A stretch of 64,000 bases of DNA from an uncultured Saccharospirillaceae bacterium (GTDB lineage: Bacteria; Bacteroidota; Bacteroidia; Flavobacteriales_D; CAJJDF01), in NCBI GenBank assembly GCA_950054195.1, contig CATLPG010000008.1, positions 1-64,000 of the forward strand, given 5' to 3'. Position numbers and translations under genes: made by a program. Positions 1-64,000 of the stretch are shown here, in pieces. Each line of letters opens with the position of its first letter. Within the stretch, counting starts at the first letter, position 1. Below the pieces are notes generated by a model. The model made no database searches. It worked only from the letters and a program-made list of their open reading frames with translations, and was not told the DNA's origin.

Positions 1-225
1 TTCTTTTTTAATGTTAGCTTTTTTTATAGCGGTATCTACCACAGGAATAATATTTTGCTGATGAGCTCGAGAGGCAAGCTCTGGAACAACCCCGCCATAT
101 AGCTGATGTATTACTTGATTAGCTACTATATTTGATAGTATTTTTTGTCCCTGTAAAATAGCAGCACAAGTATCATCACAGGATGATTCAATACCTAATA
201 TTATAATGTCTTTCTTTGTATCCAT
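1..225 (-). CDS. tsaD: tRNA N6-adenosine threonylcarbamoyltransferase TsaD, N-terminal part
   Basis: The gene starts at the ATG ending at 225 and runs off the left edge, so only the first 75 residues are visible. They carry the family N-terminus: [14 protein letters not shown] near residues 9-22 and [13 protein letters not shown] near residues 45-57, which includes the metal-binding His region of the Kae1/TsaD/Gcp fold. TsaD works in the cytoplasm with TsaB and TsaE to transfer the threonylcarbamoyl group onto A37 of ANN-decoding tRNAs. It is divergent from the TamB-like gene, an arrangement I know from other Bacteroidota. Family assignment is very secure; the rest of the gene cannot be judged. 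Confidence 0.95.
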
Positions 226-294
226 CTTCGTTTAGAAGATTAAAAATAATTAATTTTAGGTACAAAGCGTAAAAGAAACTAATACAAGTAACCC

Positions 295-3200
295 ATCAAA
301 AAATTCATTTCCATAGTAAGCCATCTTGGTCTTTTATCATTTGAGGGAATTTTAGTTATCTTACTAGTAGGTATATTATCACTTCGTTTTCATGCTACAC
401 AAACTTTTTTTGCACGAAAATTAACGGACAAACTATCTAACGAATTAAATACATATATTAATATAGACCGTGTTAATATTCATCCTTTTAGTCATGTTTT
501 TATAGAGGATGTTACAGTTGTTGATTTGCATCAAGACACTATTTTAAAAACTAAAAGCTTGGATATAGGAATATGGGGGGTTAGTCTGAAAGAAAACACC
601 ATTGATTTAGCATCTGTAACGTTAAATCAGGCAGATGTAAAACTTATAAAACCTAAAAACCAAAAAGGGTTTAGTTTTCAATTTATTATTGACTACTTTG
701 ATAGTGACAAGCCCAAAAAGAAGAAAAATAAAGAAGGTTTTACTATCACAGGTAAGCAAATAAAGCTAAAAGACTGTAATGTTTACTTTATTGATCATCG
801 AAGCGATGCTGAATTTTACGGCATGGATTACACCGATTTAGCTTTCAGAAATATTGATTTATCTGTAACTAACTTCAAAAATAAAGGGACAAAAACTACA
901 GCTACAATCAATCACCTTTCTACCAAAGAAAAAAGTGGTGCCAATATTGAACATTTAGCAGGAAACTTATCCCTTGATACTAGCTATATCCGTATTGATT
1001 CTTTAACACTTGTAACCGACAAATCATCTATTAGAAGTAAATACTTAGCTTTTGAATTTGATAACTTCGAAGACTTTGAGGATAATTTCGAAGAAAAAGT
1101 AACTATTAAAACACATTTCAAACGCTCCTCTTTAAACTTCCAAGACATCGTTTACTATACATCTTTTTTCGAAGGATTAGATCGTGAAATTGATCTTTCA
1201 GGGAAGTTTGATGGCACAATTTCAGACTTTAAAACAACAAATCTCTTTTTAAAACTTGACAAAAACACTTCCTTTCAAGGTGATGTAGCCATGCAAGGGT
1301 TGCCTGATACAGATAGCACAACTTTTCAAGCAACTATTGATTATTTTACTACCACAAAACGAGAACTTAGCAATATTCAAACACCCCCTTTTACCGAAAA
1401 TAAATTCATTGAAATACCCGAAGAAATTGATAGTGCAGGGGTCATTTCTATAAACGGAACTATTGCTGGACGTTTTGACGATGTAAACGGAGATATTAAT
1501 GTCTCGTCTAATTATGGGGTATTAGCCACAAAATCTAGGTTTTGGTATAACCAAAAAACAAAAAATGGTCACTTTAAAGGAAATGTGAAAACTGACCGCT
1601 TAAATGTAGGTCCCATTTTACCAGAATCGACATTAGGAAGAATTAGTGGAGATTTAAACACAAATTTAATTTGGAGTAAAAAAAATGGAATAGACGCTAA
1701 TGTTGCAGGTAGCGTTAACCAAATTGAGTTTAACAACTATGATTATAAAAAGATCAAGATTAATGGCAATATAAATGATGATTTTTTTAGAGGAAAGGTG
1801 AATGCTGCTGACCCTAATGCAGATTTTGTTTTTGATGGAATTATTGACTTACGTGACACAATTCCTTTATTTAATTTTAAATCTAACATAAAAAGGTTAG
1901 ACTTAATGGCGCTAAACCTATCTAACGATTCTGTTAGAAGAATTATTTGTGGAGAATTTACTATAAATGGTGAGGGTAGTAATTTAGACAATTCATATGG
2001 TTATGCTATAATAGAAAACTTCAATTATTACCAAGATGGTAAAGAGTATGAAGCAAGCAACATTGAAATAGTTTCCTCCCCTAAAGAAGAGGGAAAAATA
2101 ATTAATTTAACATCAAGCATTGCTGATGCTACAATTGAAGGGAACTTCACACTAGTGGATTTACCTAAATGTTTTGATTTTATTGGGTCGAAAGTAGTAC
2201 CCACCCTCTATGAAGGTCGGGATACTATTCTTTTAAGCAGAGAAGACTTTACTTACAATGTTCTTGTAAAGGATTACACCCCTATTGAGACGTTTTTCAC
2301 CCCTGGTATTACAGTTGCAAAGAATACGTTCATAACGGGAGATTTCCATGACCTTGATGAAACATTCTCTTTACTTATTAAAAGTAAATTCATCAACTAC
2401 AATAATTTAGAGATCAAACAAATTGACGGATTTGTAAAAAAACCTGACGAAACAGTTACCGTTAATTTTGATATTAAAGAGCTTAAAGTTTCTGATAGAC
2501 TCGCTTTCACAAAAGTATTAGCTAAAACGACTATTAGAGAAAACTTTATAAAACCTTCAATAAGCTGGTATGTAAAAGGAACGGAGGATTATGGGTACTT
2601 AGAGGGAGATGGCTATTGGTACTCGATCGATTATTTCGATATGATCATACTCCCCTCCTATTTCAAATACAACGATGTAGTGTGGAAATCTGGGGAAATG
2701 GCTGCTTTAGCAGTTAATAAAGATGAAATTATATTTGATTCTCTATCCATTAGTAACAACAAAGATGAACGTATAATTATAGATGATACCATTTCATCAG
2801 AACCTGACAAATTACTCCATATTGTCATTGAGAATTTTGGTTTAGAAAACATTAATCCATTCCTTCCCAACAATGAGGTAACATATGAAGGGACTATTAA
2901 TGCCAAGGCTGAAATTGGGAATATTTATGGAACCCCCTCTTTAAAATCAACAATTAAAATTGATAGCTTAAAAACCAATGAAGAATGGATTGGCAATGTT
3001 TCCTTTAAAAGTGAATGGACTGCTAAAGATGAAATTACCTGTGATGGTAGCTTAATCAGAAACAAAGAAAAAGCCTTCGACTTTAGTGGTGCTTATCGTC
3101 CTTATGATGAACAAAACTCCTTAGATATCGTTTGTAAAATGGATAATACCCCTGTAGCTTTTGCTAACTCTTACTTAAACGATGATGGTATATCTGACTT

Positions 3201-4791
3201 AAGTGGATTTATAAGTGGTGAAATTAACGTGAGTGGAAATCCCAAAAAGCCAATTTTAAACGGTACAACTAAACTTAATCAAGTAAAATTCACCATTGAT
3301 TTCTTAAATACCTCATACTATTTTAATGGAGACTTAAACGTAACCGAAGATGGTTTCTTAACTAAAGACAACATTAAAATTAGAGATGAAAAAGGAAATT
3401 TTGCGGTCTTTAATGGAGCTGTATTTCATGACAATTTCAGTGATTTCAATTTTGACATCCCAATATTTATACCTGATTCAATTTATGTGAAAGGAAATGA
3501 GACAAGAGCGCAACGTTTTTCTAATGCTAAAGGAAAGCCAAACTCCTTATTAGTATTAAATACTACAGATAAAGAAAATAAAGATTTTTACGGGGAGGTT
3601 TATGGCCGTGGAACCGTAAACATATCTGGATACCAAGACGAATTAAACATTTCCATTGATGTTAAAGCTGCTAAAGGGTCTAAATTCACTTACCCCATGT
3701 ACGGAAGTAATGAAGTCACTCTGCCTGATTGGGTAAACTTTACTGCTTCAGTCTCCGATTCTCTTGAAACCGATGTTGATTTAACCGGTATTACGTTAGA
3801 CATGAATATTACTGCAACACCAGATGTAGAACTAGAGATTATTTTTGACCCCGTACTCGGAGATAAAATTACAGCCAGAGGTACTGGAAACATTTTTATT
3901 GGCATCAATAGAGATAGTGACGTGGAGATGAAAGGAAAATACACCATTGACGAAGGAGATTACCTCTTTACACTAGGTCTATTAAACTTTGAAAATCTGT
4001 TGAACAAAAAATTTAAAGTACAGCAAGGAAGCACAATTACTTGGTTTGGTGATCCAGCAGAAGCCGATATAAATATTAATGCTATTTATGAGCTAAAAGC
4101 TTCACTCTACGATATTATGGCTGTTTACAATAGCGATCGTAAAAATGAATATAAAAATAGAACGGACGTTATTTGCTATATGAAGTTAACGGGGAATCTA
4201 ATGCAACCAAACATTGATTTTGCCATCGAATTACCTCGAGCAGATCAAGAAGCTAAAACCGCACTCCAAAACATTATCAAATCAGAAGAAGATTTAAACA
4301 AACAAGTATTTTCTTTATTAGTATTAAACCGATTTATTCCTCCTGCTAACTCAATTAGTAATGAAGATCGTAGTGGTTCTGGAGCAGTTAGTACAACCGC
4401 TAGTGAACTACTCTCTAATCAAGTGAGTAGCTGGCTATCGCAACTTAGTACTGGGGTTGATATTGGTTTCAATTATCGTCCCGGAGACAATATTTCAAAC
4501 GATGAGGTTGCTCTAGCCCTGTCTACAGAGTTACTCAATGATAGACTAGTGATTAACTCAAACTTTGGAGTATCTTCTGGGAATGATATCAATCAAAATC
4601 CAAACAGCTTTATTGGTGATGCAAGCGTGGAGTACAAACTAAACAAAGACGGTACATTTAGAGTTCGGATTTTCACTCGTACCAACGAATTTGATATCAC
4701 ACAACAATCTCAAGGTGCAACCACTCAAGGTGCTGGTCTTTTCTATAAAAAAGGATTCAATACCTTCGAAGAACTTTTTGGGAAGCCTTAA
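295..4791 (+). CDS. Translocation/assembly module TamB-like protein (DUF490), no canonical start codon
   Basis: A protein of about 1,498 residues: one N-terminal membrane anchor (roughly residues 12-32, GLLSFEGILVILLVGILSL) followed by a long beta-rich periplasmic region and a C-terminal DUF490/TamB domain (from about residue 1200, with AEADININAIYELKASL and the closing LFYKKGFNTFEELF). TamB-like proteins bridge inner and outer membranes and act in outer-membrane protein assembly or lipid transport. The first ATG/GTG/TTG in frame is TTG at 526, which would remove the anchor and about 77 residues that read as genuine family sequence. The open frame begins at 292, and ATC at 295 followed by Lys-Lys-Phe is the most natural start by position. 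ATT at 307 is an alternative, as is a sequence error replacing an ATG. The coding call is firm; the start is not. Confidence 0.85.
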   Translation: MKKFISIVSHLGLLSFEGILVILLVGILSLRFHATQTFFARKLTDKLSNELNTYINIDRVNIHPFSHVFIEDVTVVDLHQDTILKTKSLDIGIWGVSLKENTIDLASVTLNQADVKLIKPKNQKGFSFQFIIDYFDSDKPKKKKNKEGFTITGKQIKLKDCNVYFIDHRSDAEFYGMDYTDLAFRNIDLSVTNFKNKGTKTTATINHLSTKEKSGANIEHLAGNLSLDTSYIRIDSLTLVTDKSSIRSKYLAFEFDNFEDFEDNFEEKVTIKTHFKRSSLNFQDIVYYTSFFEGLDREIDLSGKFDGTISDFKTTNLFLKLDKNTSFQGDVAMQGLPDTDSTTFQATIDYFTTTKRELSNIQTPPFTENKFIEIPEEIDSAGVISINGTIAGRFDDVNGDINVSSNYGVLATKSRFWYNQKTKNGHFKGNVKTDRLNVGPILPESTLGRISGDLNTNLIWSKKNGIDANVAGSVNQIEFNNYDYKKIKINGNINDDFFRGKVNAADPNADFVFDGIIDLRDTIPLFNFKSNIKRLDLMALNLSNDSVRRIICGEFTINGEGSNLDNSYGYAIIENFNYYQDGKEYEASNIEIVSSPKEEGKIINLTSSIADATIEGNFTLVDLPKCFDFIGSKVVPTLYEGRDTILLSREDFTYNVLVKDYTPIETFFTPGITVAKNTFITGDFHDLDETFSLLIKSKFINYNNLEIKQIDGFVKKPDETVTVNFDIKELKVSDRLAFTKVLAKTTIRENFIKPSISWYVKGTEDYGYLEGDGYWYSIDYFDMIILPSYFKYNDVVWKSGEMAALAVNKDEIIFDSLSISNNKDERIIIDDTISSEPDKLLHIVIENFGLENINPFLPNNEVTYEGTINAKAEIGNIYGTPSLKSTIKIDSLKTNEEWIGNVSFKSEWTAKDEITCDGSLIRNKEKAFDFSGAYRPYDEQNSLDIVCKMDNTPVAFANSYLNDDGISDLSGFISGEINVSGNPKKPILNGTTKLNQVKFTIDFLNTSYYFNGDLNVTEDGFLTKDNIKIRDEKGNFAVFNGAVFHDNFSDFNFDIPIFIPDSIYVKGNETRAQRFSNAKGKPNSLLVLNTTDKENKDFYGEVYGRGTVNISGYQDELNISIDVKAAKGSKFTYPMYGSNEVTLPDWVNFTASVSDSLETDVDLTGITLDMNITATPDVELEIIFDPVLGDKITARGTGNIFIGINRDSDVEMKGKYTIDEGDYLFTLGLLNFENLLNKKFKVQQGSTITWFGDPAEADININAIYELKASLYDIMAVYNSDRKNEYKNRTDVICYMKLTGNLMQPNIDFAIELPRADQEAKTALQNIIKSEEDLNKQVFSLLVLNRFIPPANSISNEDRSGSGAVSTTASELLSNQVSSWLSQLSTGVDIGFNYRPGDNISNDEVALALSTELLNDRLVINSNFGVSSGNDINQNPNSFIGDASVEYKLNKDGTFRVRIFTRTNEFDITQQSQGATTQGAGLFYKKGFNTFEELFGKP

Positions 4792-4833
4792 GTTTCAATC
4801 ATCAACCCTTTCAAGAAAAGACTAGCAACCCGA

Positions 4834-5643
4834 TTAAAAGGGCCAAGCACCATTACTAGGAGAACGCTTTCCCTTTTTATTTCCAGATAAATTAATCCCA
4901 CATGTTTTAAACCCAAATTCAAAGAAAAGTGTTGGAGTTGTTCTTTTTTGCGAAAATTGATTGTTAAAACTTTCTCGGCTTACCTCTGCTCCACTAGCAT
5001 CCACAGTTGTTTCTGTTAAGTATAAATCGTAATGATCTGTAAATGGCTTGAAGTTTCGTTGAAAATTAATCCCTACAAAAAAGGCTCCTATTGGCTTGAT
5101 GTAATACTCCATACTAAGACCTCCCATAACACCCAACTGATCCATCTTTACAAAACTTTTATTTGGATTTTTATGGTAATCAAAAGTTATCTTTTTAGTG
5201 TATTCATCATTCCAATCCATTGATGAATAACCTTTATTTGTAACATAGTTCAGGTTAGCATACATCCCTACATTTGCTAAAACATAAAAGTTTTTAAATG
5301 GACTGTATCGTCTAAAATAATTAAGTGGTATTCGAACATCTTTCCTTGTACTGTATCCGCTTAACTCATTATTTGAAAAATTAAACTCATTAAAATTTAT
5401 GGATGGAAAATAGCTGGGCCCATGTATAGATACACCATCATATACTTCTCTAGTTTGTATACCTAGCGTTAAACTGGAACAATCGCACCAAGAGATATGA
5501 AAATCAACTCCCCTATAATAATCTCCTTCTCCAAAACCTAATTGATTATCCACTGATAAGCGATAACCAAAATCTAAATAAACCTGACTTTTGCCATGTA
5601 AGGCAAAACTAAATAATCCTATTAGTACAATTAACTTTTTCAT
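4834..5643 (-). CDS. Secreted outer-membrane beta-barrel-like protein of unknown function
   Basis: A 269-residue protein with a clear signal peptide (MKKLIVLIGLFSFALHGKSQ). The mature part has alternating aromatic and polar strands (YRRYSPFKNFYVLANVGMYANL, GGLSMEYYIKPIGAFFVGINFQRNF) and ends near a FEFGFKTCGINL strand, which fits an 8-12 stranded outer-membrane barrel. There is an extra short basic tail after the last strand. I do not recognise a named family. It converges with the TamB-like gene and sits 54 bases downstream of the sugar transferase, so it could share that transcript. Confidence 0.75.
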   Translation of the reverse strand: MKKLIVLIGLFSFALHGKSQVYLDFGYRLSVDNQLGFGEGDYYRGVDFHISWCDCSSLTLGIQTREVYDGVSIHGPSYFPSINFNEFNFSNNELSGYSTRKDVRIPLNYFRRYSPFKNFYVLANVGMYANLNYVTNKGYSSMDWNDEYTKKITFDYHKNPNKSFVKMDQLGVMGGLSMEYYIKPIGAFFVGINFQRNFKPFTDHYDLYLTETTVDASGAEVSRESFNNQFSQKRTTPTLFFEFGFKTCGINLSGNKKGKRSPSNGAWPF

Positions 5644-5697
5644 CTTTTTTCCTTTTGATAGTAGTCACGACAAAAAGCAAAAGATGGTTGGTGAGTT

Positions 5698-6279
5698 TTA
5701 AATTATTTTTTTAATTGTTCTGAAAATCAATTGTAAATCAAAGAAAAAGCTTTGTTTTTTAATATATACTAAATTAAGTTTGAGCTTATGAGGCATAATT
5801 TCTTTGATATATGTTTCCTCTGGGTTAGTAGATTTAGACAGCACTTCATTTTCATTGATGTATTCAATCGAAGCCAAATCGGTTAAACCTGGACGAACAG
5901 CCAATACTTTTTTCTGTTCTTCGTTGTAAAGAGCCACATATTTAGGAACTTCCGGTCTTGGACCTACAACACTCATATCTCCCTTTAAAATATTAAACAA
6001 CTGTGGGATTTCATCTAATTTATACTTTCTAAGAGTATGACCAACCTTTGTAATTCGAGGGTCTTTACCAACGGTTAGTTGACCTTTACTTTCTGAAGCA
6101 GGACGCATTGTTCTAAACTTAAGCAATTGAAAATGTTTACCATCTTTTCCTACACGGGTTTGAGAAAAAAAAGCTCCACCTTTACTATCCATGATGATAA
6201 GTAAACTTATAACTCCAAAAAAAGGAAGTATGAGTATAATCACCAACAGAGAAGATAATATGTCAAAAATTCTTTTCAA
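5698..6279 (-). CDS. Polyprenyl-phosphate sugar-1-phosphate transferase (bacterial sugar transferase family)
   Basis: At 193 residues this is only the catalytic core of the family, the size of PglC rather than the longer WcaJ/WbaP proteins. An N-terminal hydrophobic re-entrant helix (ILSSLLVIILILPFFGVISLL) is followed by the signature motifs: FFSQTRVGKDGKHFQLLKFRTM, the catalytic Asp-Glu in YKLDEIPQLFNI and SVVGPRPE. Such enzymes move a sugar-1-phosphate from a UDP-sugar onto undecaprenyl phosphate at the inner face of the inner membrane, the first step of O-antigen, capsule or exopolysaccharide synthesis. No glycan cluster surrounds it. It follows pabA by one base, so it is probably the last gene of a folP-pabA-sugar transferase transcript. 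Confidence 0.92.
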   Translation of the reverse strand: MKRIFDILSSLLVIILILPFFGVISLLIIMDSKGGAFFSQTRVGKDGKHFQLLKFRTMRPASESKGQLTVGKDPRITKVGHTLRKYKLDEIPQLFNILKGDMSVVGPRPEVPKYVALYNEEQKKVLAVRPGLTDLASIEYINENEVLSKSTNPEETYIKEIMPHKLKLNLVYIKKQSFFFDLQLIFRTIKKII

Positions 6280-6280
6280 A

Positions 6281-6847
6281 TTAATACGTGTGAGTTATCC
6301 AGTTTTTAATCATTTGTTTTCCTTGAGGCGTCATAATTGATTCTGGATGAAACTGAACTCCAATTAAAGGGTACTCTTTATGCTCCATTGCCATAATTAC
6401 TTTTTCCTCTTTACTAGTAGCTAGTATATTCCATTTGGAAGAAACGGCTTTAACTGCCCATGAATGGTAACGCCCTACCTCTACTTCATCACTCATTCCA
6501 TTAAACAAATAGTGCGTATTATCCACTTGAACCATAGAACTCATGCCATGATAAATGTTGTTCATATTATAAATAGCGTCACCAAAATAAGTGGCTAATG
6601 CCTGATGCCCCAAACACACACCAAAAATAGGCTTTATCGCATGAAATCTCTCAATTACTTCCAACATCTTGCCTGCATCTTTAGGTAAACCTGGACCTGG
6701 AGACAATACAATACGATCGTAAGTAGCAAGTTCATCAAGCTCAAACTCATCGTTTCGTTTTACTGTTACCTCAACATCAAATGCTTCCAAATAATGGACT
6801 AAATTATACGTAAACGAGTCGTAATTATCTACTAAAAAGATCTTCAC
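6281..6847 (-). CDS. pabA: Glutamine amidotransferase, aminodeoxychorismate/anthranilate synthase component II
   Basis: This is a 188-residue class I glutamine amidotransferase of normal length. The catalytic triad is visible: Cys78 in PIFGVCLGHQA and His167/Glu169 in VQFHPES, with the oxyanion region LSPGPGLPKDAG near residue 48. It supplies ammonia from glutamine to PabB or TrpE acting on chorismate. The start codon overlaps the folP stop by four bases, which favours the folate role (PabA, p-aminobenzoate synthesis) over tryptophan, although in many bacteria one subunit serves both. No pabB or trpE lies in the window. Confidence 0.92.
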   Translation of the reverse strand: MKIFLVDNYDSFTYNLVHYLEAFDVEVTVKRNDEFELDELATYDRIVLSPGPGLPKDAGKMLEVIERFHAIKPIFGVCLGHQALATYFGDAIYNMNNIYHGMSSMVQVDNTHYLFNGMSDEVEVGRYHSWAVKAVSSKWNILATSKEEKVIMAMEHKEYPLIGVQFHPESIMTPQGKQMIKNWITHTY

Positions 6848-7674
6848 GCTAAGGTTAATTGGTCATGTAACATTATAACTTCTTTCGCCTCTTTTACATC
6901 GTGCACACGTAAAATATTAGCTCCTCTTTCTAAAGCGAACATATGAAGAGCTGTTGTTCCGTTTAACGCTTCTGAAGCTTGGGTATCTAGTACTTTATAT
7001 ATCATTGACTTTCTAGAAACACCCACCAATAGAGGAAGTTCAAAAACTGAAAACAGCTCTAATTCTCGCAGGAGCTTGTAATTTTGCTCGATTGTTTTTC
7101 CAAATCCGAAACCAGGGTCAATAAGGATATCATTTGCACCTCTCGTTTTTAACTGATATACCTTTTCTGATAGCTCCCTGATAATATCTTTTGTTACATG
7201 TTCGTACGCTGGACTTTTCTGCATGGTTTGAGGAGTACCTTGCATGTGCATCATAATGTAAGGAACGTTTAACTTCTCCACCAAATCAAACATGGCTGGA
7301 TCTAAATTACCTGCAGAAATATCATTAATAATAGCTGCACCTGCCTCAATGGACTGTTTAGCAACTTCACTCCTAAAGGTATCAATAGAAAGTATGGCTT
7401 CTGGAAATGCTTTTACGATTGCTCTTATTGCTGGAAGTACACGATTCAACTCTTCTTTTAAAGAAACTTCCGTTGCATTTGGTTTGGATGAGTAACCTCC
7501 GATATCGAGTATATCAGCACCAGCTACAAGCATTTCTTCTGCTCGTTTTACAACTGTATCAATAGCCTCGTATTGCCCACCATCATAAAAAGAATCGGGA
7601 GTAACATTCAAAATCCCCATCACTTTAGGAGAATCAAGATTTAAAAGTTTACCTTTGCAGTTAATGGTCATCAT
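6844..7674 (-). CDS. folP: Dihydropteroate synthase
   Basis: This TIM-barrel enzyme joins p-aminobenzoate to 6-hydroxymethyl-7,8-dihydropterin diphosphate in folate synthesis. The family motifs are present: MGILNVTPDSFYDGG near the N-terminus, DILDIGGYSSKPNA, SIDTFRSEVAKQSIEAGAAIINDISAG, and DPGFGFGKTIEQN followed by VGVSRKSMI. The frame is open up to 7716, but I chose the tandem ATGs at 7674/7671 (MMTINCKGKLLNL), because the extra residues upstream would overlap the divergent DUF1599 gene and do not look like the family. The protein is then about 276 residues. pabA follows with a four-base overlap. Confidence 0.95.
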   Translation of the reverse strand: MMTINCKGKLLNLDSPKVMGILNVTPDSFYDGGQYEAIDTVVKRAEEMLVAGADILDIGGYSSKPNATEVSLKEELNRVLPAIRAIVKAFPEAILSIDTFRSEVAKQSIEAGAAIINDISAGNLDPAMFDLVEKLNVPYIMMHMQGTPQTMQKSPAYEHVTKDIIRELSEKVYQLKTRGANDILIDPGFGFGKTIEQNYKLLRELELFSVFELPLLVGVSRKSMIYKVLDTQASEALNGTTALHMFALERGANILRVHDVKEAKEVIMLHDQLTLA

Positions 7675-7685
7675 TCCAATTTGAT

Positions 7686-8231
7686 ATGTCAAAAACGATT
7701 GAACAATACAATGCAATAATAGCTAAATGCCAAGATATTTTCACCAAAAAGACCAAAGATTATGGTACTGCTTGGCGAATTTTACGTACAAGTTCCCTTA
7801 CCGATCAAATATTTATTAAAGCACAACGCATTCGTACACTCGAAGAAAAAGGCATTAGCAAAGTTGGCGAAGGCATTGAAGATGAATTTGTAGGCATCAT
7901 TAACTATTGCGTGATGGCAATTATCCAATTAGAGCTCAACGAAGAAGCTCCTTTAGAACTTGATACTCAATTTGCTACTGAACTATACATAAAGTACTTC
8001 AACAATGCCAAAACACTCATGGAAAACAAAAACCATGATTACGGAGAAGCTTGGAGAGATATGCGTGTATCATCTTTCACTGATTTGATATTAATGAAGC
8101 TTTTACGCGTAAAACAAATCGAAGACAATAAAGGAGAAACCCTCATTTCCGAAGGAATAGACGCCAATTACTACGACATGATTAACTATGCTGTGTTTGC
8201 GTTAATACAGATGGAAGAGGCTATGGTTTAA
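7686..8231 (+). CDS. DUF1599 (nucleotide-modification-associated domain 1) protein
   Basis: A 181-residue protein built as a tandem duplication: KKTKDYGTAWRILRTSSLTDQIFIKAQRIRTLEE in the first half (residues 21-55) is echoed by NKNHDYGEAWRDMRVSSFTDLILMKLLRVKQIED in the second (about 113-147). Each half ends with a helix of the type GIINYCVMAIIQLE or DMINYAVFALIQME. This matches the DUF1599 family, which is widespread in Bacteroidota and commonly sits beside folP; its biochemical role is unknown. Only 11 bases separate its ATG from the divergent folP start. It leads a run of co-oriented genes reaching aroK. Confidence 0.85.
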   Translation: MSKTIEQYNAIIAKCQDIFTKKTKDYGTAWRILRTSSLTDQIFIKAQRIRTLEEKGISKVGEGIEDEFVGIINYCVMAIIQLELNEEAPLELDTQFATELYIKYFNNAKTLMENKNHDYGEAWRDMRVSSFTDLILMKLLRVKQIEDNKGETLISEGIDANYYDMINYAVFALIQMEEAMV

Positions 8232-8239
8232 CACTAACT

Positions 8240-8596
8240 ATGTTAGTTTTACTAATGAATCAAGCTAAACAAACTAAATTACCTTCTCATATTTTTAGAT
8301 TAAAAATATTAATCTCTATTTGGACAATTCTGTTTATAACTTATTTAGTAATTATTTATGCTAATACTGAACTTTGGTTAAAGCTAAATTCATTATACCG
8401 TTCTGATATGTTATTTACTGTAATTAATATTACTGTTACAATTATAATAATGTGGTATAATTGGAGTCATCTACCTATTGAAAAAGAAAAGAAAATAGAA
8501 AATACTTGGATGATTCTGTTTCTAGGTATTATTGGTATATGGCTATGGCTTCCAAATAAAAAGGAAATTTCAGAAATGACAAAAGATGTGCATTGA
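8240..8596 (+). CDS. Small membrane protein of unknown function
   Basis: An 118-residue protein with three predicted membrane helices (ISIWTILFITYLVIIYA, MLFTVINITVTIIIMWY and WMILFLGIIGIWLWL) and charged linkers. I do not recognise a family. A second ATG at 8255 (MNQAKQTKL) gives a more natural start; the first five residues may be untranslated. It begins eight bases after the DUF1599 stop, which suggests co-transcription, and about 100 bases separate it from the DoxX gene. Codon use resembles its neighbours. Confidence 0.6.
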   Translation: MLVLLMNQAKQTKLPSHIFRLKILISIWTILFITYLVIIYANTELWLKLNSLYRSDMLFTVINITVTIIIMWYNWSHLPIEKEKKIENTWMILFLGIIGIWLWLPNKKEISEMTKDVH

Positions 8597-8702
8597 TGTA
8601 TTTTCTTCTAACAAAGCATCCTTATTCGTTAATCTTATCTTAACCTTTCTTTAAAGTATTTGATATTTGATATCTTTAAGTAGATATTTTAGTCTTTCTA
8701 CT

Positions 8703-10550
8703 ATGAAAACAAACAAGATTATTGGTTTATTCGTTGTTATTTTTGCAATTGCGTACCCATTTTTAGTTCAATCCATATCACCAGCTCACTATGCAGCTTC
8801 GGGTGATTTTTTAGTTTATGCATTTTCACCACTATTAGCTCTATTTGGTATTGCTTACTTTATTAACAGTAAAGCAGGTATTTATTATGGTAGAATTGTG
8901 GTTGGTTCTGTTTTTATAGTCTCAGGGCTAATTAAAGCAAACGATACCCTTGGTTTTTCATATAAACTGGAGGAATACTTTGAACCAGGAGCACTCGGTT
9001 GGACAGCCATGGCCCCCTACTCGCTTTGGCTTGCCGTTTTAGTATGTGTTGGAGAAGTAGCATTAGGGGTTGCTCTCATTTTAGGAGCAATGTACAAACT
9101 AACCCTTGTTTTGCTTAGTGGAATGATGGTGTTTTTCGCCTTTCTCACCTATTACACAGCACAATGTGATCCAAACGACACCTATACTGTAATGGTAAAC
9201 GGTGTAGCACAAGAAGATCCCGTACAATGTGTATTAGATTGTGGTTGTTTTGGTGATGCATTAAGAGGTTCTATCGGACGATCACTTACTCCTTGGGAAT
9301 CTTTCTACAAGGATTTTGTACTATTAATCATCACTTTCTTCCTTTATGGTAGTTGGAATAAAATTAAATTAAACAATGAGCGTAGAGACAGAATCATTTT
9401 ACCGCTATCCTTAATTTTTATTGCCTTCTTTGGAGGTTGGGTGTTCGGCTGGTGGTTTCCATTGCTATTTACAGCCGTTATTTTGGTTGTGGTTATGTTG
9501 TTCAAACGTATTTATGCTGGAGCTGGAAGAGAATGGCTTATTGCTGGTATCGTTATGGGGGCTACGCTAGCTTTCGCGCTATACACCTTAGCTTATTTAC
9601 CAATAAAAGATTATCGACCATATGCTGTTGGCAATAATTTGTGGGAACAATACCGTACAGCCGAAGATATTGAGAACGAAATAACTGAAACGTACACTCA
9701 AAAATATTTAGCTCAATACCAGGAAGCAATCAAAGCAGACAAAGAAAAAGCACTTACTAGTGCTAATTTCTTAACTGCTGATACAATCTCAGATTCCTTA
9801 AAAGAAGTAATGAAAGAAGATTTACTATATGAAATTGAATCTACTTATGAAGATAAAGCCTATGAACAAGCTTCTCAGTTTGCGAAAGACTCCATGGATC
9901 GAGCTGGATTAAACGCTCCTGTTTATGCTTATGTTTATCTTTTAAAAAACAAACAAACTGGCGAAGAAAAAGAGTTTTTAAGTACTACTTATATCGAACA
10001 AAAGCTGTATAAAGAATGGGACATTGTAAGTACACTTGAAAACGAAGAAAAGGGTGATGTAGTTCAACTAATAAATACCGATCCAAAGGTGGAGGAACTT
10101 CAAAAACAGGGCTATGAAAAAGTAGCTCCTATATCAAAAGTTGTTAAAGCTGGTAGAGATCCTAAAATTCCTGCTGAATTTGGATTTGGTGATGAACAAG
10201 TAAACCAAAACGTATTAAAAGGTAACAATTATGTGATTTTGGCTATTTCTTATGATGTGGGTAAAACAGATGTTAAGTATCTTAAAAAACTTAACGAACT
10301 GAAAAGTTATGCCGATGAAAACGGTTATTTATTTTATGCTGCGAGCTCACAAACAGTGACGGAAGAATACCTAAAAGAAAACGGATTATCTTACACGTTT
10401 TTAGGAGCTGATGAGAAAATTCTAAAAACGATGGTTCGTTCAAATCCTGGAATATTACTCATAAAAGATGGAACCGTATTAGGCAAATGGGGGAAACATC
10501 GCATTCCCTCAGCTAAAAAAATTGGTAAAGTAATTGAAAAGCAGCCATAG
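8703..10550 (+). CDS. DoxX/MauE-like membrane protein with C-terminal thioredoxin-like domain
   Basis: This 615-residue protein has two parts. The N-terminal 300 residues hold about eight membrane helices with DoxX/MauE-type motifs (VGSVFIVSGLIKANDTLGFSYKLEEYF) and a Cys-rich loop (AQCDPND...VQCVLDCGCFGDAL) like that of MauE-type quinone-linked thiol enzymes. The C-terminal 100 residues (VILAISYDVGKTDVKYLKKLNEL to IPSAKKIGKVIEK) have a thioredoxin-like layout, including LLIKDGTVLGKWGKH, but no CxxC. It matches the layout of the Bacteroidota BT_3928 family as I remember it. A redox role in the envelope is inferred. The frame is open from a TTG at 8667; ATG 8703 directly precedes a normal Lys-rich membrane start. 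Its stop overlaps the next start by one base. Confidence 0.8.
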   Translation: MKTNKIIGLFVVIFAIAYPFLVQSISPAHYAASGDFLVYAFSPLLALFGIAYFINSKAGIYYGRIVVGSVFIVSGLIKANDTLGFSYKLEEYFEPGALGWTAMAPYSLWLAVLVCVGEVALGVALILGAMYKLTLVLLSGMMVFFAFLTYYTAQCDPNDTYTVMVNGVAQEDPVQCVLDCGCFGDALRGSIGRSLTPWESFYKDFVLLIITFFLYGSWNKIKLNNERRDRIILPLSLIFIAFFGGWVFGWWFPLLFTAVILVVVMLFKRIYAGAGREWLIAGIVMGATLAFALYTLAYLPIKDYRPYAVGNNLWEQYRTAEDIENEITETYTQKYLAQYQEAIKADKEKALTSANFLTADTISDSLKEVMKEDLLYEIESTYEDKAYEQASQFAKDSMDRAGLNAPVYAYVYLLKNKQTGEEKEFLSTTYIEQKLYKEWDIVSTLENEEKGDVVQLINTDPKVEELQKQGYEKVAPISKVVKAGRDPKIPAEFGFGDEQVNQNVLKGNNYVILAISYDVGKTDVKYLKKLNELKSYADENGYLFYAASSQTVTEEYLKENGLSYTFLGADEKILKTMVRSNPGILLIKDGTVLGKWGKHRIPSAKKIGKVIEKQP

Positions 10551-11482
10551 TGAAAATTAAGCGGTTACTTGTTTGGCTAAGAAGTAGCATAATTGTAAAT
10601 GCTATTCGAAACTTTTCTCAAAACTTGGTTTTACCCGGTTTTGACGGAATGTCGCTGTATGAAGTTTCCAAGTTTACACTTGAAGCATTTTTTAGAAGCG
10701 ATATCATGACTAAAAGTGCTGCTATCTCCTTTCGATTATTTATTTCACTTTTTCCTGCACTTATACTTTTAGTATCACTCATTCCTTATATACCAATTGA
10801 TAATTTCCAACAAACTCTGTTGAACTCTATCTACAGTATATTACCCAATAGTGCAGAATCTTTCTTATCTACAACCATCGAAGATTTAGTGACAAAAAAG
10901 CACACTGCATTTTTATCCATTGGTTTCATTTTAACCATCTATTATGCGTCAAACATTATTAATTCTATTCTATCAACGTTTAGTAGTTCTTACCAAATTC
11001 AAGCAAAAAGAAATTTCTTAAAGCAGCGCATTATATCTTTTGGTTTAATGTTGCTCATTACTGTTTTAATGCTAGTCGGTTTCGCACTAATTTTGTTTGG
11101 GGAATCGTATTTAACATACCTTACGGAAGATGTAATGTATATATCTCAAGCCATGGTTGTACTTATTCAAATTATTAAGTGGGTAAGCGTGGTGTTTTTA
11201 TTTAATGCTGCCATTTCCGCACTTTACAATGTTGCTTTCATTGAAAGAAAAAAGTGGAAAATCATTTCTTCAGGAGCATCGGTTGCAACAATTGGGATAA
11301 TACTTGTTTCTCTTGGTTTTAGTTTTTTTATAGACAATTTTAGTTCCTTCAATAAGCTGTATGGCTCTATTGGGTCATTAATTGTTTTCTTATTATGGAT
11401 AAACGTTTCTTCAACTATCCTCATCATTGGATTTGAATTATATGCAAAAACCAACAACAAATACTCCTCAGTTAACGAATAA
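10550..11482 (+). CDS. YihY/virulence factor BrkB family membrane protein
   Basis: A 310-residue inner-membrane protein with six predicted helices. It carries family features: DIMTKSAAISFRLFISLFPALILLVSLIPYIP in the first third, the SNIINSILSTFSSSYQI region, and LYGSIGSLIVFLLWINVSSTILIIGFELYA at the end. YihY proteins were once called RNase BN by mistake; their transport role is unclear. The start is GTG at 10550, whose G is also the last base of the preceding TAG stop, so translational coupling with the DoxX-like gene is likely. The 3' end overlaps the aroK start by 41 bases. Confidence 0.9.
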   Translation: MKIKRLLVWLRSSIIVNAIRNFSQNLVLPGFDGMSLYEVSKFTLEAFFRSDIMTKSAAISFRLFISLFPALILLVSLIPYIPIDNFQQTLLNSIYSILPNSAESFLSTTIEDLVTKKHTAFLSIGFILTIYYASNIINSILSTFSSSYQIQAKRNFLKQRIISFGLMLLITVLMLVGFALILFGESYLTYLTEDVMYISQAMVVLIQIIKWVSVVFLFNAAISALYNVAFIERKKWKIISSGASVATIGIILVSLGFSFFIDNFSSFNKLYGSIGSLIVFLLWINVSSTILIIGFELYAKTNNKYSSVNE

Positions 11483-11987
11483 AATTTTTCTAGTAGGATT
11501 TATGGGTGTTGGCAAAACAACAGCTGGCAAACGATTTGCTAACTACTTAAATTATGATTTTATAGACACTGATTCATACATTGAGCAAGAAGAAGGTATT
11601 TCTATAAAAGAAATTTTTCAATCCACAGGCGAAGCTTATTTCAGAAAAAAAGAAAAAGAAGTATTAAACCAACTTATTGATAACAAAAAACAGCTTGTTA
11701 TTTCAACTGGAGGAGGAATAGGTGCAAGTGAAGAATTGATGAAGCTAATGAACAAAAACGGAAAAGTAATTTATATTCATTTACCTTTCCTTGCTATTTT
11801 AAATCGACTAAAAGACAAGAATGATCGTCCGTTAGCACAAGATTTAAATGATGAAGAAAACAAACAAAAACTTGAGGATTTATTTAATAAAAGGCTACCT
11901 ATCTATCTAAAGGCATCCGTATTTGTTGATGGCCACAACCTCAAAAAAATAGGAAAAGAAGAGCTTTGCAAACTTTTATTAAAGTAA
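11442..11987 (+). CDS. aroK: Shikimate kinase
   Basis: Phosphorylates the 3-hydroxyl of shikimate with ATP in chorismate synthesis. Seen in the 181-residue sequence: Walker A GFMGVGKTTAGK (residues 19-30), the shikimate-binding YDFIDTDSYIEQ, the AYFRKKEKEVL motif with its conserved Arg, STGGGIGA, and the lid-region Arg in DRPLAQD. ATG 11442 (MQKPTTNT) is chosen over a TTG at 11427; either way the start lies inside the YihY gene in another frame. The chorismate pathway also appears here through aroQ (about 41 kb) and the chorismate user pabA. Confidence 0.95.
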   Translation: MQKPTTNTPQLTNKIFLVGFMGVGKTTAGKRFANYLNYDFIDTDSYIEQEEGISIKEIFQSTGEAYFRKKEKEVLNQLIDNKKQLVISTGGGIGASEELMKLMNKNGKVIYIHLPFLAILNRLKDKNDRPLAQDLNDEENKQKLEDLFNKRLPIYLKASVFVDGHNLKKIGKEELCKLLLK

Positions 11988-12003
11988 AACGACAGTTCAA
12001 TTT

Positions 12004-12696
12004 ATGAAAAAGATTATACTCATAACCCTACTCGCAATATTTAGCAAAAACTTAAAAAGTCAAGGTTCACTAAAAGAAACAGGCACATGGTATATGACTT
12101 TTTTCGATGTTTCATTTAAAGAGTCTTCATGGAGCTTTTTAGGTGATATCCAATATAGGAACTGGGATTTAGCGGCTTCGGACATGGAACAAATAATTAT
12201 TCGTGGAGCTGTTGGATATTCCATTCCTAAAACAAAAGTTACACTTTACGCTGGTTATGCACATTTTGTCTCAGGAGTTTACGGAGACAATCGTGCAACA
12301 AGCAATGAAAATAGGTTTCATGAAGATCTTGTATTTCCGATAAAGTTAGGGAACAGATTTTATACGAATCAACGCTTTAGGTATGAGCAACGATTAATTC
12401 CTGGTCAAACTTTTAGAACAAGGTACCGATACAACCTATTTTTAAATATCCCTCTAAATCAAAAAACACTGGATAAAGGAGCGGTTTATTTCGCTTTTTT
12501 TAATGAAGTTTTTATTAATGGTCAGCGAAACATTGGGAACAACCGAACAGTTGATTGGTTTGACCGAAATTGGCTCTATGGTGGTTTAGGATATTCATTT
12601 AACAAACACTTAAAGGTACAATTGGGGTTTATGCATCATTCAACCATTAACTGGAATAAAAACCAGCTCTTACTAAGCTTGCACAGTAAGTTTTAA
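12004..12696 (+). CDS. DUF2490 outer-membrane barrel protein
   Basis: A 230-residue secreted protein: signal peptide MKKIILITLLAIFSKNLKSQ, then a strand-rich barrel of the DUF2490 family. Typical segments are GTWYMTFFDVSFKESSWSFLGDIQYRNW, the arginine-rich RFRYEQRLIP with FRTRYRYNL, and FFNEVFINGQRNI; it ends on an aromatic strand (LLLSLHSKF) with a terminal Phe, as expected for BAM-assembled barrels. No substrate or function is established for the family. It follows aroK by 16 bases and could be the last gene of that run; no clear terminator follows. Confidence 0.8.
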   Translation: MKKIILITLLAIFSKNLKSQGSLKETGTWYMTFFDVSFKESSWSFLGDIQYRNWDLAASDMEQIIIRGAVGYSIPKTKVTLYAGYAHFVSGVYGDNRATSNENRFHEDLVFPIKLGNRFYTNQRFRYEQRLIPGQTFRTRYRYNLFLNIPLNQKTLDKGAVYFAFFNEVFINGQRNIGNNRTVDWFDRNWLYGGLGYSFNKHLKVQLGFMHHSTINWNKNQLLLSLHSKF

Positions 12697-12859
12697 TATT
12701 ATTAGAGTGTAAGTCCATCATTTGCGATCATAAAACTTAATCTTGGCACAATGTTTGGATTACTACTACTGGATGATTATCTTAATTGATTATGAGGCAA
12801 ATGTTAAATAATTTATAATTTAGACCCCATAAAAAAGATTAATACGTATAATTAACCAA

Positions 12860-13384
12860 ATGAACATGATTACAAACATTAAAACACCAATTTTCTTCCT
12901 TTTATTAGGACTACTTATCAGTTGTTCTAAACCTGTAGAAAAAACGGTAACACTTGATAATATTGAATTAACCGCTGAAGGACCACTTTTTGAAGGTAGC
13001 AATACCTTTCAAGCAACGTTAGAAAGTCCTTTAAATGCATTTTTAAAAGAAAATGACTTAACTAAAGAAGACATCGCAGAAATAACAGTTAGTGGATGTA
13101 CGTTATCAACAAGCGACTCTAACTTTTTTAATTTATATAATTCTGCTACGATACAATTCTTTTCTGATAATTCAGAAATGCAAAATGTAGGTGTAATTAA
13201 CCCTATTCCACAGAATAAAAAGGAATTAACAGTTGAAATTGCAAAAGAACAAGAAGGAATTACAGAAATATTCAACGACAAAAACATATACGTTGTAGGT
13301 GATGCAATAATTAAAGAGGATGTTTACGACAACCTTAGTTTTACTGCCACCATTAAATTAAATGTTAAACACTACAAAAAATAA
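12860..13384 (+). CDS. Predicted lipoprotein of unknown function
   Basis: A 174-residue protein with a lipoprotein signal (IFFLLLGLLISCSKPVEK; the Cys at about residue 22 would be lipidated). The mature part is beta-rich and has no family I recognise. It repeats the idea of a strand-rich binding domain: NIELTAEGPLFEGSNTFQATL near the start and LSFTATIKLNVKHY at the end. A second ATG at 12866 is an equally good start. DUF2147 follows six bases after its stop, so the two are probably co-transcribed. Confidence 0.65.
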   Translation: MNMITNIKTPIFFLLLGLLISCSKPVEKTVTLDNIELTAEGPLFEGSNTFQATLESPLNAFLKENDLTKEDIAEITVSGCTLSTSDSNFFNLYNSATIQFFSDNSEMQNVGVINPIPQNKKELTVEIAKEQEGITEIFNDKNIYVVGDAIIKEDVYDNLSFTATIKLNVKHYKK

Positions 13385-13389
13385 AAAAC

Positions 13390-13860
13390 ATGAAAAGATC
13401 AATTAAATTATTAGGAATTTTTGCTCTAATAGTAGGGCTATTCTCTTTTACTTATTACACAACAGGAAAAACTGAAGCTGATGATATTCTAGGCGTTTGG
13501 GAACCTAGCAATGGGAAAGCGAGAGTGAAAATTGAAAAAATTGGAAACAAGTACTTTGGTAAAATCGTTTGGCTAAAAGAGCCTATCGATCCAGAAACAG
13601 GAAAACCTAAAACAGACAAAAACAATCCGGATGAGTCTTTAAGAAACACTCCTTTAAAGGGATATAGATTATTAAAAGACTTTACATTTGATGGTAAAAA
13701 ATGGGTTGATGGAACAATCTATGACCCTGAAAGTGGTACACTTTACAGCTGTGAAATTACTATGGGTAAAGATGTACTAAACATCAGAGGTTATGTAGGT
13801 GTTAAGCTACTAGGAAGAACCGATACTTGGAAAAGATTAAAACTAAAAAAGAAGAAATAA
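13390..13860 (+). CDS. DUF2147 secreted protein
   Basis: A 156-residue exported protein with a hydrophobic N-terminal signal (LLGIFALIVGLFSFTYY). The mature domain matches DUF2147: DDILGVWEPSNGKARVKIEK, KYFGKIVWLKEP, a PDESLRNTPLKGYRLLKDF segment, and GTIYDPESGTLYSCEI followed by LNIRGYVGVKLLGRTDTWKR. The family has a lipocalin-like fold in my recollection and no assigned function. It lies six bases after the lipoprotein gene and is followed by a strong terminator, which closes the pair. Confidence 0.9.
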   Translation: MKRSIKLLGIFALIVGLFSFTYYTTGKTEADDILGVWEPSNGKARVKIEKIGNKYFGKIVWLKEPIDPETGKPKTDKNNPDESLRNTPLKGYRLLKDFTFDGKKWVDGTIYDPESGTLYSCEITMGKDVLNIRGYVGVKLLGRTDTWKRLKLKKKK

Positions 13861-13894
13861 TTTCTTCAAAGCTACTTTTAATTAGATAAACTTT

Positions 13895-13933
13895 AATATC
13901 CTTACATCTCAACAGGTGTAAGGATATTTTTTT
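13895..13933 (+). terminator. Rho-independent terminator after DUF2147
   Basis: A perfect 12-base inverted repeat (AATATCCTTACA / TGTAAGGATATT, arms 13895-13906 and 13917-13928) with a 10-base loop runs into a T tract. It closes the lipoprotein-DUF2147 unit. Confidence 0.9.
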
Positions 13934-13972
13934 ATATTTAAACCTATTATTTACTATAAATACTTTCATCTG

Positions 13973-15064
13973 ATGAAATTGAAATATTTAAGCTTCATGT
14001 TTTTGATTCCTTTTTGGGGAGTTTCTCAAGTAGATAGCACATACGAAGAAGAGGAAGAAGATTACAGCATGTACGAAAATGTTGAGGCTGTAGGAGATAT
14101 TGTCACATGGGCAAGTCCAAAGATATTTGATTTAAGTCCGAATAAATTTATAACTGTGGGCTACGATTTAGCAGGTACATCTACTTTAACAACATCTAGA
14201 ATTGGAAGCTTTGCTCCAGATGAAGAAATTACTGATACCAGAGAAAGTAAGCTTAATTACCATGGTTTAAGGATAAACGCTAATATTCCTGTAGTTTCCT
14301 TATCCAGCATTGTTTGGCAAATGGGAGCAGGTTATAATACTGCCTACATGAATAACGAGGACTTAATGGATACAAGTTTCGTTTCTCAAAGTCAGTTTGC
14401 TAATGAACTAAATGAAGGTTTAACATCTATTAATCTTAATACTACCGTATTTAAGCCATTAGATGAAAAAAACTTCTTGATTTTTCAAGGATTGGTAGAA
14501 GTAAATGGAAATTATGACTTTGGAAGTTCATCACCAAGCTTATCAAATGCTAAATATTCTGCTGCTTTAGTATATGGACGTAGACCACATGATCGTTTGC
14601 AATGGGGAGTTGGTTTATCTAGGACATACCGTGCTGGAGAATTGAACTACATTCCCTTAATTATGTACAACTTTACTTCAAAAAGTAGAAAGTGGGGTAC
14701 AGAGATTTTATTCCCAGCAAGAGCTGCTTATCGTAGAAAAATAAACCCAAGAAACATTTTACTTGCTGGTTACGAGCTAGAAGGGTCATCCTACCGTTTA
14801 CAACAAGGAAACGTTCCTCTTGATAATTTCGAATTTAGAAGAAGCGAAATAAGGTTAAGATTAGATTACCAAAGACAATTAGTTGGTTTTGTTTGGGTAG
14901 GTATTCAAGGTGGAATGATATTAAATTACTCAGCTAATGCAGATGATTTACCTAATAACAAAGATTTTTATAGAGGTTTTTTTGGCGACCAACCGTTTGC
15001 TATGAAAAATACTTTATCCCCCGCCCCTTACTTTCAAGTAAGTGTGAGTTTGGTTAGTTTGTAA
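13973..15064 (+). CDS. DUF6268-type outer-membrane beta-barrel protein
   Basis: A 363-residue secreted protein: signal peptide MKLKYLSFMFLIPFWGVSQ, a short acidic stretch (YEEEEEDYSMYE) and then a barrel of long amphipathic strands (NFLIFQGLVEVNGNYDF, LQWGVGLSRTYRAGEL, GTEILFPARAAYRRKI). The final strand PYFQVSVSLVSL suits an outer-membrane barrel. It resembles the DUF6268 group of Bacteroidota porin-like proteins, but I assign this only by general appearance. It has its own terminator downstream and follows one upstream, so it is probably monocistronic. Confidence 0.7.
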   Translation: MKLKYLSFMFLIPFWGVSQVDSTYEEEEEDYSMYENVEAVGDIVTWASPKIFDLSPNKFITVGYDLAGTSTLTTSRIGSFAPDEEITDTRESKLNYHGLRINANIPVVSLSSIVWQMGAGYNTAYMNNEDLMDTSFVSQSQFANELNEGLTSINLNTTVFKPLDEKNFLIFQGLVEVNGNYDFGSSSPSLSNAKYSAALVYGRRPHDRLQWGVGLSRTYRAGELNYIPLIMYNFTSKSRKWGTEILFPARAAYRRKINPRNILLAGYELEGSSYRLQQGNVPLDNFEFRRSEIRLRLDYQRQLVGFVWVGIQGGMILNYSANADDLPNNKDFYRGFFGDQPFAMKNTLSPAPYFQVSVSLVSL

Positions 15065-15082
15065 AAAATAAAAAAGTATTTC

Positions 15083-15126
15083 AAGAGCCTCAATGTTTCG
15101 ATTATGAATACATGAGGCTCTTTTTA
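15083..15126 (+). terminator. Rho-independent terminator after the DUF6268-type gene
   Basis: Arms AAGAGCCTCA (15083-15092) and TGAGGCTCTT (15113-15122) pair perfectly around a 20-base loop, followed by a T run. Confidence 0.85.
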
Positions 15127-15250
15127 TTACCAAGAATTAGATATATGGTAAGTATCCAATATATATAAACTCTTAAAAATCTATATTTATAATAGATTTG
15201 CTTTGAAAAGTAAAAGCAACTAAATATTTAAACCCTAATTAAAAAGACTA

Positions 15251-15670
15251 ATGAGTTTGAAAATTTATCTTTTTCATTTAATTTTCGTTGTATCGATTTT
15301 TTCCTGCAACTATCAAAAAACGATGACTACTAGCAACAAAGCTCCAAATCTAAAAAGTGAAAATAATACAGAAATAATCTCTGCTCCCATCGTCTACAAA
15401 AGCTTTGTTAAAAAAAATGGAGAGGAAACAACAGAGAAAGAAATGTATTTACAACGATCTATTCAAGATTATTTTATAAAATTTTGCGAAAGCAATGTCA
15501 CTCAAAGGCAGTTAGAAACCTACTTAAGAGATCATCGAAAAAACGACTTAGTTCAAACGGTTTCCTTAGAAGTTACTTTCAAGAAAGGTGAATGGGATGC
15601 TTGTGATGAAGACCAATCTGTACAAAGTAGAGTTGGTGAGTATATTATTATTCATAAAATCATTGAGTAG
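15251..15670 (+). CDS. Small predicted lipoprotein
   Basis: A 139-residue protein with a signal peptide ending in a lipobox (LIFVVSIFSCNYQK, lipidated Cys near residue 19). The mature part is polar and includes a helix-rich QRSIQDYFIKFCESNVTQRQLETYL. I see no known family. It begins in a region with no nearby upstream gene on its strand, and the GT87 gene starts 11 bases after its stop, so they may share a transcript. Confidence 0.6.
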   Translation: MSLKIYLFHLIFVVSIFSCNYQKTMTTSNKAPNLKSENNTEIISAPIVYKSFVKKNGEETTEKEMYLQRSIQDYFIKFCESNVTQRQLETYLRDHRKNDLVQTVSLEVTFKKGEWDACDEDQSVQSRVGEYIIIHKIIE

Positions 15671-15681
15671 TTGGTTTTAAC

Positions 15682-16956
15682 ATGACCAAAAGAGGCTACA
15701 CATATTCAACTACTTTATTGCTATTAATTGGTGCAATCCTCTTATTTGAACTTGTTAGAGATTCGTTTTATAAAGGCGACTTCATTGGCTATATACATGC
15801 AGGTAATGCTGTATTAAATGGAGAAAATATTTACTTCGATTTTCTTAATACATGGCCTCCACTTTTTTCTATTTTTAGTGTAATACTGGCTTGGGGAGAT
15901 TCTTTGAATAGTTTTTTTATACGTTTTATTTGGCTCTCTGTAAGTTTAGTTTTAATGTATTATGTAGTTTCAGCAACAGCTAAACTATTTTTAAAAACCC
16001 CTCTTATTTTTAATCCAAGAAAAAAAGGAGTTCTTATTCAAGATGCTATAATTCTTGTTCCTTTAGTAATTATGCTGCGTTACATCATGGAAAATCTATC
16101 AAATATCCAGATAAACATGTATATGCTAGCAGCCTCAGTAGCTGCTTTTATCTTTTTTATTAGGGGAAAATTTATTTTGGTTGGGTTATTATTAGGGCTA
16201 ACCATTTCACTTAAAGTATATACTGTTTTTATACTTCTTTATTTTTTGTTTAAGCGAGAGTTTAAACCCGTATTATGGACTTTGTTTTTTATTATTATTT
16301 TAAATTCTATTAGCTTTTTAGTTTTTGGATACGAACAAGCAATAGCATACTATTATGAATGGATTACTAATGTTGCTCCTAAATCATTTATTGCCCATCA
16401 TAAAAACCAATCTATTTTCGGTACAACTCTAAGGTTTTTTACTACACTGGACCCTTACCACAAGATGTATGTTTATATTATGGAACTAAAACCTCAATTG
16501 GTTAAAAAGTATACGTATTTATTAATAATTATAGCCGCAATAGCTCCTGCCTTTCTTTTTAGAAAAAAATTAAAAAATAAAAGTAGTTTACCTGCTTTCC
16601 TAGAATACTCAGTAGTTTTAACTGCTATCCCTTTACTATCTCCAGTTTCATGGAAAGCTTATTTCATTTTCCTATGGGTTCCTTATTTTCTATTATTCTT
16701 ACTTTTGTATCGAACTGAAACATCTTTAACCAATAAAGTTCTAAGGAATTTAAAGCTCTTATTTTGGTTTTCGGTTGTTTTAAATGTAGGATCTTCTGAA
16801 TTATTTGTAGGAAATTATTTTTCAGATGTATTGGAAGCTTATTCAGCTATAACAATTGGAACTACAATACTATTGGTTATGCAGCTTTACATTAGAACTA
16901 AAACAAACCTTTTTAACTTCAATAGTTTCAAGATAAAAGATTATATAAAATCTTAA
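15682..16956 (+). CDS. GT87-like polyprenyl-phosphate-dependent glycosyltransferase
   Basis: This 424-residue protein has about ten to eleven membrane helices. Its first periplasmic loop carries the acidic GDFIGYIHAGNAVLNGENIYFD and NTWPPLFSI typical of GT-C enzymes of the GT87/DUF2029 family. The middle shows LLLGLTISLKVYTVFILLYFLFKR, a common GT87 segment, and the later SPVSWKAYFIFLWVPYFLL matches the family's SPxSW motif. Such enzymes transfer a mannose-like sugar from polyprenyl phosphate in the periplasm. The acceptor is unknown, and no glycan cluster adjoins. Confidence 0.75.
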   Translation: MTKRGYTYSTTLLLLIGAILLFELVRDSFYKGDFIGYIHAGNAVLNGENIYFDFLNTWPPLFSIFSVILAWGDSLNSFFIRFIWLSVSLVLMYYVVSATAKLFLKTPLIFNPRKKGVLIQDAIILVPLVIMLRYIMENLSNIQINMYMLAASVAAFIFFIRGKFILVGLLLGLTISLKVYTVFILLYFLFKREFKPVLWTLFFIIILNSISFLVFGYEQAIAYYYEWITNVAPKSFIAHHKNQSIFGTTLRFFTTLDPYHKMYVYIMELKPQLVKKYTYLLIIIAAIAPAFLFRKKLKNKSSLPAFLEYSVVLTAIPLLSPVSWKAYFIFLWVPYFLLFLLLYRTETSLTNKVLRNLKLLFWFSVVLNVGSSELFVGNYFSDVLEAYSAITIGTTILLVMQLYIRTKTNLFNFNSFKIKDYIKS

Positions 16957-16983
16957 ACAAAAAAAGACCACCCGAAGGTGGCC
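16957..16983 (-). terminator. Rho-independent terminator for the DUF4382 gene (minus strand)
   Basis: Read on the minus strand this is GGCCACC-TTCG-GGTGGTC (16983 to 16966; one G-U pair) with a UUCG loop, followed by an unbroken T tract. It serves the gene ending at 17023 and may also end the convergent GT87 transcript. Confidence 0.9.
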
Positions 16984-17022
16984 TTGACAAATCACTAGGA
17001 TTGCTGATTTATTTGTTTTTTA

Positions 17023-17892
17023 TTATTGTAGTTGTATTTCACCCATGTTTGTGATCTGTCCGTCAACTACTATTACAGTTGATCCAGAATATGTAGAATT
17101 TAATGAGCTATCCTCGTCTTCATCTACCATGATCGTTAAATCATACTCACCATCTACCATACCTCTTAACATAAATTCACCGTTTTCATTAGTAAATCCA
17201 CTATAAGTTAAGCTTGAATTACTTGATGATTTAAACATTACTGCTGCTCTGGTATCATTTTCGATACTACCCATTACACCAGTTTGCTCATCCTCAACAT
17301 ATGTAATCACTGGATCAATGAAATAGTCGTTATTTACACTATCCTCTTGTACTGATTCAGCTACGTTAAAGTCTAATAATACACTTGCATTTGAAGAAGA
17401 ACTAACTTCTTGATTAATGTCAATAATTACCGAGTCATTGATCGATGTACTAGTAGAACTTGTTGCTCCTACGTTTAAACCTAAATCAATAATTGATGTA
17501 TTTAATGTTGCCGAAGCTTGTGCATTTAATGTTAGTTGATGATTTTGTGAAAATTTCATTTTTACTTTGGTATATACACCCGCATCTAAATTAGATTTGA
17601 ATGCAATCTCATCTTCTTCTCCATTAGTAAGTTCTAATACACTTACAGTTTGAGCGTTTCCGTTAAGCTCTACCCAATCACCTGTACTACTATTATAAGC
17701 TGTAATGCTTGTAATCTCAACATCTAATGCTTGATAGTTACCTGGATTATCGGTCATTCTTACTTTCATTGATTTGTTACCACTGGTGTTACCTGGTGTT
17801 GATGAATTATCAATTGATTCATCTTTTTTACAGCTTGCGAAAGCTACCATTGCTCCCAATGCTACTACTGATATTTTACTTAAAGTTTTCAT
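17023..17892 (-). CDS. DUF4382 lipoprotein
   Basis: A 289-residue lipoprotein: signal MKTLSKISVVALGAMVAFASCKKDES with the Cys at residue 20. The first domain matches DUF4382 (KVRMTDNPGNYQALDVEITSITAYN, WVELNGNAQTVSVLELTNG, LDAGVYTKVKMKFSQNHQL). The last 80 residues form a carboxypeptidase-regulatory-like fold (GSIENDTRAAVMFKSSSNSS, GFTNENGEFMLRGMVDGEYDLTIMVD), a common pairing in Bacteroidota surface lipoproteins. The acidic DEDEDSS stretch could bind calcium. Substrate unknown. The long upstream intergenic region contains two perfect dyads. Confidence 0.85.
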   Translation of the reverse strand: MKTLSKISVVALGAMVAFASCKKDESIDNSSTPGNTSGNKSMKVRMTDNPGNYQALDVEITSITAYNSSTGDWVELNGNAQTVSVLELTNGEEDEIAFKSNLDAGVYTKVKMKFSQNHQLTLNAQASATLNTSIIDLGLNVGATSSTSTSINDSVIIDINQEVSSSSNASVLLDFNVAESVQEDSVNNDYFIDPVITYVEDEQTGVMGSIENDTRAAVMFKSSSNSSLTYSGFTNENGEFMLRGMVDGEYDLTIMVDEDEDSSLNSTYSGSTVIVVDGQITNMGEIQLQ

Positions 17893-18019
17893 TTTTATTT
17901 ATTTTATAATTAATAACTACTCTCCGTAGTTCCAAAACTGTTCCACTAACTAGCAAGCTGTGCCAAAAACAAATCAAACAACTATTAAACAATCAATTAT
18001 AGAAAAAAATCTTTAAAAA

Positions 18020-18038
18020 GTGTGTTATAATAACACAC
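18020..18038. promoter_or_regulatory. Perfect 9-base dyad, candidate operator
   Basis: GTGTGTTAT-A-ATAACACAC is a perfect inverted repeat with a one-base centre, 128 bases upstream of the DUF4382 start codon. The compact symmetry fits a dimeric regulator of the CRP/FNR or MarR type. The regulator is unknown. Confidence 0.4.
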
Positions 18039-18207
18039 CTTAATTGGGTAAATATTTCACATCCGGGGATTTTACTTACTCAAAGAGTTACTCTGTGGAT
18101 CTAATATTCATGCTCAAACAAATAATTTATTTCACTCATTTTGACTTTGAGCTAGTAAAAACAGCTATATCGAGTGCACTTAACTATCATACATAGTTAG
18201 ATAAGTA

Positions 18208-18227
18208 CTTATTATTTTAATAATAAG
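18208..18227. promoter_or_regulatory. Perfect 9-base AT-rich dyad
   Basis: CTTATTATT-TT-AATAATAAG, about 315 bases upstream of the DUF4382 start. It could be an operator or chance in AT-rich DNA; it has no adjoining gene end. Confidence 0.25.
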
Positions 18228-18407
18228 ATATTTTTAGCCCCGATATTATTTTTACGAAAAAACATCTTAACGCACTTTAGCATAATAGAAAAGAAAGTAG
18301 ATTCAAACAAAACATATAATATTTTCGCCTATACAATTAAAAAGTTCTTTACTAAAAAGCTAGTTCTATATAACGTTTTGTTTAAATGATAAAATTCACC
18401 AAATAAA

Positions 18408-18437
18408 AAAGGCATTCTTCAATTGAAGAATGCCTTT
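18408..18437 (-). terminator. Rho-independent terminator (minus strand)
   Basis: A near-continuous palindrome (arms AAAGGCATTCTTCAA / TTGAAGAATGCCTTT) lies just past the stop of the gene ending at 18460. On the minus strand it is followed by a T-rich tract. Confidence 0.85.
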
Positions 18438-18459
18438 AATAAATTAAAATTTGTTTATA

Positions 18460-18990
18460 CTAGAAGGTGAATTTAACACCTAATCCGGGATCTACGGCTA
18501 ACCATATATTTCCATTTGTAATTACCTCCGCATAAGGTTTAACATCTAAACTCAAGGCTAATGGAATTCTTGGTATTGCATATTCTAAACCAACTATACC
18601 ATCAACACCTAATGCCACTCTACCATCACTATAAGCAACATACCGGTCGTTCCAACCATAATAATAAGCTCTACTTGCTCCTACTGATACGTGCCCACCA
18701 ACACCAAAATACCAGTTTAATCCAGGTTCATTGAAAGCCGTTTGATGCTTTTCTAGTAAACCAGTAACACCAATACCATTATACCATCCATTTACTATAA
18801 ACTCATATGCTCGTTGATCAGCATAAAAATGTTTAATTGTTAATCCGGCCGTTCCACCACCTCTTAATCCTATGGCTGTTGTGTAAGATGTTCCTGTCTC
18901 CAAACTATTTAAAGCTCCATTTTGAGCATTTGCATTTAATGAAAACACTATTGCCCCTATTCCTGCTATTGTTTTAACTATTGATTTCAT
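18460..18990 (-). CDS. Secreted outer-membrane beta-barrel-like protein
   Basis: The frame is open to 19113, but the signal peptide begins at ATG 18990 (MKSIVKTIAGIGAIVFSLNANAQ), giving 176 residues. The mature part has Gly-rich strands (YTTAIGLRGGGTAGLTIKHF, WYFGVGGHVSVGASRAYYYG, GVDGIVGLEYAIPRIPLALSL) and ends DPGLGVKFTF with a terminal Phe, as in small outer-membrane barrels. I know of no named family. It lies in the stress and signalling island, and a sigma-54-like element with one key mismatch sits 24 bases upstream. Confidence 0.75.
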   Translation of the reverse strand: MKSIVKTIAGIGAIVFSLNANAQNGALNSLETGTSYTTAIGLRGGGTAGLTIKHFYADQRAYEFIVNGWYNGIGVTGLLEKHQTAFNEPGLNWYFGVGGHVSVGASRAYYYGWNDRYVAYSDGRVALGVDGIVGLEYAIPRIPLALSLDVKPYAEVITNGNIWLAVDPGLGVKFTF

Positions 18991-19241
18991 AATATTTTTT
19001 TTAATACTTATAATGAAATTTTCATTCCAAAAAATTAAAACATTAAAAAACAACAACTTAACATCAATAAAAACACTATTTTGTAGCAAACAATCTCTTA
19101 TATCGTGGAACATTTACACAAATAATGATACTAGTAATTTAAACAATCAACATATTTGCTTTGACAAACACTATAAAAGCTTAAATGATACTGTTACTAT
19201 CATCACAATCAAAAGATATATGTTTAATAAAAACTTATTCT
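18991..19241. other. Intergenic region upstream of the barrel gene
   Basis: AT-rich DNA between the barrel gene start and the terminator of the 101-residue gene. Apart from the sigma-54-like element at 19014-19029 I see nothing. A 76-codon plus-strand frame across it (19013-19243) has random-looking composition and is not called. Confidence 0.5.
19014..19029 (-). promoter_or_regulatory. Weak sigma-54-like promoter element
   Basis: On the minus strand TGGAATGAAAATTTCA has the -24 TGG and correct eight-base gap, but TTTCA in place of TTGCA, so the nearly invariant -12 G is missing. Its distance from the start codon is nearly the same as for the better site at 23703-23718. Confidence 0.25.
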
Positions 19242-19274
19242 AAAAAAAATCCATCTGAATAAAATTCAGATGGA
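19242..19274 (-). terminator. Rho-independent terminator (minus strand)
   Basis: Arms TCCATCTGAAT (19250-19260) and ATTCAGATGGA (19264-19274) pair perfectly around a three-base loop; on the minus strand an eight-base T run follows. It closes the lmo0937-mscS-101-residue gene unit. Confidence 0.9.
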
Positions 19275-19299
19275 CCTCTACTAACCTAAAACAATAAAA

Positions 19300-19605
19300 C
19301 TAAGCTACTCTAGCTACAGAGTAATTTAAATTTTTAATTGCTACTACAGTTTGATTTAAAATTTGTTTGTAATACTTTTCCGCTGAAAAGAAATCAACTT
19401 CCCCACTTAGTATTTCAGCAACTTTTTTGAATACCATGTATTTATTTCTTTTTAATGTCCAAAGCAGTTGACTAATTTGTGCTTTATCAATTGACTCATC
19501 TTTAAGCAAACTGTTAAATTTACTTTGCTGCTGTGATAATATTTTAGCTAATTGATCAAATTGAAACATTAATTTATTCATCTGTTTATTGCTCTCCTTT
19601 TTCAT
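19300..19605 (-). CDS. Small helical protein of unknown function
   Basis: A 101-residue, soluble, helix-rich protein with Gln/Lys/Leu-rich heptad-like segments (MFQFDQLAKILSQQQSKFNSLL and FFSAEKYYKQILNQTVVAIKNL). I see no signal peptide or known motif. Its 5' end overlaps the MscS gene by 20 bases, and a terminator follows, so it is the last gene of that operon. A possible start at MNKLMFQFDQ would shorten it by eight residues. A role linked to the channel is only inferred from position. Confidence 0.65.
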   Translation of the reverse strand: MKKESNKQMNKLMFQFDQLAKILSQQQSKFNSLLKDESIDKAQISQLLWTLKRNKYMVFKKVAEILSGEVDFFSAEKYYKQILNQTVVAIKNLNYSVARVA

Positions 19606-20491
19606 GACTCTCAGTTTTAATATGATTTGAAATTTCTTCTATTGTACCTTTATTCCCAGAAAAATCTAGTGTTCTTATTGGGAAAGGTATGTTTATATCG
19701 TTTTCATCAAATGTTTTCTTGATAAGTTTAATAGCCTTACTCTTAACTTCTAAAAAGTTTTTTTGTTCAACCATGTCAAGCCAGAATCTTAATATAAAGT
19801 TGATCGAACTATCACCGAATTCAGTGTAAATTAAATCTACAGGTCTGTCTTTGTCATATGGCAGATTATCTTTCACTGCTTTAAGAGCTACTTCTTCTAC
19901 TTTTTCTAAATCATCACCGTACCCAACGCCACAAGGAATTTCAACCCTTCTGTAATTAGTTAAAGAATAATTTTCAATTGGATTTTGTAAAACCATTTTA
20001 TTAGGAATAATTACATCCTCTCCAGAAAACTTCTTAATTCGGGTAGATCTTAACGTAATTTGTGTAATATGTCCAAAAAAACCATTGGACTCGACCATAT
20101 CGCCTATTTTAAATGGCTCTCGCATGGACATCATTACCCCTGATATAACATTTAATATTGGTTCCTGAAAAGCTAAACTTATAGCTAAACCAACAACACC
20201 AGCACCAGCTAATAAAGAAGTTACTGTTTTATCTAAATGCAATATTCCTAAAGCAATGAAAAAACCTGCAATAAAAACAACTACCGTTATAATGTTAGAC
20301 ATTAACTTGATGACAGCACTGTTATTGGAAAATCTTCTCATGATCTTCGTTGCTAATTTTCTAAGTAAGCGTCCAACGAATACAGACGCAACCATAACAA
20401 CTAGTGCTATTAATAAGTTTGGTAGCATAAGTAGGAATGATTCCCACCACCCGTTAAGTTTCTCTATTAATTTATCTATTGATGTACTCAT
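19586..20491 (-). CDS. Small-conductance mechanosensitive channel, MscS family
   Basis: A 301-residue channel-like protein with three N-terminal helices. The pore-lining third helix reads LDKTVTSLLAGAGVVGLAISLAFQEPILNVISGVMM (residues 86-120), and the beta domain follows with FKIGDMVESNGFFGHITQITLRSTRIKKFSGEDVIIPNKMVL. These are core MscS features. The channel opens under membrane tension and releases solutes during hypo-osmotic shock. It lies just after the lmo0937-type gene (10-base gap) and overlaps the 101-residue gene. It is one of two MscS genes in this 4 kb. Confidence 0.93.
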   Translation of the reverse strand: MSTSIDKLIEKLNGWWESFLLMLPNLLIALVVMVASVFVGRLLRKLATKIMRRFSNNSAVIKLMSNIITVVVFIAGFFIALGILHLDKTVTSLLAGAGVVGLAISLAFQEPILNVISGVMMSMREPFKIGDMVESNGFFGHITQITLRSTRIKKFSGEDVIIPNKMVLQNPIENYSLTNYRRVEIPCGVGYGDDLEKVEEVALKAVKDNLPYDKDRPVDLIYTEFGDSSINFILRFWLDMVEQKNFLEVKSKAIKLIKKTFDENDINIPFPIRTLDFSGNKGTIEEISNHIKTESHEKGEQ

Positions 20492-20501
20492 AATTTATTT
20501 T

Positions 20502-20651
20502 TTAAGCGTTTCCTCTAATTAATCTAAACAGTATAGATATAACTGCAAAAACCAACAAAATGTGTATTAAATTCCCTAAACTAAATCCAAAATAGCCGAT
20601 TACCCAACCTACGAGTAAGATTAATGCTATGATATATAATAAATCGCTCAT
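20502..20651 (-). CDS. lmo0937-type (DUF5670) mini membrane protein
   Basis: This 49-residue gene is too short for routine ORF calling. The protein starts MSDLLYIIALILLVGWVIGY and continues through FGFSLGNLIHILLVFAVISI to a basic end (FRLIRGNA). Two membrane helices joined by a Gly-rich turn, plus the length and the FRLIRG ending, match the lmo0937/DUF5670 family, which is often found near stress genes. It is the first gene of an operon with MscS. A 9-base split dyad lies 83 bases upstream. Confidence 0.88.
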   Translation of the reverse strand: MSDLLYIIALILLVGWVIGYFGFSLGNLIHILLVFAVISILFRLIRGNA

Positions 20652-20733
20652 GTTTTTTATTTAATTAATTTCAATTACCAAACCAACTATTAAAATAATG
20701 ATTATCAAAATTTTAAAATTAATAAAAATAAAA

Positions 20734-20778
20734 TGTTGGGTAAAAAATACTCATAATTGAGAAAAAAAATACCCAGCA
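20734..20778. promoter_or_regulatory. Split inverted repeat between divergent stress and regulator genes
   Basis: TGTTGGGTA (20734-20742) and TACCCAGCA (20770-20778) are inverted copies with one mismatch, 27 bases apart, separated by AT-rich DNA. They sit between the lmo0937-mscS operon and the divergent sigma-54 activator gene, so could be a shared operator or activator-binding site. Confidence 0.4.
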
Positions 20779-20877
20779 CTTATTTTATGTGAATCCACAA
20801 AAAAAACAAACCAACGTGTATTATTTTCACATATAAAATATTATCATTACATTTACCTAAACCTTAACTTATAAGCC

Positions 20878-22287
20878 ATGACTAAAGCGCTAATTATTGA
20901 TGATAATTTAGACACATGTAAGTTACTTACGTCTTTTTTATCAAGGAAAAACTTTGAAACAGAGCATGCTATTAACGGTTATGATGGTTTAAAGAAAGTA
21001 GTATCATTTCGTCCAGAAATTGTTTTGTGTGATTTTCGATTGCCTGACAGAGATGGGTTAGAAATGATCCGAGAAATAAAAAAAATTGATCCTACAGTAA
21101 GTATAATTATTATCACTGGATATGCTGATGTACAATTAGCGGTTAAAGCAATCAAAATTGGGGCCTTTGAATATGTTACAAAACCAATTTTCCCTGAAGA
21201 AATATTGATGAACATCAATCAAGCATTAAAAACTAAAGCTCTCAAGAATGAACAAATAACCTCAACTGTTTCTACAGGAGAAAACAAAACGCAAAGTCAT
21301 AAAACGACTCCTGTAAAGCCACTATCCATTGTTAAAGGTAATTCGCAACAATCTAAACAATTATTTAAACTAATAGATTTAGTTTCACCTACTGACATGA
21401 CTGTAATGGTGTTAGGAGAAAGTGGTACTGGTAAGGAAGTTACTGCTCAAGAGATTCACCGAAGAAGTAAACGAAAAGATAAACCTTTTGTAGCTGTTGA
21501 TTGTGGTGCCTTACCTAAAGAAATAGCTGGAAGTGAATTATTTGGTCATAAAAAAGGTGCATTTACTGGTGCATTAAAAGATAAAAAAGGGTATTTCGAA
21601 TTAGCTAATGGAGGCACTTTATTTTTAGATGAAATAGGAAATCTTAGTTATGAAAACCAAATTAAACTATTAAGGGTTTTACAAGAGCGAAAAGTCAGAA
21701 AGCTAGGAGACGAAAAAGATATTGATGTAGATGTTCGGATTATTATAGCTACCAATGAAGCTTTAAGAGAAAACGTTATTCAAGGAAAATTTAGGGAGGA
21801 CTTGTTTTATCGTTTAAATGAGTTTAAAATTGAGTTAGAACCTTTAAGAAATAGAACTAAAGATATTTCTGATTTTATAGATTATTTTATTAGCAAGGCT
21901 AATGTTGAGCTAGAAAAAAACATACAAGGAGTTTCTGCTGAAGTATTAAAAACTTTTCAAGCCTATCACTGGCCTGGTAACATTCGAGAACTTGGTAATA
22001 TTATAAAACGTGCAGTACTACTTTGTCAAGAAGATAAAATTAAAGAACATCATATACCACAAGAAGTACTTAATCCAAAACTATTTTTACAAGTATCTGA
22101 CGTCCATTCAGGCTCTTCTGGAAGCATAGAACTTACTGATTTAAAATCAATTGTTGAAGAAGCTGAACGCAAAGCTATTGGTGAAGCTCTTAAACGTACG
22201 TCTTTTAACAAAACTAAATGTGCTGAACTTTTAGGTGTTGATAGAAAAACACTTTACAATAAAATAAAAGCTTACTCTTTAGAGTAA
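20878..22287 (+). CDS. Sigma-54-dependent response regulator (NtrC/AtoC type)
   Basis: A complete three-domain activator of 469 residues. The receiver has the phosphoacceptor Asp52 (IVLCDFRLPDRDG) with ITGY and the Lys in YVTKPI. The AAA+ domain has Walker A GESGTGKE, the sigma-54-contacting GAFTGA in ELFGHKKGAFTGAL, and Walker B GGTLFLDEIGNL. The C-terminal Fis-type helix-turn-helix is FNKTKCAELLGVDRKTLYNKI. It would drive sigma-54 promoters on phosphorylation; the histidine kinase at 23793-25226 is a plausible partner. It converges with an MscS gene, with only two bases between stops. It is divergent from the lmo0937 operon. Confidence 0.96.
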   Translation: MTKALIIDDNLDTCKLLTSFLSRKNFETEHAINGYDGLKKVVSFRPEIVLCDFRLPDRDGLEMIREIKKIDPTVSIIIITGYADVQLAVKAIKIGAFEYVTKPIFPEEILMNINQALKTKALKNEQITSTVSTGENKTQSHKTTPVKPLSIVKGNSQQSKQLFKLIDLVSPTDMTVMVLGESGTGKEVTAQEIHRRSKRKDKPFVAVDCGALPKEIAGSELFGHKKGAFTGALKDKKGYFELANGGTLFLDEIGNLSYENQIKLLRVLQERKVRKLGDEKDIDVDVRIIIATNEALRENVIQGKFREDLFYRLNEFKIELEPLRNRTKDISDFIDYFISKANVELEKNIQGVSAEVLKTFQAYHWPGNIRELGNIIKRAVLLCQEDKIKEHHIPQEVLNPKLFLQVSDVHSGSSGSIELTDLKSIVEEAERKAIGEALKRTSFNKTKCAELLGVDRKTLYNKIKAYSLE

Positions 22288-22289
22288 AT

Positions 22290-23168
22290 TCAACTAATAA
22301 CTTTTTGAGAAAGTGGCTGATCATTATAATTTTTCAATTCTATAATATCACCCGGTAAGTTAATTTTATTTTTATCGAAAGCTTCGAGCAATTTAACCAT
22401 AACAGCCTGTTTTGCTATTCCTGCGGACATTTCTGGGTCGAATGTATCTATCCAAAACTGTACCCGTAGGGTAAGTGAGCTATTTCCCATTCCAAACACC
22501 ATTGCTGTTGGTTTTTTCTCTTCTGTTTGCAATATTAATGTCATCTTATTAAGGGTTTCTTCGGCTATTCTTAAACATTCATGAATATTGTCTCCATAAT
22601 CTATACCGAAATCTAAATGGTACCTCATAAATCCATCAATCGTATAGTTGATCATATTATTCTTAATGATACTACTATTAGGGATATAAACATCTTTACC
22701 ATCGAATGTTTTAAGCTGAGTATTTCTTAAATCTAATGCAAGAACTTTACCAATAACACCATTTGTTTCAACAGTATCCCCCACCCTAAATGGTCTTGAA
22801 AAAGCCAGCATTACTCCGGCTAATAAGTTTTCTCCAATATCTTTAAATGCAAAACCGATAATAAACGCTCCAACTCCTGCTCCTGCTAGTAAACCTCCTG
22901 CAACATCACCTAGCCCAATAACTTTGAGACCGCTTACAAAACCGATAATAATGAAAGCCCATAAAACTATTCTTCCAATAAACAATGCTAATAAAGGGTC
23001 TGTTGCTCGTTTTGTAATTATTCTTTTAAACGTTCTTTTAAGCAAAAGCCCTACAAAAAAGAACAATATAAATACTATTAGTCCAAAAAGCAGTTTGGGA
23101 GAGTTTTCTAAAAAACTCTCCCAATATTCTGCCAACTTCTCACTAAAATTAAATGCCTCTAAAATCAT
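22290..23168 (-). CDS. Mechanosensitive channel, MscS family (second copy)
   Basis: A 292-residue MscS-type protein with three N-terminal helices. The pore helix is GLGDVAGGLLAGAGVGAFIIGFAFKDIGENLLAGVML, and the beta domain has FRVGDTVETNGVIGKVLALDLRNTQLKTFDGKDVYIPNSSII. It is only distantly similar to the MscS at 19.6 kb, so these are not recent duplicates. It follows the 166-residue secreted protein gene by eight bases, and that gene has a sigma-54 promoter, so this channel is probably part of a sigma-54-controlled transcript. Confidence 0.93.
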   Translation of the reverse strand: MILEAFNFSEKLAEYWESFLENSPKLLFGLIVFILFFFVGLLLKRTFKRIITKRATDPLLALFIGRIVLWAFIIIGFVSGLKVIGLGDVAGGLLAGAGVGAFIIGFAFKDIGENLLAGVMLAFSRPFRVGDTVETNGVIGKVLALDLRNTQLKTFDGKDVYIPNSSIIKNNMINYTIDGFMRYHLDFGIDYGDNIHECLRIAEETLNKMTLILQTEEKKPTAMVFGMGNSSLTLRVQFWIDTFDPEMSAGIAKQAVMVKLLEAFDKNKINLPGDIIELKNYNDQPLSQKVIS

Positions 23169-23176
23169 TCTTATTC

Positions 23177-23677
23177 TTACTTATCTAAAATTTTAATCTG
23201 TAAAGTTTCTCCATCATCAATTAGTGCATATAAATATAAATCATCATGTGGAACTTCACTTAAATCGACTACTGCATAATCTGCTTGATCTCCATAGTGC
23301 TTTTTATCGTAATATTTAAGCCCCTCTCCTGTAGAAATATTTATATGTACAAAATCTATATTTTCAAATTTATATAATACGCGATCATCTTCCAATTCTA
23401 CAGTAGTTAAATCAAAATCAAGACTATCCGATTGCAAAGAAACAATTCTACCATTAAAGTAGATATTGGTATCTTCAATTGGCATCATTGTATAACATAC
23501 CTTATCTTTTTTCTCACCTGGTATAACAACACTCTCAATTTCTAACATATTATTTTCTACCAAAGGTATTTCAGTACTGAACACTTTTTCTGGTGTAGTA
23601 CATTTAACAACCTGTCCGAAATTAGCAATTGGTAGCGTAAGCAATAATATTCCTAATGTGTATTTTATCGTTTTCAT
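23177..23677 (-). CDS. Secreted protein of unknown function, first gene of an mscS operon
   Basis: A 166-residue protein with a signal peptide (MKTIKYTLGILLLTLPIANFGQ). The mature part is acidic and beta-rich (FSTEIPLVENNMLEIESVVIPG, NIYFNGRIVSLQSDSLDFDLTTVEL, DLYLYALIDDGETLQIKILDK) and contains a pair of Cys. I do not recognise a family. It would act in the periplasm or at the outer face. It is the leading gene before mscS, and a sigma-54 promoter 26 bases upstream gives a leader of about 15 bases. Confidence 0.7.
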   Translation of the reverse strand: MKTIKYTLGILLLTLPIANFGQVVKCTTPEKVFSTEIPLVENNMLEIESVVIPGEKKDKVCYTMMPIEDTNIYFNGRIVSLQSDSLDFDLTTVELEDDRVLYKFENIDFVHINISTGEGLKYYDKKHYGDQADYAVVDLSEVPHDDLYLYALIDDGETLQIKILDK

Positions 23678-23702
23678 AATGTAATGTTTTTACATGTTGT
23701 AA

Positions 23703-23718
23703 TGCAAACCTTATTCCA
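23703..23718 (-). promoter_or_regulatory. Sigma-54 promoter for the secreted protein-mscS operon
   Basis: The minus strand reads TGGAATAAGGTTTGCA: -24 TGG and -12 TTGCA with exactly eight bases between, the sigma-54 spacing (GG-N10-GC). Transcription would begin near 23692, about 15 bases before the ATG at 23677. The sigma-54 activator gene 1.4 kb away supports it. Confidence 0.65.
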
Positions 23719-23792
23719 TTTCTGATAATCAACGACTTAAATAAAAGAAAGTTTTCTGTATGGGGATTTAATTGCTCAAATACTCCCAAATA

Positions 23793-25226
23793 CTAATCAA
23801 AGTAGAGTGTAAATGCGGTTCCTTTTCCTAATTCGGACTTTACGGTAATATCTGCATCGTGGGCTAATAATGTATTATATACTGTTGACATCCCAACGCC
23901 TAATCCAGCTGTTTTTCGAGTAAAGAAGGTACCAAATAAATTTTCGCGAGTCTCCTCGTCCATTCCACAACCGTTATCACAAATTTCAACAATTAATCCT
24001 TTATCACTATCAACAGTTTTAATAATAATTGTAGGGTTTGCTCTATCTTTTAACGCCTCGGTTGCATTTGTTATTAGGTTTACAAAGACTAACTCTAAGT
24101 GGTGTTTATCACCTTGTATTTGGTTAGAAGCCTCAAACTCTTTTACCAGTTTAATATTATTTAACGACAAGCGATCTATACACTTTGATATAGCAGACTC
24201 AATAACATCATGAACATTGATAGCTTCTTTATTTAGCTCGGTTAATTTTGTGCTATTAATAAAATCTTTAACAATTTCATTAATGCTTTTTGCTCCTCTT
24301 ATGATAATATCAAGAAACATATTATCCTCGCTAAGTTCCCCTCCTTCTTTCAACTCACTTATCGATAATTGAATATTTGTTAATGGGTTACGTATTTCAT
24401 GAGCAATTGTACGAGCCATTTTACCCGACATATTTATTTTTTCCTGCTTATCTAGTTTATCCCTAATACGCAAAAGCTTTGTAATGTCTTTTATCGTGCA
24501 TTGATACAATAAATCTTTATCGTTTCTTTTAGTAAACTTCTTAATGGATAGAACAATATTACTTTCCTTTTTTTGATAGGATAGAAAAGTTAACTGAACA
24601 TTACGAACAACGCCTCTTTCTTTAAGAACTTTTTTTACTAGATCTCTAATATCTTCTTCTTTGAAAAAGTCAAATATAGACTTGTTTTTCAGCGGCTCTT
24701 TTCTGCAACCAATTAACGTATAAAAATTTTCATTAGCTTGTTGTACATGAAAATTTTCATTTAATGTTACGACTGGATCAATACTAAGCTCAAAAAGATC
24801 TTTGTATTTAGACGATTCTTTTAGCAGTTCTTCTTGAATATTTTTTCTTTCTAGGGCATAACGAATAGTTCGTTCCAAAACAACCTCGCTTAACCCTTCT
24901 TTAGAAAGATAATCACTAGCTCCAGCCCTCATCACTTCGATATCTTTTTCCCTACTATTCATGCCTGTTAGCACGATAATGGGCTCATCGATTTCATTTT
25001 TATTTTCTAGTAAATCAAGTGCTGTATTTTTCCCTAAATAATAATCCACAAAAATAAGATCATACGTATCCTCTTTATAGGATTCTCGTGCTTCTTCAAT
25101 GGTTTTAAACCAATCAAAAGTTACCGAAAGGTAAGGACTTTTACTAATTAGATGTTTGAGTATAAAAAAATCATCTTCATCGTCCTCAATCAATAAGATG
25201 CAAACATTTAATACGCTTTTAGGCAT
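23793..25226 (-). CDS. Hybrid receiver-PAS-histidine kinase
   Basis: A 477-residue soluble kinase. An N-terminal receiver (residues 8-130: LLIEDDEDDFFILK, phosphoacceptor Asp in LIFVDYYLG, IIVLTGM, Lys in YLSKEG) is followed by a PAS domain (about 140-260, KYKDLFELSIDPVVTLNENF), a HisKA dimer with the phosphoacceptor His in TIAHEIRNPLTNI, and an ATPase domain (FVNLITNATEAL, ICDNGCGMD, GLGVGMSTVYNTL, GKGTAFTLYF). The NtrB-like kinase end makes it a good partner for the NtrC-type regulator at 20.9 kb. It overlaps the upstream single-domain response regulator by eight bases, so the two are translated together. Confidence 0.94.
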   Translation of the reverse strand: MPKSVLNVCILLIEDDEDDFFILKHLISKSPYLSVTFDWFKTIEEARESYKEDTYDLIFVDYYLGKNTALDLLENKNEIDEPIIVLTGMNSREKDIEVMRAGASDYLSKEGLSEVVLERTIRYALERKNIQEELLKESSKYKDLFELSIDPVVTLNENFHVQQANENFYTLIGCRKEPLKNKSIFDFFKEEDIRDLVKKVLKERGVVRNVQLTFLSYQKKESNIVLSIKKFTKRNDKDLLYQCTIKDITKLLRIRDKLDKQEKINMSGKMARTIAHEIRNPLTNIQLSISELKEGGELSEDNMFLDIIIRGAKSINEIVKDFINSTKLTELNKEAINVHDVIESAISKCIDRLSLNNIKLVKEFEASNQIQGDKHHLELVFVNLITNATEALKDRANPTIIIKTVDSDKGLIVEICDNGCGMDEETRENLFGTFFTRKTAGLGVGMSTVYNTLLAHDADITVKSELGKGTAFTLYFD

Positions 25227-25638
25227 GAGGTAGTTTAATCGTGTTCAGCCAATAGTCATTTATAAGCCTAGCTAAATCCTTTAATGTATTGAATGAAGTT
25301 GGCTTAGTTATATAACTATTTGCTCCTAATTGATATGCTTTTTGGATATTTTCTTTAAGAGAAGATGTAGTAAAAACAATGATTGGTATATGCCTTAAGT
25401 CTGTATTAGCTCTAATAAATGACAAGCATTCATTACCATCCATTTTGGGCATATTTAAATCCAATAGAATAAATGATGGCTCATCATTACTCTTGTTTTT
25501 TAAAAAGCCTATTAGCTCTTCTCCATTGTTAGTAAACTGTAATGTAGTATCAAGTCCTGCCTGTGAAAAAGCAGACTTTATTAACAACTGATCATCTGCA
25601 TCATCTTCAGCTATTAGTATGTAATTTAATTTGTTCAA
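25219..25638 (-). CDS. Single-domain response regulator (Rcp1/CheY-like)
   Basis: A 139-residue stand-alone receiver: acidic pocket IAEDDADDQLLIKSAF, phosphoacceptor Asp in FILLDLNMPKMDGNE, FTTSSLKE, and Lys in SYITKPTSF. The layout resembles the phytochrome-associated Rcp1 group. With no output domain it must act by protein contact or in a phosphorelay. It overlaps the hybrid kinase gene, and the CHASE3 kinase lies just upstream on the same strand, so it could pass phosphate between them. Confidence 0.93.
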   Translation of the reverse strand: MNKLNYILIAEDDADDQLLIKSAFSQAGLDTTLQFTNNGEELIGFLKNKSNDEPSFILLDLNMPKMDGNECLSFIRANTDLRHIPIIVFTTSSLKENIQKAYQLGANSYITKPTSFNTLKDLARLINDYWLNTIKLPHA

Positions 25639-25707
25639 GCGAATTGGGTTTATATTGCTTATAGCTAAACATTTTGTTTAACCTTTACTGTAAAGATATA
25701 ACAAAAC

Positions 25708-25736
25708 GTTTAAACAATTCCAAATAATTGTTAAAC
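25708..25736. promoter_or_regulatory. Dyad between the CHASE3 kinase and the response regulator
   Basis: GTTTAAACAATT (25708-25719) and AATTGTTAAAC (25726-25736) pair apart from one bulged base. It lies just past the kinase stop (25748) and upstream of the regulator gene, so it could be a weak terminator or an operator. On the plus strand a T run follows it. Confidence 0.4.
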
Positions 25737-25747
25737 AAATTGTTTTT

Positions 25748-27466
25748 TTAGATGTTCGATAAATAAACACTGAATGTTGCTCCTTTACCTTCTTTAGAAT
25801 CAGCCTCTATGAATCCGTCATGGTTTTCGCAAATCTTATAACATATGGCTAAACCAATACCCGTTCCTGGATATTCTTGTCGTCCATGCAATCGTTGGAA
25901 TACTGAAAATATTTTTTCTGCATAGGTAGGATCAAAGCCTATCCCATTATCCTGAAAAGTGATTTTTAAGTACTTGACATGGTCAATTGTTTCGGTTGTA
26001 TGCTTTATATCAACTTTAGGAGAAACTCCTTCTTTAGAGAATTTTAGTGCATTAGATATTAAGTTTTGAAACAACTGTCTAATTTGGCTTTCTACTACTT
26101 CATATTTTTTATCAAAGGGTTGAATATTAATCTCTGCTTTCTTTTCTTCAATGACTAAAGATAAATCATCTAGAACACCATCAATTATTTCATTAAAATC
26201 TGCTTTTTCATAATCACCAACATTCCTTGATACCCTAGAGAAATTAAGAAGATCTACAATAAGCTGCTGCATCCGTTCAGCTGCTGAATTTATTTTTTTA
26301 ACCAGTAAATTCTCCTCTTTTTGTTCTTCAACCAGCAATTGGCTGAACATTCTAATTTTTCTAAGCGGTTCTTGTAAATCATGGGAAGCAACATATGCAA
26401 ATTGCTCAAGTTCTTGATTTAAATCCTCAAGCTCTTCATTTCTTAATGATAGTTGTTCTTCTTGTATTCTTTGCTTTGTAACATTCCAGTTAGCCCCAAT
26501 ATAATAATCCTCTCCATCTAGGTTGAAGTAATATCCTTGCACGTTAAGTATTCTTCTTTTACCATTCCTTAAAATAATGGGTAAATCAAAGTTTAAGGGA
26601 GATTTGGTTTGTACAGCGTTACTTATTGTTTTTTTTATTTCATCCTTATATTCTGGATCATAATAAGACTCTAAAAGATCAACAGTAATAGTTTCATCAA
26701 AAGCAATCATGTACCTCTTATAAAACCCTTCTGTTGCTTGAATTTCTTGAGTTTGTAAATTCCATAACCAGCTTCCACTTTTTGTAATATCCTCGGCTTT
26801 GTTTAGAAGCTTTTTTTGCATTTTTAAATCTTCTGCTAAAACCTCATTTTCCTTGTTTTTTCTTCTTAAAATGAAAAAAACCATCAATATTATAAAAAAG
26901 CCCACGGTTGTTAATATTACCACAACTAGTATGGTATTATTCTGAAATGCTTTTAGCTTTTTTTCAGCTTTTAACACTTCTTCATCCAAAAAATCTTGCT
27001 CAACATTAATTAGTTTTCTTAAACTATCGAGTATAACATCATTTTGTATAACCTCTTGAAACGTTTCTCGATAATCAAAAGCATCATTTTTTCTTTCAAC
27101 CAACTGTTTATCTAATAATTTGATTCTTAGATTTGCTAAATTCTCAATGCTTTCATTTAGCTTTTGCTCTTTATCAGAGAGATAATCCTTATATTCGATT
27201 AGTCGATGAACCACATTTTTTTTTGTTTCCTCATAACTATCAAGTACTCTGCTCATACCCGTTATACTGTAACCTCTTCCTGCTGCCTCTAGCTCATAAC
27301 AGCCTGATAGTACATAACTAATATTTTTTCGCTGCTGTTTTAGCTCATTTATTTTTTCAAAGGAATTAGCTGTAACGGACGATAGATATAATAAAATCAA
27401 CACTAACGAAGTGAAACACAATGCTAATGTTGAAACAATAACGATATTTAATTTTTTGTAATTCAT
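25748..27466 (-). CDS. Membrane histidine kinase with CHASE3-like sensor and PAS domain
   Basis: A 572-residue kinase. Helix 1 (IVIVSTLALCFTSLVLILLYL) and helix 2 (about residues 178-198, ILVVVILTTVGFFIILMVFFI) enclose a helical periplasmic region with CHASE3 features (SYVLSGCYELEAAGRGYSITGM). A PAS-like domain follows (KSGSWLWNLQTQEI, PIILRNGKRRILNVQGYYF), then HisKA with the phosphoacceptor His in YVASHDLQEPLRKI and a phytochrome-type ATPase end (QNLISNALKFS, FQDNGIGFD, VFQRLHGRQEYPGTGIGLAIC, GKGATFSVYL). The ligand is unknown. The response regulator downstream is its likely partner. Its ATG lies only seven bases from an upstream hairpin terminator. Confidence 0.93.
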   Translation of the reverse strand: MNYKKLNIVIVSTLALCFTSLVLILLYLSSVTANSFEKINELKQQRKNISYVLSGCYELEAAGRGYSITGMSRVLDSYEETKKNVVHRLIEYKDYLSDKEQKLNESIENLANLRIKLLDKQLVERKNDAFDYRETFQEVIQNDVILDSLRKLINVEQDFLDEEVLKAEKKLKAFQNNTILVVVILTTVGFFIILMVFFILRRKNKENEVLAEDLKMQKKLLNKAEDITKSGSWLWNLQTQEIQATEGFYKRYMIAFDETITVDLLESYYDPEYKDEIKKTISNAVQTKSPLNFDLPIILRNGKRRILNVQGYYFNLDGEDYYIGANWNVTKQRIQEEQLSLRNEELEDLNQELEQFAYVASHDLQEPLRKIRMFSQLLVEEQKEENLLVKKINSAAERMQQLIVDLLNFSRVSRNVGDYEKADFNEIIDGVLDDLSLVIEEKKAEINIQPFDKKYEVVESQIRQLFQNLISNALKFSKEGVSPKVDIKHTTETIDHVKYLKITFQDNGIGFDPTYAEKIFSVFQRLHGRQEYPGTGIGLAICYKICENHDGFIEADSKEGKGATFSVYLSNI

Positions 27467-27490
27467 AAAAAAAGCGGTCTTTCGACCGCT
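27467..27490 (-). terminator. Hairpin terminator abutting the kinase start codon
   Basis: On the minus strand AGCGGTC-GAAA-GACCGCT (27490 to 27473) is a perfect 7-base stem with a GNRA loop, followed by a T run that ends directly at the kinase ATG (27466). It ends the csbD-lipoprotein unit, or lets some read-through into the kinase. Confidence 0.88.
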
Positions 27491-27514
27491 AAGTTATTAG
27501 ATATTTTTTATTTA

Positions 27515-27931
27515 TTATCTAGGTACTAATTGAAGCTCTACTTCTTCCCCCTCTTCTCTTAACCACAATTCGTCATTCTTCAACTTTAATATTTGGTAAG
27601 ATTCATCAGCATCATCGTCTTGAAAATCTAGAACAAGTGTTTCTTTACTGTCTTCGAATTTCCATGTTCCTTGTGTTTCAAATTCACCTGTGAAATTTCC
27701 AAAAGAATAGATTGCTACTAACTCTGCATCACCATCTTTAGACATATACAATTCATATTGATCATAAGAATCTGTTACATCCTCTCCATCACTGTAAGCT
27801 TTATCAATTTTCCAAGTATTTGCTACTCGTGATTTTTTAGTCCTCAAACTAAAAGCTGGTCCCTCTTCATATTTTTTACATCCTGTAGTCACACCTAATA
27901 ATAGTGACATTGCAATTGCTAACTTTTTCAT
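27515..27931 (-). CDS. Lipocalin-like small lipoprotein, copy 2
   Basis: A 138-residue lipoprotein: signal MKKLAIAMSLLLGVTTGCKKYEEGP with Cys at residue 18. The mature part is a small beta-rich domain (ANTWKIDKAYSDGEDVTDSY, YELYMSKDGDAELVAIYSF, QGTWKFEDSKETLVLDF, YQILKLKNDELWLRE), the pattern of Bacteroidota lipocalin-like lipoproteins. It is clearly related to the gene just upstream (27962-28390), with the same segments in the same order, so this is a tandem duplication. It is the last gene of the csbD operon before the terminator. Confidence 0.8.
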   Translation of the reverse strand: MKKLAIAMSLLLGVTTGCKKYEEGPAFSLRTKKSRVANTWKIDKAYSDGEDVTDSYDQYELYMSKDGDAELVAIYSFGNFTGEFETQGTWKFEDSKETLVLDFQDDDADESYQILKLKNDELWLREEGEEVELQLVPR

Positions 27932-27961
27932 TTTTCTCTATTTTTTATTGTTTATTACTTA

Positions 27962-28390
27962 TTATTTATTTCTTAAATATATTTCTCTATCTGTATCTAA
28001 ATCCCTGAATCTAAACTCTTTTGTTGTAAGTCTTAAAACATAAACTTCTGCATCTTCAGAATCATCTTCAAAATTTAACTCAACAACTTCATCGTTATCC
28101 TTGAACGTCCAAGTACCATCTGATTGTGTACGCACTACTGTTCCAGGTATCGATTCGTATTCTACATCTATGTAAGCTGTTCCATCTTCTCTTATTGTTA
28201 AATCGAAACGATCATACTCACTACTTACATTTTCTCCATCCTCATAAGCTGCTTGGAACTCCCACGAATTTGTTATTCTTGTTTCTCTTGGGATAAGTGT
28301 TATTGTAGGATCTTCATCATATTTTTTACATTGTGTGAAAGTTAATCCGACTCCCACAGCAATTAACATTACTAACTTTTTCATTTTCAT
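27962..28390 (-). CDS. Lipocalin-like small lipoprotein, copy 1
   Basis: A 142-residue lipoprotein (signal MKKLVMLIAVGVGLTFTQCKKYDEDP; a second ATG two codons in is an equally good start). The mature domain has the same order as its neighbour: TNSWEFQAAYEDGENVSSEY, FDLTIREDGTAYIDVEYES, DGTWTFKDNDEVVELNFED, and VLRLTTKEFRFRDLD. Both are strongly acidic. The function is not known; lipocalin-like domains bind small hydrophobic ligands in other proteins. The gap to csbD upstream is only six bases. Confidence 0.8.
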   Translation of the reverse strand: MKMKKLVMLIAVGVGLTFTQCKKYDEDPTITLIPRETRITNSWEFQAAYEDGENVSSEYDRFDLTIREDGTAYIDVEYESIPGTVVRTQSDGTWTFKDNDEVVELNFEDDSEDAEVYVLRLTTKEFRFRDLDTDREIYLRNK

Positions 28391-28396
28391 TATTTT

Positions 28397-28588
28397 TTAT
28401 AGGTTATCAATAAATTCTTTTACTTCGCTTTTGGCTTTTCCAGTTTTCTGCTGGATGATACCTACTAGCTCGTCTTTTTTTCCTTTGGCTTTGAGTAAAT
28501 CATCATCTGTAATATCAGCGTATTTCTGCTTTACTTTGCCTTTAATTTCATTCCAGTTTCCTTTAATTTCGTCTGTTAATTCGCTCAT
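28397..28588 (-). CDS. CsbD family stress protein
   Basis: A 63-residue protein (MSELTDEIKGNWNEIKGKVK, then QKYADITDDDLLKAKGKKDE and a Lys/Glu-rich tail with TGKAKSEVKEFI). This is the CsbD/YjbJ pattern, small hydrophilic helical proteins that are strongly induced by general or osmotic stress in other bacteria; their action is not known. The frame is open to 28624, but ATG 28588 matches the family start. It is the first gene of an operon with the two lipocalin-like lipoproteins. Confidence 0.93.
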   Translation of the reverse strand: MSELTDEIKGNWNEIKGKVKQKYADITDDDLLKAKGKKDELVGIIQQKTGKAKSEVKEFIDNL

Positions 28589-28780
28589 TTTGTTAATTTT
28601 TACTCTAGCTATTTCCAAAAACAAGCCAACAATACAAGCAATTGATTTACAAATGAATAAGTTAAATTAAAAACAAAGAAACGTGACATTTTTCCTCACT
28701 CTTGTGTATTCGATCACATACTTTTGAGTAATTGGAAAAAGAAAAATAAAACGAGGACAATTTATTTAACTGCAGGAATC

Positions 28781-28829
28781 AAAAAAGCTCACAACTTGCT
28801 ATCGTAAAAAAACAGCAAATTGTGAGCTT
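28781..28829 (-). terminator. Terminator after the aldehyde dehydrogenase gene (minus strand)
   Basis: Arms 28785-28800 (AAGCTCACAACTTGCT) and 28814-28829 (AGCAAATTGTGAGCTT) pair with one mismatch around a 13-base loop; on the minus strand the hairpin is followed by six T. Confidence 0.88.
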
Positions 28830-28858
28830 AAATTAATTAAGTACTATGTAAAAAAACT

Positions 28859-30400
28859 TTATATATCGAATTTGATACCTTGAGCTAAAGGTAATTTAGT
28901 AGAGTAATTAATGGTATTTGTTTGACGTCTCATGTATATTTTCCAAGCATCAGAACCTGATTCTCGACCTCCTCCAGTTTCCTTTTCACCTCCAAATGCT
29001 CCTCCTATTTCTGCTCCAGAAGTACCGATATTAACGTTTGCTATACCGCAATCTGAGCCTGCATGAGATAAAAACAATTCAGTTTCTCGGAGATTCGTAC
29101 TCATAATCGCTGAAGACAATCCTTGTTTTACATTGTTTTGAATAGCTATTGCTTCTTCTACATCTCCTGAGTACTTTAACAAGAAGAGTATAGGTGCAAA
29201 AGTTTCCTCCTGTACAATTTGATATTCATTTTTAGCCTCAATAACTGCAGGTTTCACATAACATCCACTTTCATATCCCTCTCCTGAGAGCACTCCTCCA
29301 TCAACTAACACACTTCCTCCTTCTTGTTTAGCTTTTTCGATAGCATTTAGGTAAGTGTTTACTGCATCTTTATCAATTAAAGGTCCAACATGATTTGATT
29401 CATCGAGTGGATTTCCAATTTTTAGCTGATTATAAGCCGAAACCAATCTATCCTTAACTTTATCGTATATAGATTCATGAATTATCAATCTTCTAGTTGA
29501 TGTGCATCTTTGTCCACATGTCCCAACAGCTCCAAACACAGCTCCGATAATAGTCACATCAATATCTGCATGAGGAGTAATAATAATAGCATTGTTTCCT
29601 CCAAGTTCTAATAGAGATTTACCAAAACGTTCGGCTACAGTAGCACCTACAATTCTTCCCATTCGAGTAGAACCTGTGGCAGAAATTAGTGGAACTCTTT
29701 CATCTTGAGTCATAAATTCTCCTACTTTATAGTCTCCGTTAATTAAACAACTTATTCCCTCGGGTAAGTTATTATCTTTTAAGACCTCTGCCATGATATT
29801 TTGACATGCAACTCCACAAAGCGGTGCTTTTTCTGATGGTTTCCAAATGCAAACGTCTCCACACACCCAAGCTAGTGCTGTATTCCAAGACCATACTGCA
29901 ACAGGAAAATTAAAAGCTGAAATAATACCTACTACCCCTAGTGGGTGGTATTGCTCATACATTCGGTGAGCAGGACGCTCAGAATGCATGGTGTAACCAT
30001 GAAGTTGACGAGATAAACCTATAGCAAAATCACAGATATCAATCATTTCTTGAACTTCTCCATATCCTTCTTGTAAAGATTTACCCATCTCCACCGAAAC
30101 TAATTGACCAAGTGGCTCTTTGTATTTTCGCAATTTATCTCCAAACTGACGAACAATTTCTCCTCTTTTTGGAGCTGGCATTAGTCTCCACGACTTAAAC
30201 GCTTCATTCGCTGCCAACACCACTTTTTCGTAATCTTGTTTGGTAGTAGTTTTAACTTTTCCTAGCAACTCTCCATCTACAGGTGAATAGGATTCTATAT
30301 AATCTCCTGAGGAAAAATTATTTTGACCTGTTGAAGTTCCATTGTTTAATTCTGATAATTTTAGTGTTGAAAAAATATTAGTGATTTGCATAAAGTACAT
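28859..30400 (-). CDS. Aldehyde dehydrogenase, ALDH7/aminoadipate-semialdehyde type
   Basis: A 513-residue NAD-dependent dehydrogenase with all catalytic parts: Asn in GIISAFNFPVAVWSWN, KPSEKAP cofactor site, ATGSTRMG, the general base Glu in LLELGGNNAI, the nucleophilic Cys in GTCGQRCTSTRR, and EETFAPILFL. GQRCTSTRR and FNFPVAVW are typical of ALDH7 (antiquitin, AmaB, piperideine-6-carboxylate dehydrogenase), which oxidises 2-aminoadipate semialdehyde in lysine breakdown. The substrate is inferred from this similarity. A second ATG at 30391 is equally possible as start. It appears to be monocistronic with its own terminator. Confidence 0.9.
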   Translation of the reverse strand: MYFMQITNIFSTLKLSELNNGTSTGQNNFSSGDYIESYSPVDGELLGKVKTTTKQDYEKVVLAANEAFKSWRLMPAPKRGEIVRQFGDKLRKYKEPLGQLVSVEMGKSLQEGYGEVQEMIDICDFAIGLSRQLHGYTMHSERPAHRMYEQYHPLGVVGIISAFNFPVAVWSWNTALAWVCGDVCIWKPSEKAPLCGVACQNIMAEVLKDNNLPEGISCLINGDYKVGEFMTQDERVPLISATGSTRMGRIVGATVAERFGKSLLELGGNNAIIITPHADIDVTIIGAVFGAVGTCGQRCTSTRRLIIHESIYDKVKDRLVSAYNQLKIGNPLDESNHVGPLIDKDAVNTYLNAIEKAKQEGGSVLVDGGVLSGEGYESGCYVKPAVIEAKNEYQIVQEETFAPILFLLKYSGDVEEAIAIQNNVKQGLSSAIMSTNLRETELFLSHAGSDCGIANVNIGTSGAEIGGAFGGEKETGGGRESGSDAWKIYMRRQTNTINYSTKLPLAQGIKFDI

Positions 30401-30454
30401 TTAATTCTGTTTCTATTAAATATACACAAACTAACACGAACCTCAAAAGGTCAT

Positions 30455-31096
30455 TTAATCTGGATACGCAAAGGCAAATGCCCCTTGTAATGATACGGTA
30501 TCTGTCATTTGCTGACTAGAATCTTGAACAGCACAACTAAGCGAAAACATAACACGCTTTACTTTTTGTCCTAACTCATTATTTTCGTAATCTTCAACTC
30601 CAGTTACTTCAAAAAATGTGTTTCCAAAGCCAGAAGGAATAAATTTACTTGAATATTTTGTTCCAAGTGGATCATAAAAGCGAACGATTACTTCATTGGT
30701 ATCTCCAGTAAATTCATCAACCAAAGTAGAATCATATATAAAATCAAATGATTTTCCGTTGTAAAACATAACGTTTGGATCAAAGTTTACAGTATCAAAG
30801 GTGTATGAAGAAAGCTCAATTTGGACACTATTTGGGCTTACCTCATCAGTTCCAGATTTCCTTAACTGACTAGAACAAAAGACTATACTATTGACTGCTA
30901 TTTTTCCATAATCACTGTACATGTAATAATCGTTTACACCTGCTCTTAAGTTATTAAGTATTGCAATATTTGAGTTGCCTTGGACATAAAACACAGGCTC
31001 TGGATTACCTTTTGTAGTTTGATCTAATTTAAGATCTGGTTCTCTTTTACATGCAAAAAAGAGTAAAAAGGGCAATATGCAGGCTAACCTAATCAT
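30455..31096 (-). CDS. Predicted lipoprotein in an ECF sigma factor operon
   Basis: A 213-residue lipoprotein (signal MIRLACILPFLLFFACKREPD, lipidated Cys near residue 16). The mature part is beta-rich (PEPVFYVQGNSNIAILNNLRA, GKIAVNSIVFCSSQLRKS, FEVTGVEDYENNELGQKVKRVMFSLSC) and contains two Cys that could pair. I know of no family. Its ATG overlaps the stop of the two-membrane protein by four bases, so it is translated from the same transcript as that protein and the sigma factor. Confidence 0.72.
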   Translation of the reverse strand: MIRLACILPFLLFFACKREPDLKLDQTTKGNPEPVFYVQGNSNIAILNNLRAGVNDYYMYSDYGKIAVNSIVFCSSQLRKSGTDEVSPNSVQIELSSYTFDTVNFDPNVMFYNGKSFDFIYDSTLVDEFTGDTNEVIVRFYDPLGTKYSSKFIPSGFGNTFFEVTGVEDYENNELGQKVKRVMFSLSCAVQDSSQQMTDTVSLQGAFAFAYPD

Positions 31097-32463
31097 TTTA
31101 TTATAAGATATTTTAAGTAAAAGACGAATCGAGAATTTCTATGATTATCTGTTAAATACTCTGCTTCTTGATGCGTAAATGTTTTTGTAAAATCATTTAT
31201 CCCTTGATAATATCTTCCCTCTAATCCAAAACGACCAAAGCGCCATTCATAACCAACAAACAAATCAAACGTCCCTTTTGTAAAAAGATTAGGGTAATAT
31301 CCTAATTCTTCTGATTTGGTTTCTGAAGACTCTATAACACCATTAGCATCGTTTCCTGAAGCAACAAATGAGCGTGTACTCTTTCCACCCAAAATGTATG
31401 AATAACTAAAGCCTGTAGAAATGAGATGATTTCTTCTCCATTGGAAAGATAACTTCAGTGGTATTTCAACAAATGAAAGCTCTTTTAATTGGATAATTTC
31501 ACTACTAGACTTACTCCCAAAGCTATAAGAAAGTGTATTTGTATTAGGAATAACTAAATCAAGATTCGATTTTTTATACCAAGTACCACCAAGAGATAGG
31601 TTTAGTTTATTATTGAATTGATAATACACCTCCAAACCAGCGTTAGGAACATCAAAAGCAGACTCTCCTTCACCCAAAGATTGAGAGAAATTAGTTCCAA
31701 CATTAGCAACAAGCATCCATTTATTTTCTAAGCTTATTACAGGTATGGTTTCGTTTGGCAACTTATTTGAAATAATTTGATCTTTTGTAGGATCTATTAA
31801 AATAGAATTTAGCTTTTCAAGATCGTTTACTTTTACTGTCTCTTGATTTTTTTGATCTATAACGTTTTTATTTGAACTATTATCCTCAGCTACAAAAACT
31901 AAATCCCCTTTACTATTATTAGCGTTTACTGTTTTTAGTTTACTAGGATTGGAATTATCTTTTAATTGTCCAACATCACTAAGATTGAAGCTTTTGTTTG
32001 TTGTTAGTTTTAGATCGTTTGCGTCCTTTCCTTCGTTATTACTGCTCTTTAACTGATCAACATTACCATTACTAAGCGTATTTTCTTGAGGATCATTTTG
32101 ATTATCAATTAATTCTAAATCATCATCTTTTACATCATGAGCTTGATTATTGGAAGTGTTAATGCTTGTCTCATTACCTTTGTTTTGAGAATTTACAATC
32201 GTATTGGTTGAATTATTTTTAGCACTACTTAAGGCATCGGTACTTTTTGAATTATCATTAAACAAATAGAAAGCTGTACCAGAAATTAAAGCTAGCCCCC
32301 CTAGCAAGTACAGCAAGAAAATAAAAAATCGTTTCTTTCTCGCATCCTTTTCAGCTTGTTTTAGCACAATAAGAGCATCCTCCCAGTATTGATCTTTAAA
32401 CTCAAAAACGGGTTCGTTTGCTCCTTGCTTTAGTTTGTTCTCTATGTCATTTATATCGTCCAC
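31093..32463 (-). CDS. Anti-sigma-like, predicted two-membrane-spanning beta-barrel protein
   Basis: A 456-residue protein with three parts. Residues 1-42 are cytoplasmic, acidic and Lys-rich (NDIENKLKQGANEPVFEFKDQYWEDALIVLK). One membrane helix follows (about 45-66, FFIFLLYLLGGLALISGTAFYLF). Residues 68-240 form a low-complexity Asn/Ser/Asp/Lys linker, and the remaining 210 form an outer-membrane-barrel-like domain (VANVGTNFSQSLGEG, LEVYYQFNNKLNLSLGGTWYKK, FRLEGRYYQGINDF-like strands, ending FVFYLKYLIIK). It overlaps the ECF sigma factor by 13 bases and the next lipoprotein by four. The arrangement suggests an anti-sigma factor with its sensor in the outer membrane; that role is inferred. 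Confidence 0.75.
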   Translation of the reverse strand: MDDINDIENKLKQGANEPVFEFKDQYWEDALIVLKQAEKDARKKRFFIFLLYLLGGLALISGTAFYLFNDNSKSTDALSSAKNNSTNTIVNSQNKGNETSINTSNNQAHDVKDDDLELIDNQNDPQENTLSNGNVDQLKSSNNEGKDANDLKLTTNKSFNLSDVGQLKDNSNPSKLKTVNANNSKGDLVFVAEDNSSNKNVIDQKNQETVKVNDLEKLNSILIDPTKDQIISNKLPNETIPVISLENKWMLVANVGTNFSQSLGEGESAFDVPNAGLEVYYQFNNKLNLSLGGTWYKKSNLDLVIPNTNTLSYSFGSKSSSEIIQLKELSFVEIPLKLSFQWRRNHLISTGFSYSYILGGKSTRSFVASGNDANGVIESSETKSEELGYYPNLFTKGTFDLFVGYEWRFGRFGLEGRYYQGINDFTKTFTHQEAEYLTDNHRNSRFVFYLKYLIIK

Positions 32464-33038
32464 AGCATTACCAATAAGCCAAAAGATATGTGTCTATGGC
32501 TTTTTAAAATCTCTTTCATTTTAGTTCGTGCATTATTAAGGTGCCATTTAGAATTCCCTTCACTAAAATTCATCATTTCAGCTATTTCTTTATGACTATA
32601 CCCTTCAATAACGTATAATTTAAAAACTTTTTTACTTTGAAATGGAAGTTTCTCTAAAAGAGTTAAGAGTTCTTTATAACCAATATCTTCTTCCGTTTCA
32701 TTTTTATGTTCTAATTTATTTTCTACAACTACATCATCAATATCATCATTATACAAATGTTTTTTATTTTTTCGGTAATTATCGATAACTGAATTAATGG
32801 TGATTCGTTTTGCCCAAGCATCAAAGTTTATTTTTGGATCATACTTTTTTAAACCAAAAATAATTTTCACATAGGCTTGATTTAACTCTTCTCTTGCCAT
32901 TTCTTCATGCTTTGTGTATCTAAAGCATACTGGCATTAATAAATTAAAACAATACTTAAAAAGGGTGTATTGAGCCTTTCTATCACCATCTCTTGCTTCG
33001 TGCAATAATTCAATAGTTATTTCTTGGCGATTACTCAT
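32451..33038 (-). CDS. ECF-type RNA polymerase sigma factor
   Basis: A 195-residue sigma-70 family protein. Region 2 holds FKYCFNLLMPVCFRYTKHEEMAREELNQAYVKIIFGLKKYD and FDAWAKRITINSVIDNYRKNKKHL. Region 4 is LEKLPFQSKKVFKLYVIEGYSHKEIAEMMNFSEGNSKWHLNNARTKMKEIL, a normal -35 recognition helix-turn-helix. It lacks regions 1 and 3, as expected. The hydrophobic C-terminal tail after region 4 (FGLLVMLWTI) is short and unusual. The overlapping downstream gene is the probable anti-sigma factor. Confidence 0.93.
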   Translation of the reverse strand: MSNRQEITIELLHEARDGDRKAQYTLFKYCFNLLMPVCFRYTKHEEMAREELNQAYVKIIFGLKKYDPKINFDAWAKRITINSVIDNYRKNKKHLYNDDIDDVVVENKLEHKNETEEDIGYKELLTLLEKLPFQSKKVFKLYVIEGYSHKEIAEMMNFSEGNSKWHLNNARTKMKEILKSHRHISFGLLVMLWTI

Positions 33039-33052
33039 TTTACTTAATTAAA

Positions 33053-33077
33053 CCCAGCAACACAATGTGTTGCTGGG
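33053..33077 (-). terminator. Long perfect hairpin upstream of the sigma factor
   Basis: CCCAGCAACACA-A-TGTGTTGCTGGG: a 12-base perfect inverted repeat (arms 33053-33064 and 33066-33077) between the sigma factor start and the 33089 stop. It lies downstream of the sigma factor start only in coordinates; on the minus strand it falls before the sigma factor gene, behind no gene end except that of none, so it may be a leader hairpin. Because the minus strand enters it from the T9SS gene end it is a poor terminator (weak T tail). Confidence 0.5.
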
Positions 33078-33088
33078 CGAATTTAAGG

Positions 33089-34273
33089 TTATTTTTTTAT
33101 TAATCGCTGAGTTTTAATTATCTGGTTTGTTTGATTGTCTTTCAAAACGAGCACATACATACCAGGTTGTAGCTGTTGTGTATTGATTTGTTTACTCTGT
33201 AAGTCAAATGAATTTAACTCTTCTGCATATACAATTTGCCCCACACTATTTACTAAATTTAAATCAATCATTACTTCATTCTCTACACTTATATCAATGG
33301 TAAATTGATCTGTAAATGGATTTGGGTAAGTATTAAATGATAGATTTTCATAATTATTATCAATACTGGATGTTTGAGTTGATAAAGTTATTGTATCTAC
33401 ACAATAAATTTGAGAATTACTATCATAATAAGATACCACCCATTGTATGTCATATTCTACAGGACCATTGAATTCTATTTCTATTTCATCATCTGTAAGT
33501 GATCCAGAAACTAGAGTACCAGTTGTTGAATTAATTATCCAGTAACCATCTGCTTGATTTGGTTTTTGACCTTCTAATATTAATGTTGTATTACCAAATA
33601 ACATTTGAAAAACGCCTGTATAGCCTGAGTTTATGCTATCACAAACAGATAAAGAATCTCCAACAGTTATCGTTTGATAAATGGTATCAGCACAATATGT
33701 ATTGCTATCCCAATAACTAACTGTCCAGCTTATTGAGTATGTCCCTGGATTATCATAAATAAATGTTGCATTAGCTGTATTAAAATTTCCAGATGAAAAA
33801 TATCCTGCTCCTCCCATATCATAATAAGTTGAAGCTTGACTTGAAGTGACTCCAGTTAAAGTCACTTGATTTCCATTTGTAGACTTATAAAAATAACTAT
33901 TAACAATGCTATCACATGGACTAGATTGATTACCACCTCCGATAATAACATTTTGACCGATTGTATCATAACATGCCCAATCATTTACAGTATCATAAAC
34001 ATATTCAAGCTGAAAATAAATCCTGTATGTACCAGGAGAAGGAAAAGTAAATGACGTATCCTCAGCATTAACATCCCATATTATGCTATTATTTGAATCA
34101 TATATCACCCAACTAGAGGTATCATATGGCCCCGATGGCATTCCATCCAGCTGTACCGTTAAGCCACTAACCGTATAATTAAAATTTGCCGAAGTACTAT
34201 CACATGGTGAAGTTGAAAATCCTTTTACTCCCAAAAGAATGATCAGTAAGATTAAATTAAAATTTGCTTTCAT
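33089..34273 (-). CDS. T9SS type A cargo protein with repeated Cys-Asp-Ser segments
   Basis: A 394-residue secreted protein: signal MKANFNLILLIILLGVKGFS, then three repeats that each open with CDS (CDSTSANFNYTVSGL, CDSIVNSYFYKSTNG, CDSINSGYTGVFQML) and end in a PKD-like strand such as YRIYFQLEYVYD, YSISWTVSYWDSN and YDIQWVVSYYDSN. The last 75 residues are a type A sorting tail (NTYPNPFTDQFTIDIS, VNSVGQIVYAEELN, PGMYVLVLKDN, IIKTQRLIKK). It would be exported by T9SS and anchored to or released from the cell surface. Start 34273 fits the signal peptide better than 34303. Confidence 0.85.
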   Translation of the reverse strand: MKANFNLILLIILLGVKGFSTSPCDSTSANFNYTVSGLTVQLDGMPSGPYDTSSWVIYDSNNSIIWDVNAEDTSFTFPSPGTYRIYFQLEYVYDTVNDWACYDTIGQNVIIGGGNQSSPCDSIVNSYFYKSTNGNQVTLTGVTSSQASTYYDMGGAGYFSSGNFNTANATFIYDNPGTYSISWTVSYWDSNTYCADTIYQTITVGDSLSVCDSINSGYTGVFQMLFGNTTLILEGQKPNQADGYWIINSTTGTLVSGSLTDDEIEIEFNGPVEYDIQWVVSYYDSNSQIYCVDTITLSTQTSSIDNNYENLSFNTYPNPFTDQFTIDISVENEVMIDLNLVNSVGQIVYAEELNSFDLQSKQINTQQLQPGMYVLVLKDNQTNQIIKTQRLIKK

Positions 34274-34334
34274 AATTTCTTTGTTGATTCTATAATTAGT
34301 CACGCAAGAAACTTGAAAAAGGTTGGTGGGGAAT

Positions 34335-34979
34335 TTAAAAAAGTTTTAAAAGCGGCTTTTCAAAGATGTTATGATCCCCTTCAAACTCCTGAATATTAAT
34401 AAATAAATTTTCATCTTTTAATTTATCTAATATTCTCTCTACGTCTTCTTTTTTTATGAATTGATCGTTATCTCCATAAACAAATACTGGTTCCTTGCTT
34501 TTAATTTTATTGATCATAGTTTGGCCCATTACATCCATAGGTAAACCTCCAGCCCATAGAACCAAACGATTAAATTTTAGTATTTCGCTATTATGTATCC
34601 ATCTCATCATCGTTGCTACTCCTTGAGAAAACCCTAATAAAGTGATTTTGGTATTAGGGTATTTTTTTTGAATAAGTTTATAAAAATCATCTAAATAAGT
34701 TTGCTGATCTTTTATTTCATTTGCTCTATCCTCTTTAGTCATCCAAGAAGCTACAACTCTACCATCCATACCTTGCCAATAAAACTTACTTAACCCTTCA
34801 GGTGCAACTAATATGCGTTTATCATTAACTATAGGTTCAAACTTTTTAATGAAATATTTCGCCAATTGAGCATAACCATGAAATGCAACAACAACCTCCT
34901 CTGTCTTAGAAGTATACTCTCCTAATGTGTAGTATCTAGCTGTTTTTTTCACCTCAATTAAGCTTTCATTTGCTTCCAT
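34335..34979 (-). CDS. Alpha/beta hydrolase, phospholipase/carboxylesterase-like
   Basis: A 214-residue cytoplasmic hydrolase. The nucleophile Ser is in LLGFSQGVATMMRW, the Asp is in VFVYGDNDQFI and the His in EFEGDHNIFEKPLL; VVAFHGYAQLAKYF supplies the oxyanion HGY. This fits the carboxylesterase/phospholipase branch (YpfH/EstB size). The substrate is unknown. It is divergent from the DUF5606 gene, with about 75 bases between the two starts. Membership of the fold is firm; the role is not. Confidence 0.85.
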   Translation of the reverse strand: MEANESLIEVKKTARYYTLGEYTSKTEEVVVAFHGYAQLAKYFIKKFEPIVNDKRILVAPEGLSKFYWQGMDGRVVASWMTKEDRANEIKDQQTYLDDFYKLIQKKYPNTKITLLGFSQGVATMMRWIHNSEILKFNRLVLWAGGLPMDVMGQTMINKIKSKEPVFVYGDNDQFIKKEDVERILDKLKDENLFINIQEFEGDHNIFEKPLLKLF

Positions 34980-35055
34980 ATTTATTTATTTATGGGGATT
35001 ATTTTTTTCAAATTTAAACGGAACTTCTATTTTTATTAAAATAAATATGCTAAAT

Positions 35056-35466
35056 ATGAATTTAGAAGGTATAATTTCCATCTCAGGTAAGCCAGGATTA
35101 TTTAAAGTTGCCGCACAAGGTAAGTCCAGAATTATCATAGAACATCTTGAAACAGGTAAACGAAGACCTGCATTTGCTTCTGATAAAGTTATTGCATTAA
35201 ACGATATTACAGTTTTTGGTCATGTTGAAGATTTAACCTTAGGTGATGTTTTTGAAAAGATATATGAAAAGGAAGATGGAAAAGCCTCTTTAAACCATAA
35301 AGAAGACATCTCCAAATTACGAGATCATTTTGAAACCATTTGGGAAGATTACAACGATCAAGAAGTAAAAGATCATGATTTACGTAAAATATTCCAATGG
35401 TATAACATTTTAGTAGATGCAGATGTACTAAAAAGTGAAGAAGTTCTTGCTGGAGAGGAAGAATAA
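35056..35466 (+). CDS. DUF5606 protein
   Basis: A 136-residue cytoplasmic protein. Its N-terminus (MNLEGIISISGKPGLFKVAA, then ARGKSR-like IIIEHLETGKRRPAFASDKVIALNDITVF) is a small beta-barrel matching the conserved Bacteroidota family DUF5606; the second half is helical and acidic. Its function is unknown. ATG 35056 matches the family start better than 35047. The small lipoprotein gene follows after nine bases. Confidence 0.88.
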   Translation: MNLEGIISISGKPGLFKVAAQGKSRIIIEHLETGKRRPAFASDKVIALNDITVFGHVEDLTLGDVFEKIYEKEDGKASLNHKEDISKLRDHFETIWEDYNDQEVKDHDLRKIFQWYNILVDADVLKSEEVLAGEEE

Positions 35467-35475
35467 ATTTCTTTT

Positions 35476-35784
35476 ATGAATAAAAAATTTCTTTTAGCTG
35501 GATCTGTATTTTTTCTACTTTCTGGTTGTATTCAAAATTATTCAAACGAATACAAGGAGGAGGCTCAGCGTGTATGCACATGCATGGAGCAAAGAAGATC
35601 TATTCGATCCTCTAACATCCCTAAAAACGCTCAATTCATTAAAGACGATGAGGACTATACCTTTTGTTTAGTTGACGCAAAAATCAAAATGATTGACACT
35701 AAAGGGAAAGAGTTTACAGCCGCAATAATAGGAGAATGTCCTGCACTTAAAGAAATACAAGAACGTTATTTAAAGTCTTTGTAA
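35476..35784 (+). CDS. Small Cys-rich lipoprotein
   Basis: A 102-residue lipoprotein: signal MNKKFLLAGSVFFLLSGCIQ with Cys at residue 18. The mature part is helical and has four Cys (RVCTCMEQRR, DYTFCLVDAK, IGECPALKEI), which could form disulfides or bind metal. I do not recognise the family. It follows DUF5606 closely and is probably co-transcribed. It converges with the gliding-type gene at 35855. Confidence 0.65.
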   Translation: MNKKFLLAGSVFFLLSGCIQNYSNEYKEEAQRVCTCMEQRRSIRSSNIPKNAQFIKDDEDYTFCLVDAKIKMIDTKGKEFTAAIIGECPALKEIQERYLKSL

Positions 35785-35810
35785 TTTTTAAATTTTAAAA
35801 CCCAGAGCAT

Positions 35811-35830
35811 TATTGACAATATAGTCAATA
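35811..35830. terminator. Weak hairpin between convergent genes
   Basis: TATTGAC-AATATA-GTCAATA, a perfect 7-base stem between two convergent genes. There is no T tail on either side, so the terminator role is uncertain. Confidence 0.3.
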
Positions 35831-35854
35831 GCAATAATCAGTAATTGTATTTAA

Positions 35855-37438
35855 CTATCTAAATAGTGTTATCGGGAATTGATCGGTAATATTCTCTTTA
35901 CCATATATACCCTGAATAGTAACAAAGTAGGTGCCTTCTTTACAATCTCCACCATCCATATTTTTACCGTCCCACTCGAATAAAGGAGCATCTAAAGACT
36001 CCATATTATACTCATACACAAGTTTACCCCAACGATTATAAATTTTAATATCTACATAATCATAACATCTATCTCTTTCGAAATCACTTAATCGATAAAC
36101 ATCATTTTTATCATCTCCATTTGGAGAAAACACGTTCGGTACTTTTGGGTTCGTGATTTTAGGTATTACCTCTAGCTCAACTTCTTGTAAAATAGTATCA
36201 CCTATATCATCACAACCTATCGAATAAGCAAAAAGTTGCACACTAAAAGAGTCTAACGCTAATATAGCACAGTCATCTGGACTCCAACAAAAACGTGCTC
36301 CAACAGTTCCTACACCTACAAAACTTGTATCATTAAGCTGCACCTGTGTAGTATTAACTGTATTTAACGAGCTATCTGTTGAATCTACATAAGTAAATGT
36401 ATAGTTATTTCCACCACTACTTGGCGGTAAAACAACTTCCGCACCAAATGGAAAAGCATTTGAAGATAAACTTAAGTAGAATGAGTCCACAACATTAGGA
36501 TCAGTAGCAACAATATCAAAACAGGTATTTCCATCAAATTCTACGCTGTAATTAGTTGCAAAAGGTTCGTAAGAAGGTGGGATATCAAACGTACAGTTAG
36601 GTGCTTCATATTGGAAATCTCCAAAAACTTCCCCTATTTTAACACCGTTTCTATACTCTTCACATCTTATTCTAAACAAGTAAACTCCAATTGCACCTGG
36701 GCGAGCTTGAACTTCTCCTGTACTTGAGTTTATTGTAAGCAAACTTCCTGGTCCTAATATACTAGCCATGCTGTAACCTGGCTCAAATTGCAATAACGGA
36801 ATATTAGTTAAAGGATCAGAACTTCCAAATCCATTCCCTTCATCAAGCGGCTGTACTAGTGAATAAACTAGACTATCTCCATCAACATCTGTACAAGAAA
36901 AATCTAAAAACTTTGTGTTTCCAACACAAAAATAAGCATCTGCGGGATATGGTTGGAACTGAGGACTTGTGTTTTGACCCGCTAGTGCTGGGTCTGGAAT
37001 ATGAGCTTCCCAAGTCATCCCATCTGGAGACATATTTACGATCGCATTGTTCCTAGCAAAATTACTGTAAGTAAAATAGTAACCATTAGGGTTGTTAGCT
37101 AATGTAATAGATCCTTGATAAGTCGTTACCTCAACACATATACCCGTTGGGGTGTAACATTCATCTCCAAAGACGATAGTATCTGTTGAAACAATAGACA
37201 TCGTTGGAACAGTTTGTACAAAAGCATGAGTAACTTCATCATAAATACCTGCTCCAGTTATTGATGCATCTGCTCCAGCTGTACTGTTACAATAATCTCT
37301 AAATGATCTTAAGGTAATTGTAAATGTATTAGGTCCAGTCTGTTCAAAATGAACATCTCCTCCTACAAAGTGAGAAGCATAAATATCTGAAGTTAACAAT
37401 CCTAAAAAAATCAGTGTATGAAGTAAAATTTTTTGCAT
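35855..37438 (-). CDS. Secreted protein with gliding-motility type C-terminus (T9SS type B)
   Basis: A 527-residue protein with a signal peptide (ILLHTLIFLGLLTSDIYAS). The body is beta-rich: HFVGGDVHFEQTGPNTFTITL at the start resembles the N-terminal domain of many Bacteroidota adhesin-like proteins, followed by Asp-rich PDGMTWEAHIPD, FSCTDVDGDSLVYSLVQPLD (cadherin-like) and LFRIRCEEYRNG. The last 85 residues are the CHU_C/gliding domain (PKVPNVFSPNGDDKNDVYRL, IKIYNRWGKLVYEY, FEWDGKNMDGGDCKEGTYF), a T9SS type B signal. It would be displayed on the cell surface. Confidence 0.88.
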   Translation of the reverse strand: MQKILLHTLIFLGLLTSDIYASHFVGGDVHFEQTGPNTFTITLRSFRDYCNSTAGADASITGAGIYDEVTHAFVQTVPTMSIVSTDTIVFGDECYTPTGICVEVTTYQGSITLANNPNGYYFTYSNFARNNAIVNMSPDGMTWEAHIPDPALAGQNTSPQFQPYPADAYFCVGNTKFLDFSCTDVDGDSLVYSLVQPLDEGNGFGSSDPLTNIPLLQFEPGYSMASILGPGSLLTINSSTGEVQARPGAIGVYLFRIRCEEYRNGVKIGEVFGDFQYEAPNCTFDIPPSYEPFATNYSVEFDGNTCFDIVATDPNVVDSFYLSLSSNAFPFGAEVVLPPSSGGNNYTFTYVDSTDSSLNTVNTTQVQLNDTSFVGVGTVGARFCWSPDDCAILALDSFSVQLFAYSIGCDDIGDTILQEVELEVIPKITNPKVPNVFSPNGDDKNDVYRLSDFERDRCYDYVDIKIYNRWGKLVYEYNMESLDAPLFEWDGKNMDGGDCKEGTYFVTIQGIYGKENITDQFPITLFR

Positions 37439-37567
37439 GATTAAGCTAATTTGTACTAAAATAATAATAATACTGCTAAAAAGTAGCTATAATTGACTTA
37501 AGTTTAACATAGACTCAAGTTAGTTGACGCATAATTAGTGTTAATTTTACCCAACAAACAAAATTAA

Positions 37568-38410
37568 ATGGCCACTTATCTAAATGCAAAAGAAGAATTT
37601 ACACCTCCCTCAAAATGGCAAGGAGAAATTTATGAAACAGTACTTAAATGGTATTTTAGACCTAAGTATTTTGGTTTAGAGCATATATCAAAAGATAAAC
37701 CTGCTCTGTATGTTTCAAACCACACCTTACTAGGAGTTACAGACGGTCCTATTTACATGCCTAAACTTTATCGTAAAAAGGATATTTACTTAAGACCATT
37801 AGTGGATAAGATGTCAAAAGACATTCCATTATGGAGAGAGTTCATCAACTATTATGGTTTAGTAATAGCTAGCAAAGAAAACTGTAGAGAGCTAATGAAG
37901 CAAAAACAGCACATTTTGGTTTTTCCTGGAGGAACAAACGAAGCCTTCAAAAACGAAAATGAGGAATATCAATTGATATGGAAAAAAAGGTATGGTTTTG
38001 TCAAAATGGCTATCGAAAATGGATATCCAATAGTTCCTGTTGCAGGTCTTGGAGGAGATGAGCTATATGATATTGTTTTCGACAAACATGATGTTATGAA
38101 TTCGTTTATTGGCAAATTAATAAAAAACAATAAAACCGCTAACAAATACTTAAAAGGAGGAGAAAATATCCCTCCATTTGTTACGGGTATCGGAGGAACA
38201 CTACTTCCTAAACCTAAACGAATTTACTACACCTTTTCCGAGCCAGTTGAAACGAAGCACCTAAAAGGAGACACTTCTAAAGAAAACCTAGAAGTAATAA
38301 GATTAAAAGTTGAACTAGCGATCTACAAGGCAATGCATAGTATGACAATTTACAGGCAAAAAAAAGGACGCAAAACCAATAGCGTTATTAGAAATTTTTT
38401 AAGTAGATAA
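37568..38410 (+). CDS. Glycerolipid acyltransferase, LPLAT/MGAT-like
   Basis: A 280-residue acyltransferase. The catalytic His-Asp is in YVSNHTLLGVTDGPIYM (a six-residue spacing) and the substrate site is HILVFPGGTNEAFKNENEEYQLIWKKRYGFVKMA with IVPVAGLGGDELYDI; this is closer to the DGAT2/phytyl ester synthase branch than to PlsC. TFSEPVETKHLKG lies near the end. It would transfer an acyl chain to a glycerolipid or another alcohol at the inner membrane. It is a single gene; a divergent long intergenic gap precedes it and the sRNA candidate lies opposite its end. Confidence 0.85.
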   Translation: MATYLNAKEEFTPPSKWQGEIYETVLKWYFRPKYFGLEHISKDKPALYVSNHTLLGVTDGPIYMPKLYRKKDIYLRPLVDKMSKDIPLWREFINYYGLVIASKENCRELMKQKQHILVFPGGTNEAFKNENEEYQLIWKKRYGFVKMAIENGYPIVPVAGLGGDELYDIVFDKHDVMNSFIGKLIKNNKTANKYLKGGENIPPFVTGIGGTLLPKPKRIYYTFSEPVETKHLKGDTSKENLEVIRLKVELAIYKAMHSMTIYRQKKGRKTNSVIRNFLSR

Positions 38411-38443
38411 AAAAGAAAATGAGAGCCAATTTAATGACTCTCA
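38411..38443 (-). terminator. Rho-independent terminator ending the small protein/structured RNA transcript
   Basis: On the minus strand AATGAGAG (38443 to 38436) pairs perfectly with CTCTCATT (38425 to 38418) around a 10-12 base loop, followed by TTCTTTTTT. It also lies just past the acyltransferase stop. Confidence 0.82.
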
Positions 38444-38597
38444 TTCCCTAACCTATGAAACCAGACATGAGTTGAACCTCATGCCACCACTATCGTGGAT
38501 TTTCCCTATGAATGTTTTTAGTAAGTTACTACTATCAGTAACTCTAAAATATTATTATAATGAAGTGCTATAAACTACAGTAGTTTAAACACTAATA
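38444..38597 (-). ncRNA. Candidate structured RNA or structured 3' UTR (four hairpins)
   Basis: Read on the minus strand from 38597 the segment holds successive hairpins: TAAACTA-CTG-TAGTTTA; AGTTACT-GATAGT-AGTAACT; CCAC-GATA-GTGG; and GGCATGAG-GTTCAA-CTCATGTC (one G-U pair). The elements CATAGGGAA and CATAGGTTAGGG flank the last two, and the whole ends in a terminator. No ORF is present. It could be a small RNA, or the structured 3' end of the 46-residue gene's message. I recognise no known RNA family. Confidence 0.5.
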
Positions 38598-38738
38598 TTA
38601 ATTATGTACTGTGCGTAATTGTTGCTTTAATTTATTGAGCTGCTGTAATTGTAAAATATACTCTCCTATATTTCCATTACTCATTAACTCAATTGCTTTA
38701 TCTCTTGCTTTTGTATATTCTTTTTTAAGATTAATCAT
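38598..38738 (-). CDS. 46-residue helical protein
   Basis: A short reading frame missed by ordinary length limits: MINLKKEYTKARDKAIELMS followed by NGNIGEYILQLQQLNKLKQQ and ending LRTVHN. The amphipathic helix, the MxNGNIxEYILxLxxLNKLK pattern and the length resemble a family of small proteins that I have seen repeatedly in Flavobacteriia genomes, whose role is unknown. Long intergenic DNA lies on both sides, and it is the only gene on this strand ahead of the structured region. The ATG is well placed, but there is no Shine-Dalgarno sequence, as usual in this phylum. Confidence 0.65.
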   Translation of the reverse strand: MINLKKEYTKARDKAIELMSNGNIGEYILQLQQLNKLKQQLRTVHN

Positions 38739-38945
38739 TTTACTTTGTTTTAGGTTTGACAAGAGTAAATCAATATCCGTGCCAAAAAATTAAAAACATG
38801 AAACTAACATCGCAAACAAATGATAAACAAATATTTAGGATAAATTAAAAATAGTAGTGAGTTAAAAAAGGAATTGCTTTTAAAGAATATTAGCCCCCTT
38901 TTATGTAAAATATGACCAACGTTTTAAATAGAAATAGATAGTCTA
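38739..38945. other. Intergenic region upstream of the 46-residue gene
   Basis: About 200 AT-rich bases between the small protein gene start and the end of the aspartoacylase-like gene. It presumably holds the promoter of the small gene. I see no gene and no convincing hairpin. Confidence 0.5.
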
Positions 38946-39887
38946 CTAAGAAACTCCAATATGGAATAAAGCATCCCCTTGATTTACTACAGGTGTATTG
39001 TTAATCCCATAGATATAGCCTTTCCTTTTTGACTTTATCTTTTTTACCGAATGGTTATTAGGAGTGTGTATTTCCCCTAGTAGTTGATTCACCTCTACAG
39101 GGTCACCCGAAGATACCTTAGAAACAAATATCCCAGAAATGCTTGCTCTTAGCCATACAGTATCCGACAAATAAATAAAGTCATTTTGCTTCATTTTGCC
39201 TTCCTTCATTTTTAAATGAATCATTAGATTTTCTATACCAGCTAATCCATATTCTATTGATCGCTCATCTAAGCGTAACGATTCTCCTCCTTCAAACACC
39301 AACAAGGACTTCCCTCTTTTAAATGTTTCTCTTCTAAGGGATTTATTGATTAAGTTAGATTCAATGATAAATGGTACGCCAAAGACTTCAGCTAGTTCAA
39401 TGGCTTTTTTATCTGCTGGAGCAACTCTTACTTGTGGTTCGTTGTAGATATTTGCACCACCTGTGTGAAAATCTACCCCAAGATCAATATGTGGAATAAT
39501 CTCTTTTGTTAGTTTTCGGGCGACTCTTGATGCCAGTGATCCACTTTTACTTCCTGGGAAACTCCTATTAATATCTTTTCCATCAGGCAACTCTCTGCTA
39601 AAGTTTATAAACCCATACACATTTAGTAGTGGAATAGCAATAACAGTTCCGCAAGTTAAATTATCAAATAGCTTATTGTATAAAGAACGTCTTACTATTT
39701 CAACACCGTTGATCTCATCTCCATGTAATCCACCAAGCACTAACACTACTGGACCATCATTTTCACTTCTAAAAACATGTGTTTGTATATCAATAGGTGT
39801 TCCTGAAGGAAGTTTAGACACTCCCATTCGTATAAGTTGGTACGTTCCCTTTTTTATTTCTACACCATTAATTACCATGCTGTTCAA
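38946..39887 (-). CDS. Succinylglutamate desuccinylase/aspartoacylase family zinc hydrolase
   Basis: A 313-residue zinc-dependent amide hydrolase. The zinc ligands are in LVLGGLHGDEINGVEIV (HxxE) and GVDFHTGG (His), with the catalytic Glu in LVFEGGESLRLDE. INRSFPGSKSGSLASRVARKL is a substrate-binding region. The last 80 residues form a biotinyl/lipoyl-like domain (WLRASISGIFVSKVSSGDPVEVNQLLGEIHTPN), common in bacterial members. It would deacylate an N-acyl amino acid. Its start overlaps the RimK-like gene by about 20 bases (11 if ATG 39878 is used), implying linked function. Confidence 0.88.
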   Translation of the reverse strand: MNSMVINGVEIKKGTYQLIRMGVSKLPSGTPIDIQTHVFRSENDGPVVLVLGGLHGDEINGVEIVRRSLYNKLFDNLTCGTVIAIPLLNVYGFINFSRELPDGKDINRSFPGSKSGSLASRVARKLTKEIIPHIDLGVDFHTGGANIYNEPQVRVAPADKKAIELAEVFGVPFIIESNLINKSLRRETFKRGKSLLVFEGGESLRLDERSIEYGLAGIENLMIHLKMKEGKMKQNDFIYLSDTVWLRASISGIFVSKVSSGDPVEVNQLLGEIHTPNNHSVKKIKSKRKGYIYGINNTPVVNQGDALFHIGVS

Positions 39888-40740
39888 TCCATTTAATTAT
39901 ATGTTCTGTAACATTTACTTCAGAATATTTTTCAATACCTTCTAATCCAGGAGAAGAGTTCACCTCTAGTAACAGTGGTCCCTTTTTTGATCGTAAAATA
40001 TCAACTCCTGCTATTTCTAAGCCAAAAACGTTAGCTGCTCGTATAGCTATGTCTCTTTCTTCATCAGTTAGTTCCACTTTATAAGCAGTACCTCCTCTAT
40101 GTAAGTTTGATCTAAATTCTCCTGATAAAGCTACTCTTTCCATACTAGCAACAACATCATCGCCTACTACAAAAGCACGAATATCTTTTCCACTGCTTTC
40201 CTTTATAAACTCTTGAACCAAAAACGGTTCATTGGAACTCATGTATGTAGCAAATATTTTCTCTGCTACAGTTTTATTATGAGCAAGAAAAACACCTAAA
40301 CCTTGTGTACTTTCTAGTAATTTAATAATAAAGGGCGGATTACCTATTTCATATTGAATATTGCTAAACGTAGTTTTGGTAAAAAAGTGTAACGTTTTAG
40401 GCATGGGTAAATTCTCCATTTTCATCAATTGCATGGCTAAAAATTTATCCCGTGACTGAATTAAACCTTCGGGGGTAGTTAATAAACGTACCCCCATACA
40501 TTGAAAATGCTTTAAAACCGCTGCTCCTTGACGTGTACTTGATGCTCCCACACGTGCTATAACAACATCTGGTATTTTAAGTGGAACATTTAGGTATTTC
40601 ACTGTGAATTTCTTATCAATGAGTAACTCACAGTGCATATAATCAATCACTTTTACTTTATGTCCTAAACCAACAGCCTCTTCTTTTAACCTAGAAGTAG
40701 AATACGAGTCTTTAAACCTAGAAAGTACATATATAATCAT
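39868..40740 (-). CDS. RimK-like ATP-grasp ligase
   Basis: A 290-residue ATP-grasp enzyme. Recognisable parts: the N-terminal domain with IVARVGASSTRQGAAVLKHFQ, TTPEGLIQSRDKFLAMQLM, the ATP site PFIIKLLESTQGLGVFLAHN and FLVQEFIKESSGKDIRAFVVGDDVVASMER, and metal-binding LLLEVNSSPGLEGIEKYS. RimK adds glutamate to ribosomal protein S6 in E. coli; relatives make gamma- or beta-glutamyl or other peptide bonds to small molecules. The aspartoacylase-like partner suggests a small N-acyl or peptidyl substrate. It also overlaps the aroQ gene by four bases. Confidence 0.92.
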   Translation of the reverse strand: MIIYVLSRFKDSYSTSRLKEEAVGLGHKVKVIDYMHCELLIDKKFTVKYLNVPLKIPDVVIARVGASSTRQGAAVLKHFQCMGVRLLTTPEGLIQSRDKFLAMQLMKMENLPMPKTLHFFTKTTFSNIQYEIGNPPFIIKLLESTQGLGVFLAHNKTVAEKIFATYMSSNEPFLVQEFIKESSGKDIRAFVVGDDVVASMERVALSGEFRSNLHRGGTAYKVELTDEERDIAIRAANVFGLEIAGVDILRSKKGPLLLEVNSSPGLEGIEKYSEVNVTEHIIKWIEQHGN

Positions 40741-41156
40741 TGTATATTCTGAAAATAGTGAATAGCTAACTCATATCCTTTTAAACCAAAACCTGATATA
40801 TGACCAATACAAACTCCTGAAAGGAGTGATTTGTTTCGGAAGTCTTCTCTTGAGAAAATATTTGAAATATGAACTTCTAACACAGGTGTATTGATGGCTA
40901 AAATAGCATCTCTTATAGCTACTGATGTATGCGTATAACCGCCTGCATTCAAAACAACACCATCATATCCATTACTTTTTGCTTGTTGAAGTTGATCAAT
41001 TATTTCACCTTCTATGTTTGACTGAAATACGGTTATAGCATCATTCGTTTTTAGCTGCTTAAGGTAATCTTCTAAAGAAATTTCTCCATATATTTCTTTT
41101 TCTCTCTTACCAACTAAATTAAGGTTCGGACCATTAACTATGAGTAATTTTGACAT
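40737..41156 (-). CDS. aroQ: 3-dehydroquinate dehydratase, type II
   Basis: A 139-residue enzyme that converts 3-dehydroquinate to 3-dehydroshikimate in the shikimate pathway. Motifs: VNGPNLNLVGKREKEIYGE (catalytic Arg and Tyr), NAGGYTHTSVAIRDAI, VLEVHISNIFSREDFRNKS (catalytic His) and GVCIGHISGFGLKGYELA. The length is normal. Its stop overlaps the RimK-like start by four bases, so it is probably the first gene of this three-gene transcript. The functional link to RimK is not evident. Confidence 0.96.
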   Translation of the reverse strand: MSKLLIVNGPNLNLVGKREKEIYGEISLEDYLKQLKTNDAITVFQSNIEGEIIDQLQQAKSNGYDGVVLNAGGYTHTSVAIRDAILAINTPVLEVHISNIFSREDFRNKSLLSGVCIGHISGFGLKGYELAIHYFQNIQ

Positions 41157-41241
41157 TTAATTTACTTATTCTAATTAAAAATAGAACTTAAATTTGAATT
41201 GATTCGTATATTTAACTAGTTTAAGTATACAAAAACAGTCT

Positions 41242-43782
41242 ATGAAATTTATTTTTACGTATTTACTACTCTTCACTTCGTTTATTTTAAGTGCTGCTGA
41301 TATATCTCAACAGCAAGCAGAATTGGTTGCAAAAACACAATTCAAACTGATGAACAACCTATCAGACAGGAACACTGTTCAAACGAAATTAATCTATAGT
41401 TTAGATTACGACAAAACAAATGGTTCAAAAGGTACTGCCTTTTATGTTTTCACAACTTCAGGAAGCAAAGGCTTTGTTATCGTTGCAGGTGATGACAAAG
41501 TAAAACCAATCTTGGGTTACAGTAAGGACAATACCTTTGAAGTTAACAACATGCATCAAGAGTATTTTAAGTTTATGCTTATTTACAGAAACGGAATAGC
41601 ACAAATTGCGAACGACCCTGCTATCCAAGCAACACCATACATTGCTGCTAAATGGAACACACTATTAAATGATCAAGTAATTCCTACAGGAACAAGATCA
41701 GGAGTGGGTCCTTTAACTACTACAACTTGGAGTCAAAGACCATATTATAATGAATTATGCCCTGGGAATAATGCACCAACAGGATGTGTTCAAACAGCAA
41801 TTTGTCAAATTATGAATTTTTGGCAACACCCTTACAGAGGAACTGGTAGCTATAGCTTCAATCACAATACTTATGGAACGTTAAGCGCAAACTTTAGTGC
41901 CACAACCTACGATTGGGCAAACATGCCAAGTAGCTTAAGCGGTAGTTCAGACTCTACTGAGGTAAATGCAATTGCAACCCTTATGTATCACGTAGGAGTA
42001 GCTATGGAAGCAAACTACAGCGAAGATGGTACTGGAGCTTTCACTCACAGAAGCAGAACAGTGTTACCAGCTTACTTTGGATACAAAGATCAAATCCAAC
42101 AATATAGTAGATCATTCTTACCTGGTCAGTCTTGGGCTAATAAGTTAAAAGATGAGTTAGATGCTGGAAGAGTTGTATTACATAGTGGTTTTTGTCCAGA
42201 TCCAAATGCAGGTCATGCTTTTGTTGTAGATGGTTACGACACAACTGGAAAATACAGCTACAACTGGGGATGGGGAGGTAGTTATAATGGATTTTATGAA
42301 ACCGACAATTTAAACCCTGGTTCTACTTATACATGGAATAGTGGTCAAAAAATATTTACTAATATCGAACCAGATTTACCAGATTTTGACCTTGAGATGG
42401 ACGGGATCATTTCTGTTACTCCTTCACCAATTGAATTTGAGCAACCATTTAGTGTTACTACTGCAGTTAGAAATAATGGAACTAACAATTATACAGGTAG
42501 TTTTAAAATGGTATTTTTTGATGATAATGATAATGCAGTAGGCGAAATTGATACGATCATTGATACCGTAGTAAACTCTAACGGAACTGTTTCTTTAACA
42601 TTTGCTTCAAGTGGTTTAGCTATAACTCCTGATGTTTATTATCTAGGAGTATATTTTCAAGAAGCGAATGGGCAATGGAGTTTGGTTCCAGAAAACGTAA
42701 CTGCTAACAATCCTATTATAGCTGAAATTACTTCAACCAACAGTTTAGGATTAATAGCAAACAGCGTAATTACAGTTAACCCTAACCCTATTCAAGAAAA
42801 AGATAGTTTAACCGTAACGTTTGAGGTATTAAACACAGACCCAAGTGCATTTAATGGTGTTATTTCAATTGATTTACACGATTTAAATGGCGATTGGATT
42901 ACTGAGGTTGGATCAATTAATGCAATAATTGGAGCTGGCGGAACAGAATCAGTAACTATTAATTCAGATTCTTTAGGACAATTACCAGGTAGTTATAAAC
43001 TAGTGATTTGGCATAAACAAACTGGAAGTAATTGGGAAATCATTCAAGAGGGAACTTTCCCAAATTCATTAGATGTTGACATCGTAGGCTTAGCATTTGC
43101 TGGAGCATTAACTGATTCTTATGAGTATAATGATACATCAACTTCTGCTTACGAACTTCCATTAACGTTTAACAATAACTTAGCAGTTACAAACACTTCT
43201 GGAGCGAACATACACGTAGGTAGTGATATAGATTACTATAAAGTACATTTGGACCCTTTCTACACGTATTTAGTATACGCTAGAGTTTACGATAGTTACA
43301 ATGATGGAGGAAGAGGTCCTTTTACTAATGACATGATGTTTAACTACTACTTTAGAAATGACGAAGGTGATTACTACGATGACGAAGAAATGCCTAGTAT
43401 TATTGCTAGTAATATTTCGTTAAACGGTGAGGACTTTTTCTTTGAAGTGTTGCCTTTTTACCCGGATGACATTAACAACAATGTGGGGTCATACCAAATA
43501 GAAATTGAGGTAATTCGTCAAGGTGTTACTACTGGTTTAGATGAGAATGCTGCTAGTCAAGTATTAGTATATCCTAACCCAGCTAACAATGCCATTAATA
43601 TTGTACACGATGGTTACGATCAAATTAGTTTAGTAAATATAAACGGACAGGTTATTCAATCTAGTTCAACAACACAAAACATTACAAACATGGATTTAAG
43701 TGCTGTTAGTGCTGGCGTATACTTTATTCAATTAAGAAACAACAATAATGTTGTAAATAAAAGAATAGAAGTTATTAAATAA
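41242..43782 (+). CDS. C10 family cysteine peptidase (streptopain type), T9SS cargo
   Basis: An 846-residue secreted protease. After a signal peptide (MKFIFTYLLLFTSFILSAA), residues 20-110 are the Spi inhibitory propeptide (AFYVFTTSGSKGFVIVAGDDKVKPILGYS). The peptidase follows: catalytic Cys182 in APTGCVQTAICQIMNFWQHP and His325 in NAGHAFVVDGYD, with YNWGWGGSYNGFY supplying the Asn/Trp. Beta-sandwich repeats lie in the middle, and the last 80 residues are a type A sorting tail (VLVYPNPANNAINIVHDGYDQ, AGVYFIQLRNNNNVVNKRIEVIK). Relatives include streptopain and the Prevotella interpain. It would be exported, matured outside and degrade proteins. A strong terminator follows. Confidence 0.95.
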   Translation: MKFIFTYLLLFTSFILSAADISQQQAELVAKTQFKLMNNLSDRNTVQTKLIYSLDYDKTNGSKGTAFYVFTTSGSKGFVIVAGDDKVKPILGYSKDNTFEVNNMHQEYFKFMLIYRNGIAQIANDPAIQATPYIAAKWNTLLNDQVIPTGTRSGVGPLTTTTWSQRPYYNELCPGNNAPTGCVQTAICQIMNFWQHPYRGTGSYSFNHNTYGTLSANFSATTYDWANMPSSLSGSSDSTEVNAIATLMYHVGVAMEANYSEDGTGAFTHRSRTVLPAYFGYKDQIQQYSRSFLPGQSWANKLKDELDAGRVVLHSGFCPDPNAGHAFVVDGYDTTGKYSYNWGWGGSYNGFYETDNLNPGSTYTWNSGQKIFTNIEPDLPDFDLEMDGIISVTPSPIEFEQPFSVTTAVRNNGTNNYTGSFKMVFFDDNDNAVGEIDTIIDTVVNSNGTVSLTFASSGLAITPDVYYLGVYFQEANGQWSLVPENVTANNPIIAEITSTNSLGLIANSVITVNPNPIQEKDSLTVTFEVLNTDPSAFNGVISIDLHDLNGDWITEVGSINAIIGAGGTESVTINSDSLGQLPGSYKLVIWHKQTGSNWEIIQEGTFPNSLDVDIVGLAFAGALTDSYEYNDTSTSAYELPLTFNNNLAVTNTSGANIHVGSDIDYYKVHLDPFYTYLVYARVYDSYNDGGRGPFTNDMMFNYYFRNDEGDYYDDEEMPSIIASNISLNGEDFFFEVLPFYPDDINNNVGSYQIEIEVIRQGVTTGLDENAASQVLVYPNPANNAINIVHDGYDQISLVNINGQVIQSSSTTQNITNMDLSAVSAGVYFIQLRNNNNVVNKRIEVIK

Positions 43783-43805
43783 GGATTCTTCTGATTGATA
43801 TTTCA

Positions 43806-43831
43806 AGCGGTGATTAGTCACCGCTTTTTTT
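43806..43831 (+). terminator. Rho-independent terminator after the C10 peptidase gene
   Basis: AGCGGTGA-TTAG-TCACCGCT (43806-43825) followed by T's to 43831. Confidence 0.92.
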
Positions 43832-43835
43832 ATGT

Positions 43836-44255
43836 CTAAAATTTTTTTGGGTCTATTTTTTTCCTAGTCTGTTTTTTTTGAGCATTTTCTTTCTTTGCTT
43901 CTAGTCTTTTTCTCTTAACTGATTTTGGTACTTTAGTTGGCTTTCTCTCTATCTGAGGAGTTAGTAATTCTTTGATAAAAGCTTCGAGCTTTTTTCGAGC
44001 CTTTTCTTTGTTTTTGAGCTGAGATCGGGTTTCTTCGGATGAAACTCTTAGTATTGGATAGTTAATGTAACGATGAGAAGCCTTTTTAAATTTATTATGA
44101 ATATCATCAGTTAAATCTAAGAGAGATAAGTCGCAAACTAAGGTAACTTTTGTTTCTACCTTATTCACATTTTGCCCACCTTTACCTCCACTTCTAGCTG
44201 TTTCAGTGGAAATGTTTAACAAGATAGTTTCTATGATTTCATTAATTTCTTTCAT
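43836..44255 (-). CDS. arfB: Ribosome-rescue peptidyl-tRNA hydrolase ArfB/YaeJ
   Basis: A 139-residue release-factor-like protein with the catalytic GGQ in ARSGGKGGQNVNKVETKVTL and a basic tail (KRKRLEAKKENAQKKQTRKKIDPKKF) that in ArfB inserts into the empty mRNA channel of stalled ribosomes. It frees nascent chains on stop-less mRNAs. ATG 44255 is the family-like start; the frame is open to 44291. It overlaps the miaE stop (TAATG), which suggests translational coupling. Confidence 0.93.
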   Translation of the reverse strand: MKEINEIIETILLNISTETARSGGKGGQNVNKVETKVTLVCDLSLLDLTDDIHNKFKKASHRYINYPILRVSSEETRSQLKNKEKARKKLEAFIKELLTPQIERKPTKVPKSVKRKRLEAKKENAQKKQTRKKIDPKKF

Positions 44256-44839
44256 TAATGTACTGCAGATCTCCAAGGTAAACTTTCGCAAATTTCACCT
44301 TCTTTTTGGTTCAGCTCATCTAATCTTTTATAAATGGTTTCTTCGTCCCAATAATTTAATGCTAAACGAACAAAAATAGTTCCATGCTTAGCTTCAGAAG
44401 CCCATATTTGCTTGTAGAATCTTTTTAATTCTGGATCTTCAATAACGTCACCAATTAACTTAAAACGTTCCATACCTCGCATTTCAACAATAGATGCGAT
44501 TAACATACGATCCATTAATCGTTCGTCTCTGCTTGATCTACATAAACCAATCAATTTCTTGATATAAATATCCTCCTCCATCTTTGCAGGAAGTGTTATG
44601 CCTCTATCCTGAAGTAAAGCCCAACAATCTCTAAAATGCTCTAGCTCCTCAATAGCAACCTCAATAAGTTCTGGTATAATTTCTGGTTTATCTGGACATT
44701 TAGCAACAAAGCTCATCGCCATAGCAGAAGCCTTACGCTCACAATCGGCATGGTCTTGGAGGAAGGAATTAAAATCTTTCACAGCATTATGTGCCCATTC
44801 AATTGGTGTTTCATAAGTTAAATCTAACGAGTATTTCAT
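44255..44839 (-). CDS. miaE: tRNA 2-methylthio-N6-isopentenyladenosine hydroxylase MiaE
   Basis: A 194-residue ferritin-like di-iron monooxygenase. Metal ligands lie in DCERKASAMAMSF, IEVAIEELEHFRDCW, IVEMRGMERF and IWASEAKHGTIFV (the ExxH pattern). It hydroxylates the isopentenyl group of ms2i6A37 in tRNAs that read UNN codons. ATG 44839 (MKYSLDLTYETPIEW) fits the family; the frame is open to 44866. arfB follows in the same transcript; both act in translation. Confidence 0.93.
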   Translation of the reverse strand: MKYSLDLTYETPIEWAHNAVKDFNSFLQDHADCERKASAMAMSFVAKCPDKPEIIPELIEVAIEELEHFRDCWALLQDRGITLPAKMEEDIYIKKLIGLCRSSRDERLMDRMLIASIVEMRGMERFKLIGDVIEDPELKRFYKQIWASEAKHGTIFVRLALNYWDEETIYKRLDELNQKEGEICESLPWRSAVH

Positions 44840-44916
44840 CTTGATGAGGTTAAGTTTAAAATCCAAAACAAAAGTACTTATCTTTAAATAAGAATAAAAA
44901 TCTTAGTAGCAATCGT

Positions 44917-45561
44917 ATGGGAGACGTTAAAAATTACATTGAAAATCATCGAGAAGACTTTGATAAAGGAATTTTGACGAAAGAAAACATTGTTAAAAAC
45001 CCTTTCGATTTTTTTAATCAGTGGCTAAATGATGCGATTGAGCAAGAAGTTAAAGAGCCCTATGCTTTTCATTTGGCAACATCCGTTGATGGAATCCCTC
45101 AAAACAGAGTATTGTACTTAAGGGGACTGGAAGAAGAAGGTTATATTTTTTATACCAATTACGATGGAAATAAAGGAAATGAGTTAGCAAAAAACCCTAA
45201 CGTGAGCATGAACTTTTTTTGGGCAGAACTGGAAAGACAAGTAAGAATAACTGGAGTGGCTCAAAAAGTAGACGAGAAAATCTCTGATGAGTATTTTGCT
45301 TCTAGACCAAGAAAAAGTCAGTTAGGCGCTTGGGCATCCCAACAAAGCAAAGAGCTAGACGATTACTCTTTGTTGGAAGAGCGATTAGAAATGTTTGATA
45401 AAAAATTTAAAGAAAACGTTCCAAGACCTCCTCATTGGGGTGGGTACATAGTTACTCCTAAGAGTTTTGAGTTTTGGCAAGGTAGACCAAGTCGTTTACA
45501 TGACAGGTTTCTTTATGAGCAAAATGATAGTGAATGGATAATTAAAAGACTAAACCCTTAA
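44917..45561 (+). CDS. pdxH: Pyridoxamine 5'-phosphate oxidase
   Basis: A 214-residue FMN enzyme that makes pyridoxal phosphate from PNP or PMP. Motifs: PYAFHLATSVDGIPQNRVLYLRGLEEEGYIFYTNYDGNKGNEL, FFWAELERQVRITGVAQK, the PRKSQLGAWASQQS signature, and the C-terminal FWQGRPSRLHDRFLY with RLNP ending. All are standard. The next gene starts within its stop codon (TAATG), so the two are coupled. Confidence 0.97.
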   Translation: MGDVKNYIENHREDFDKGILTKENIVKNPFDFFNQWLNDAIEQEVKEPYAFHLATSVDGIPQNRVLYLRGLEEEGYIFYTNYDGNKGNELAKNPNVSMNFFWAELERQVRITGVAQKVDEKISDEYFASRPRKSQLGAWASQQSKELDDYSLLEERLEMFDKKFKENVPRPPHWGGYIVTPKSFEFWQGRPSRLHDRFLYEQNDSEWIIKRLNP

Positions 45562-46607
45562 TGAGGCATCTACTGTTATTAGCGATAATTAGTCATATTT
45601 TTTCCTGTTCATCTCCAAGTGAAACAAAGAAAGGTAAAGCAATTAAGAACGATTACGCCAAAGGTTTTGTTATTAATCAGCTTTCAAATGGAGAAAAAAA
45701 ACTATTGATCTACCATCCACAAACTGGTAAGAAGATTGATGATATAATTATTGATAAAAACAAACCAACTATTGTTATTCCCTTATCTGCAACACATCTT
45801 TCTTTTATTGATGCATTAGGAGAACTATCAACGGTAAAAGGCGTAACATTTGGTGAAAGTATTTTTAATCCCATCATCAAAGAAAAACTAAAATCGAACG
45901 AAATTGTTAATCTTGGTCAGGATGCTGCCCCAAATAAAGAGCTTCTTTTAACTGCTAAGCCTGATATTATCTTCACTTTTCCTGGTTCACAATCGTATAA
46001 AGATCAACTGAACATCACGGAAATACCCGTGACTGAGTTTCTTGAAGTACATCCACTGGCTCAATTGGAATGGGTCAAGGTTTTTGGGTTAGTTTATAAT
46101 AAATATGACCAAGCTGTTCATTATTATGACTCTATAAAAACCATTTATAATACATTGAAAATCCAAAAATCAGAGACTCCAAAAAACATCATGTGTGGGG
46201 AGCTTTTGGATCAACATTGGGCTTTGCCTGGAGGAAAAAGCTTAATCAATCAATATATCGAAGACGCAGGGGCTGATTACTATTCGTTTGGTGATAGTAA
46301 TACAGGATCAACAAAAATTGATTTTGAAGTCATTATAGATGAACAAAAAGCAATCAATAAATGGTTAATGACCACCTACCATTTAGAAAAGCTAACCCGA
46401 GAAAAAGTACTTGCTAAAAATCCGAAATACACCTATCTGGACATTCTTAAGGTTAGTGATTCAACTAGTATTGCAGTATGCAACACTGCCCAAAAACCAT
46501 ATTTTGAAAAAGGAATTGTTGAACCACACTTAATTTTGAAAGATATTATCTCTTTTGTGAAGGATAGTAATTCTTCCAATGAATACTTTAGGTATTTATA
46601 TCCTTGA
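45561..46607 (+). CDS. BtuF/FecB-like metal-chelate substrate-binding lipoprotein
   Basis: A 348-residue periplasmic binding protein with a lipobox signal (MRHLLLLAIISHIFSCSSPS). It has the helical-backbone ABC binding fold seen for cobalamin and siderophores: VIPLSATHLSFIDALGELSTVKGVTFGESIFN, LLLTAKPDIIFTFPGSQSYK, QLEWVKVFGLVYNKYDQAVHYYDSI. No transporter permease or ATPase gene lies beside it. The translational coupling with pdxH has no obvious metabolic reason. Confidence 0.85.
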   Translation: MRHLLLLAIISHIFSCSSPSETKKGKAIKNDYAKGFVINQLSNGEKKLLIYHPQTGKKIDDIIIDKNKPTIVIPLSATHLSFIDALGELSTVKGVTFGESIFNPIIKEKLKSNEIVNLGQDAAPNKELLLTAKPDIIFTFPGSQSYKDQLNITEIPVTEFLEVHPLAQLEWVKVFGLVYNKYDQAVHYYDSIKTIYNTLKIQKSETPKNIMCGELLDQHWALPGGKSLINQYIEDAGADYYSFGDSNTGSTKIDFEVIIDEQKAINKWLMTTYHLEKLTREKVLAKNPKYTYLDILKVSDSTSIAVCNTAQKPYFEKGIVEPHLILKDIISFVKDSNSSNEYFRYLYP

Positions 46608-46727
46608 ATGACTAATTCAGATTTTAGCTATATCCAATAATTATATCTGTAGTCAATTATATAAAGAATCAATGATTTACGCTATATTATTTACTGGTAG
46701 CTGCTAACAAGCATTTTGAATCAATAG

Positions 46728-47348
46728 CTACATAATAAATTTATTAAATGATTTAACGAACTTCCAATTACTATCTTTTTTTTCAAAAAAATAGTACTCA
46801 CAAAACCCTGTGTTAACCTCAGCAACAGCAAAATGCTTAATCACTGCCACTTTCTTGTTTTTTATAAAAATTGGAATAGAGTATTTATTAATCCCTGAAT
46901 TACCGTAATATTTACTAAACTCAATCCACGGGTTCTGTAACATCAAGCCACTATCTGTTTCTAACAAAGAATCTTTAATACTCAATAAAGAGTCCATAAT
47001 TGCTTCATCAATACATTGTGTATTTACTAATCTTTTACAATCAAACAAATACTTACAAGTATCAAGATTGATTAATACTCCCTCTATTTCTTGACTATTG
47101 ATGAAATCAACACTATTTAAAACTTCTTTTAATTCTTTCGGTTCAATAACTAAACTTTGAGGTAAAATTGACTGATTCTTTAACTCTTTAAATAGAAATT
47201 CATTAAAAAAACGCTCATATTCTGCTTTCAAAGGCAGTAATTTCTCTCTCTCTATTTCATTATTTGAACAACCGAACAAAGTAATGATAATCATGAAAAG
47301 AGTGAAAAATTTTAGTACTTGATCAATCATATAGTTCTTATAAAACAT
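46728..47348 (-). CDS. Predicted lipoprotein of unknown function
   Basis: A 206-residue lipoprotein with a lipobox signal (FFTLFMIIITLFGCSNNEIER; Cys near residue 27, 21 if ATG 47330 is used). The mature part is acidic and mixed, with NTQCIDEAIMDSLLSIKDSLLE and VIKHFAVAEVNTGFCEYYFFEKKDSNWKFV, which reads like the end of an NTF2-like or DUF domain. I do not assign a family. It converges with the binding-protein gene. Confidence 0.6.
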   Translation of the reverse strand: MFYKNYMIDQVLKFFTLFMIIITLFGCSNNEIEREKLLPLKAEYERFFNEFLFKELKNQSILPQSLVIEPKELKEVLNSVDFINSQEIEGVLINLDTCKYLFDCKRLVNTQCIDEAIMDSLLSIKDSLLETDSGLMLQNPWIEFSKYYGNSGINKYSIPIFIKNKKVAVIKHFAVAEVNTGFCEYYFFEKKDSNWKFVKSFNKFIM

Positions 47349-47617
47349 TTTCTAGGTTAGATTATTACTAAAAATTTCAATATATCCAACTCATTAAAAA
47401 TAATGATAATAATAAAAAACGAAAATGATAGTAAGTGTCAAACTTTATATTATTAAAGCTATAATATTTTAGGTTTTTTCCTCTTTTCCAAAACTTACTT
47501 TCAATATTATTCTTAAATGGGTAATTTTATTTGAGAAGAATACCGCAATTTGTATTCGAAACGGAAATAAACTTTCTAAAAGACTATTAAATAAAAGTCA
47601 TATAAACACAACATTAC
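47349..47617. other. Intergenic region between divergent genes
   Basis: A 269-base AT-rich gap between the divergent lipoprotein and aldo/keto reductase genes. It must hold both promoters; I find no clear consensus match and no dyad. Confidence 0.4.
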
Positions 47618-48565
47618 ATGAAACACTATACATTAAAAAACGGGGATCAGTTTCCAGCCATTGGACTAGGAACATGGAAATCAAGACCAGGCGAGGTAAA
47701 AGAGGCTGTAATTCATGCTATAAAATCAGGGTACAGACATATTGATTGTGCAGCTATCTACATGAATGAAAAAGAAATTGGAGAAGCATTTAGGTATTGC
47801 TTTGAAAATAATATTGTAAAACGAGAAGAATTATGGATAACATCCAAATTATGGAACAATGCCCATTTAAGAGATGATGTTCGTCCGGCAATAAAAAACA
47901 CACTTGCTGATTTACAGTTGGACTATCTGGATTTATATATTATTCATTGGCCAGTGGCTTTTAAGCCAGAAAAATTAAATGCTCCCAATGCAGAGGACTA
48001 TCTTTCACTTGAAGAAGCTCCAATTATTGAAACATGGAGAGGTATGGAGGAAATTCAGTCTGTAGGATTAGCAAAACACATAGGGGTATCTAATTTCAGC
48101 ATTAAAAAATTGGATGATTTATACAGTAAAGCGACATATAAACCAGAAGTAAATCAAGTAGAGCTCCACCCCTATTTACAGCAAAAAGAACTCTTCGATT
48201 ATTGTTCACAGAAAAACATCATTTTAACGGGATATTCACCCTTGGGTTCTGGTGATCGATCGGAAGGAATGAAAAAAGATGATGAGCCTAGTTTGCTTGA
48301 GAATAAAACCATTAATAAAGTAGCTAACAAGCATAATGCTTCCCCAGCTCAGGTATTGATTTCTTGGCATGTACACAGGGGAAATGTTGTGATTCCAAAG
48401 TCTACAAACCCAAGCAGAATAGAACAAAATTTAGCTTCAATAGCTCTTCAGTTAGATGATGAAGATTTAAAAACGATTGAATCTTTAGATAGGCATTACC
48501 GCTATGTTGATGGTAGATTTTTCGTAAAAGAAGGTAATAGCTACAGTAATATTTATGATGAATAG
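47618..48565 (+). CDS. Aldo/keto reductase
   Basis: A 315-residue NADPH-dependent carbonyl reductase of the AKR family. The catalytic tetrad is visible: Asp and Tyr in SGYRHIDCAAIYMNEKEIG, Lys in LWITSKLWN, and His in DLYIIHWPVAF. NADP-binding segments are VGVSNFSIKKLDDL, NQVELHPYLQQKEL, GYSPLGSGDR and VVIPKSTNPSRIEQNL. The length and insert at KPEKLNAPNAEDYLSLEE resemble AKR2/AKR4-type sugar or aldehyde reductases. The substrate is not known. A TTG-start GT39-like gene follows after ten bases. Confidence 0.93.
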   Translation: MKHYTLKNGDQFPAIGLGTWKSRPGEVKEAVIHAIKSGYRHIDCAAIYMNEKEIGEAFRYCFENNIVKREELWITSKLWNNAHLRDDVRPAIKNTLADLQLDYLDLYIIHWPVAFKPEKLNAPNAEDYLSLEEAPIIETWRGMEEIQSVGLAKHIGVSNFSIKKLDDLYSKATYKPEVNQVELHPYLQQKELFDYCSQKNIILTGYSPLGSGDRSEGMKKDDEPSLLENKTINKVANKHNASPAQVLISWHVHRGNVVIPKSTNPSRIEQNLASIALQLDDEDLKTIESLDRHYRYVDGRFFVKEGNSYSNIYDE

Positions 48566-48575
48566 TTTCTCTTAG

Positions 48576-50021
48576 TTGCTTAAGAGGAAATACATATTGA
48601 TAATTATTGCATTTATAAGCCTAGCGATGCATGCTCCGCACCTATCAAAGGACTTGGTTGGAATTCATGTATGGCGACAAACCATTACTCAAGCTAATAT
48701 TGATAATTTTTATCAAGAAGACATGAACATTTTAAATCCTAGAAGGTATCCCTTAGGATATGAAGATGGCATCCAGCGAATGGAATTTCCAATTATGCAG
48801 TGGCTAATAGCAGCAACTTATCATGTTACTGGCAATGATATCTTAGTTACTCGATTATTTATGTTTCTTCTAAGTGTTTTCGGCATTTGGGGGATGTATA
48901 ATTTGCTCTATGAGCTTTTTCATTCCAAACTATTATCTTCCATAGGTGCTTGGTCACTGGCTTTTTCCCCATGTTATTTTTATTATTCAATAAATCCCTT
49001 ACCTGATTTTATGGCATTGATAGCGTCTGTATGGGGATTGGTACTCTTTTTTAAATGGAAAAAAACAAAATCAAACTGGGTATTATTTAGTAGTAGTTTG
49101 TTATTCTCTTTAGCAGCACTTACAAAACTCCCGTTTATTATATTTTTTATTGTTCCTGGTGTATATATTTTAAAAAACTACGTCTTTAAGAAAGATATAA
49201 AAAGCACTTTTATATTGGGCTTACTCGCCATTGGTTCTTCAATTATGCCGTTTATTTGGTATGCTATAGTTATATCAGAGTGGAACGGAAATATGGTAAT
49301 TAGGGGTATACTTGATAATGAAGATTCTTTTGAGACGCTTATTTCTTACATACTTCACCACCTATTTTCTTCAATGCCTGAGTTTTTTATTAACTACGCT
49401 GCTTTGCCCTTATTCTTAGTCGGGGTTTACTTTTTCTTTAAGAAAAAAGGATATAAAAACCCCCATTTTTCTCTATTATTATCTTTATTTATAGTAATAC
49501 TCCTTTATTTTTTATTTGAATTAAACGCTATAGGGAAAGTACACGACTACTATTTATTTCCTACAATCCCAATTCTCTTTGTAATTGTTTCTTATGGAGG
49601 TTATCATTTATTACAATCAAAGAAGCGATGGGTAAAAACTTTCACAGTAATATGCTTAATTACACTTCCTTTAACATGTTATTTAAGGACAAAGAACAGT
49701 TGGAATACTGAAAACCCAGGTTTTAATGCCGACTTATATCGCTTTAGAAATGAATTACGCTTATTAATTCCCAAAGATGAATTAGTGGTTGCTGGAAACG
49801 ATTTTACTACAAGTATCTTTTTATATTACATTAAAAGAAAGGGGTGGACTTTTGATAAAGATCAACTTTATAACGATAACCTCGAGAACTATATAAATCA
49901 AGGAGCAAAATATCTATATACTGATAGTGAAGCAGTAATTAAAACAAATAGCAACTTAATTAAACAAAAAATTGGTCAATTTGGCTCTATTCAAGTTTTT
50001 GAATTACAAGCAAATCAATGA
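48576..50021 (+). CDS. GT39/ArnT-like membrane glycosyltransferase
   Basis: A 481-residue protein with about eleven helices. Its first large loop contains HVWRQTITQANIDNFYQEDMNILNPRRYPLGYEDGIQRMEFPIMQWL, with the acidic residues and aromatic pattern of PMT-2/GT39 enzymes; EDxxRxEFP is reminiscent of the ArnT motif. Later parts include SFSPCYFYYSINPLPDFMALIASVWGLVLFFKWKK and NAIGKVHDYYLFPTIPILF. Such enzymes use polyprenyl-phosphate sugars. The start is TTG at 48576, needed to keep helix 1 (YILIIIAFISLAMHA); the first ATG is 17 codons in. Confidence 0.75.
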   Translation: MLKRKYILIIIAFISLAMHAPHLSKDLVGIHVWRQTITQANIDNFYQEDMNILNPRRYPLGYEDGIQRMEFPIMQWLIAATYHVTGNDILVTRLFMFLLSVFGIWGMYNLLYELFHSKLLSSIGAWSLAFSPCYFYYSINPLPDFMALIASVWGLVLFFKWKKTKSNWVLFSSSLLFSLAALTKLPFIIFFIVPGVYILKNYVFKKDIKSTFILGLLAIGSSIMPFIWYAIVISEWNGNMVIRGILDNEDSFETLISYILHHLFSSMPEFFINYAALPLFLVGVYFFFKKKGYKNPHFSLLLSLFIVILLYFLFELNAIGKVHDYYLFPTIPILFVIVSYGGYHLLQSKKRWVKTFTVICLITLPLTCYLRTKNSWNTENPGFNADLYRFRNELRLLIPKDELVVAGNDFTTSIFLYYIKRKGWTFDKDQLYNDNLENYINQGAKYLYTDSEAVIKTNSNLIKQKIGQFGSIQVFELQANQ

Positions 50022-50160
50022 ATAATTAAGCTATTTTAAGAACAATTAGTGGTTATCGGGCTACCACATAACCAATCTTTCTTTACCCAACCGTTAATGG
50101 TTTTGTTTTTTACTTAATTAATACAATACTATCTTTTAAAAATTAACCAATCTAAAAACA

Positions 50161-50520
50161 TTAACTGTTCTCTCGAATGGATTGGAAATCTATCGCGTTA
50201 TGAGAAGCATTATAAATGCAATCTCCATTTTTTATTATCAATACTTGAGGAGATTCATGAAAAACATTAAATCGATCAGCTATTTCATTGGAAATTGCTC
50301 TATATGCTATCAAATCTAAGTAGTAAGGGATAACTCCAATATCTTCCCATTCTCTTTCTAAACGGTTAAGAGCCATGGAGCTGATAGAACATCTTGTACT
50401 ATGCTTAAAAATTAGTACTGTATTTTCTTTTGATGCTTCAGCTATATGATCCAACTGGTCCAATTCTGTCAATTGATTCCAATTTAACTTGCTTTCGCTT
50501 TTCTTTTTAAATCCAAACAT
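50161..50520 (-). CDS. ytxJ: YtxJ-type bacillithiol system protein
   Basis: A 119-residue thioredoxin-fold protein. FKHSTRCSISSMALNRLEREW carries the single active Cys (TRCSIS) typical of the YtxJ family, and the second half has ISNEIADRFNVFHESPQVLIIKNG with the cis-Pro site. YtxJ is placed with the bacillithiol redox system, probably as a monothiol bacilliredoxin. It suggests bacillithiol or a related thiol in this organism. It is followed by the nuclease gene upstream with a three-base gap. Confidence 0.9.
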   Translation of the reverse strand: MFGFKKKSESKLNWNQLTELDQLDHIAEASKENTVLIFKHSTRCSISSMALNRLEREWEDIGVIPYYLDLIAYRAISNEIADRFNVFHESPQVLIIKNGDCIYNASHNAIDFQSIRENS

Positions 50521-50523
50521 ACC

Positions 50524-51570
50524 TTATTCAAATCTAGCGTAAATAGGTAAGTGATCACTATATCCACCATAATAGTTTGGTCCACCATATGTTTTGTTAG
50601 GCTTTTCATCTCCATACTTAGGATCAGTGTAAAGCATCCATTTCAGCTTTAACACATTTACATCTTTAGCAGTTACTTTTACTCCTTTATCCGCTTTAAA
50701 AACGCCTCTCGAAATAATTAGCTGATCAAGCATTCCCCAATCTCCTTTGTAATTGTATGTTCCTTGGTTGTCTTTTTCTAAACCGTAAGCCATGTTATAT
50801 AAATTTCCATTGCTAAACTTTCGATCGTCTTTGGCTCGTAATGTTTGGTATATACTGTTATTTGTAGGGTAGTCATTAAAATCACCCATAATAAAAATCT
50901 TAGCCATCTCATCTTTGGATAAAATCTCATCAACTTTTTCTCTTACTAAACTTGCTGCTCTCACTCTACGGTATTCTGTTTGTTCTGCTCCTTCTCTTCT
51001 AGAGGACCAGTGATTTAAAAATACATGAACGTTATCGTTTCCTTTTAACTCTCCTTGAATGTAAAGAATATCTCTTGTGAAGAAATCCTCTTCGTCCGCT
51101 ATTGACACCTCAATAGTTTCATGTGAGATATAGTTAAAATATTCTTTTCTATAGATAAACCCTAAATCAATTCCTCTCTTATCTGGACTATCCTCATGAA
51201 CAATTTCATAATTACCCTTCTTTAGCTTTTCGGTATTTATCAAATCTTGAATCACTTGTTTATTTTCTATTTCAGCCATTCCTAAAAACACAGGTAAATC
51301 AACATCAAGTGAGCTAATTACTTTTGCTAATTTATCTAACTTGGTGTAGTAGCGTGCTCCTGTCCATTGTTTTTCTGAAGTTGGCAAAAACTGTTCATCA
51401 ATGGTGTATTGATCATCAATCGTATCAAATAAATTTTCTACATTATAAAATCCAAAAACCTTGCCGTTGGCAGCTTTTAACTTAGCAACATTAACTTCTT
51501 TACTTTTTTTCTCTCCTACCATGCAGCTAACTATTGACGCACTTAAAAGTGCTAAAATCATTGTTCTCAT
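50524..51570 (-). CDS. Exported endonuclease/exonuclease/phosphatase (EEP) family protein
   Basis: A 348-residue DNase I-like enzyme with a lipoprotein-like signal (MILALLSASIVSCMVGEKK). Motifs: VFGFYNVENLFDTIDDQYTIDE (Asn-Glu), GMAEIENKQVIQDL (metal Glu), VFLNHWSSRREG (catalytic His), IFIMGDFNDYPTN (Asp-Asn) and GGYSDHLPIYARF (Asp-His). These are the EEP hallmarks; the substrate could be DNA, RNA or phospholipid. The HerA-like gene precedes it with a single base between. Confidence 0.88.
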   Translation of the reverse strand: MRTMILALLSASIVSCMVGEKKSKEVNVAKLKAANGKVFGFYNVENLFDTIDDQYTIDEQFLPTSEKQWTGARYYTKLDKLAKVISSLDVDLPVFLGMAEIENKQVIQDLINTEKLKKGNYEIVHEDSPDKRGIDLGFIYRKEYFNYISHETIEVSIADEEDFFTRDILYIQGELKGNDNVHVFLNHWSSRREGAEQTEYRRVRAASLVREKVDEILSKDEMAKIFIMGDFNDYPTNNSIYQTLRAKDDRKFSNGNLYNMAYGLEKDNQGTYNYKGDWGMLDQLIISRGVFKADKGVKVTAKDVNVLKLKWMLYTDPKYGDEKPNKTYGGPNYYGGYSDHLPIYARFE

Positions 51571-51571
51571 A

Positions 51572-53122
51572 TTATCTTTTTTTAATTCCTAGAACACCTA
51601 GTAATCCTCGTGTTAATTCTCGAACAACAGTTCTTCCTAGTTGTCGAACCATTGTATTTTTACTCATCTCTTCTACAAAAGAAGGTTCTTCGCTTTCTTT
51701 ACGTCTTACAACCTTAGAAGCTTCTTCTTTTTGTTTCTGAATTTCTTCTTGATGTGCCTCCTTTTGGGCTGCTTCGATTTTTTCTTTTAAAATTTCTTCC
51801 GCACTTTCTCTATCAATTTCCTTGTTGTATTTATCAACTAAATCTGACTGATTAACGACATCATCAATTTCACTCGATGTTAAAACATCCATACGTGTAA
51901 TTGGGGCTCTTAATAAAGTAGCTGCAAGCGGTGTTGGAATACCTTTTTCATTTAAACAAGTTACCAAAGCTTCTCCAATACCTAAAGAAGTAATTAATTC
52001 CTCCGTATTATAGAATGCAGATATTGGATAATTTTCTACCGTTTTACTTATAGCTTTTCTGTCTTTAGCTGTAAAAGCCCTTAATGCATGCTGGATTTTA
52101 AGTCCCAGTTGACCTAGCACTTCTTCTGGAATATCAGTTGGATCTTGTGTACAAAAATAAATCCCGACCCCTTTTGATCGAATAAGCTTCACGATAGCTT
52201 CAATTTGTTCTAAAAGAGCCTTTGAAGCCTCTTTAAAAACCAAATGGGCTTCATCTATAAACAACACTAGTTTTGGCTCATCAGAATCTCCTTGTTCTGG
52301 AAATGTTGAATAAATCTCAGCTAATAAACTTAGCATAAAAGTTGAAAACAACTTTGGTTTATCCTGAATATCCGTTAATCGTATAATAGACTGAACTCCT
52401 CTACCCTCTCGGTCTCTACGAACCAAATCAGCTACATCAAATGATTTTTCTCCAAAAAAACGTTCAGCTCCTTGTTGCTCTAATTCAATAATCTTACGAA
52501 TAATTGTTGCTACTGATGCTGATGAAATCGCACCATATTCTCTCTCAATTTCTTCTTTTCCTTCGTTAGCTAAATATTGGATAGTCGCTTTTAAATCATC
52601 CAAATTAAGTAGTGGGTAAGAGTTATCATCACAATACTTAAATACCAAGGCGATAATTCCGCTTTGCGTATTGTTTAAATCTAAAATTTTAGATATTAGT
52701 ACAGGTCCAAATTCAGATACAGTGGCTCTTAAGCGAACACCTTTTTCATCAGACAAGGTTAATAATTCTACAGGAAGAGGCTGTGGTTCATAAGGAGTGT
52801 CTCCAATAGAAATATGTCTCCAAACAATATGCTCATTAGATTCTCCAGCAGCAGCCAAACCACTTAAATCTCCCTTTAGATCCATTAAAAGTGATGGAAT
52901 TCCCTTAAGCGAAAGTTGCTCTGCAAAGACTTGAAGTGTTTTTGTTTTTCCTGTACCTGTAGCACCAGCTATTAGTCCATGTCTATTAATCGTCTTTAAA
53001 GGAATTTTTACATGTGTATTTGGCACACATTCTCCATCAAACATGGCTCCTCCTAAAACAATAGAATCCTTTTTAAATGTATACCCTTGATTAATATGAT
53101 CTTGAAACTTTTCTCTAGTCAT
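51572..53122 (-). CDS. HerA-like ATPase (DUF853 family)
   Basis: A 516-residue P-loop ATPase of the HerA/FtsK superfamily: Walker A GATGTGKTKTLQ, Walker B in VLFIDEAHLVF, the DUF853-specific SLKGIPSLLMDLKGDLSGLAAAG, the FCTQDPTDIPEEVLGQLGLKIQHALRAFTAKDRKA sensor segment, and ATLLRAPITRMDVLTSSEID. The last 80 residues are coiled-coil-like and basic (KEEASKVVRRKESEE, GRTVVRELTRGLLGVL). This standalone type is widespread and is not tied to NurA here. Its role is unknown; HerA proteins act on DNA or membranes. The HEAT-repeat gene lies just upstream. Confidence 0.9.
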   Translation of the reverse strand: MTREKFQDHINQGYTFKKDSIVLGGAMFDGECVPNTHVKIPLKTINRHGLIAGATGTGKTKTLQVFAEQLSLKGIPSLLMDLKGDLSGLAAAGESNEHIVWRHISIGDTPYEPQPLPVELLTLSDEKGVRLRATVSEFGPVLISKILDLNNTQSGIIALVFKYCDDNSYPLLNLDDLKATIQYLANEGKEEIEREYGAISSASVATIIRKIIELEQQGAERFFGEKSFDVADLVRRDREGRGVQSIIRLTDIQDKPKLFSTFMLSLLAEIYSTFPEQGDSDEPKLVLFIDEAHLVFKEASKALLEQIEAIVKLIRSKGVGIYFCTQDPTDIPEEVLGQLGLKIQHALRAFTAKDRKAISKTVENYPISAFYNTEELITSLGIGEALVTCLNEKGIPTPLAATLLRAPITRMDVLTSSEIDDVVNQSDLVDKYNKEIDRESAEEILKEKIEAAQKEAHQEEIQKQKEEASKVVRRKESEEPSFVEEMSKNTMVRQLGRTVVRELTRGLLGVLGIKKR

Positions 53123-53134
53123 AACTTTTCATGA

Positions 53135-53677
53135 TTAATCCATCACTGATTTTTCGTATTGATCTAGTGTGGAAACAATACTTAACAACAAATCGTGTTT
53201 GTCGGTTTTTTCTTTTCTTTCAGAAAAATACTTTTTTAGTAATAGTTGCGATTCAATAATAATAACTTCATCAAAAGGTCCATCTAGGTTATCTATAACT
53301 GTATGCGCTTCCAAAGCTTCCATATATGAACCCTTAATAGCTGCCTGAACAAACTTATCCAAGTGTTCTTTTGCATTAAATGAGGAATGCCAAAAAGCAG
53401 ATAATACTAACTCTCTATGTGCAGAATTATCCCCTTTTAAAACTTCTAACAAATAAGGTATTGCTGCAGTTGATTTCAATTCCAAAATAATGGTTTTAGC
53501 CTCTTCTTTTATCTTGTCTGGATAATTGCCATCCGTTAATTCAAATAAGCTTGGCAATACTGCTTCGTTTCCCTTTGAGCGAACTCTTTTTAGTGCTGAT
53601 GCTAGCACTTTATTATCTTTCGATTTTAAATCTGAAATTAAATCTTGAATGAGTTTGTCTTGTTTGTTCTTATCCAT
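53135..53677 (-). CDS. HEAT-repeat-like protein
   Basis: A 180-residue helical protein with about four HEAT-like helix pairs (KVLASALKRVRSKGNEAVLPSLFEL, KEEAKTIILELKSTAAIPYLLEVL, AHRELVLSAFWHSSFNAKEHL, MEALEAHTVIDNLDG) and a Lys-rich tail. Such scaffolds bind other proteins. It has no signal peptide. It sits between the HerA-like gene (12-base gap) and the membrane protein gene (three-base gap), so the five genes from 54517 to 50161 probably form one transcript. Confidence 0.8.
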   Translation of the reverse strand: MDKNKQDKLIQDLISDLKSKDNKVLASALKRVRSKGNEAVLPSLFELTDGNYPDKIKEEAKTIILELKSTAAIPYLLEVLKGDNSAHRELVLSAFWHSSFNAKEHLDKFVQAAIKGSYMEALEAHTVIDNLDGPFDEVIIIESQLLLKKYFSERKEKTDKHDLLLSIVSTLDQYEKSVMD

Positions 53678-53680
53678 GAA

Positions 53681-54517
53681 TTATATGTAGATTTCTTTTT
53701 TATACCTCAGAAGTATTAAAGGTAAAATAAAATGAGGGATTCTTACGAAAAACTCTAATGCATTTTGAGTAAACGAAAGCTTAAAAAAGTCAATATCAAA
53801 ATTGGTATAAACTCTTGCAAATGCAGTTAAAAACCCCCAAAGCAAACCATACCATAAAAAATATTTAGCTACATATGGTATGAATAACCCGACTGCAAAA
53901 ACAAAGTCTAAATACCCCATAATTTTTAGTATTAACTTGGCTTCATCATTTGTCATGCCTGTGAAATTGATTACCATGTTTATAAAATCAGCAGGTATAG
54001 GATAAATTTCAATAGCATATAATCCATGGCAAACAAAGGTGATAGCAATTGACCATTTAGCAACAAATAAAAACCAACTTTTCATTTTATATTTTACCGC
54101 CATTAATAATAAATATGGAGTAGCAAACTGTGCGGTGTATTCTAAAAACTGCGCAAGAACAAATTTTTTCTCTACAAAATAACCAAAGGCGGTAAAAAGT
54201 AATAAATACCCTCCTATTTTTACAAATCTCTTAAACCATGACTTTTTCTTGTTAATGAAAAGGACGCTTAGTGCTGCTAAAAAGAATAATATTGATAATC
54301 CATCATTGAACCAATCCAAGTATTTCTCGAAATTAGGATCACTCATCAATTCTCCATGAGGAATACCCAATATCCAACTACAAAGTCCCCCAAAAAAGTA
54401 TTTAGCAGTAAATAAAGTACCGTAAGGTCCTTGATAGGCCAAATGCTGCCATCCTCTTCCAAAAAAAAGAAAAAAAGCTGCAAACCTTAGTAAACTTACA
54501 ATGTGCTTGTTTTGCAT
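53681..54517 (-). CDS. Polytopic membrane protein, possibly DoxX-like
   Basis: A 278-residue protein with seven to eight membrane helices. FAAFFLFFGRGWQHLAYQGPYG at the N-terminus and SIAITFVCHGLYAIEIYPIP in the middle recall the DoxX group by their Gly-His pairs, but the match is loose. It has no other motif I can name. It is the first gene of a five-gene, tightly spaced group on the minus strand and is divergent from the phosphatase gene, with about 50 bases between starts. Confidence 0.6.
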   Translation of the reverse strand: MQNKHIVSLLRFAAFFLFFGRGWQHLAYQGPYGTLFTAKYFFGGLCSWILGIPHGELMSDPNFEKYLDWFNDGLSILFFLAALSVLFINKKKSWFKRFVKIGGYLLLFTAFGYFVEKKFVLAQFLEYTAQFATPYLLLMAVKYKMKSWFLFVAKWSIAITFVCHGLYAIEIYPIPADFINMVINFTGMTNDEAKLILKIMGYLDFVFAVGLFIPYVAKYFLWYGLLWGFLTAFARVYTNFDIDFFKLSFTQNALEFFVRIPHFILPLILLRYKKEIYI

Positions 54518-54567
54518 GCGGAAGTATTATTGGCTAAATTTAATGATTATTATTTATTCCATTGCAC

Positions 54568-56907
54568 ATGCGCATTTGTTGGACAGTCACCTTTTTATTA
54601 TTTATTTCTTTTATTTGGGGAAATACAGATAAGTATCGATTAACTTATCAAGACAATCCTGCAACATCTATTGTTGTTGGCTGGCGACAGTCAAGTGGAT
54701 CGAACCCCGTTGTTTATTACGACACAGTTGACCACGGAACAAACTGGCAAGACTATTCCTTTAATCATGGTGTTGATCGTTCAACTTCAAGAAAGGGAAT
54801 GGATCATAAATTTGCTCGTATAACAAACCTACAGCCTCAAACGGTTTACTACTTTGTAATCAAAGATACAGATGGAACAAGTGCTAGGTATAGCTTTAAA
54901 ACATTATCCAATGACCCAACTTTACCATTATCTATCATAGCAGGTGGTGATAGTAGAACTAACCGACCATCAAGACAAAACGCCAATAAGCTGGTTGCTA
55001 AATTACGCCCTGATTTTGTTTATTTTGGAGGTGATTTTACGGAGCTAAACTTTGATAGCGAATGGAAAAACTGGTTTGACGACTGGCAACTAACAATATC
55101 TTCAGATGGAAGAATGTATCCAATAGTAGCAGCTAGGGGAAATCATGAATGGAACAACGATGATATTTATCAAATGTTCGATACTCCTCATCCTGATGCA
55201 TACTACGCCATCACCTTTGGAGGAAATTTACTTAGAGCCTATACGCTTAACACAGAAATGGCAATCCCAGGAAATCAAACAGATTGGTTGCTAACAGATT
55301 TACAAGCCAGCCAAAACATTGAATGGAGAATAGCTCAATATCACAAACCTATTCGCCCACATGTTGCCTCCAAATCAGAAGGAACAAATCAATACAGTCA
55401 GTGGGCTCATTTATTTTATGATTTTAACGTACAACTTGTCGTTGAATGTGATGCACATACGGTTAAATCAACTTGGCCTGTTAAACCATCAGTTGGCAGT
55501 AACTCAAGTGAAGGCTTTGAACGAACCAATATTGGAGGCACTGTTTATGTTGGAGAAGGTTGCTGGGGTGCTCCACTAAGAAATGCAGATGATAATAAAC
55601 CTTGGACGAGGAACAGTGACGTATTTAACTCGTTTCAATGGATAAAAGTTAGCCAAGAAACCATTGAGCTTAAATTTATTAAAACGGACAATGCAGATAA
55701 TGTTGGAAGTGTAAATGACAACAACAGATTTTTAGAGCCATCAAACCTAGATGTTTGGAACCCATCGAATGGCAAAACAATCATTATAGAAAACGAAAAC
55801 TACATTGAACGTCCATTTGTAGAGATTACAACCCCTATACACAACCAAGGATTTAATTCTCCTCAACAAACCAATTTTCAAGTAAACGCTACTGATAATG
55901 GAAATATACAATACGTAGATTTCTTTATTAACGACATGAAGGTATATACCGATAGTGCTTTTCCATATGACTACCAATGGAACATTCCTTCGGATGGTGC
56001 ATATACACTAACTGCCTGGGCTCAAGACGATGAAGGATATTACAATGTTTCTGAGTTAGTTGATGTTTATGTAGGCTCAATTACTATCGAGCATAGCATT
56101 TCTCAATCTTCTGATGATGCTGAAGAAGACATAGATGATGAAACAGTTGAAATAACAAGCACAGACCTAGAAATGACCCTAGAAGATAATATTTGGCCAT
56201 TATCAGATGATGAACAATTAATAGGCTTAAGGTTTCAATCGGTTAATATTCCTTCAAATGCAATCATCTCCGAAGCTTATATACAATTCACAGCTGATGG
56301 TGATGATACTGACCCTACAACTTTGATGATTTATGGGGAAAATAATATTAACTCTAAAACTTTTGAGGAAACGAACACCAACATTAGTCAACGATTAAAA
56401 ACATCGGCTTCTGTTTCTTGGGTTCCTAATGCATGGCAAGACGGAGACCAAGGAGTAGATCAACAAACTCCATCATTAATACCCATAATTAATGAAATAA
56501 TTAACCAAACTAACTGGAAAAAGGGGCAACCACTTACATTTTTGATTGAAGGCACAGGAAAAAGACAAGCATTTTCCTATGATGCTTTTGACCTATTTGC
56601 CCCTAAATTAATTGTAAAGTTTAGTGTTAGTGAATCTACTAGTACCGAAAACAATGAAAAAAGAGAAAATTTAAACATTACCGCTTACCCAAATCCTTTT
56701 TATGATTATTTACAAGTTAATTGGAACGAAAATGATAATTCAAATGCCGAAATATGGCTATACGATCAAAGCGGAAAATTAATTCATCAAACAACTAATT
56801 ATCAAAAAAACAATAGAATCGAACTTGACAGCAACTTGCCTAATGGATTCTATTTACTTAAATTCAAATCTCAAGAAGTTGAAAAAACAATCAAACTAAT
56901 TAAATAA
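54568..56907 (+). CDS. Purple acid phosphatase-like metallophosphoesterase, T9SS cargo
   Basis: A secreted 779-residue protein: signal MRICWTVTFLLFISFIWG, an FN3-like domain (about 20-115) that begins RLTYQDNPATSIVVGWRQ and includes LQPQTVYYFVIKDTDG, as in purple acid phosphatases, and then the metal site: IIAGGDSRTNRPSRQN, FVYFGGDFTEL, VAARGNHEWNND and QYHKPIRPH. The usual GHxHxYER end motif is replaced by VECDAHTVKSTWPV. A Big_3-type or Ig-like domain (VEITTPIHNQGFNSPQQTNF), a DNRLRE-like beta domain (SDDEQLIGLRFQSVNIPSN) and a type A tail (AYPNPFYDYLQVNWNEND) complete it. The start is ATG 54568, not the TTG at 54562. Confidence 0.9.
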   Translation: MRICWTVTFLLFISFIWGNTDKYRLTYQDNPATSIVVGWRQSSGSNPVVYYDTVDHGTNWQDYSFNHGVDRSTSRKGMDHKFARITNLQPQTVYYFVIKDTDGTSARYSFKTLSNDPTLPLSIIAGGDSRTNRPSRQNANKLVAKLRPDFVYFGGDFTELNFDSEWKNWFDDWQLTISSDGRMYPIVAARGNHEWNNDDIYQMFDTPHPDAYYAITFGGNLLRAYTLNTEMAIPGNQTDWLLTDLQASQNIEWRIAQYHKPIRPHVASKSEGTNQYSQWAHLFYDFNVQLVVECDAHTVKSTWPVKPSVGSNSSEGFERTNIGGTVYVGEGCWGAPLRNADDNKPWTRNSDVFNSFQWIKVSQETIELKFIKTDNADNVGSVNDNNRFLEPSNLDVWNPSNGKTIIIENENYIERPFVEITTPIHNQGFNSPQQTNFQVNATDNGNIQYVDFFINDMKVYTDSAFPYDYQWNIPSDGAYTLTAWAQDDEGYYNVSELVDVYVGSITIEHSISQSSDDAEEDIDDETVEITSTDLEMTLEDNIWPLSDDEQLIGLRFQSVNIPSNAIISEAYIQFTADGDDTDPTTLMIYGENNINSKTFEETNTNISQRLKTSASVSWVPNAWQDGDQGVDQQTPSLIPIINEIINQTNWKKGQPLTFLIEGTGKRQAFSYDAFDLFAPKLIVKFSVSESTSTENNEKRENLNITAYPNPFYDYLQVNWNENDNSNAEIWLYDQSGKLIHQTTNYQKNNRIELDSNLPNGFYLLKFKSQEVEKTIKLIK

Positions 56908-56958
56908 TGACTAGCATGGCAACCTTTAGTTTTTGTTTTCGTCTGTGGGAAGTAAATA

Positions 56959-59900
56959 ATGTTTAAAATTATATTAATCATAAGTTTTTCTTTTATTTCT
57001 TGGGGGATATATGCTCAAGAAATATGTGATAATGGCGTAGATGATGACTTTGATGGTCTCATCGACCTCAATGATAGTGACTGTTCATGTAATGCTACAC
57101 CATCTACTCCAGCAGATTTAATTAATCCTTCTTTTGAAAATAGAAGTTGTTGCCCTACAAATAGTAGTCAATATTCCTGCATAGATAACTGGGATACTCC
57201 ATCAACTGGAACTCCTGACTACTTTAACACCTGCGGGATGACTTTTTTACCTTTTCCAGGAAACACCTCCGTTCCTCCTCCATCCCCTATTCCAGATGGC
57301 GATGGATATTTTGGTTTTTTTAATAAGGGGGCATCAAAAGAATACCTTCGTAATTGTTTAAATGGCACAATTAACGCTGGAGACAACTATACCTTTGATT
57401 TTTATTTAAGTCGTTCTCATGGGGCAACTAGTGTAGAAGTAGCTTTGTACGGGGTGGATGACTGTAATGACAATTCCTTTACTGGTTTTAGTTGTCCTCC
57501 ATCTGGTTCAAATTTAATTTTACTTGGTACTGCTACAGTAACAACATCTCCAAGTAGCTGGACACAGCAATCTATAACCTTCACAGCTCCATCTACAATT
57601 AATGCTTTAATCTTTGGCCCTAGTTGTACGCTAGTTCCAGATGATGACGATTATTATTTTGCTGACGATTTCACTTTAACACAAAACAATGGAGGCTCAA
57701 CAACTTTAGACACCGTTATTTTAACACAATCAGGCAATAGTTGTTCTGGACCAATTACATTAACTGCCTCTACCACTAATACAGGAGGCTCTTACCAATG
57801 GTATATTGATGGTATTGCCATTACTGGCTCTGGAGGATCTGGTCCCGCAGCAAATACATTTACAATTAATACATTACCTAATACTACTCAATCTTATTCG
57901 GTTAGGTATGAAAATGCCAGTGGCTGTGCAATTAGCAATCCAATTGATGTAATTAAAGACTCAATTACATGGTTTAACGATGTTCGGAGTGTTTGTACAG
58001 GATCATCATTGGGTAGCATTGCTGTATATAATGTAACTGGCGGAAGTGGAAACTACACCTATCAGCTAGATGCTAACCCTCCTGGCTCAGACACGCTTTT
58101 TACGGGGTTATCTTCTGCTCAATACGCAATAACTATAGCTGATGATAACGGATGCTCAAGTTCAGATACTGTATTTATACCTACAACACCCTCTGTAACA
58201 GCAGATTTTTTAGCTGATACTGTTTGCCTTGGAAACCCAACTAATTTTACAAATACATCCGTTTCTTCAGGGTTAGTTTCGGGTACTTACTGGGATTTTG
58301 GAGGAGGAAACACTTCAATCAACCCTGCACCTTCTCATACTTTTGCTACTGACGGAGTGTCTCCTGTTACTTTTGTAGCTACAACTGATTTAGGGTGTTC
58401 AGACACGATAACTAAAAACGTGTTAGTAACCAATGGACCACTAGCCAATTTCACTTTAACTTCTGGTTGTTCGCTAGACACTGTTCGTTTTTCCAATTTA
58501 ACCACTTTCAACGGTAATCCTTACGACAATACTTTTTCATTTACTTGGGATTTTGGTGATGGAAACACATCAAATGATACAAATCCTACTCACTTATATC
58601 AAAGCAATGGCATATACAATATCACTTTAACTGCTAGTAGTATGGGCTGTACCAGCGATACAACTATTCCATTTTCTTTCAGTGAAGTACCCGTTGCAAA
58701 CTTTACCGCAACAGATGCTTGTGAAGGTGATTCTATCAATTTTGTTAATACCTCCACCATTGGCTCGGGAACAATTGTGAGTTACCAATGGTATTTTACC
58801 TCTTCTGACTCTAGTAATCTTGAAAACCCAAGCTTTGCTTTCTCAACATCAGGAAGTCAAATGGTTACATTAAGAGCTACCTCCGATTCTGGGTGTATTG
58901 ATGACACTACTATTAGTATTGTTGCTCACCCTCTACCGAAACCAAATTTCACTAGCGATCCTACCTGTGCCAATATGCCTATGAACTTTTATGATGGGAC
59001 AAGTATTCCTTCAGGATCTGTAACAAGCTATCAATGGGATTTTGATGGACAAGGAACCTCAACGGATACTGACCCAATATTTACTTTTACTAATCCGGGA
59101 CTATTTGACATTATACTTTCAGCTACCTCCGATCAAGGATGTACAGATTCTATTATAAAGAGAGTTACAGTTGCACCAGCTCCAACGGCTTCTTTTAGTA
59201 TAACTTCTTCTTGTCCAAACACTATTGTCCCTATAACAAACACTACCAATACCGCTGGAACTCCTTATGATAATTCCTACTCATTTGAATGGGACTTTGG
59301 TAATGGCTTATTATCTTTTATAGATAATCCTTCATTAGTAACTTATGATACCCCTGGTGTATATTCTGTTACGCTAACGACAACTAACGCTATTGGTTGT
59401 ATAGATGATACCGTAATAGACGTTACTATTTTTGATCCTCCAACCGCTGATTTTATAGCCGATACGGTTTGTTTGGGAGAGCCAACTAATTTCACCGATA
59501 TATCTACCGTTCCAACAGGTTCTATTGCAGTTCAAGAATGGATTTTTGGAGAGTTTATTTTTGGAGGTGCTTCAACTACCTATGTTTATGATTCTTCGGG
59601 AATTCAATCAGCCACATTAATTGTTACAAGTAGCGATGGATGTACTGACACTATAACGAAGCCTGTAAATGTTGATGCATTACCAATAGCTGATTTTGAG
59701 GCCGACACATATACAATTGATTATGTAAACAGTCTTGTTCAATTTAATAATACTTCTCAAGGTGCATCAACGTATTTATGGGATTTTGAAGGTCAAGGAA
59801 GCTCTACAGATGAGCACCCAACTTTTGATTTTATTGTTTTGGAACCTTGTGAAACATGGGAAGTTTCACTAGAAGCTAGCTCCGCCAATGGATGTTCTAA

Positions 59901-60222
59901 TTCAACTGAGCAAACTATTTATTATGAAGATAACATTATTGTATATGCTCCAAATAGTTTTACTCCAAACGGAGATGGAAAAAATGATGTTTTTGAAGTT
60001 AGTGTTTTTGGAGTAGAGACACTCGATAATCTTTATACGCTAACTATTTTCGATCGCTGGGGAAATGAAGTCTTCTCTACAAACGAAATAGATGCTTCAT
60101 GGGATGGATCAATTGACGGTACGATTGCCCCAACCAATGTATTTGTGTGGAAAATATCCACTAAAGAAGCTTGCGGAGCTAATGTTAAAACTTTCCATGG
60201 ACATGTTCTGTTGATAAAATAA
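56959..60222 (+). CDS. Large PKD-repeat surface protein with gliding-motility type C-terminus (T9SS type B)
   Basis: A 1,087-residue secreted protein. After the signal (IILIISFSFISWGIYAQ) comes a short acidic, calcium-binding-like CDNGVDDDFDGLIDLNDSDCSCN, a lectin-like beta-sandwich (about 35-240), an Ig-like and a SprB-like repeat (VTGGSGNYTYQLDANPPGSD...AQYAITIADDNGCSSSDTV), then seven or so PKD-like repeats of about 80 residues, many with YxWDFGDGNTS and CxDTI. The last 90 residues are the CHU_C gliding domain (VYAPNSFTPNGDGKNDVFEV, IFDRWGNEVFS, VFVWKIS, HGHVLLIK), a type B T9SS signal. It is probably an adhesin. It follows the phosphatase by 51 bases. Confidence 0.92.
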   Translation: MFKIILIISFSFISWGIYAQEICDNGVDDDFDGLIDLNDSDCSCNATPSTPADLINPSFENRSCCPTNSSQYSCIDNWDTPSTGTPDYFNTCGMTFLPFPGNTSVPPPSPIPDGDGYFGFFNKGASKEYLRNCLNGTINAGDNYTFDFYLSRSHGATSVEVALYGVDDCNDNSFTGFSCPPSGSNLILLGTATVTTSPSSWTQQSITFTAPSTINALIFGPSCTLVPDDDDYYFADDFTLTQNNGGSTTLDTVILTQSGNSCSGPITLTASTTNTGGSYQWYIDGIAITGSGGSGPAANTFTINTLPNTTQSYSVRYENASGCAISNPIDVIKDSITWFNDVRSVCTGSSLGSIAVYNVTGGSGNYTYQLDANPPGSDTLFTGLSSAQYAITIADDNGCSSSDTVFIPTTPSVTADFLADTVCLGNPTNFTNTSVSSGLVSGTYWDFGGGNTSINPAPSHTFATDGVSPVTFVATTDLGCSDTITKNVLVTNGPLANFTLTSGCSLDTVRFSNLTTFNGNPYDNTFSFTWDFGDGNTSNDTNPTHLYQSNGIYNITLTASSMGCTSDTTIPFSFSEVPVANFTATDACEGDSINFVNTSTIGSGTIVSYQWYFTSSDSSNLENPSFAFSTSGSQMVTLRATSDSGCIDDTTISIVAHPLPKPNFTSDPTCANMPMNFYDGTSIPSGSVTSYQWDFDGQGTSTDTDPIFTFTNPGLFDIILSATSDQGCTDSIIKRVTVAPAPTASFSITSSCPNTIVPITNTTNTAGTPYDNSYSFEWDFGNGLLSFIDNPSLVTYDTPGVYSVTLTTTNAIGCIDDTVIDVTIFDPPTADFIADTVCLGEPTNFTDISTVPTGSIAVQEWIFGEFIFGGASTTYVYDSSGIQSATLIVTSSDGCTDTITKPVNVDALPIADFEADTYTIDYVNSLVQFNNTSQGASTYLWDFEGQGSSTDEHPTFDFIVLEPCETWEVSLEASSANGCSNSTEQTIYYEDNIIVYAPNSFTPNGDGKNDVFEVSVFGVETLDNLYTLTIFDRWGNEVFSTNEIDASWDGSIDGTIAPTNVFVWKISTKEACGANVKTFHGHVLLIK

Positions 60223-60288
60223 CATTCATTCGACTTACCGTTCCTATTCACTTTTGTATATTCATACCTTATTTTTAAAATTAAACGC

Positions 60289-61242
60289 ATGGCAATCTAT
60301 CTTGATTTTGAAAAACCTTTACAGGAATTAGATAAACAAATCAAAAAGATTAAAGAAGTTGAATCTACAGGTGTTGATATTACTCAAACACTTAAAGAAT
60401 TAACAGACAAACGAAAAGAACAAACTAAGGAAATATATAACAACCTTACCGCTTGGCAAAAAGTTCAAGTTTCTAGGCACCCAGAAAGACCTTACACATT
60501 AAGTTATATCAATGCAATTACCGAAGGTGAGTTTATAGAACTTCACGGTGATCGTAATGTAAAAGATGACAAAGCCATGGTCGGTGGTTTTGGTATGCTG
60601 GATGGTAAATCAGTTATGTTTGTTGGTCAGCAAAAAGGTGTAAATACAAAAATGAGGCAATATCGTAATTTTGGTATGCCGAATCCAGAAGGCTATAGAA
60701 AAGCCCTACGGTTAATGAAACTTGCTGAAAAATTTAATAAACCAATTGTTTGTTTTATTGACACACCCGGTGCATTTCCTGGCTTAGAGGCTGAAGAGCG
60801 TGGACAGGGAGAGGCTATTGCTCGTAACCTATATGAAATGATGAATTTAACAGTACCTGTTATCAATATCATTATTGGCGAAGGTGCTTCTGGAGGAGCT
60901 TTAGGTATTGGTATTGGTGATCGTGTATTAATGATGGAAAACACGTGGTACTCGGTAATTTCACCAGAATCTTGTTCTTCTATTTTATGGAGAAATTGGG
61001 ATCACAAACAAGAAGCAGCAGAGTGTTTAAAGCTTACTGCTAAAGACATGAAAAAGAATAAGCTTATTGATGGAATAATTAAAGAACCTCTAGGAGGAGC
61101 TCATGCTGATCCTGATGCTGCTTTCAAAAAAGTTAAAACAGCTATTAATAAGCACCTAAATGAACTAGAGGAACTTAATGCTGATGACCGCATTACTCAA
61201 CGTATTGAAAAGTTTTCTGAAATGGGTGTATTTGCTGAATAA
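60289..61242 (+). CDS. accA: Acetyl-CoA carboxylase carboxyltransferase subunit alpha
   Basis: A 317-residue protein that, with AccD, transfers the carboxyl group from biotin to acetyl-CoA, giving malonyl-CoA for fatty acid synthesis. Motifs: [162 protein letters not shown]. The sequence is full length. No accD lies nearby. It is followed by the SRPBCC gene after 44 bases. Confidence 0.97.
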
Positions 61243-61286
61243 ACTTATTTGATTATTTTTACCAACACATTAAAAAAGAAAGAATT

Positions 61287-62366
61287 ATGAAATTTTTAAA
61301 AGTAATAGGAATAATCATTTTGGTATTGGTTATAGCCTTTTTTGTATTGGCCTTTATTGGTCCTAAAGGATTCGAAGTTAAGCGAACGAGAGTAATAAAA
61401 GCTCCTAAAGAACTTGTTTGGAATCAAATTTCTGACTTTAAAGCTTGGGAAGCTTGGTCACCATGGCAAGAGAAAGACCCTTCAACAGAAAATACATATG
61501 AGGGAACCGTTAATGAAAAAGGGTATAAAATGAGTTGGGTTGGAGATATTTCTGGAACTGGGTCAATGACTTTAGTACAAGCTAATCCAGAAGATTCAAT
61601 TTGGTATGATTTAGCATTTGAAAAGCCTTATGAATCAAAAGCAACAAATGGGTTTAAACTTAACGAAACTGAGGAAGGAACTGAAGTTACTTGGTGGATA
61701 ACTGGCGAGTATGGTTTAATAGAAAGACCGATGATGATGTTCATGGACATGGAAAAAATGATCGGTGGTGATTTTGAAAGAGGGTTAGAAAGACTTGATT
61801 CTGTATCGGTTGTTGAAGCAAAAAGAATCGAAGAAGAAAACAAAGTAGACATTCAAGAAGTAACATTCAATGAAGTTACCTATGTTGGAATAAGACATAA
61901 GACTTCAATGAAAGAAGCTATGACTTCTGAATTTTTTGCTACTAATTATGGGAAACTTAGTGAATATTTTGAGGAAGAAGAGTTAGAAATGGTTAGAGAA
62001 AAAGGACCATCAGCTTTAACATATTCTTGGAATGAACAGGATAGCACAACAGAGATTGTTTTAGCTTTTCCAGTAAAGAAAGTAAAAAAAGTTGATGATG
62101 GTTTTGAAATTATTGAGGTATCAACTAAGAGTGCTTTATTAGTTGACCTTTATGGAGATTACTCAAGTCCAGAGTACGCTGAAGGAGCTATGAAGTCTCA
62201 TATGGCATTGTCAATGTATATCCAAGAAAACGGATTAACTCAGGGATTGGTTATTGAAGAGTATCCAACTGATCCAGCAACTACTGCTCCAGAGAACATG
62301 TTAACTAAAATTTATTATTTACTTGAATCTCCAGAAACGGCAGTTAAAGAAATGGAAGACGAGTAA
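61287..62366 (+). CDS. SRPBCC plus GyrI-like effector-binding domain protein
   Basis: A 359-residue protein. Residues 5-27 are a membrane anchor (VIGIIILVLVIAFFVLAFIG). An SRPBCC/polyketide-cyclase-like domain follows (about 32-165: RVIKAPKELVWNQISDFKAWEAWSPW, GTGSMTLVQANPEDSIWYDLAFEKPY, TWWITGEYG). The second half is a GyrI-like AraC-effector domain (about 190-350: VTYVGIRHKTSMKEAM, GDYSSPEYAEGAMKSHMALSMYIQENGLTQ). The pairing is common in Bacteroidota; both folds bind small hydrophobic ligands. No partner regulator lies near. A strong terminator follows. Confidence 0.88.
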   Translation: MKFLKVIGIIILVLVIAFFVLAFIGPKGFEVKRTRVIKAPKELVWNQISDFKAWEAWSPWQEKDPSTENTYEGTVNEKGYKMSWVGDISGTGSMTLVQANPEDSIWYDLAFEKPYESKATNGFKLNETEEGTEVTWWITGEYGLIERPMMMFMDMEKMIGGDFERGLERLDSVSVVEAKRIEEENKVDIQEVTFNEVTYVGIRHKTSMKEAMTSEFFATNYGKLSEYFEEEELEMVREKGPSALTYSWNEQDSTTEIVLAFPVKKVKKVDDGFEIIEVSTKSALLVDLYGDYSSPEYAEGAMKSHMALSMYIQENGLTQGLVIEEYPTDPATTAPENMLTKIYYLLESPETAVKEMEDE

Positions 62367-62387
62367 ATTGAAATCACTTTATTCTAG

Positions 62388-62412
62388 GGCGATCATATGA
62401 TCGCCTTTTTTT
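62388..62412 (+). terminator. Rho-independent terminator after the SRPBCC gene
   Basis: GGCGATCAT-ATGATCGCC (62388-62405) is a perfect 9-base palindrome, followed by seven T's. Confidence 0.9.
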
Positions 62413-62425
62413 ATATCTTTTATTT

Positions 62426-62806
62426 ATGAAACAAGCAATTCATATTAAAAACGCCCCAAAACCTGTAGGATCATATAGCCAAGCTATTCTTCAAGGAAAC
62501 ATGCTTTTTATTAGCGGCCAAATCCCTATGGACCCTTTTACAAACCAATTGATTAAAGGTTCTATTGAAGAACAAGCTAAGCAGGTAATGGAAAATATCA
62601 TGGCCTTGCTAGATGCTGTTGGATTAAATGAAACACATGTAATTAAATGTTCTATCTTTTTAACGGATATGAATAATTTCTCAAAGGTTGATGCAATCTA
62701 TTCAAGGTATTTTTCAGGAGTTTTTCCTGCTAGAGAAACTGTTGAAGTAGCAGGATTACCAAAAGGGGTTGATGTTGAAATTTCGGCAATAGCAGTAAAA
62801 GAATAA
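62426..62806 (+). CDS. ridA: RidA family enamine/imine deaminase
   Basis: A 126-residue protein of the YjgF/RidA family: VGSYSQAILQGNMLFISGQIPMDP, Arg in FPARETVEVAGLPKG and the closing VDVEISAIAVKE, with the NIMALLDAVGLNETHVIKCSIFLTDMNNFSKVDAIY central part. It hydrolyses reactive 2-aminoacrylate formed by PLP-dependent dehydratases. Length and motifs are normal. The Lgt-like gene starts only four bases after its stop, so they are probably on one transcript. Confidence 0.95.
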   Translation: MKQAIHIKNAPKPVGSYSQAILQGNMLFISGQIPMDPFTNQLIKGSIEEQAKQVMENIMALLDAVGLNETHVIKCSIFLTDMNNFSKVDAIYSRYFSGVFPARETVEVAGLPKGVDVEISAIAVKE

Positions 62807-62810
62807 TTCA

Positions 62811-63569
62811 TTGAGTATTCCTTTTGAACCTGAGGTATTGGGAGTTACCATAAATGTCCATTTAACTTTAGAGTATTTGGCTTTTATTTTGGCCTTTAGG
62901 TATTATGTTTTTTTAAGAAACAGAAGGAAAGACACTATATCAAAGACAAACCGTTTATCCATAATTATTGGAGCCACATTAGGTGCACTAATTGGATCAA
63001 GAGTTATTGGTTTGCTTGAAAACCCTTTACTCATCTCATCTTACAATTATGTAGAGTTATTAAACACCAAAACCATTATGGGAGGTTTGTTTGGTGGGCT
63101 AATAGGAGTTGAAATAGCTAAAAATATCATTAAAGAAGGACATTCATCAGGAGATTTATTTACATTACCCATTATAGTTGGAATTTTTATTGGTAGAGTA
63201 GGATGTTTTTTATCTGGAACAAACGAATTTACCTATGGAGTTGAAACCGACTTTTTTCTATCTATGAATCTAGGTGATGGTGTTCAGCGTCATCCTATTA
63301 CTCTTTATGAACTCGTGTTTTTACTTCTTCTTTTCATCATTGTAAAATACTATTTTAATCAGAAGGTCAATTACAAAGGGAAACTGTTTAAGCTGTTCAT
63401 GATCTTGTACTTTGGTTTTCGCTTTCTTATTGAGTTTTTAAAGCCCAATGAATTTCTACTAGGAGGTTTAAGTACTATTCAATGGTTGTGTTTATTGTGT
63501 TGGATTTACTATCTTCCGTTTATATCAAAATCAATCGCTTATGCCAACAAGAAAGTACACATACTATGA
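62811..63569 (+). CDS. Lgt-family (prolipoprotein diacylglyceryl transferase-like) membrane protein, atypical
   Basis: A 252-residue protein with about seven membrane helices. The Lgt fold is suggested by the motif order MGGLFGGLIGVEIAKN, IGRVGCFLSGTNEF, RHPITLYELVF and FRFLIEFLKP. Canonical Lgt transfers diacylglycerol from phosphatidylglycerol to the lipobox Cys of prolipoproteins. Here the HGGL motif, whose His is important in E. coli, reads FGGL, and the GRxxNFxN signature reads GRVGCFLS. The conserved Arg of GR and the Arg in FRFLIEF remain. It is shorter than typical Lgt (about 270-290). The start is TTG, and the 3' end overlaps the radical SAM gene by 29 bases. It is likely a paralogue with a different lipid or protein acceptor. 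Confidence 0.8.
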   Translation: MSIPFEPEVLGVTINVHLTLEYLAFILAFRYYVFLRNRRKDTISKTNRLSIIIGATLGALIGSRVIGLLENPLLISSYNYVELLNTKTIMGGLFGGLIGVEIAKNIIKEGHSSGDLFTLPIIVGIFIGRVGCFLSGTNEFTYGVETDFFLSMNLGDGVQRHPITLYELVFLLLLFIIVKYYFNQKVNYKGKLFKLFMILYFGFRFLIEFLKPNEFLLGGLSTIQWLCLLCWIYYLPFISKSIAYANKKVHIL

Positions 63570-64000
63570 TTTTACACTAAGTCTTTGTCCTGAGTGTCTG
63601 AAAAGAATTGATGCTAAGATTGTTTTTGAAAATGATCAGGTGTTTATGCTTAAAACATGTAAGGATCACGGAGCTTTTAAAGTGTTAATTGCTGATGATG
63701 TACCTTATTACAAAAACATTAGGAATTACAACAAACCCTCTGAAACACCATATACCTTTAACACAAAAACACATTATGGTTGCCCATATGATTGTGGTTT
63801 ATGTCCAGATCATGAACAGCACTCGTGTTTAACCGTTGTTGAAGTAACTGATCGGTGTAATTTAACTTGCCCTACCTGTTATGCAGGGTCATCTCCCACG
63901 TATGGAAGACATAGAACGTTGGATGAGGTAAAGTCCATGCTGGATACCATTGTTAAGAATGAAAAGGAACCAGATGTCGTTCAAATAAGTGGTGGTGAAC
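63541..64000 (+). CDS. Radical SAM enzyme, MJ0619/tetraether-synthase-like, N-terminal part
   Basis: The gene runs off the right edge after 153 codons. Visible Cys motifs: a rubredoxin-like pair C16-x2-C19 (SLCPECLKRIDA) with C40 in KTCKDHGAF; C81-x3-C85-x2-C88 in GCPYDCGLCPDHEQHSC (also C96); and the canonical radical SAM CX3CX2C at C106/C110/C113 in TDRCNLTCPTCYAG, followed by the SAM-binding VQISGGE at 151-153. This layout resembles the archaeal MJ0619/Tes group, which joins lipid chains by a radical C-C bond. ATG 63541 fits and lies inside the Lgt-like gene. Membership of radical SAM is firm; the lipid role is inferred from family and neighbour. Confidence 0.85.
   Translation, partial: MPTRKYTYYDFTLSLCPECLKRIDAKIVFENDQVFMLKTCKDHGAFKVLIADDVPYYKNIRNYNKPSETPYTFNTKTHYGCPYDCGLCPDHEQHSCLTVVEVTDRCNLTCPTCYAGSSPTYGRHRTLDEVKSMLDTIVKNEKEPDVVQISGGE

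Follow-up and report, generated by a model that had tools for sequence, protein, structure and literature searches.

Lgt paralogues and radical SAM (rSAM) enzymes with the architecture of the archaeal tetraether-forming enzyme GDGT-MAS/Tes (MJ0619) are encoded together in many Bacteroidota, alongside miniproteins that end in a helix followed by Gly-x-Cys and a few residues (hereafter tails); the three are linked in the genome and inherited together. The cassette was recognized at the end of a 64,000-nucleotide stretch of DNA, the window, which covers positions 1 to 64,000 of contig CATLPG010000008.1. It comprises an Lgt paralogue, a Tes-like rSAM and at least one small membrane protein whose last helix ends in Gly-x-Cys near the C-terminus. 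The three-part unit appears to be undescribed, its enzymes being variants of known families, and no description of an Lgt-rSAM pair or of a C-terminal lipobox was found in open-licence papers. The reading that we prefer, tentatively and somewhat short of calling it probable, is that the tail Cys receives a lipid from the Lgt paralogue and that the Tes-like rSAM works on the chains of this lipid or of its donor.

The gene for the Lgt-family membrane enzyme (62811..63569, + strand) begins with TTG and encodes 252 aa. It overlaps the rSAM gene on the same strand by 29 bases; this overlapping pair had been reported by the first-pass annotation of the DNA, and our analysis confirms both open reading frames and the overlap. 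Because the rSAM gene runs past the end of the window, 63541..64000 encodes the N-terminal 153 of 462 aa; we obtained the complete gene from beyond position 64000, where it extends to 64929 on the 78,327-base contig (63541-64929). Directly downstream, beyond the window, lie the genes of two tails, both of them two-helix membrane proteins: the first, of 67 aa, occupies contig positions 64930-65133 and ends LGFCTGSL, and the second, of 65 aa, occupies 65212-65409 and ends LGVCGGMMV, each terminus consisting of LG[VF]C plus 4-5 residues. A third small open reading frame of 79 aa (contig C8:65506-65745, likewise beyond the window) follows the tail genes; it lacks a C-terminal Gly-x-Cys, was not counted as a tail and is perhaps a decayed or diverged tail copy. 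On the other side, a RidA-family (L-PSP) gene (window 62426-62806) ends 4 bases ahead of the Lgt-like start codon. This gene is probably incidental to the cassette, because it does not recur among the genes that neighbour the relatives.

Scanning the genome collection yielded at least 347 relatives. The best 80 of them are 79-84% identical and come mostly from Flavobacteriaceae, with some from Saprospiria and Cytophagia. At all 83 loci formed by these 80 and three more, an Lgt-like gene lies upstream of the rSAM gene on the same strand, mostly overlapping it, and unrelated genes are inserted between the two in five loci. Once more divergent lineages were added, the Lgt-like gene was found to adjoin the rSAM gene on the same strand in 96 of 98 loci. 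The same number of relatives (96/98) have the Lgt-like gene, the rSAM and a tail together, and the other two, genomes G093 and G329, keep both enzymes on separate contigs. Retention of both enzymes in G093 and G329 even though they are unlinked argues for function over mere hitchhiking. Among 395 genomes of the phylum, the rSAM clade is present in 31, all 31 of which have the Lgt-like clade, and the Lgt-like clade is present in 32, of which 31 have the rSAM; given shared ancestry, these 31 genomes are not 31 independent events. A profile of the two-helix tails matches 13 of the 395 genomes, every one of which has both enzymes, two weak matches in long open reading frames being taken as chance. 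The functional pairing of the two genes proposed by the first-pass annotation is thus borne out by their adjacency and co-occurrence. The annotation had also named two findings that would count against it, an rSAM clustering with a peptide- or cofactor-modifying family away from Tes, and related genomes carrying the genes apart; neither is clearly the case, the genes being separated in no more than two genomes, both of which still contain the two enzymes. We considered the possibility that the genes are chance neighbours and rejected it, as the linkage persists through insertions and the co-occurrence holds even when the genes are unlinked. One genome (G076:C10:163727-164458) has an Lgt-like gene of 49% identity without the rSAM and without an adjacent tail, a natural case of loss.

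The Lgt-like protein contains the LGT domain (PF01790, 94 bits with a cutoff of 24.9, E 1.2e-26) and scores 48.4 bits with the NCBIfam lgt equivalog model, for which the cutoff is 118.9. Structure prediction shows an Lgt fold for this enzyme and a GDGT-MAS fold for the rSAM. The AF2 model of the Lgt-like protein (pLDDT 91.7) has E. coli Lgt (5azb, TM 0.64) as its sole significant PDB match. The Lgt signature reads GRVGCFLSG (63192..63218, + strand) where E. coli has GRLGNFING; the equivalent of Arg143 is kept and Asn146 is replaced by Cys, both the Arg and the Cys being present in 97/97 relatives. The equivalents of Arg143, Gly154, Glu202, Tyr235 and Arg239 are kept in all 97, and Gly142, Gly145 and Glu243 are also retained. 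Unlike E. coli Lgt, nearly all of the 97 relatives have Tyr26 replaced by His, His103 by Met or Val, and Asn146 by Cys. Six residues essential in E. coli Lgt are of note here: Arg143, Gly154 and Arg239 are kept, and Tyr26, His103 and Asn146 are altered (PMC13251419), so that the window protein, with Y26H, H103M and N146C, has changes at three of the six; it also carries R246K. Natural replacements of H103 and N146 are recorded, and a second mycobacterial Lgt with Y26H/N146C is presumed to be weakly active (PMC13251419). Judged by its residues, the Lgt-like protein is likely to be a transferase with a changed acceptor; it may conceivably have lost transferase activity. An ordinary second copy of Lgt was rejected as an identity for this protein, since the clade is distinguished by residues of its own and is found together with the rSAM, and another Lgt homologue is encoded on a different contig of the same genome. 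A short Lgt head domain, considered as a hint of a passenger-free substrate, was dropped from the argument because genuine Bacteroidota Lgts are about equally short there.

Clustering of the neighbouring genes revealed one more family tied to the pair, namely two-helix membrane proteins of 60-80 aa in 1-3 copies, which Pfam and NCBIfam do not name. Their genes mostly start at the rSAM stop codon or a few bases from it. Loci that seemed to lack a tail carry divergent ones, some of which have additional helices (83-111 aa). Altogether, 96 of 98 loci encode a protein with a terminal helix followed by Gly-x-Cys and a short remainder (93 by an automatic rule, with L105, L169 and the G071 locus added by inspection). 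The two loci in which no tail was found near either enzyme gene are those with unlinked enzymes. Gly occupies position -2 in 128 of 134 tails, and the mean net charge of these 134 is +4 before the last helix and 0 after the Cys; the tails were selected for a Cys near the end, which makes the presence of the Cys a matter of construction, and the Gly at -2 and the charge pattern are independent of this selection. Equally independent are the unselected column counts of the two-helix family, where conservation peaks at the Gly and Cys columns (113 and 111 of 119 sequences). By the positive-inside rule, this distribution of charge assigns the tail Cys to the periplasmic side. The other proteins encoded in the loci include 113 with a C-terminal helix; G.C near the end occurs in 3 of them, all of which are cassette tails. 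A few paralogous tails lack the Cys.

The tails resemble substrates of the lipobox/signal peptidase II pathway in having a positive region, a hydrophobic helix, Leu or Phe at -3, Gly at -2 and a Cys that is periplasmic by prediction. In contrast to the lipobox, this signal stands at the C-terminus, the Cys is mostly followed by only 4-8 residues, and position -1 is usually Ile or Val, not Gly, Ala or Ser; a small -1 residue is mostly lacking, as is the mature N-terminal Cys that cleavage would leave. With a tail as query, no larger proteins bearing the tail were found in its own genome. We also compared the tails with the NCBIfam 'lipo-invert' C-terminal anchoring domain (NF058595) and rejected that identity: the best tail scored 15.8 bits, with a curated cutoff of 37, and the model, which matches membrane segments everywhere, gave weak matches in 223 of 345 genomes and passed its cutoff in none. 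The existence of this model may mean that C-terminal anchors have been considered by someone before. At the other end of many tails, the N-terminus carries a conserved L-E-V-G-N-L motif (e.g. L057:9397-9588) that is predicted to be periplasmic and that also appears in the tail of G071 (L219:1439-1672), which is different in other respects.

By sequence, the closest solved structure for the rSAM is GDGT-MAS/MJ0619 (PDB 7tol, E 8.5e-73). The AlphaFold2 model of the rSAM (pLDDT 80, pTM 0.85) matches 7tol over its whole length (TM 0.80, E 9e-39), and the runner-up structure is SkfB (TM 0.39). Residues 355-400 are modelled with low confidence, and the Tes lipid-pocket helices may fall within this part. 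We compared metal ligands with those described for GDGT-MAS (PMC9433317), scoring conservation in 97 core relatives. C16-x2-C19 (63586..63597, + strand; 94-97/97) forms the first half of a rubredoxin-type CX2C...CX2H site and pairs with C40/H43 (63658-63669, + strand), matching the rubredoxin ligands C9X2C12X20C33X2H36 of GDGT-MAS (PMC9433317). The N-terminal auxiliary 4Fe-4S site, C81-x3-C85-x2-C88-x2-H91 (63781..63813, + strand; 97/97), corresponds to the GDGT-MAS cluster ligands C73/C77/C80/His (PMC9433317). It is followed by the radical SAM cluster motif proper, C106-x3-C110-x2-C113 (63856..63879, + strand; 97/97), within a PF04055 match. The extra N-terminal Cys pair and the second CX3CX2C set picked out by the first-pass annotation are therefore C16/C19 and C81/C85/C88 with H91, respectively. 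The equivalents of Gln268 and Arg275 (GDGT-MAS numbering) are kept in about 97/97 core relatives, and the labile Met439 of the C-terminal cluster has its equivalent in M411, present in 97/97 core relatives and replaced by Thr in the distant clade described below.

Despite this shared architecture, the rSAM differs from Tes in several respects. The full protein scores 296 bits with the NCBIfam Tes equivalog (NF045702), below the cutoff of 450, and its best-scoring NCBIfam model, ahead of Tes, is the TrsS radical SAM (seleno)protein (NF045646), which it covers almost wholly at 348 bits, under the cutoff of 490. The third-cluster Cys residues are placed otherwise: the Cys of the Tes HxxC and PFC are absent, PFC having become PFE, and C319, C390, C391 and C428 are invariant and would presumably ligate a cluster. 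Tyr459 of Tes, completely conserved across 1000 archaeal homologues (PMC9433317), is Ile431 in 97/97 core relatives. In a maximum-likelihood tree, a 100/99 branch parts the clade of the window rSAM from MJ0619 and bacterial Tes, MJ0619 grouping with the proteins of two further loci, L155 and L156. The cassette rSAM is further set apart from GDGT-MAS/Tes by its occurrence with an Lgt-like protein and tails. Because of the score below the cutoff, the tree position and the different ligand residues, we ruled out Tes orthology, and the rSAM is a sister family with Tes architecture, separate from Tes. The earlier designation as an MJ0619/Tes-like enzyme therefore stands for the architecture over the full length and fails for membership of Tes itself.

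Divergent lineages provide the strongest sign that the Gly-x-Cys protein belongs to the system. In three genomes with rSAMs of 38-40% identity, the order is rSAM, DUF4395, Lgt and tail; the tail gene overlaps that of Lgt, and its product ends in LLFGACIIGLGGYSLFH or a similar sequence. In the very divergent G153, the order is Lgt, tail (...LLSGGMCIFLPQPL) and rSAM, at 4687-5502, about 5490-5833 and 5668-7413, respectively, of locus L154 (G153:C81, reverse-complement coordinates), and in G071 the tail gene lies between the Lgt-like and rSAM genes. In three divergent lineages, the tail gene and the Lgt gene overlap or are directly adjacent. The order varies, yet the three parts stay together, which points to the tail as a member of the system, perhaps tied most closely to the Lgt paralogue. 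The DUF4395 (PF14340) membrane protein encoded between rSAM and Lgt in the distant clade (L151 7073-7513, L153 5370-5855) has several C-terminal Cys (...GGGCC...) and is possibly a fourth cassette component there. The rSAM of G153 lacks the N-terminal CX3CX2C cluster and is still accompanied by Lgt and by a tail with Gly-x-Cys.

Lgt attaches diacylglycerol to the thiol of a Cys located where a helix reaches the periplasm, the cytoplasmic side of this helix being positively charged. The tails have this lipobox-like arrangement at the C-terminus, from which we infer that the Lgt paralogue would take a diacylglyceryl (or related) group from phospholipid and place it on the thiol of the tail Cys, just as Lgt modifies a lipobox Cys. 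Cleavage by signal peptidase II would not follow, because a bulky residue precedes the Cys and almost nothing comes after it. The rSAM is built like an enzyme that takes lipid chains up into a tunnel and links them at their ends; on this ground it would act, from the cytoplasmic side, on hydrocarbon chains, coupling, methylating or otherwise functionalising the chain ends of either the donor lipid before transfer or the tail-bound lipid. The product would be a modified lipid-anchored membrane hairpin. The tails, which lay beyond the sequence open to the first-pass annotation, shift the likely target, which it had put as a membrane lipid or a lipidated protein, from free membrane lipid toward a lipidated C-terminal tail. 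Several observations count against this lipidation reading. A cytoplasmic rSAM and a periplasmic Cys pose a topological problem, unless chain ends at the bilayer midplane can be reached; three of six essential Lgt residues are changed, and the tail -1 residue differs from that of the lipobox; the rSAM scores slightly better to TrsS than to Tes; and there are the few Cys-less paralogous tails and the two genomes with enzymes and no tail found near either gene. A bolder form of the lipidation reading, which we consider unlikely, is that the diverged Lgt puts a thioether lipid on a C-terminal 'reversed lipobox' of multi-helix miniproteins and the Tes-like rSAM joins the ends of its chains to a further lipid or tail, yielding membrane-spanning, covalently cross-linked lipid-protein hairpins in Bacteroidota. 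If lipidation of the tail is true, lipoprotein-type lipidation extends beyond the N-terminal Cys, and common aerobic Bacteroidota such as Flavobacterium, Tenacibaculum, Winogradskyella and Riemerella possess a protein-linked branch of Tes chemistry. Many of the cassette hosts are cultured strains, which makes the question directly testable.

One to three tandem, fast-diverging small open reading frames beside an rSAM also resemble RiPP precursors, and it is possible, if rather doubtful, that the rSAM modifies the tail peptide (for example by a thioether, a methylation or a C-C link near the Cys), with the Lgt paralogue either attaching a lipid or doing no more than presenting one. The better score to TrsS than to Tes fits such a cassette, and so does DybA, a RiPP-lipoprotein hybrid of Bacteroidota (PMC12636315) and the nearest parallel found in the literature, which is likewise small, ribosomally made, and formed by both a metalloenzyme step and Cys lipidation; DybA differs in having an N-terminal lipobox, in relying on the general Lgt/LspA pathway and in being made by an MNIO enzyme rather than an rSAM. 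However, the full-length GDGT-MAS fold stands against a peptide maturase, as RiPP maturases reach a TM of only 0.39. Moreover, no leader region is seen in the tails, and their conserved residues lie in the helices and at the periplasmic end, far from the cytoplasmic rSAM.

Alternatively, and close to what the first-pass annotation had in mind, both enzymes could make an unusual membrane lipid, for example a membrane-spanning one, with the miniproteins as accessory subunits and not substrates. Membrane complexes commonly contain tiny hydrophobic subunits, and the Tes architecture of the rSAM agrees with a free-lipid product, as does the proposal that bacterial Tes homologues act in brGDGT synthesis; iso-branched chain ends are said to match isoprenoid ends (PMC8941075). 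We give this pathway a similarly modest chance, since Lgt chemistry needs a Cys thiol acceptor and the main conserved feature of the tails is a Cys where the acceptor would sit; the tails, moreover, are multi-copy and very different between lineages, unlike usual subunits, and the rSAM falls outside the Tes clade. A quite improbable explanation is that Gly-x-Cys is a redox or metal site and that the cassette matures a membrane electron-transfer protein, the Lgt paralogue being devoid of transferase activity. The single invariant Cys of the tails, the three changed essential Lgt residues, the inclusion of TrsS in the rSAM family and the addition of the Cys-rich DUF4395 protein in one lineage would be consistent with this role, but the catalytic Arg143 and Arg239 are kept in 97/97 Lgt-like proteins, a helix end with a single Cys makes a poor metal site, and no conserved redox partners were seen near the cassette.

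The separation of the cassette rSAMs from Tes also bears on how bacterial 'Tes homologues' are listed. Loose criteria have been used for these (E < 1e-50, identity > 20%, length > 400 aa; PMC8941075), which cassette rSAMs, with E 8.5e-73 to MJ0619, would probably pass, so that some Bacteroidota may be wrongly listed as potential branched tetraether makers. The Tes and cassette clades can be told apart by gene content and by Tyr459. One Bacteroidota rSAM, at locus L155 (G123:C91, 5864-7318), passes the NCBIfam Tes cutoff with 494 bits against 450 and has no adjoining Lgt gene; by its sequence, genome G123 is a candidate producer of genuine tetraether or membrane-spanning lipids within Bacteroidota.
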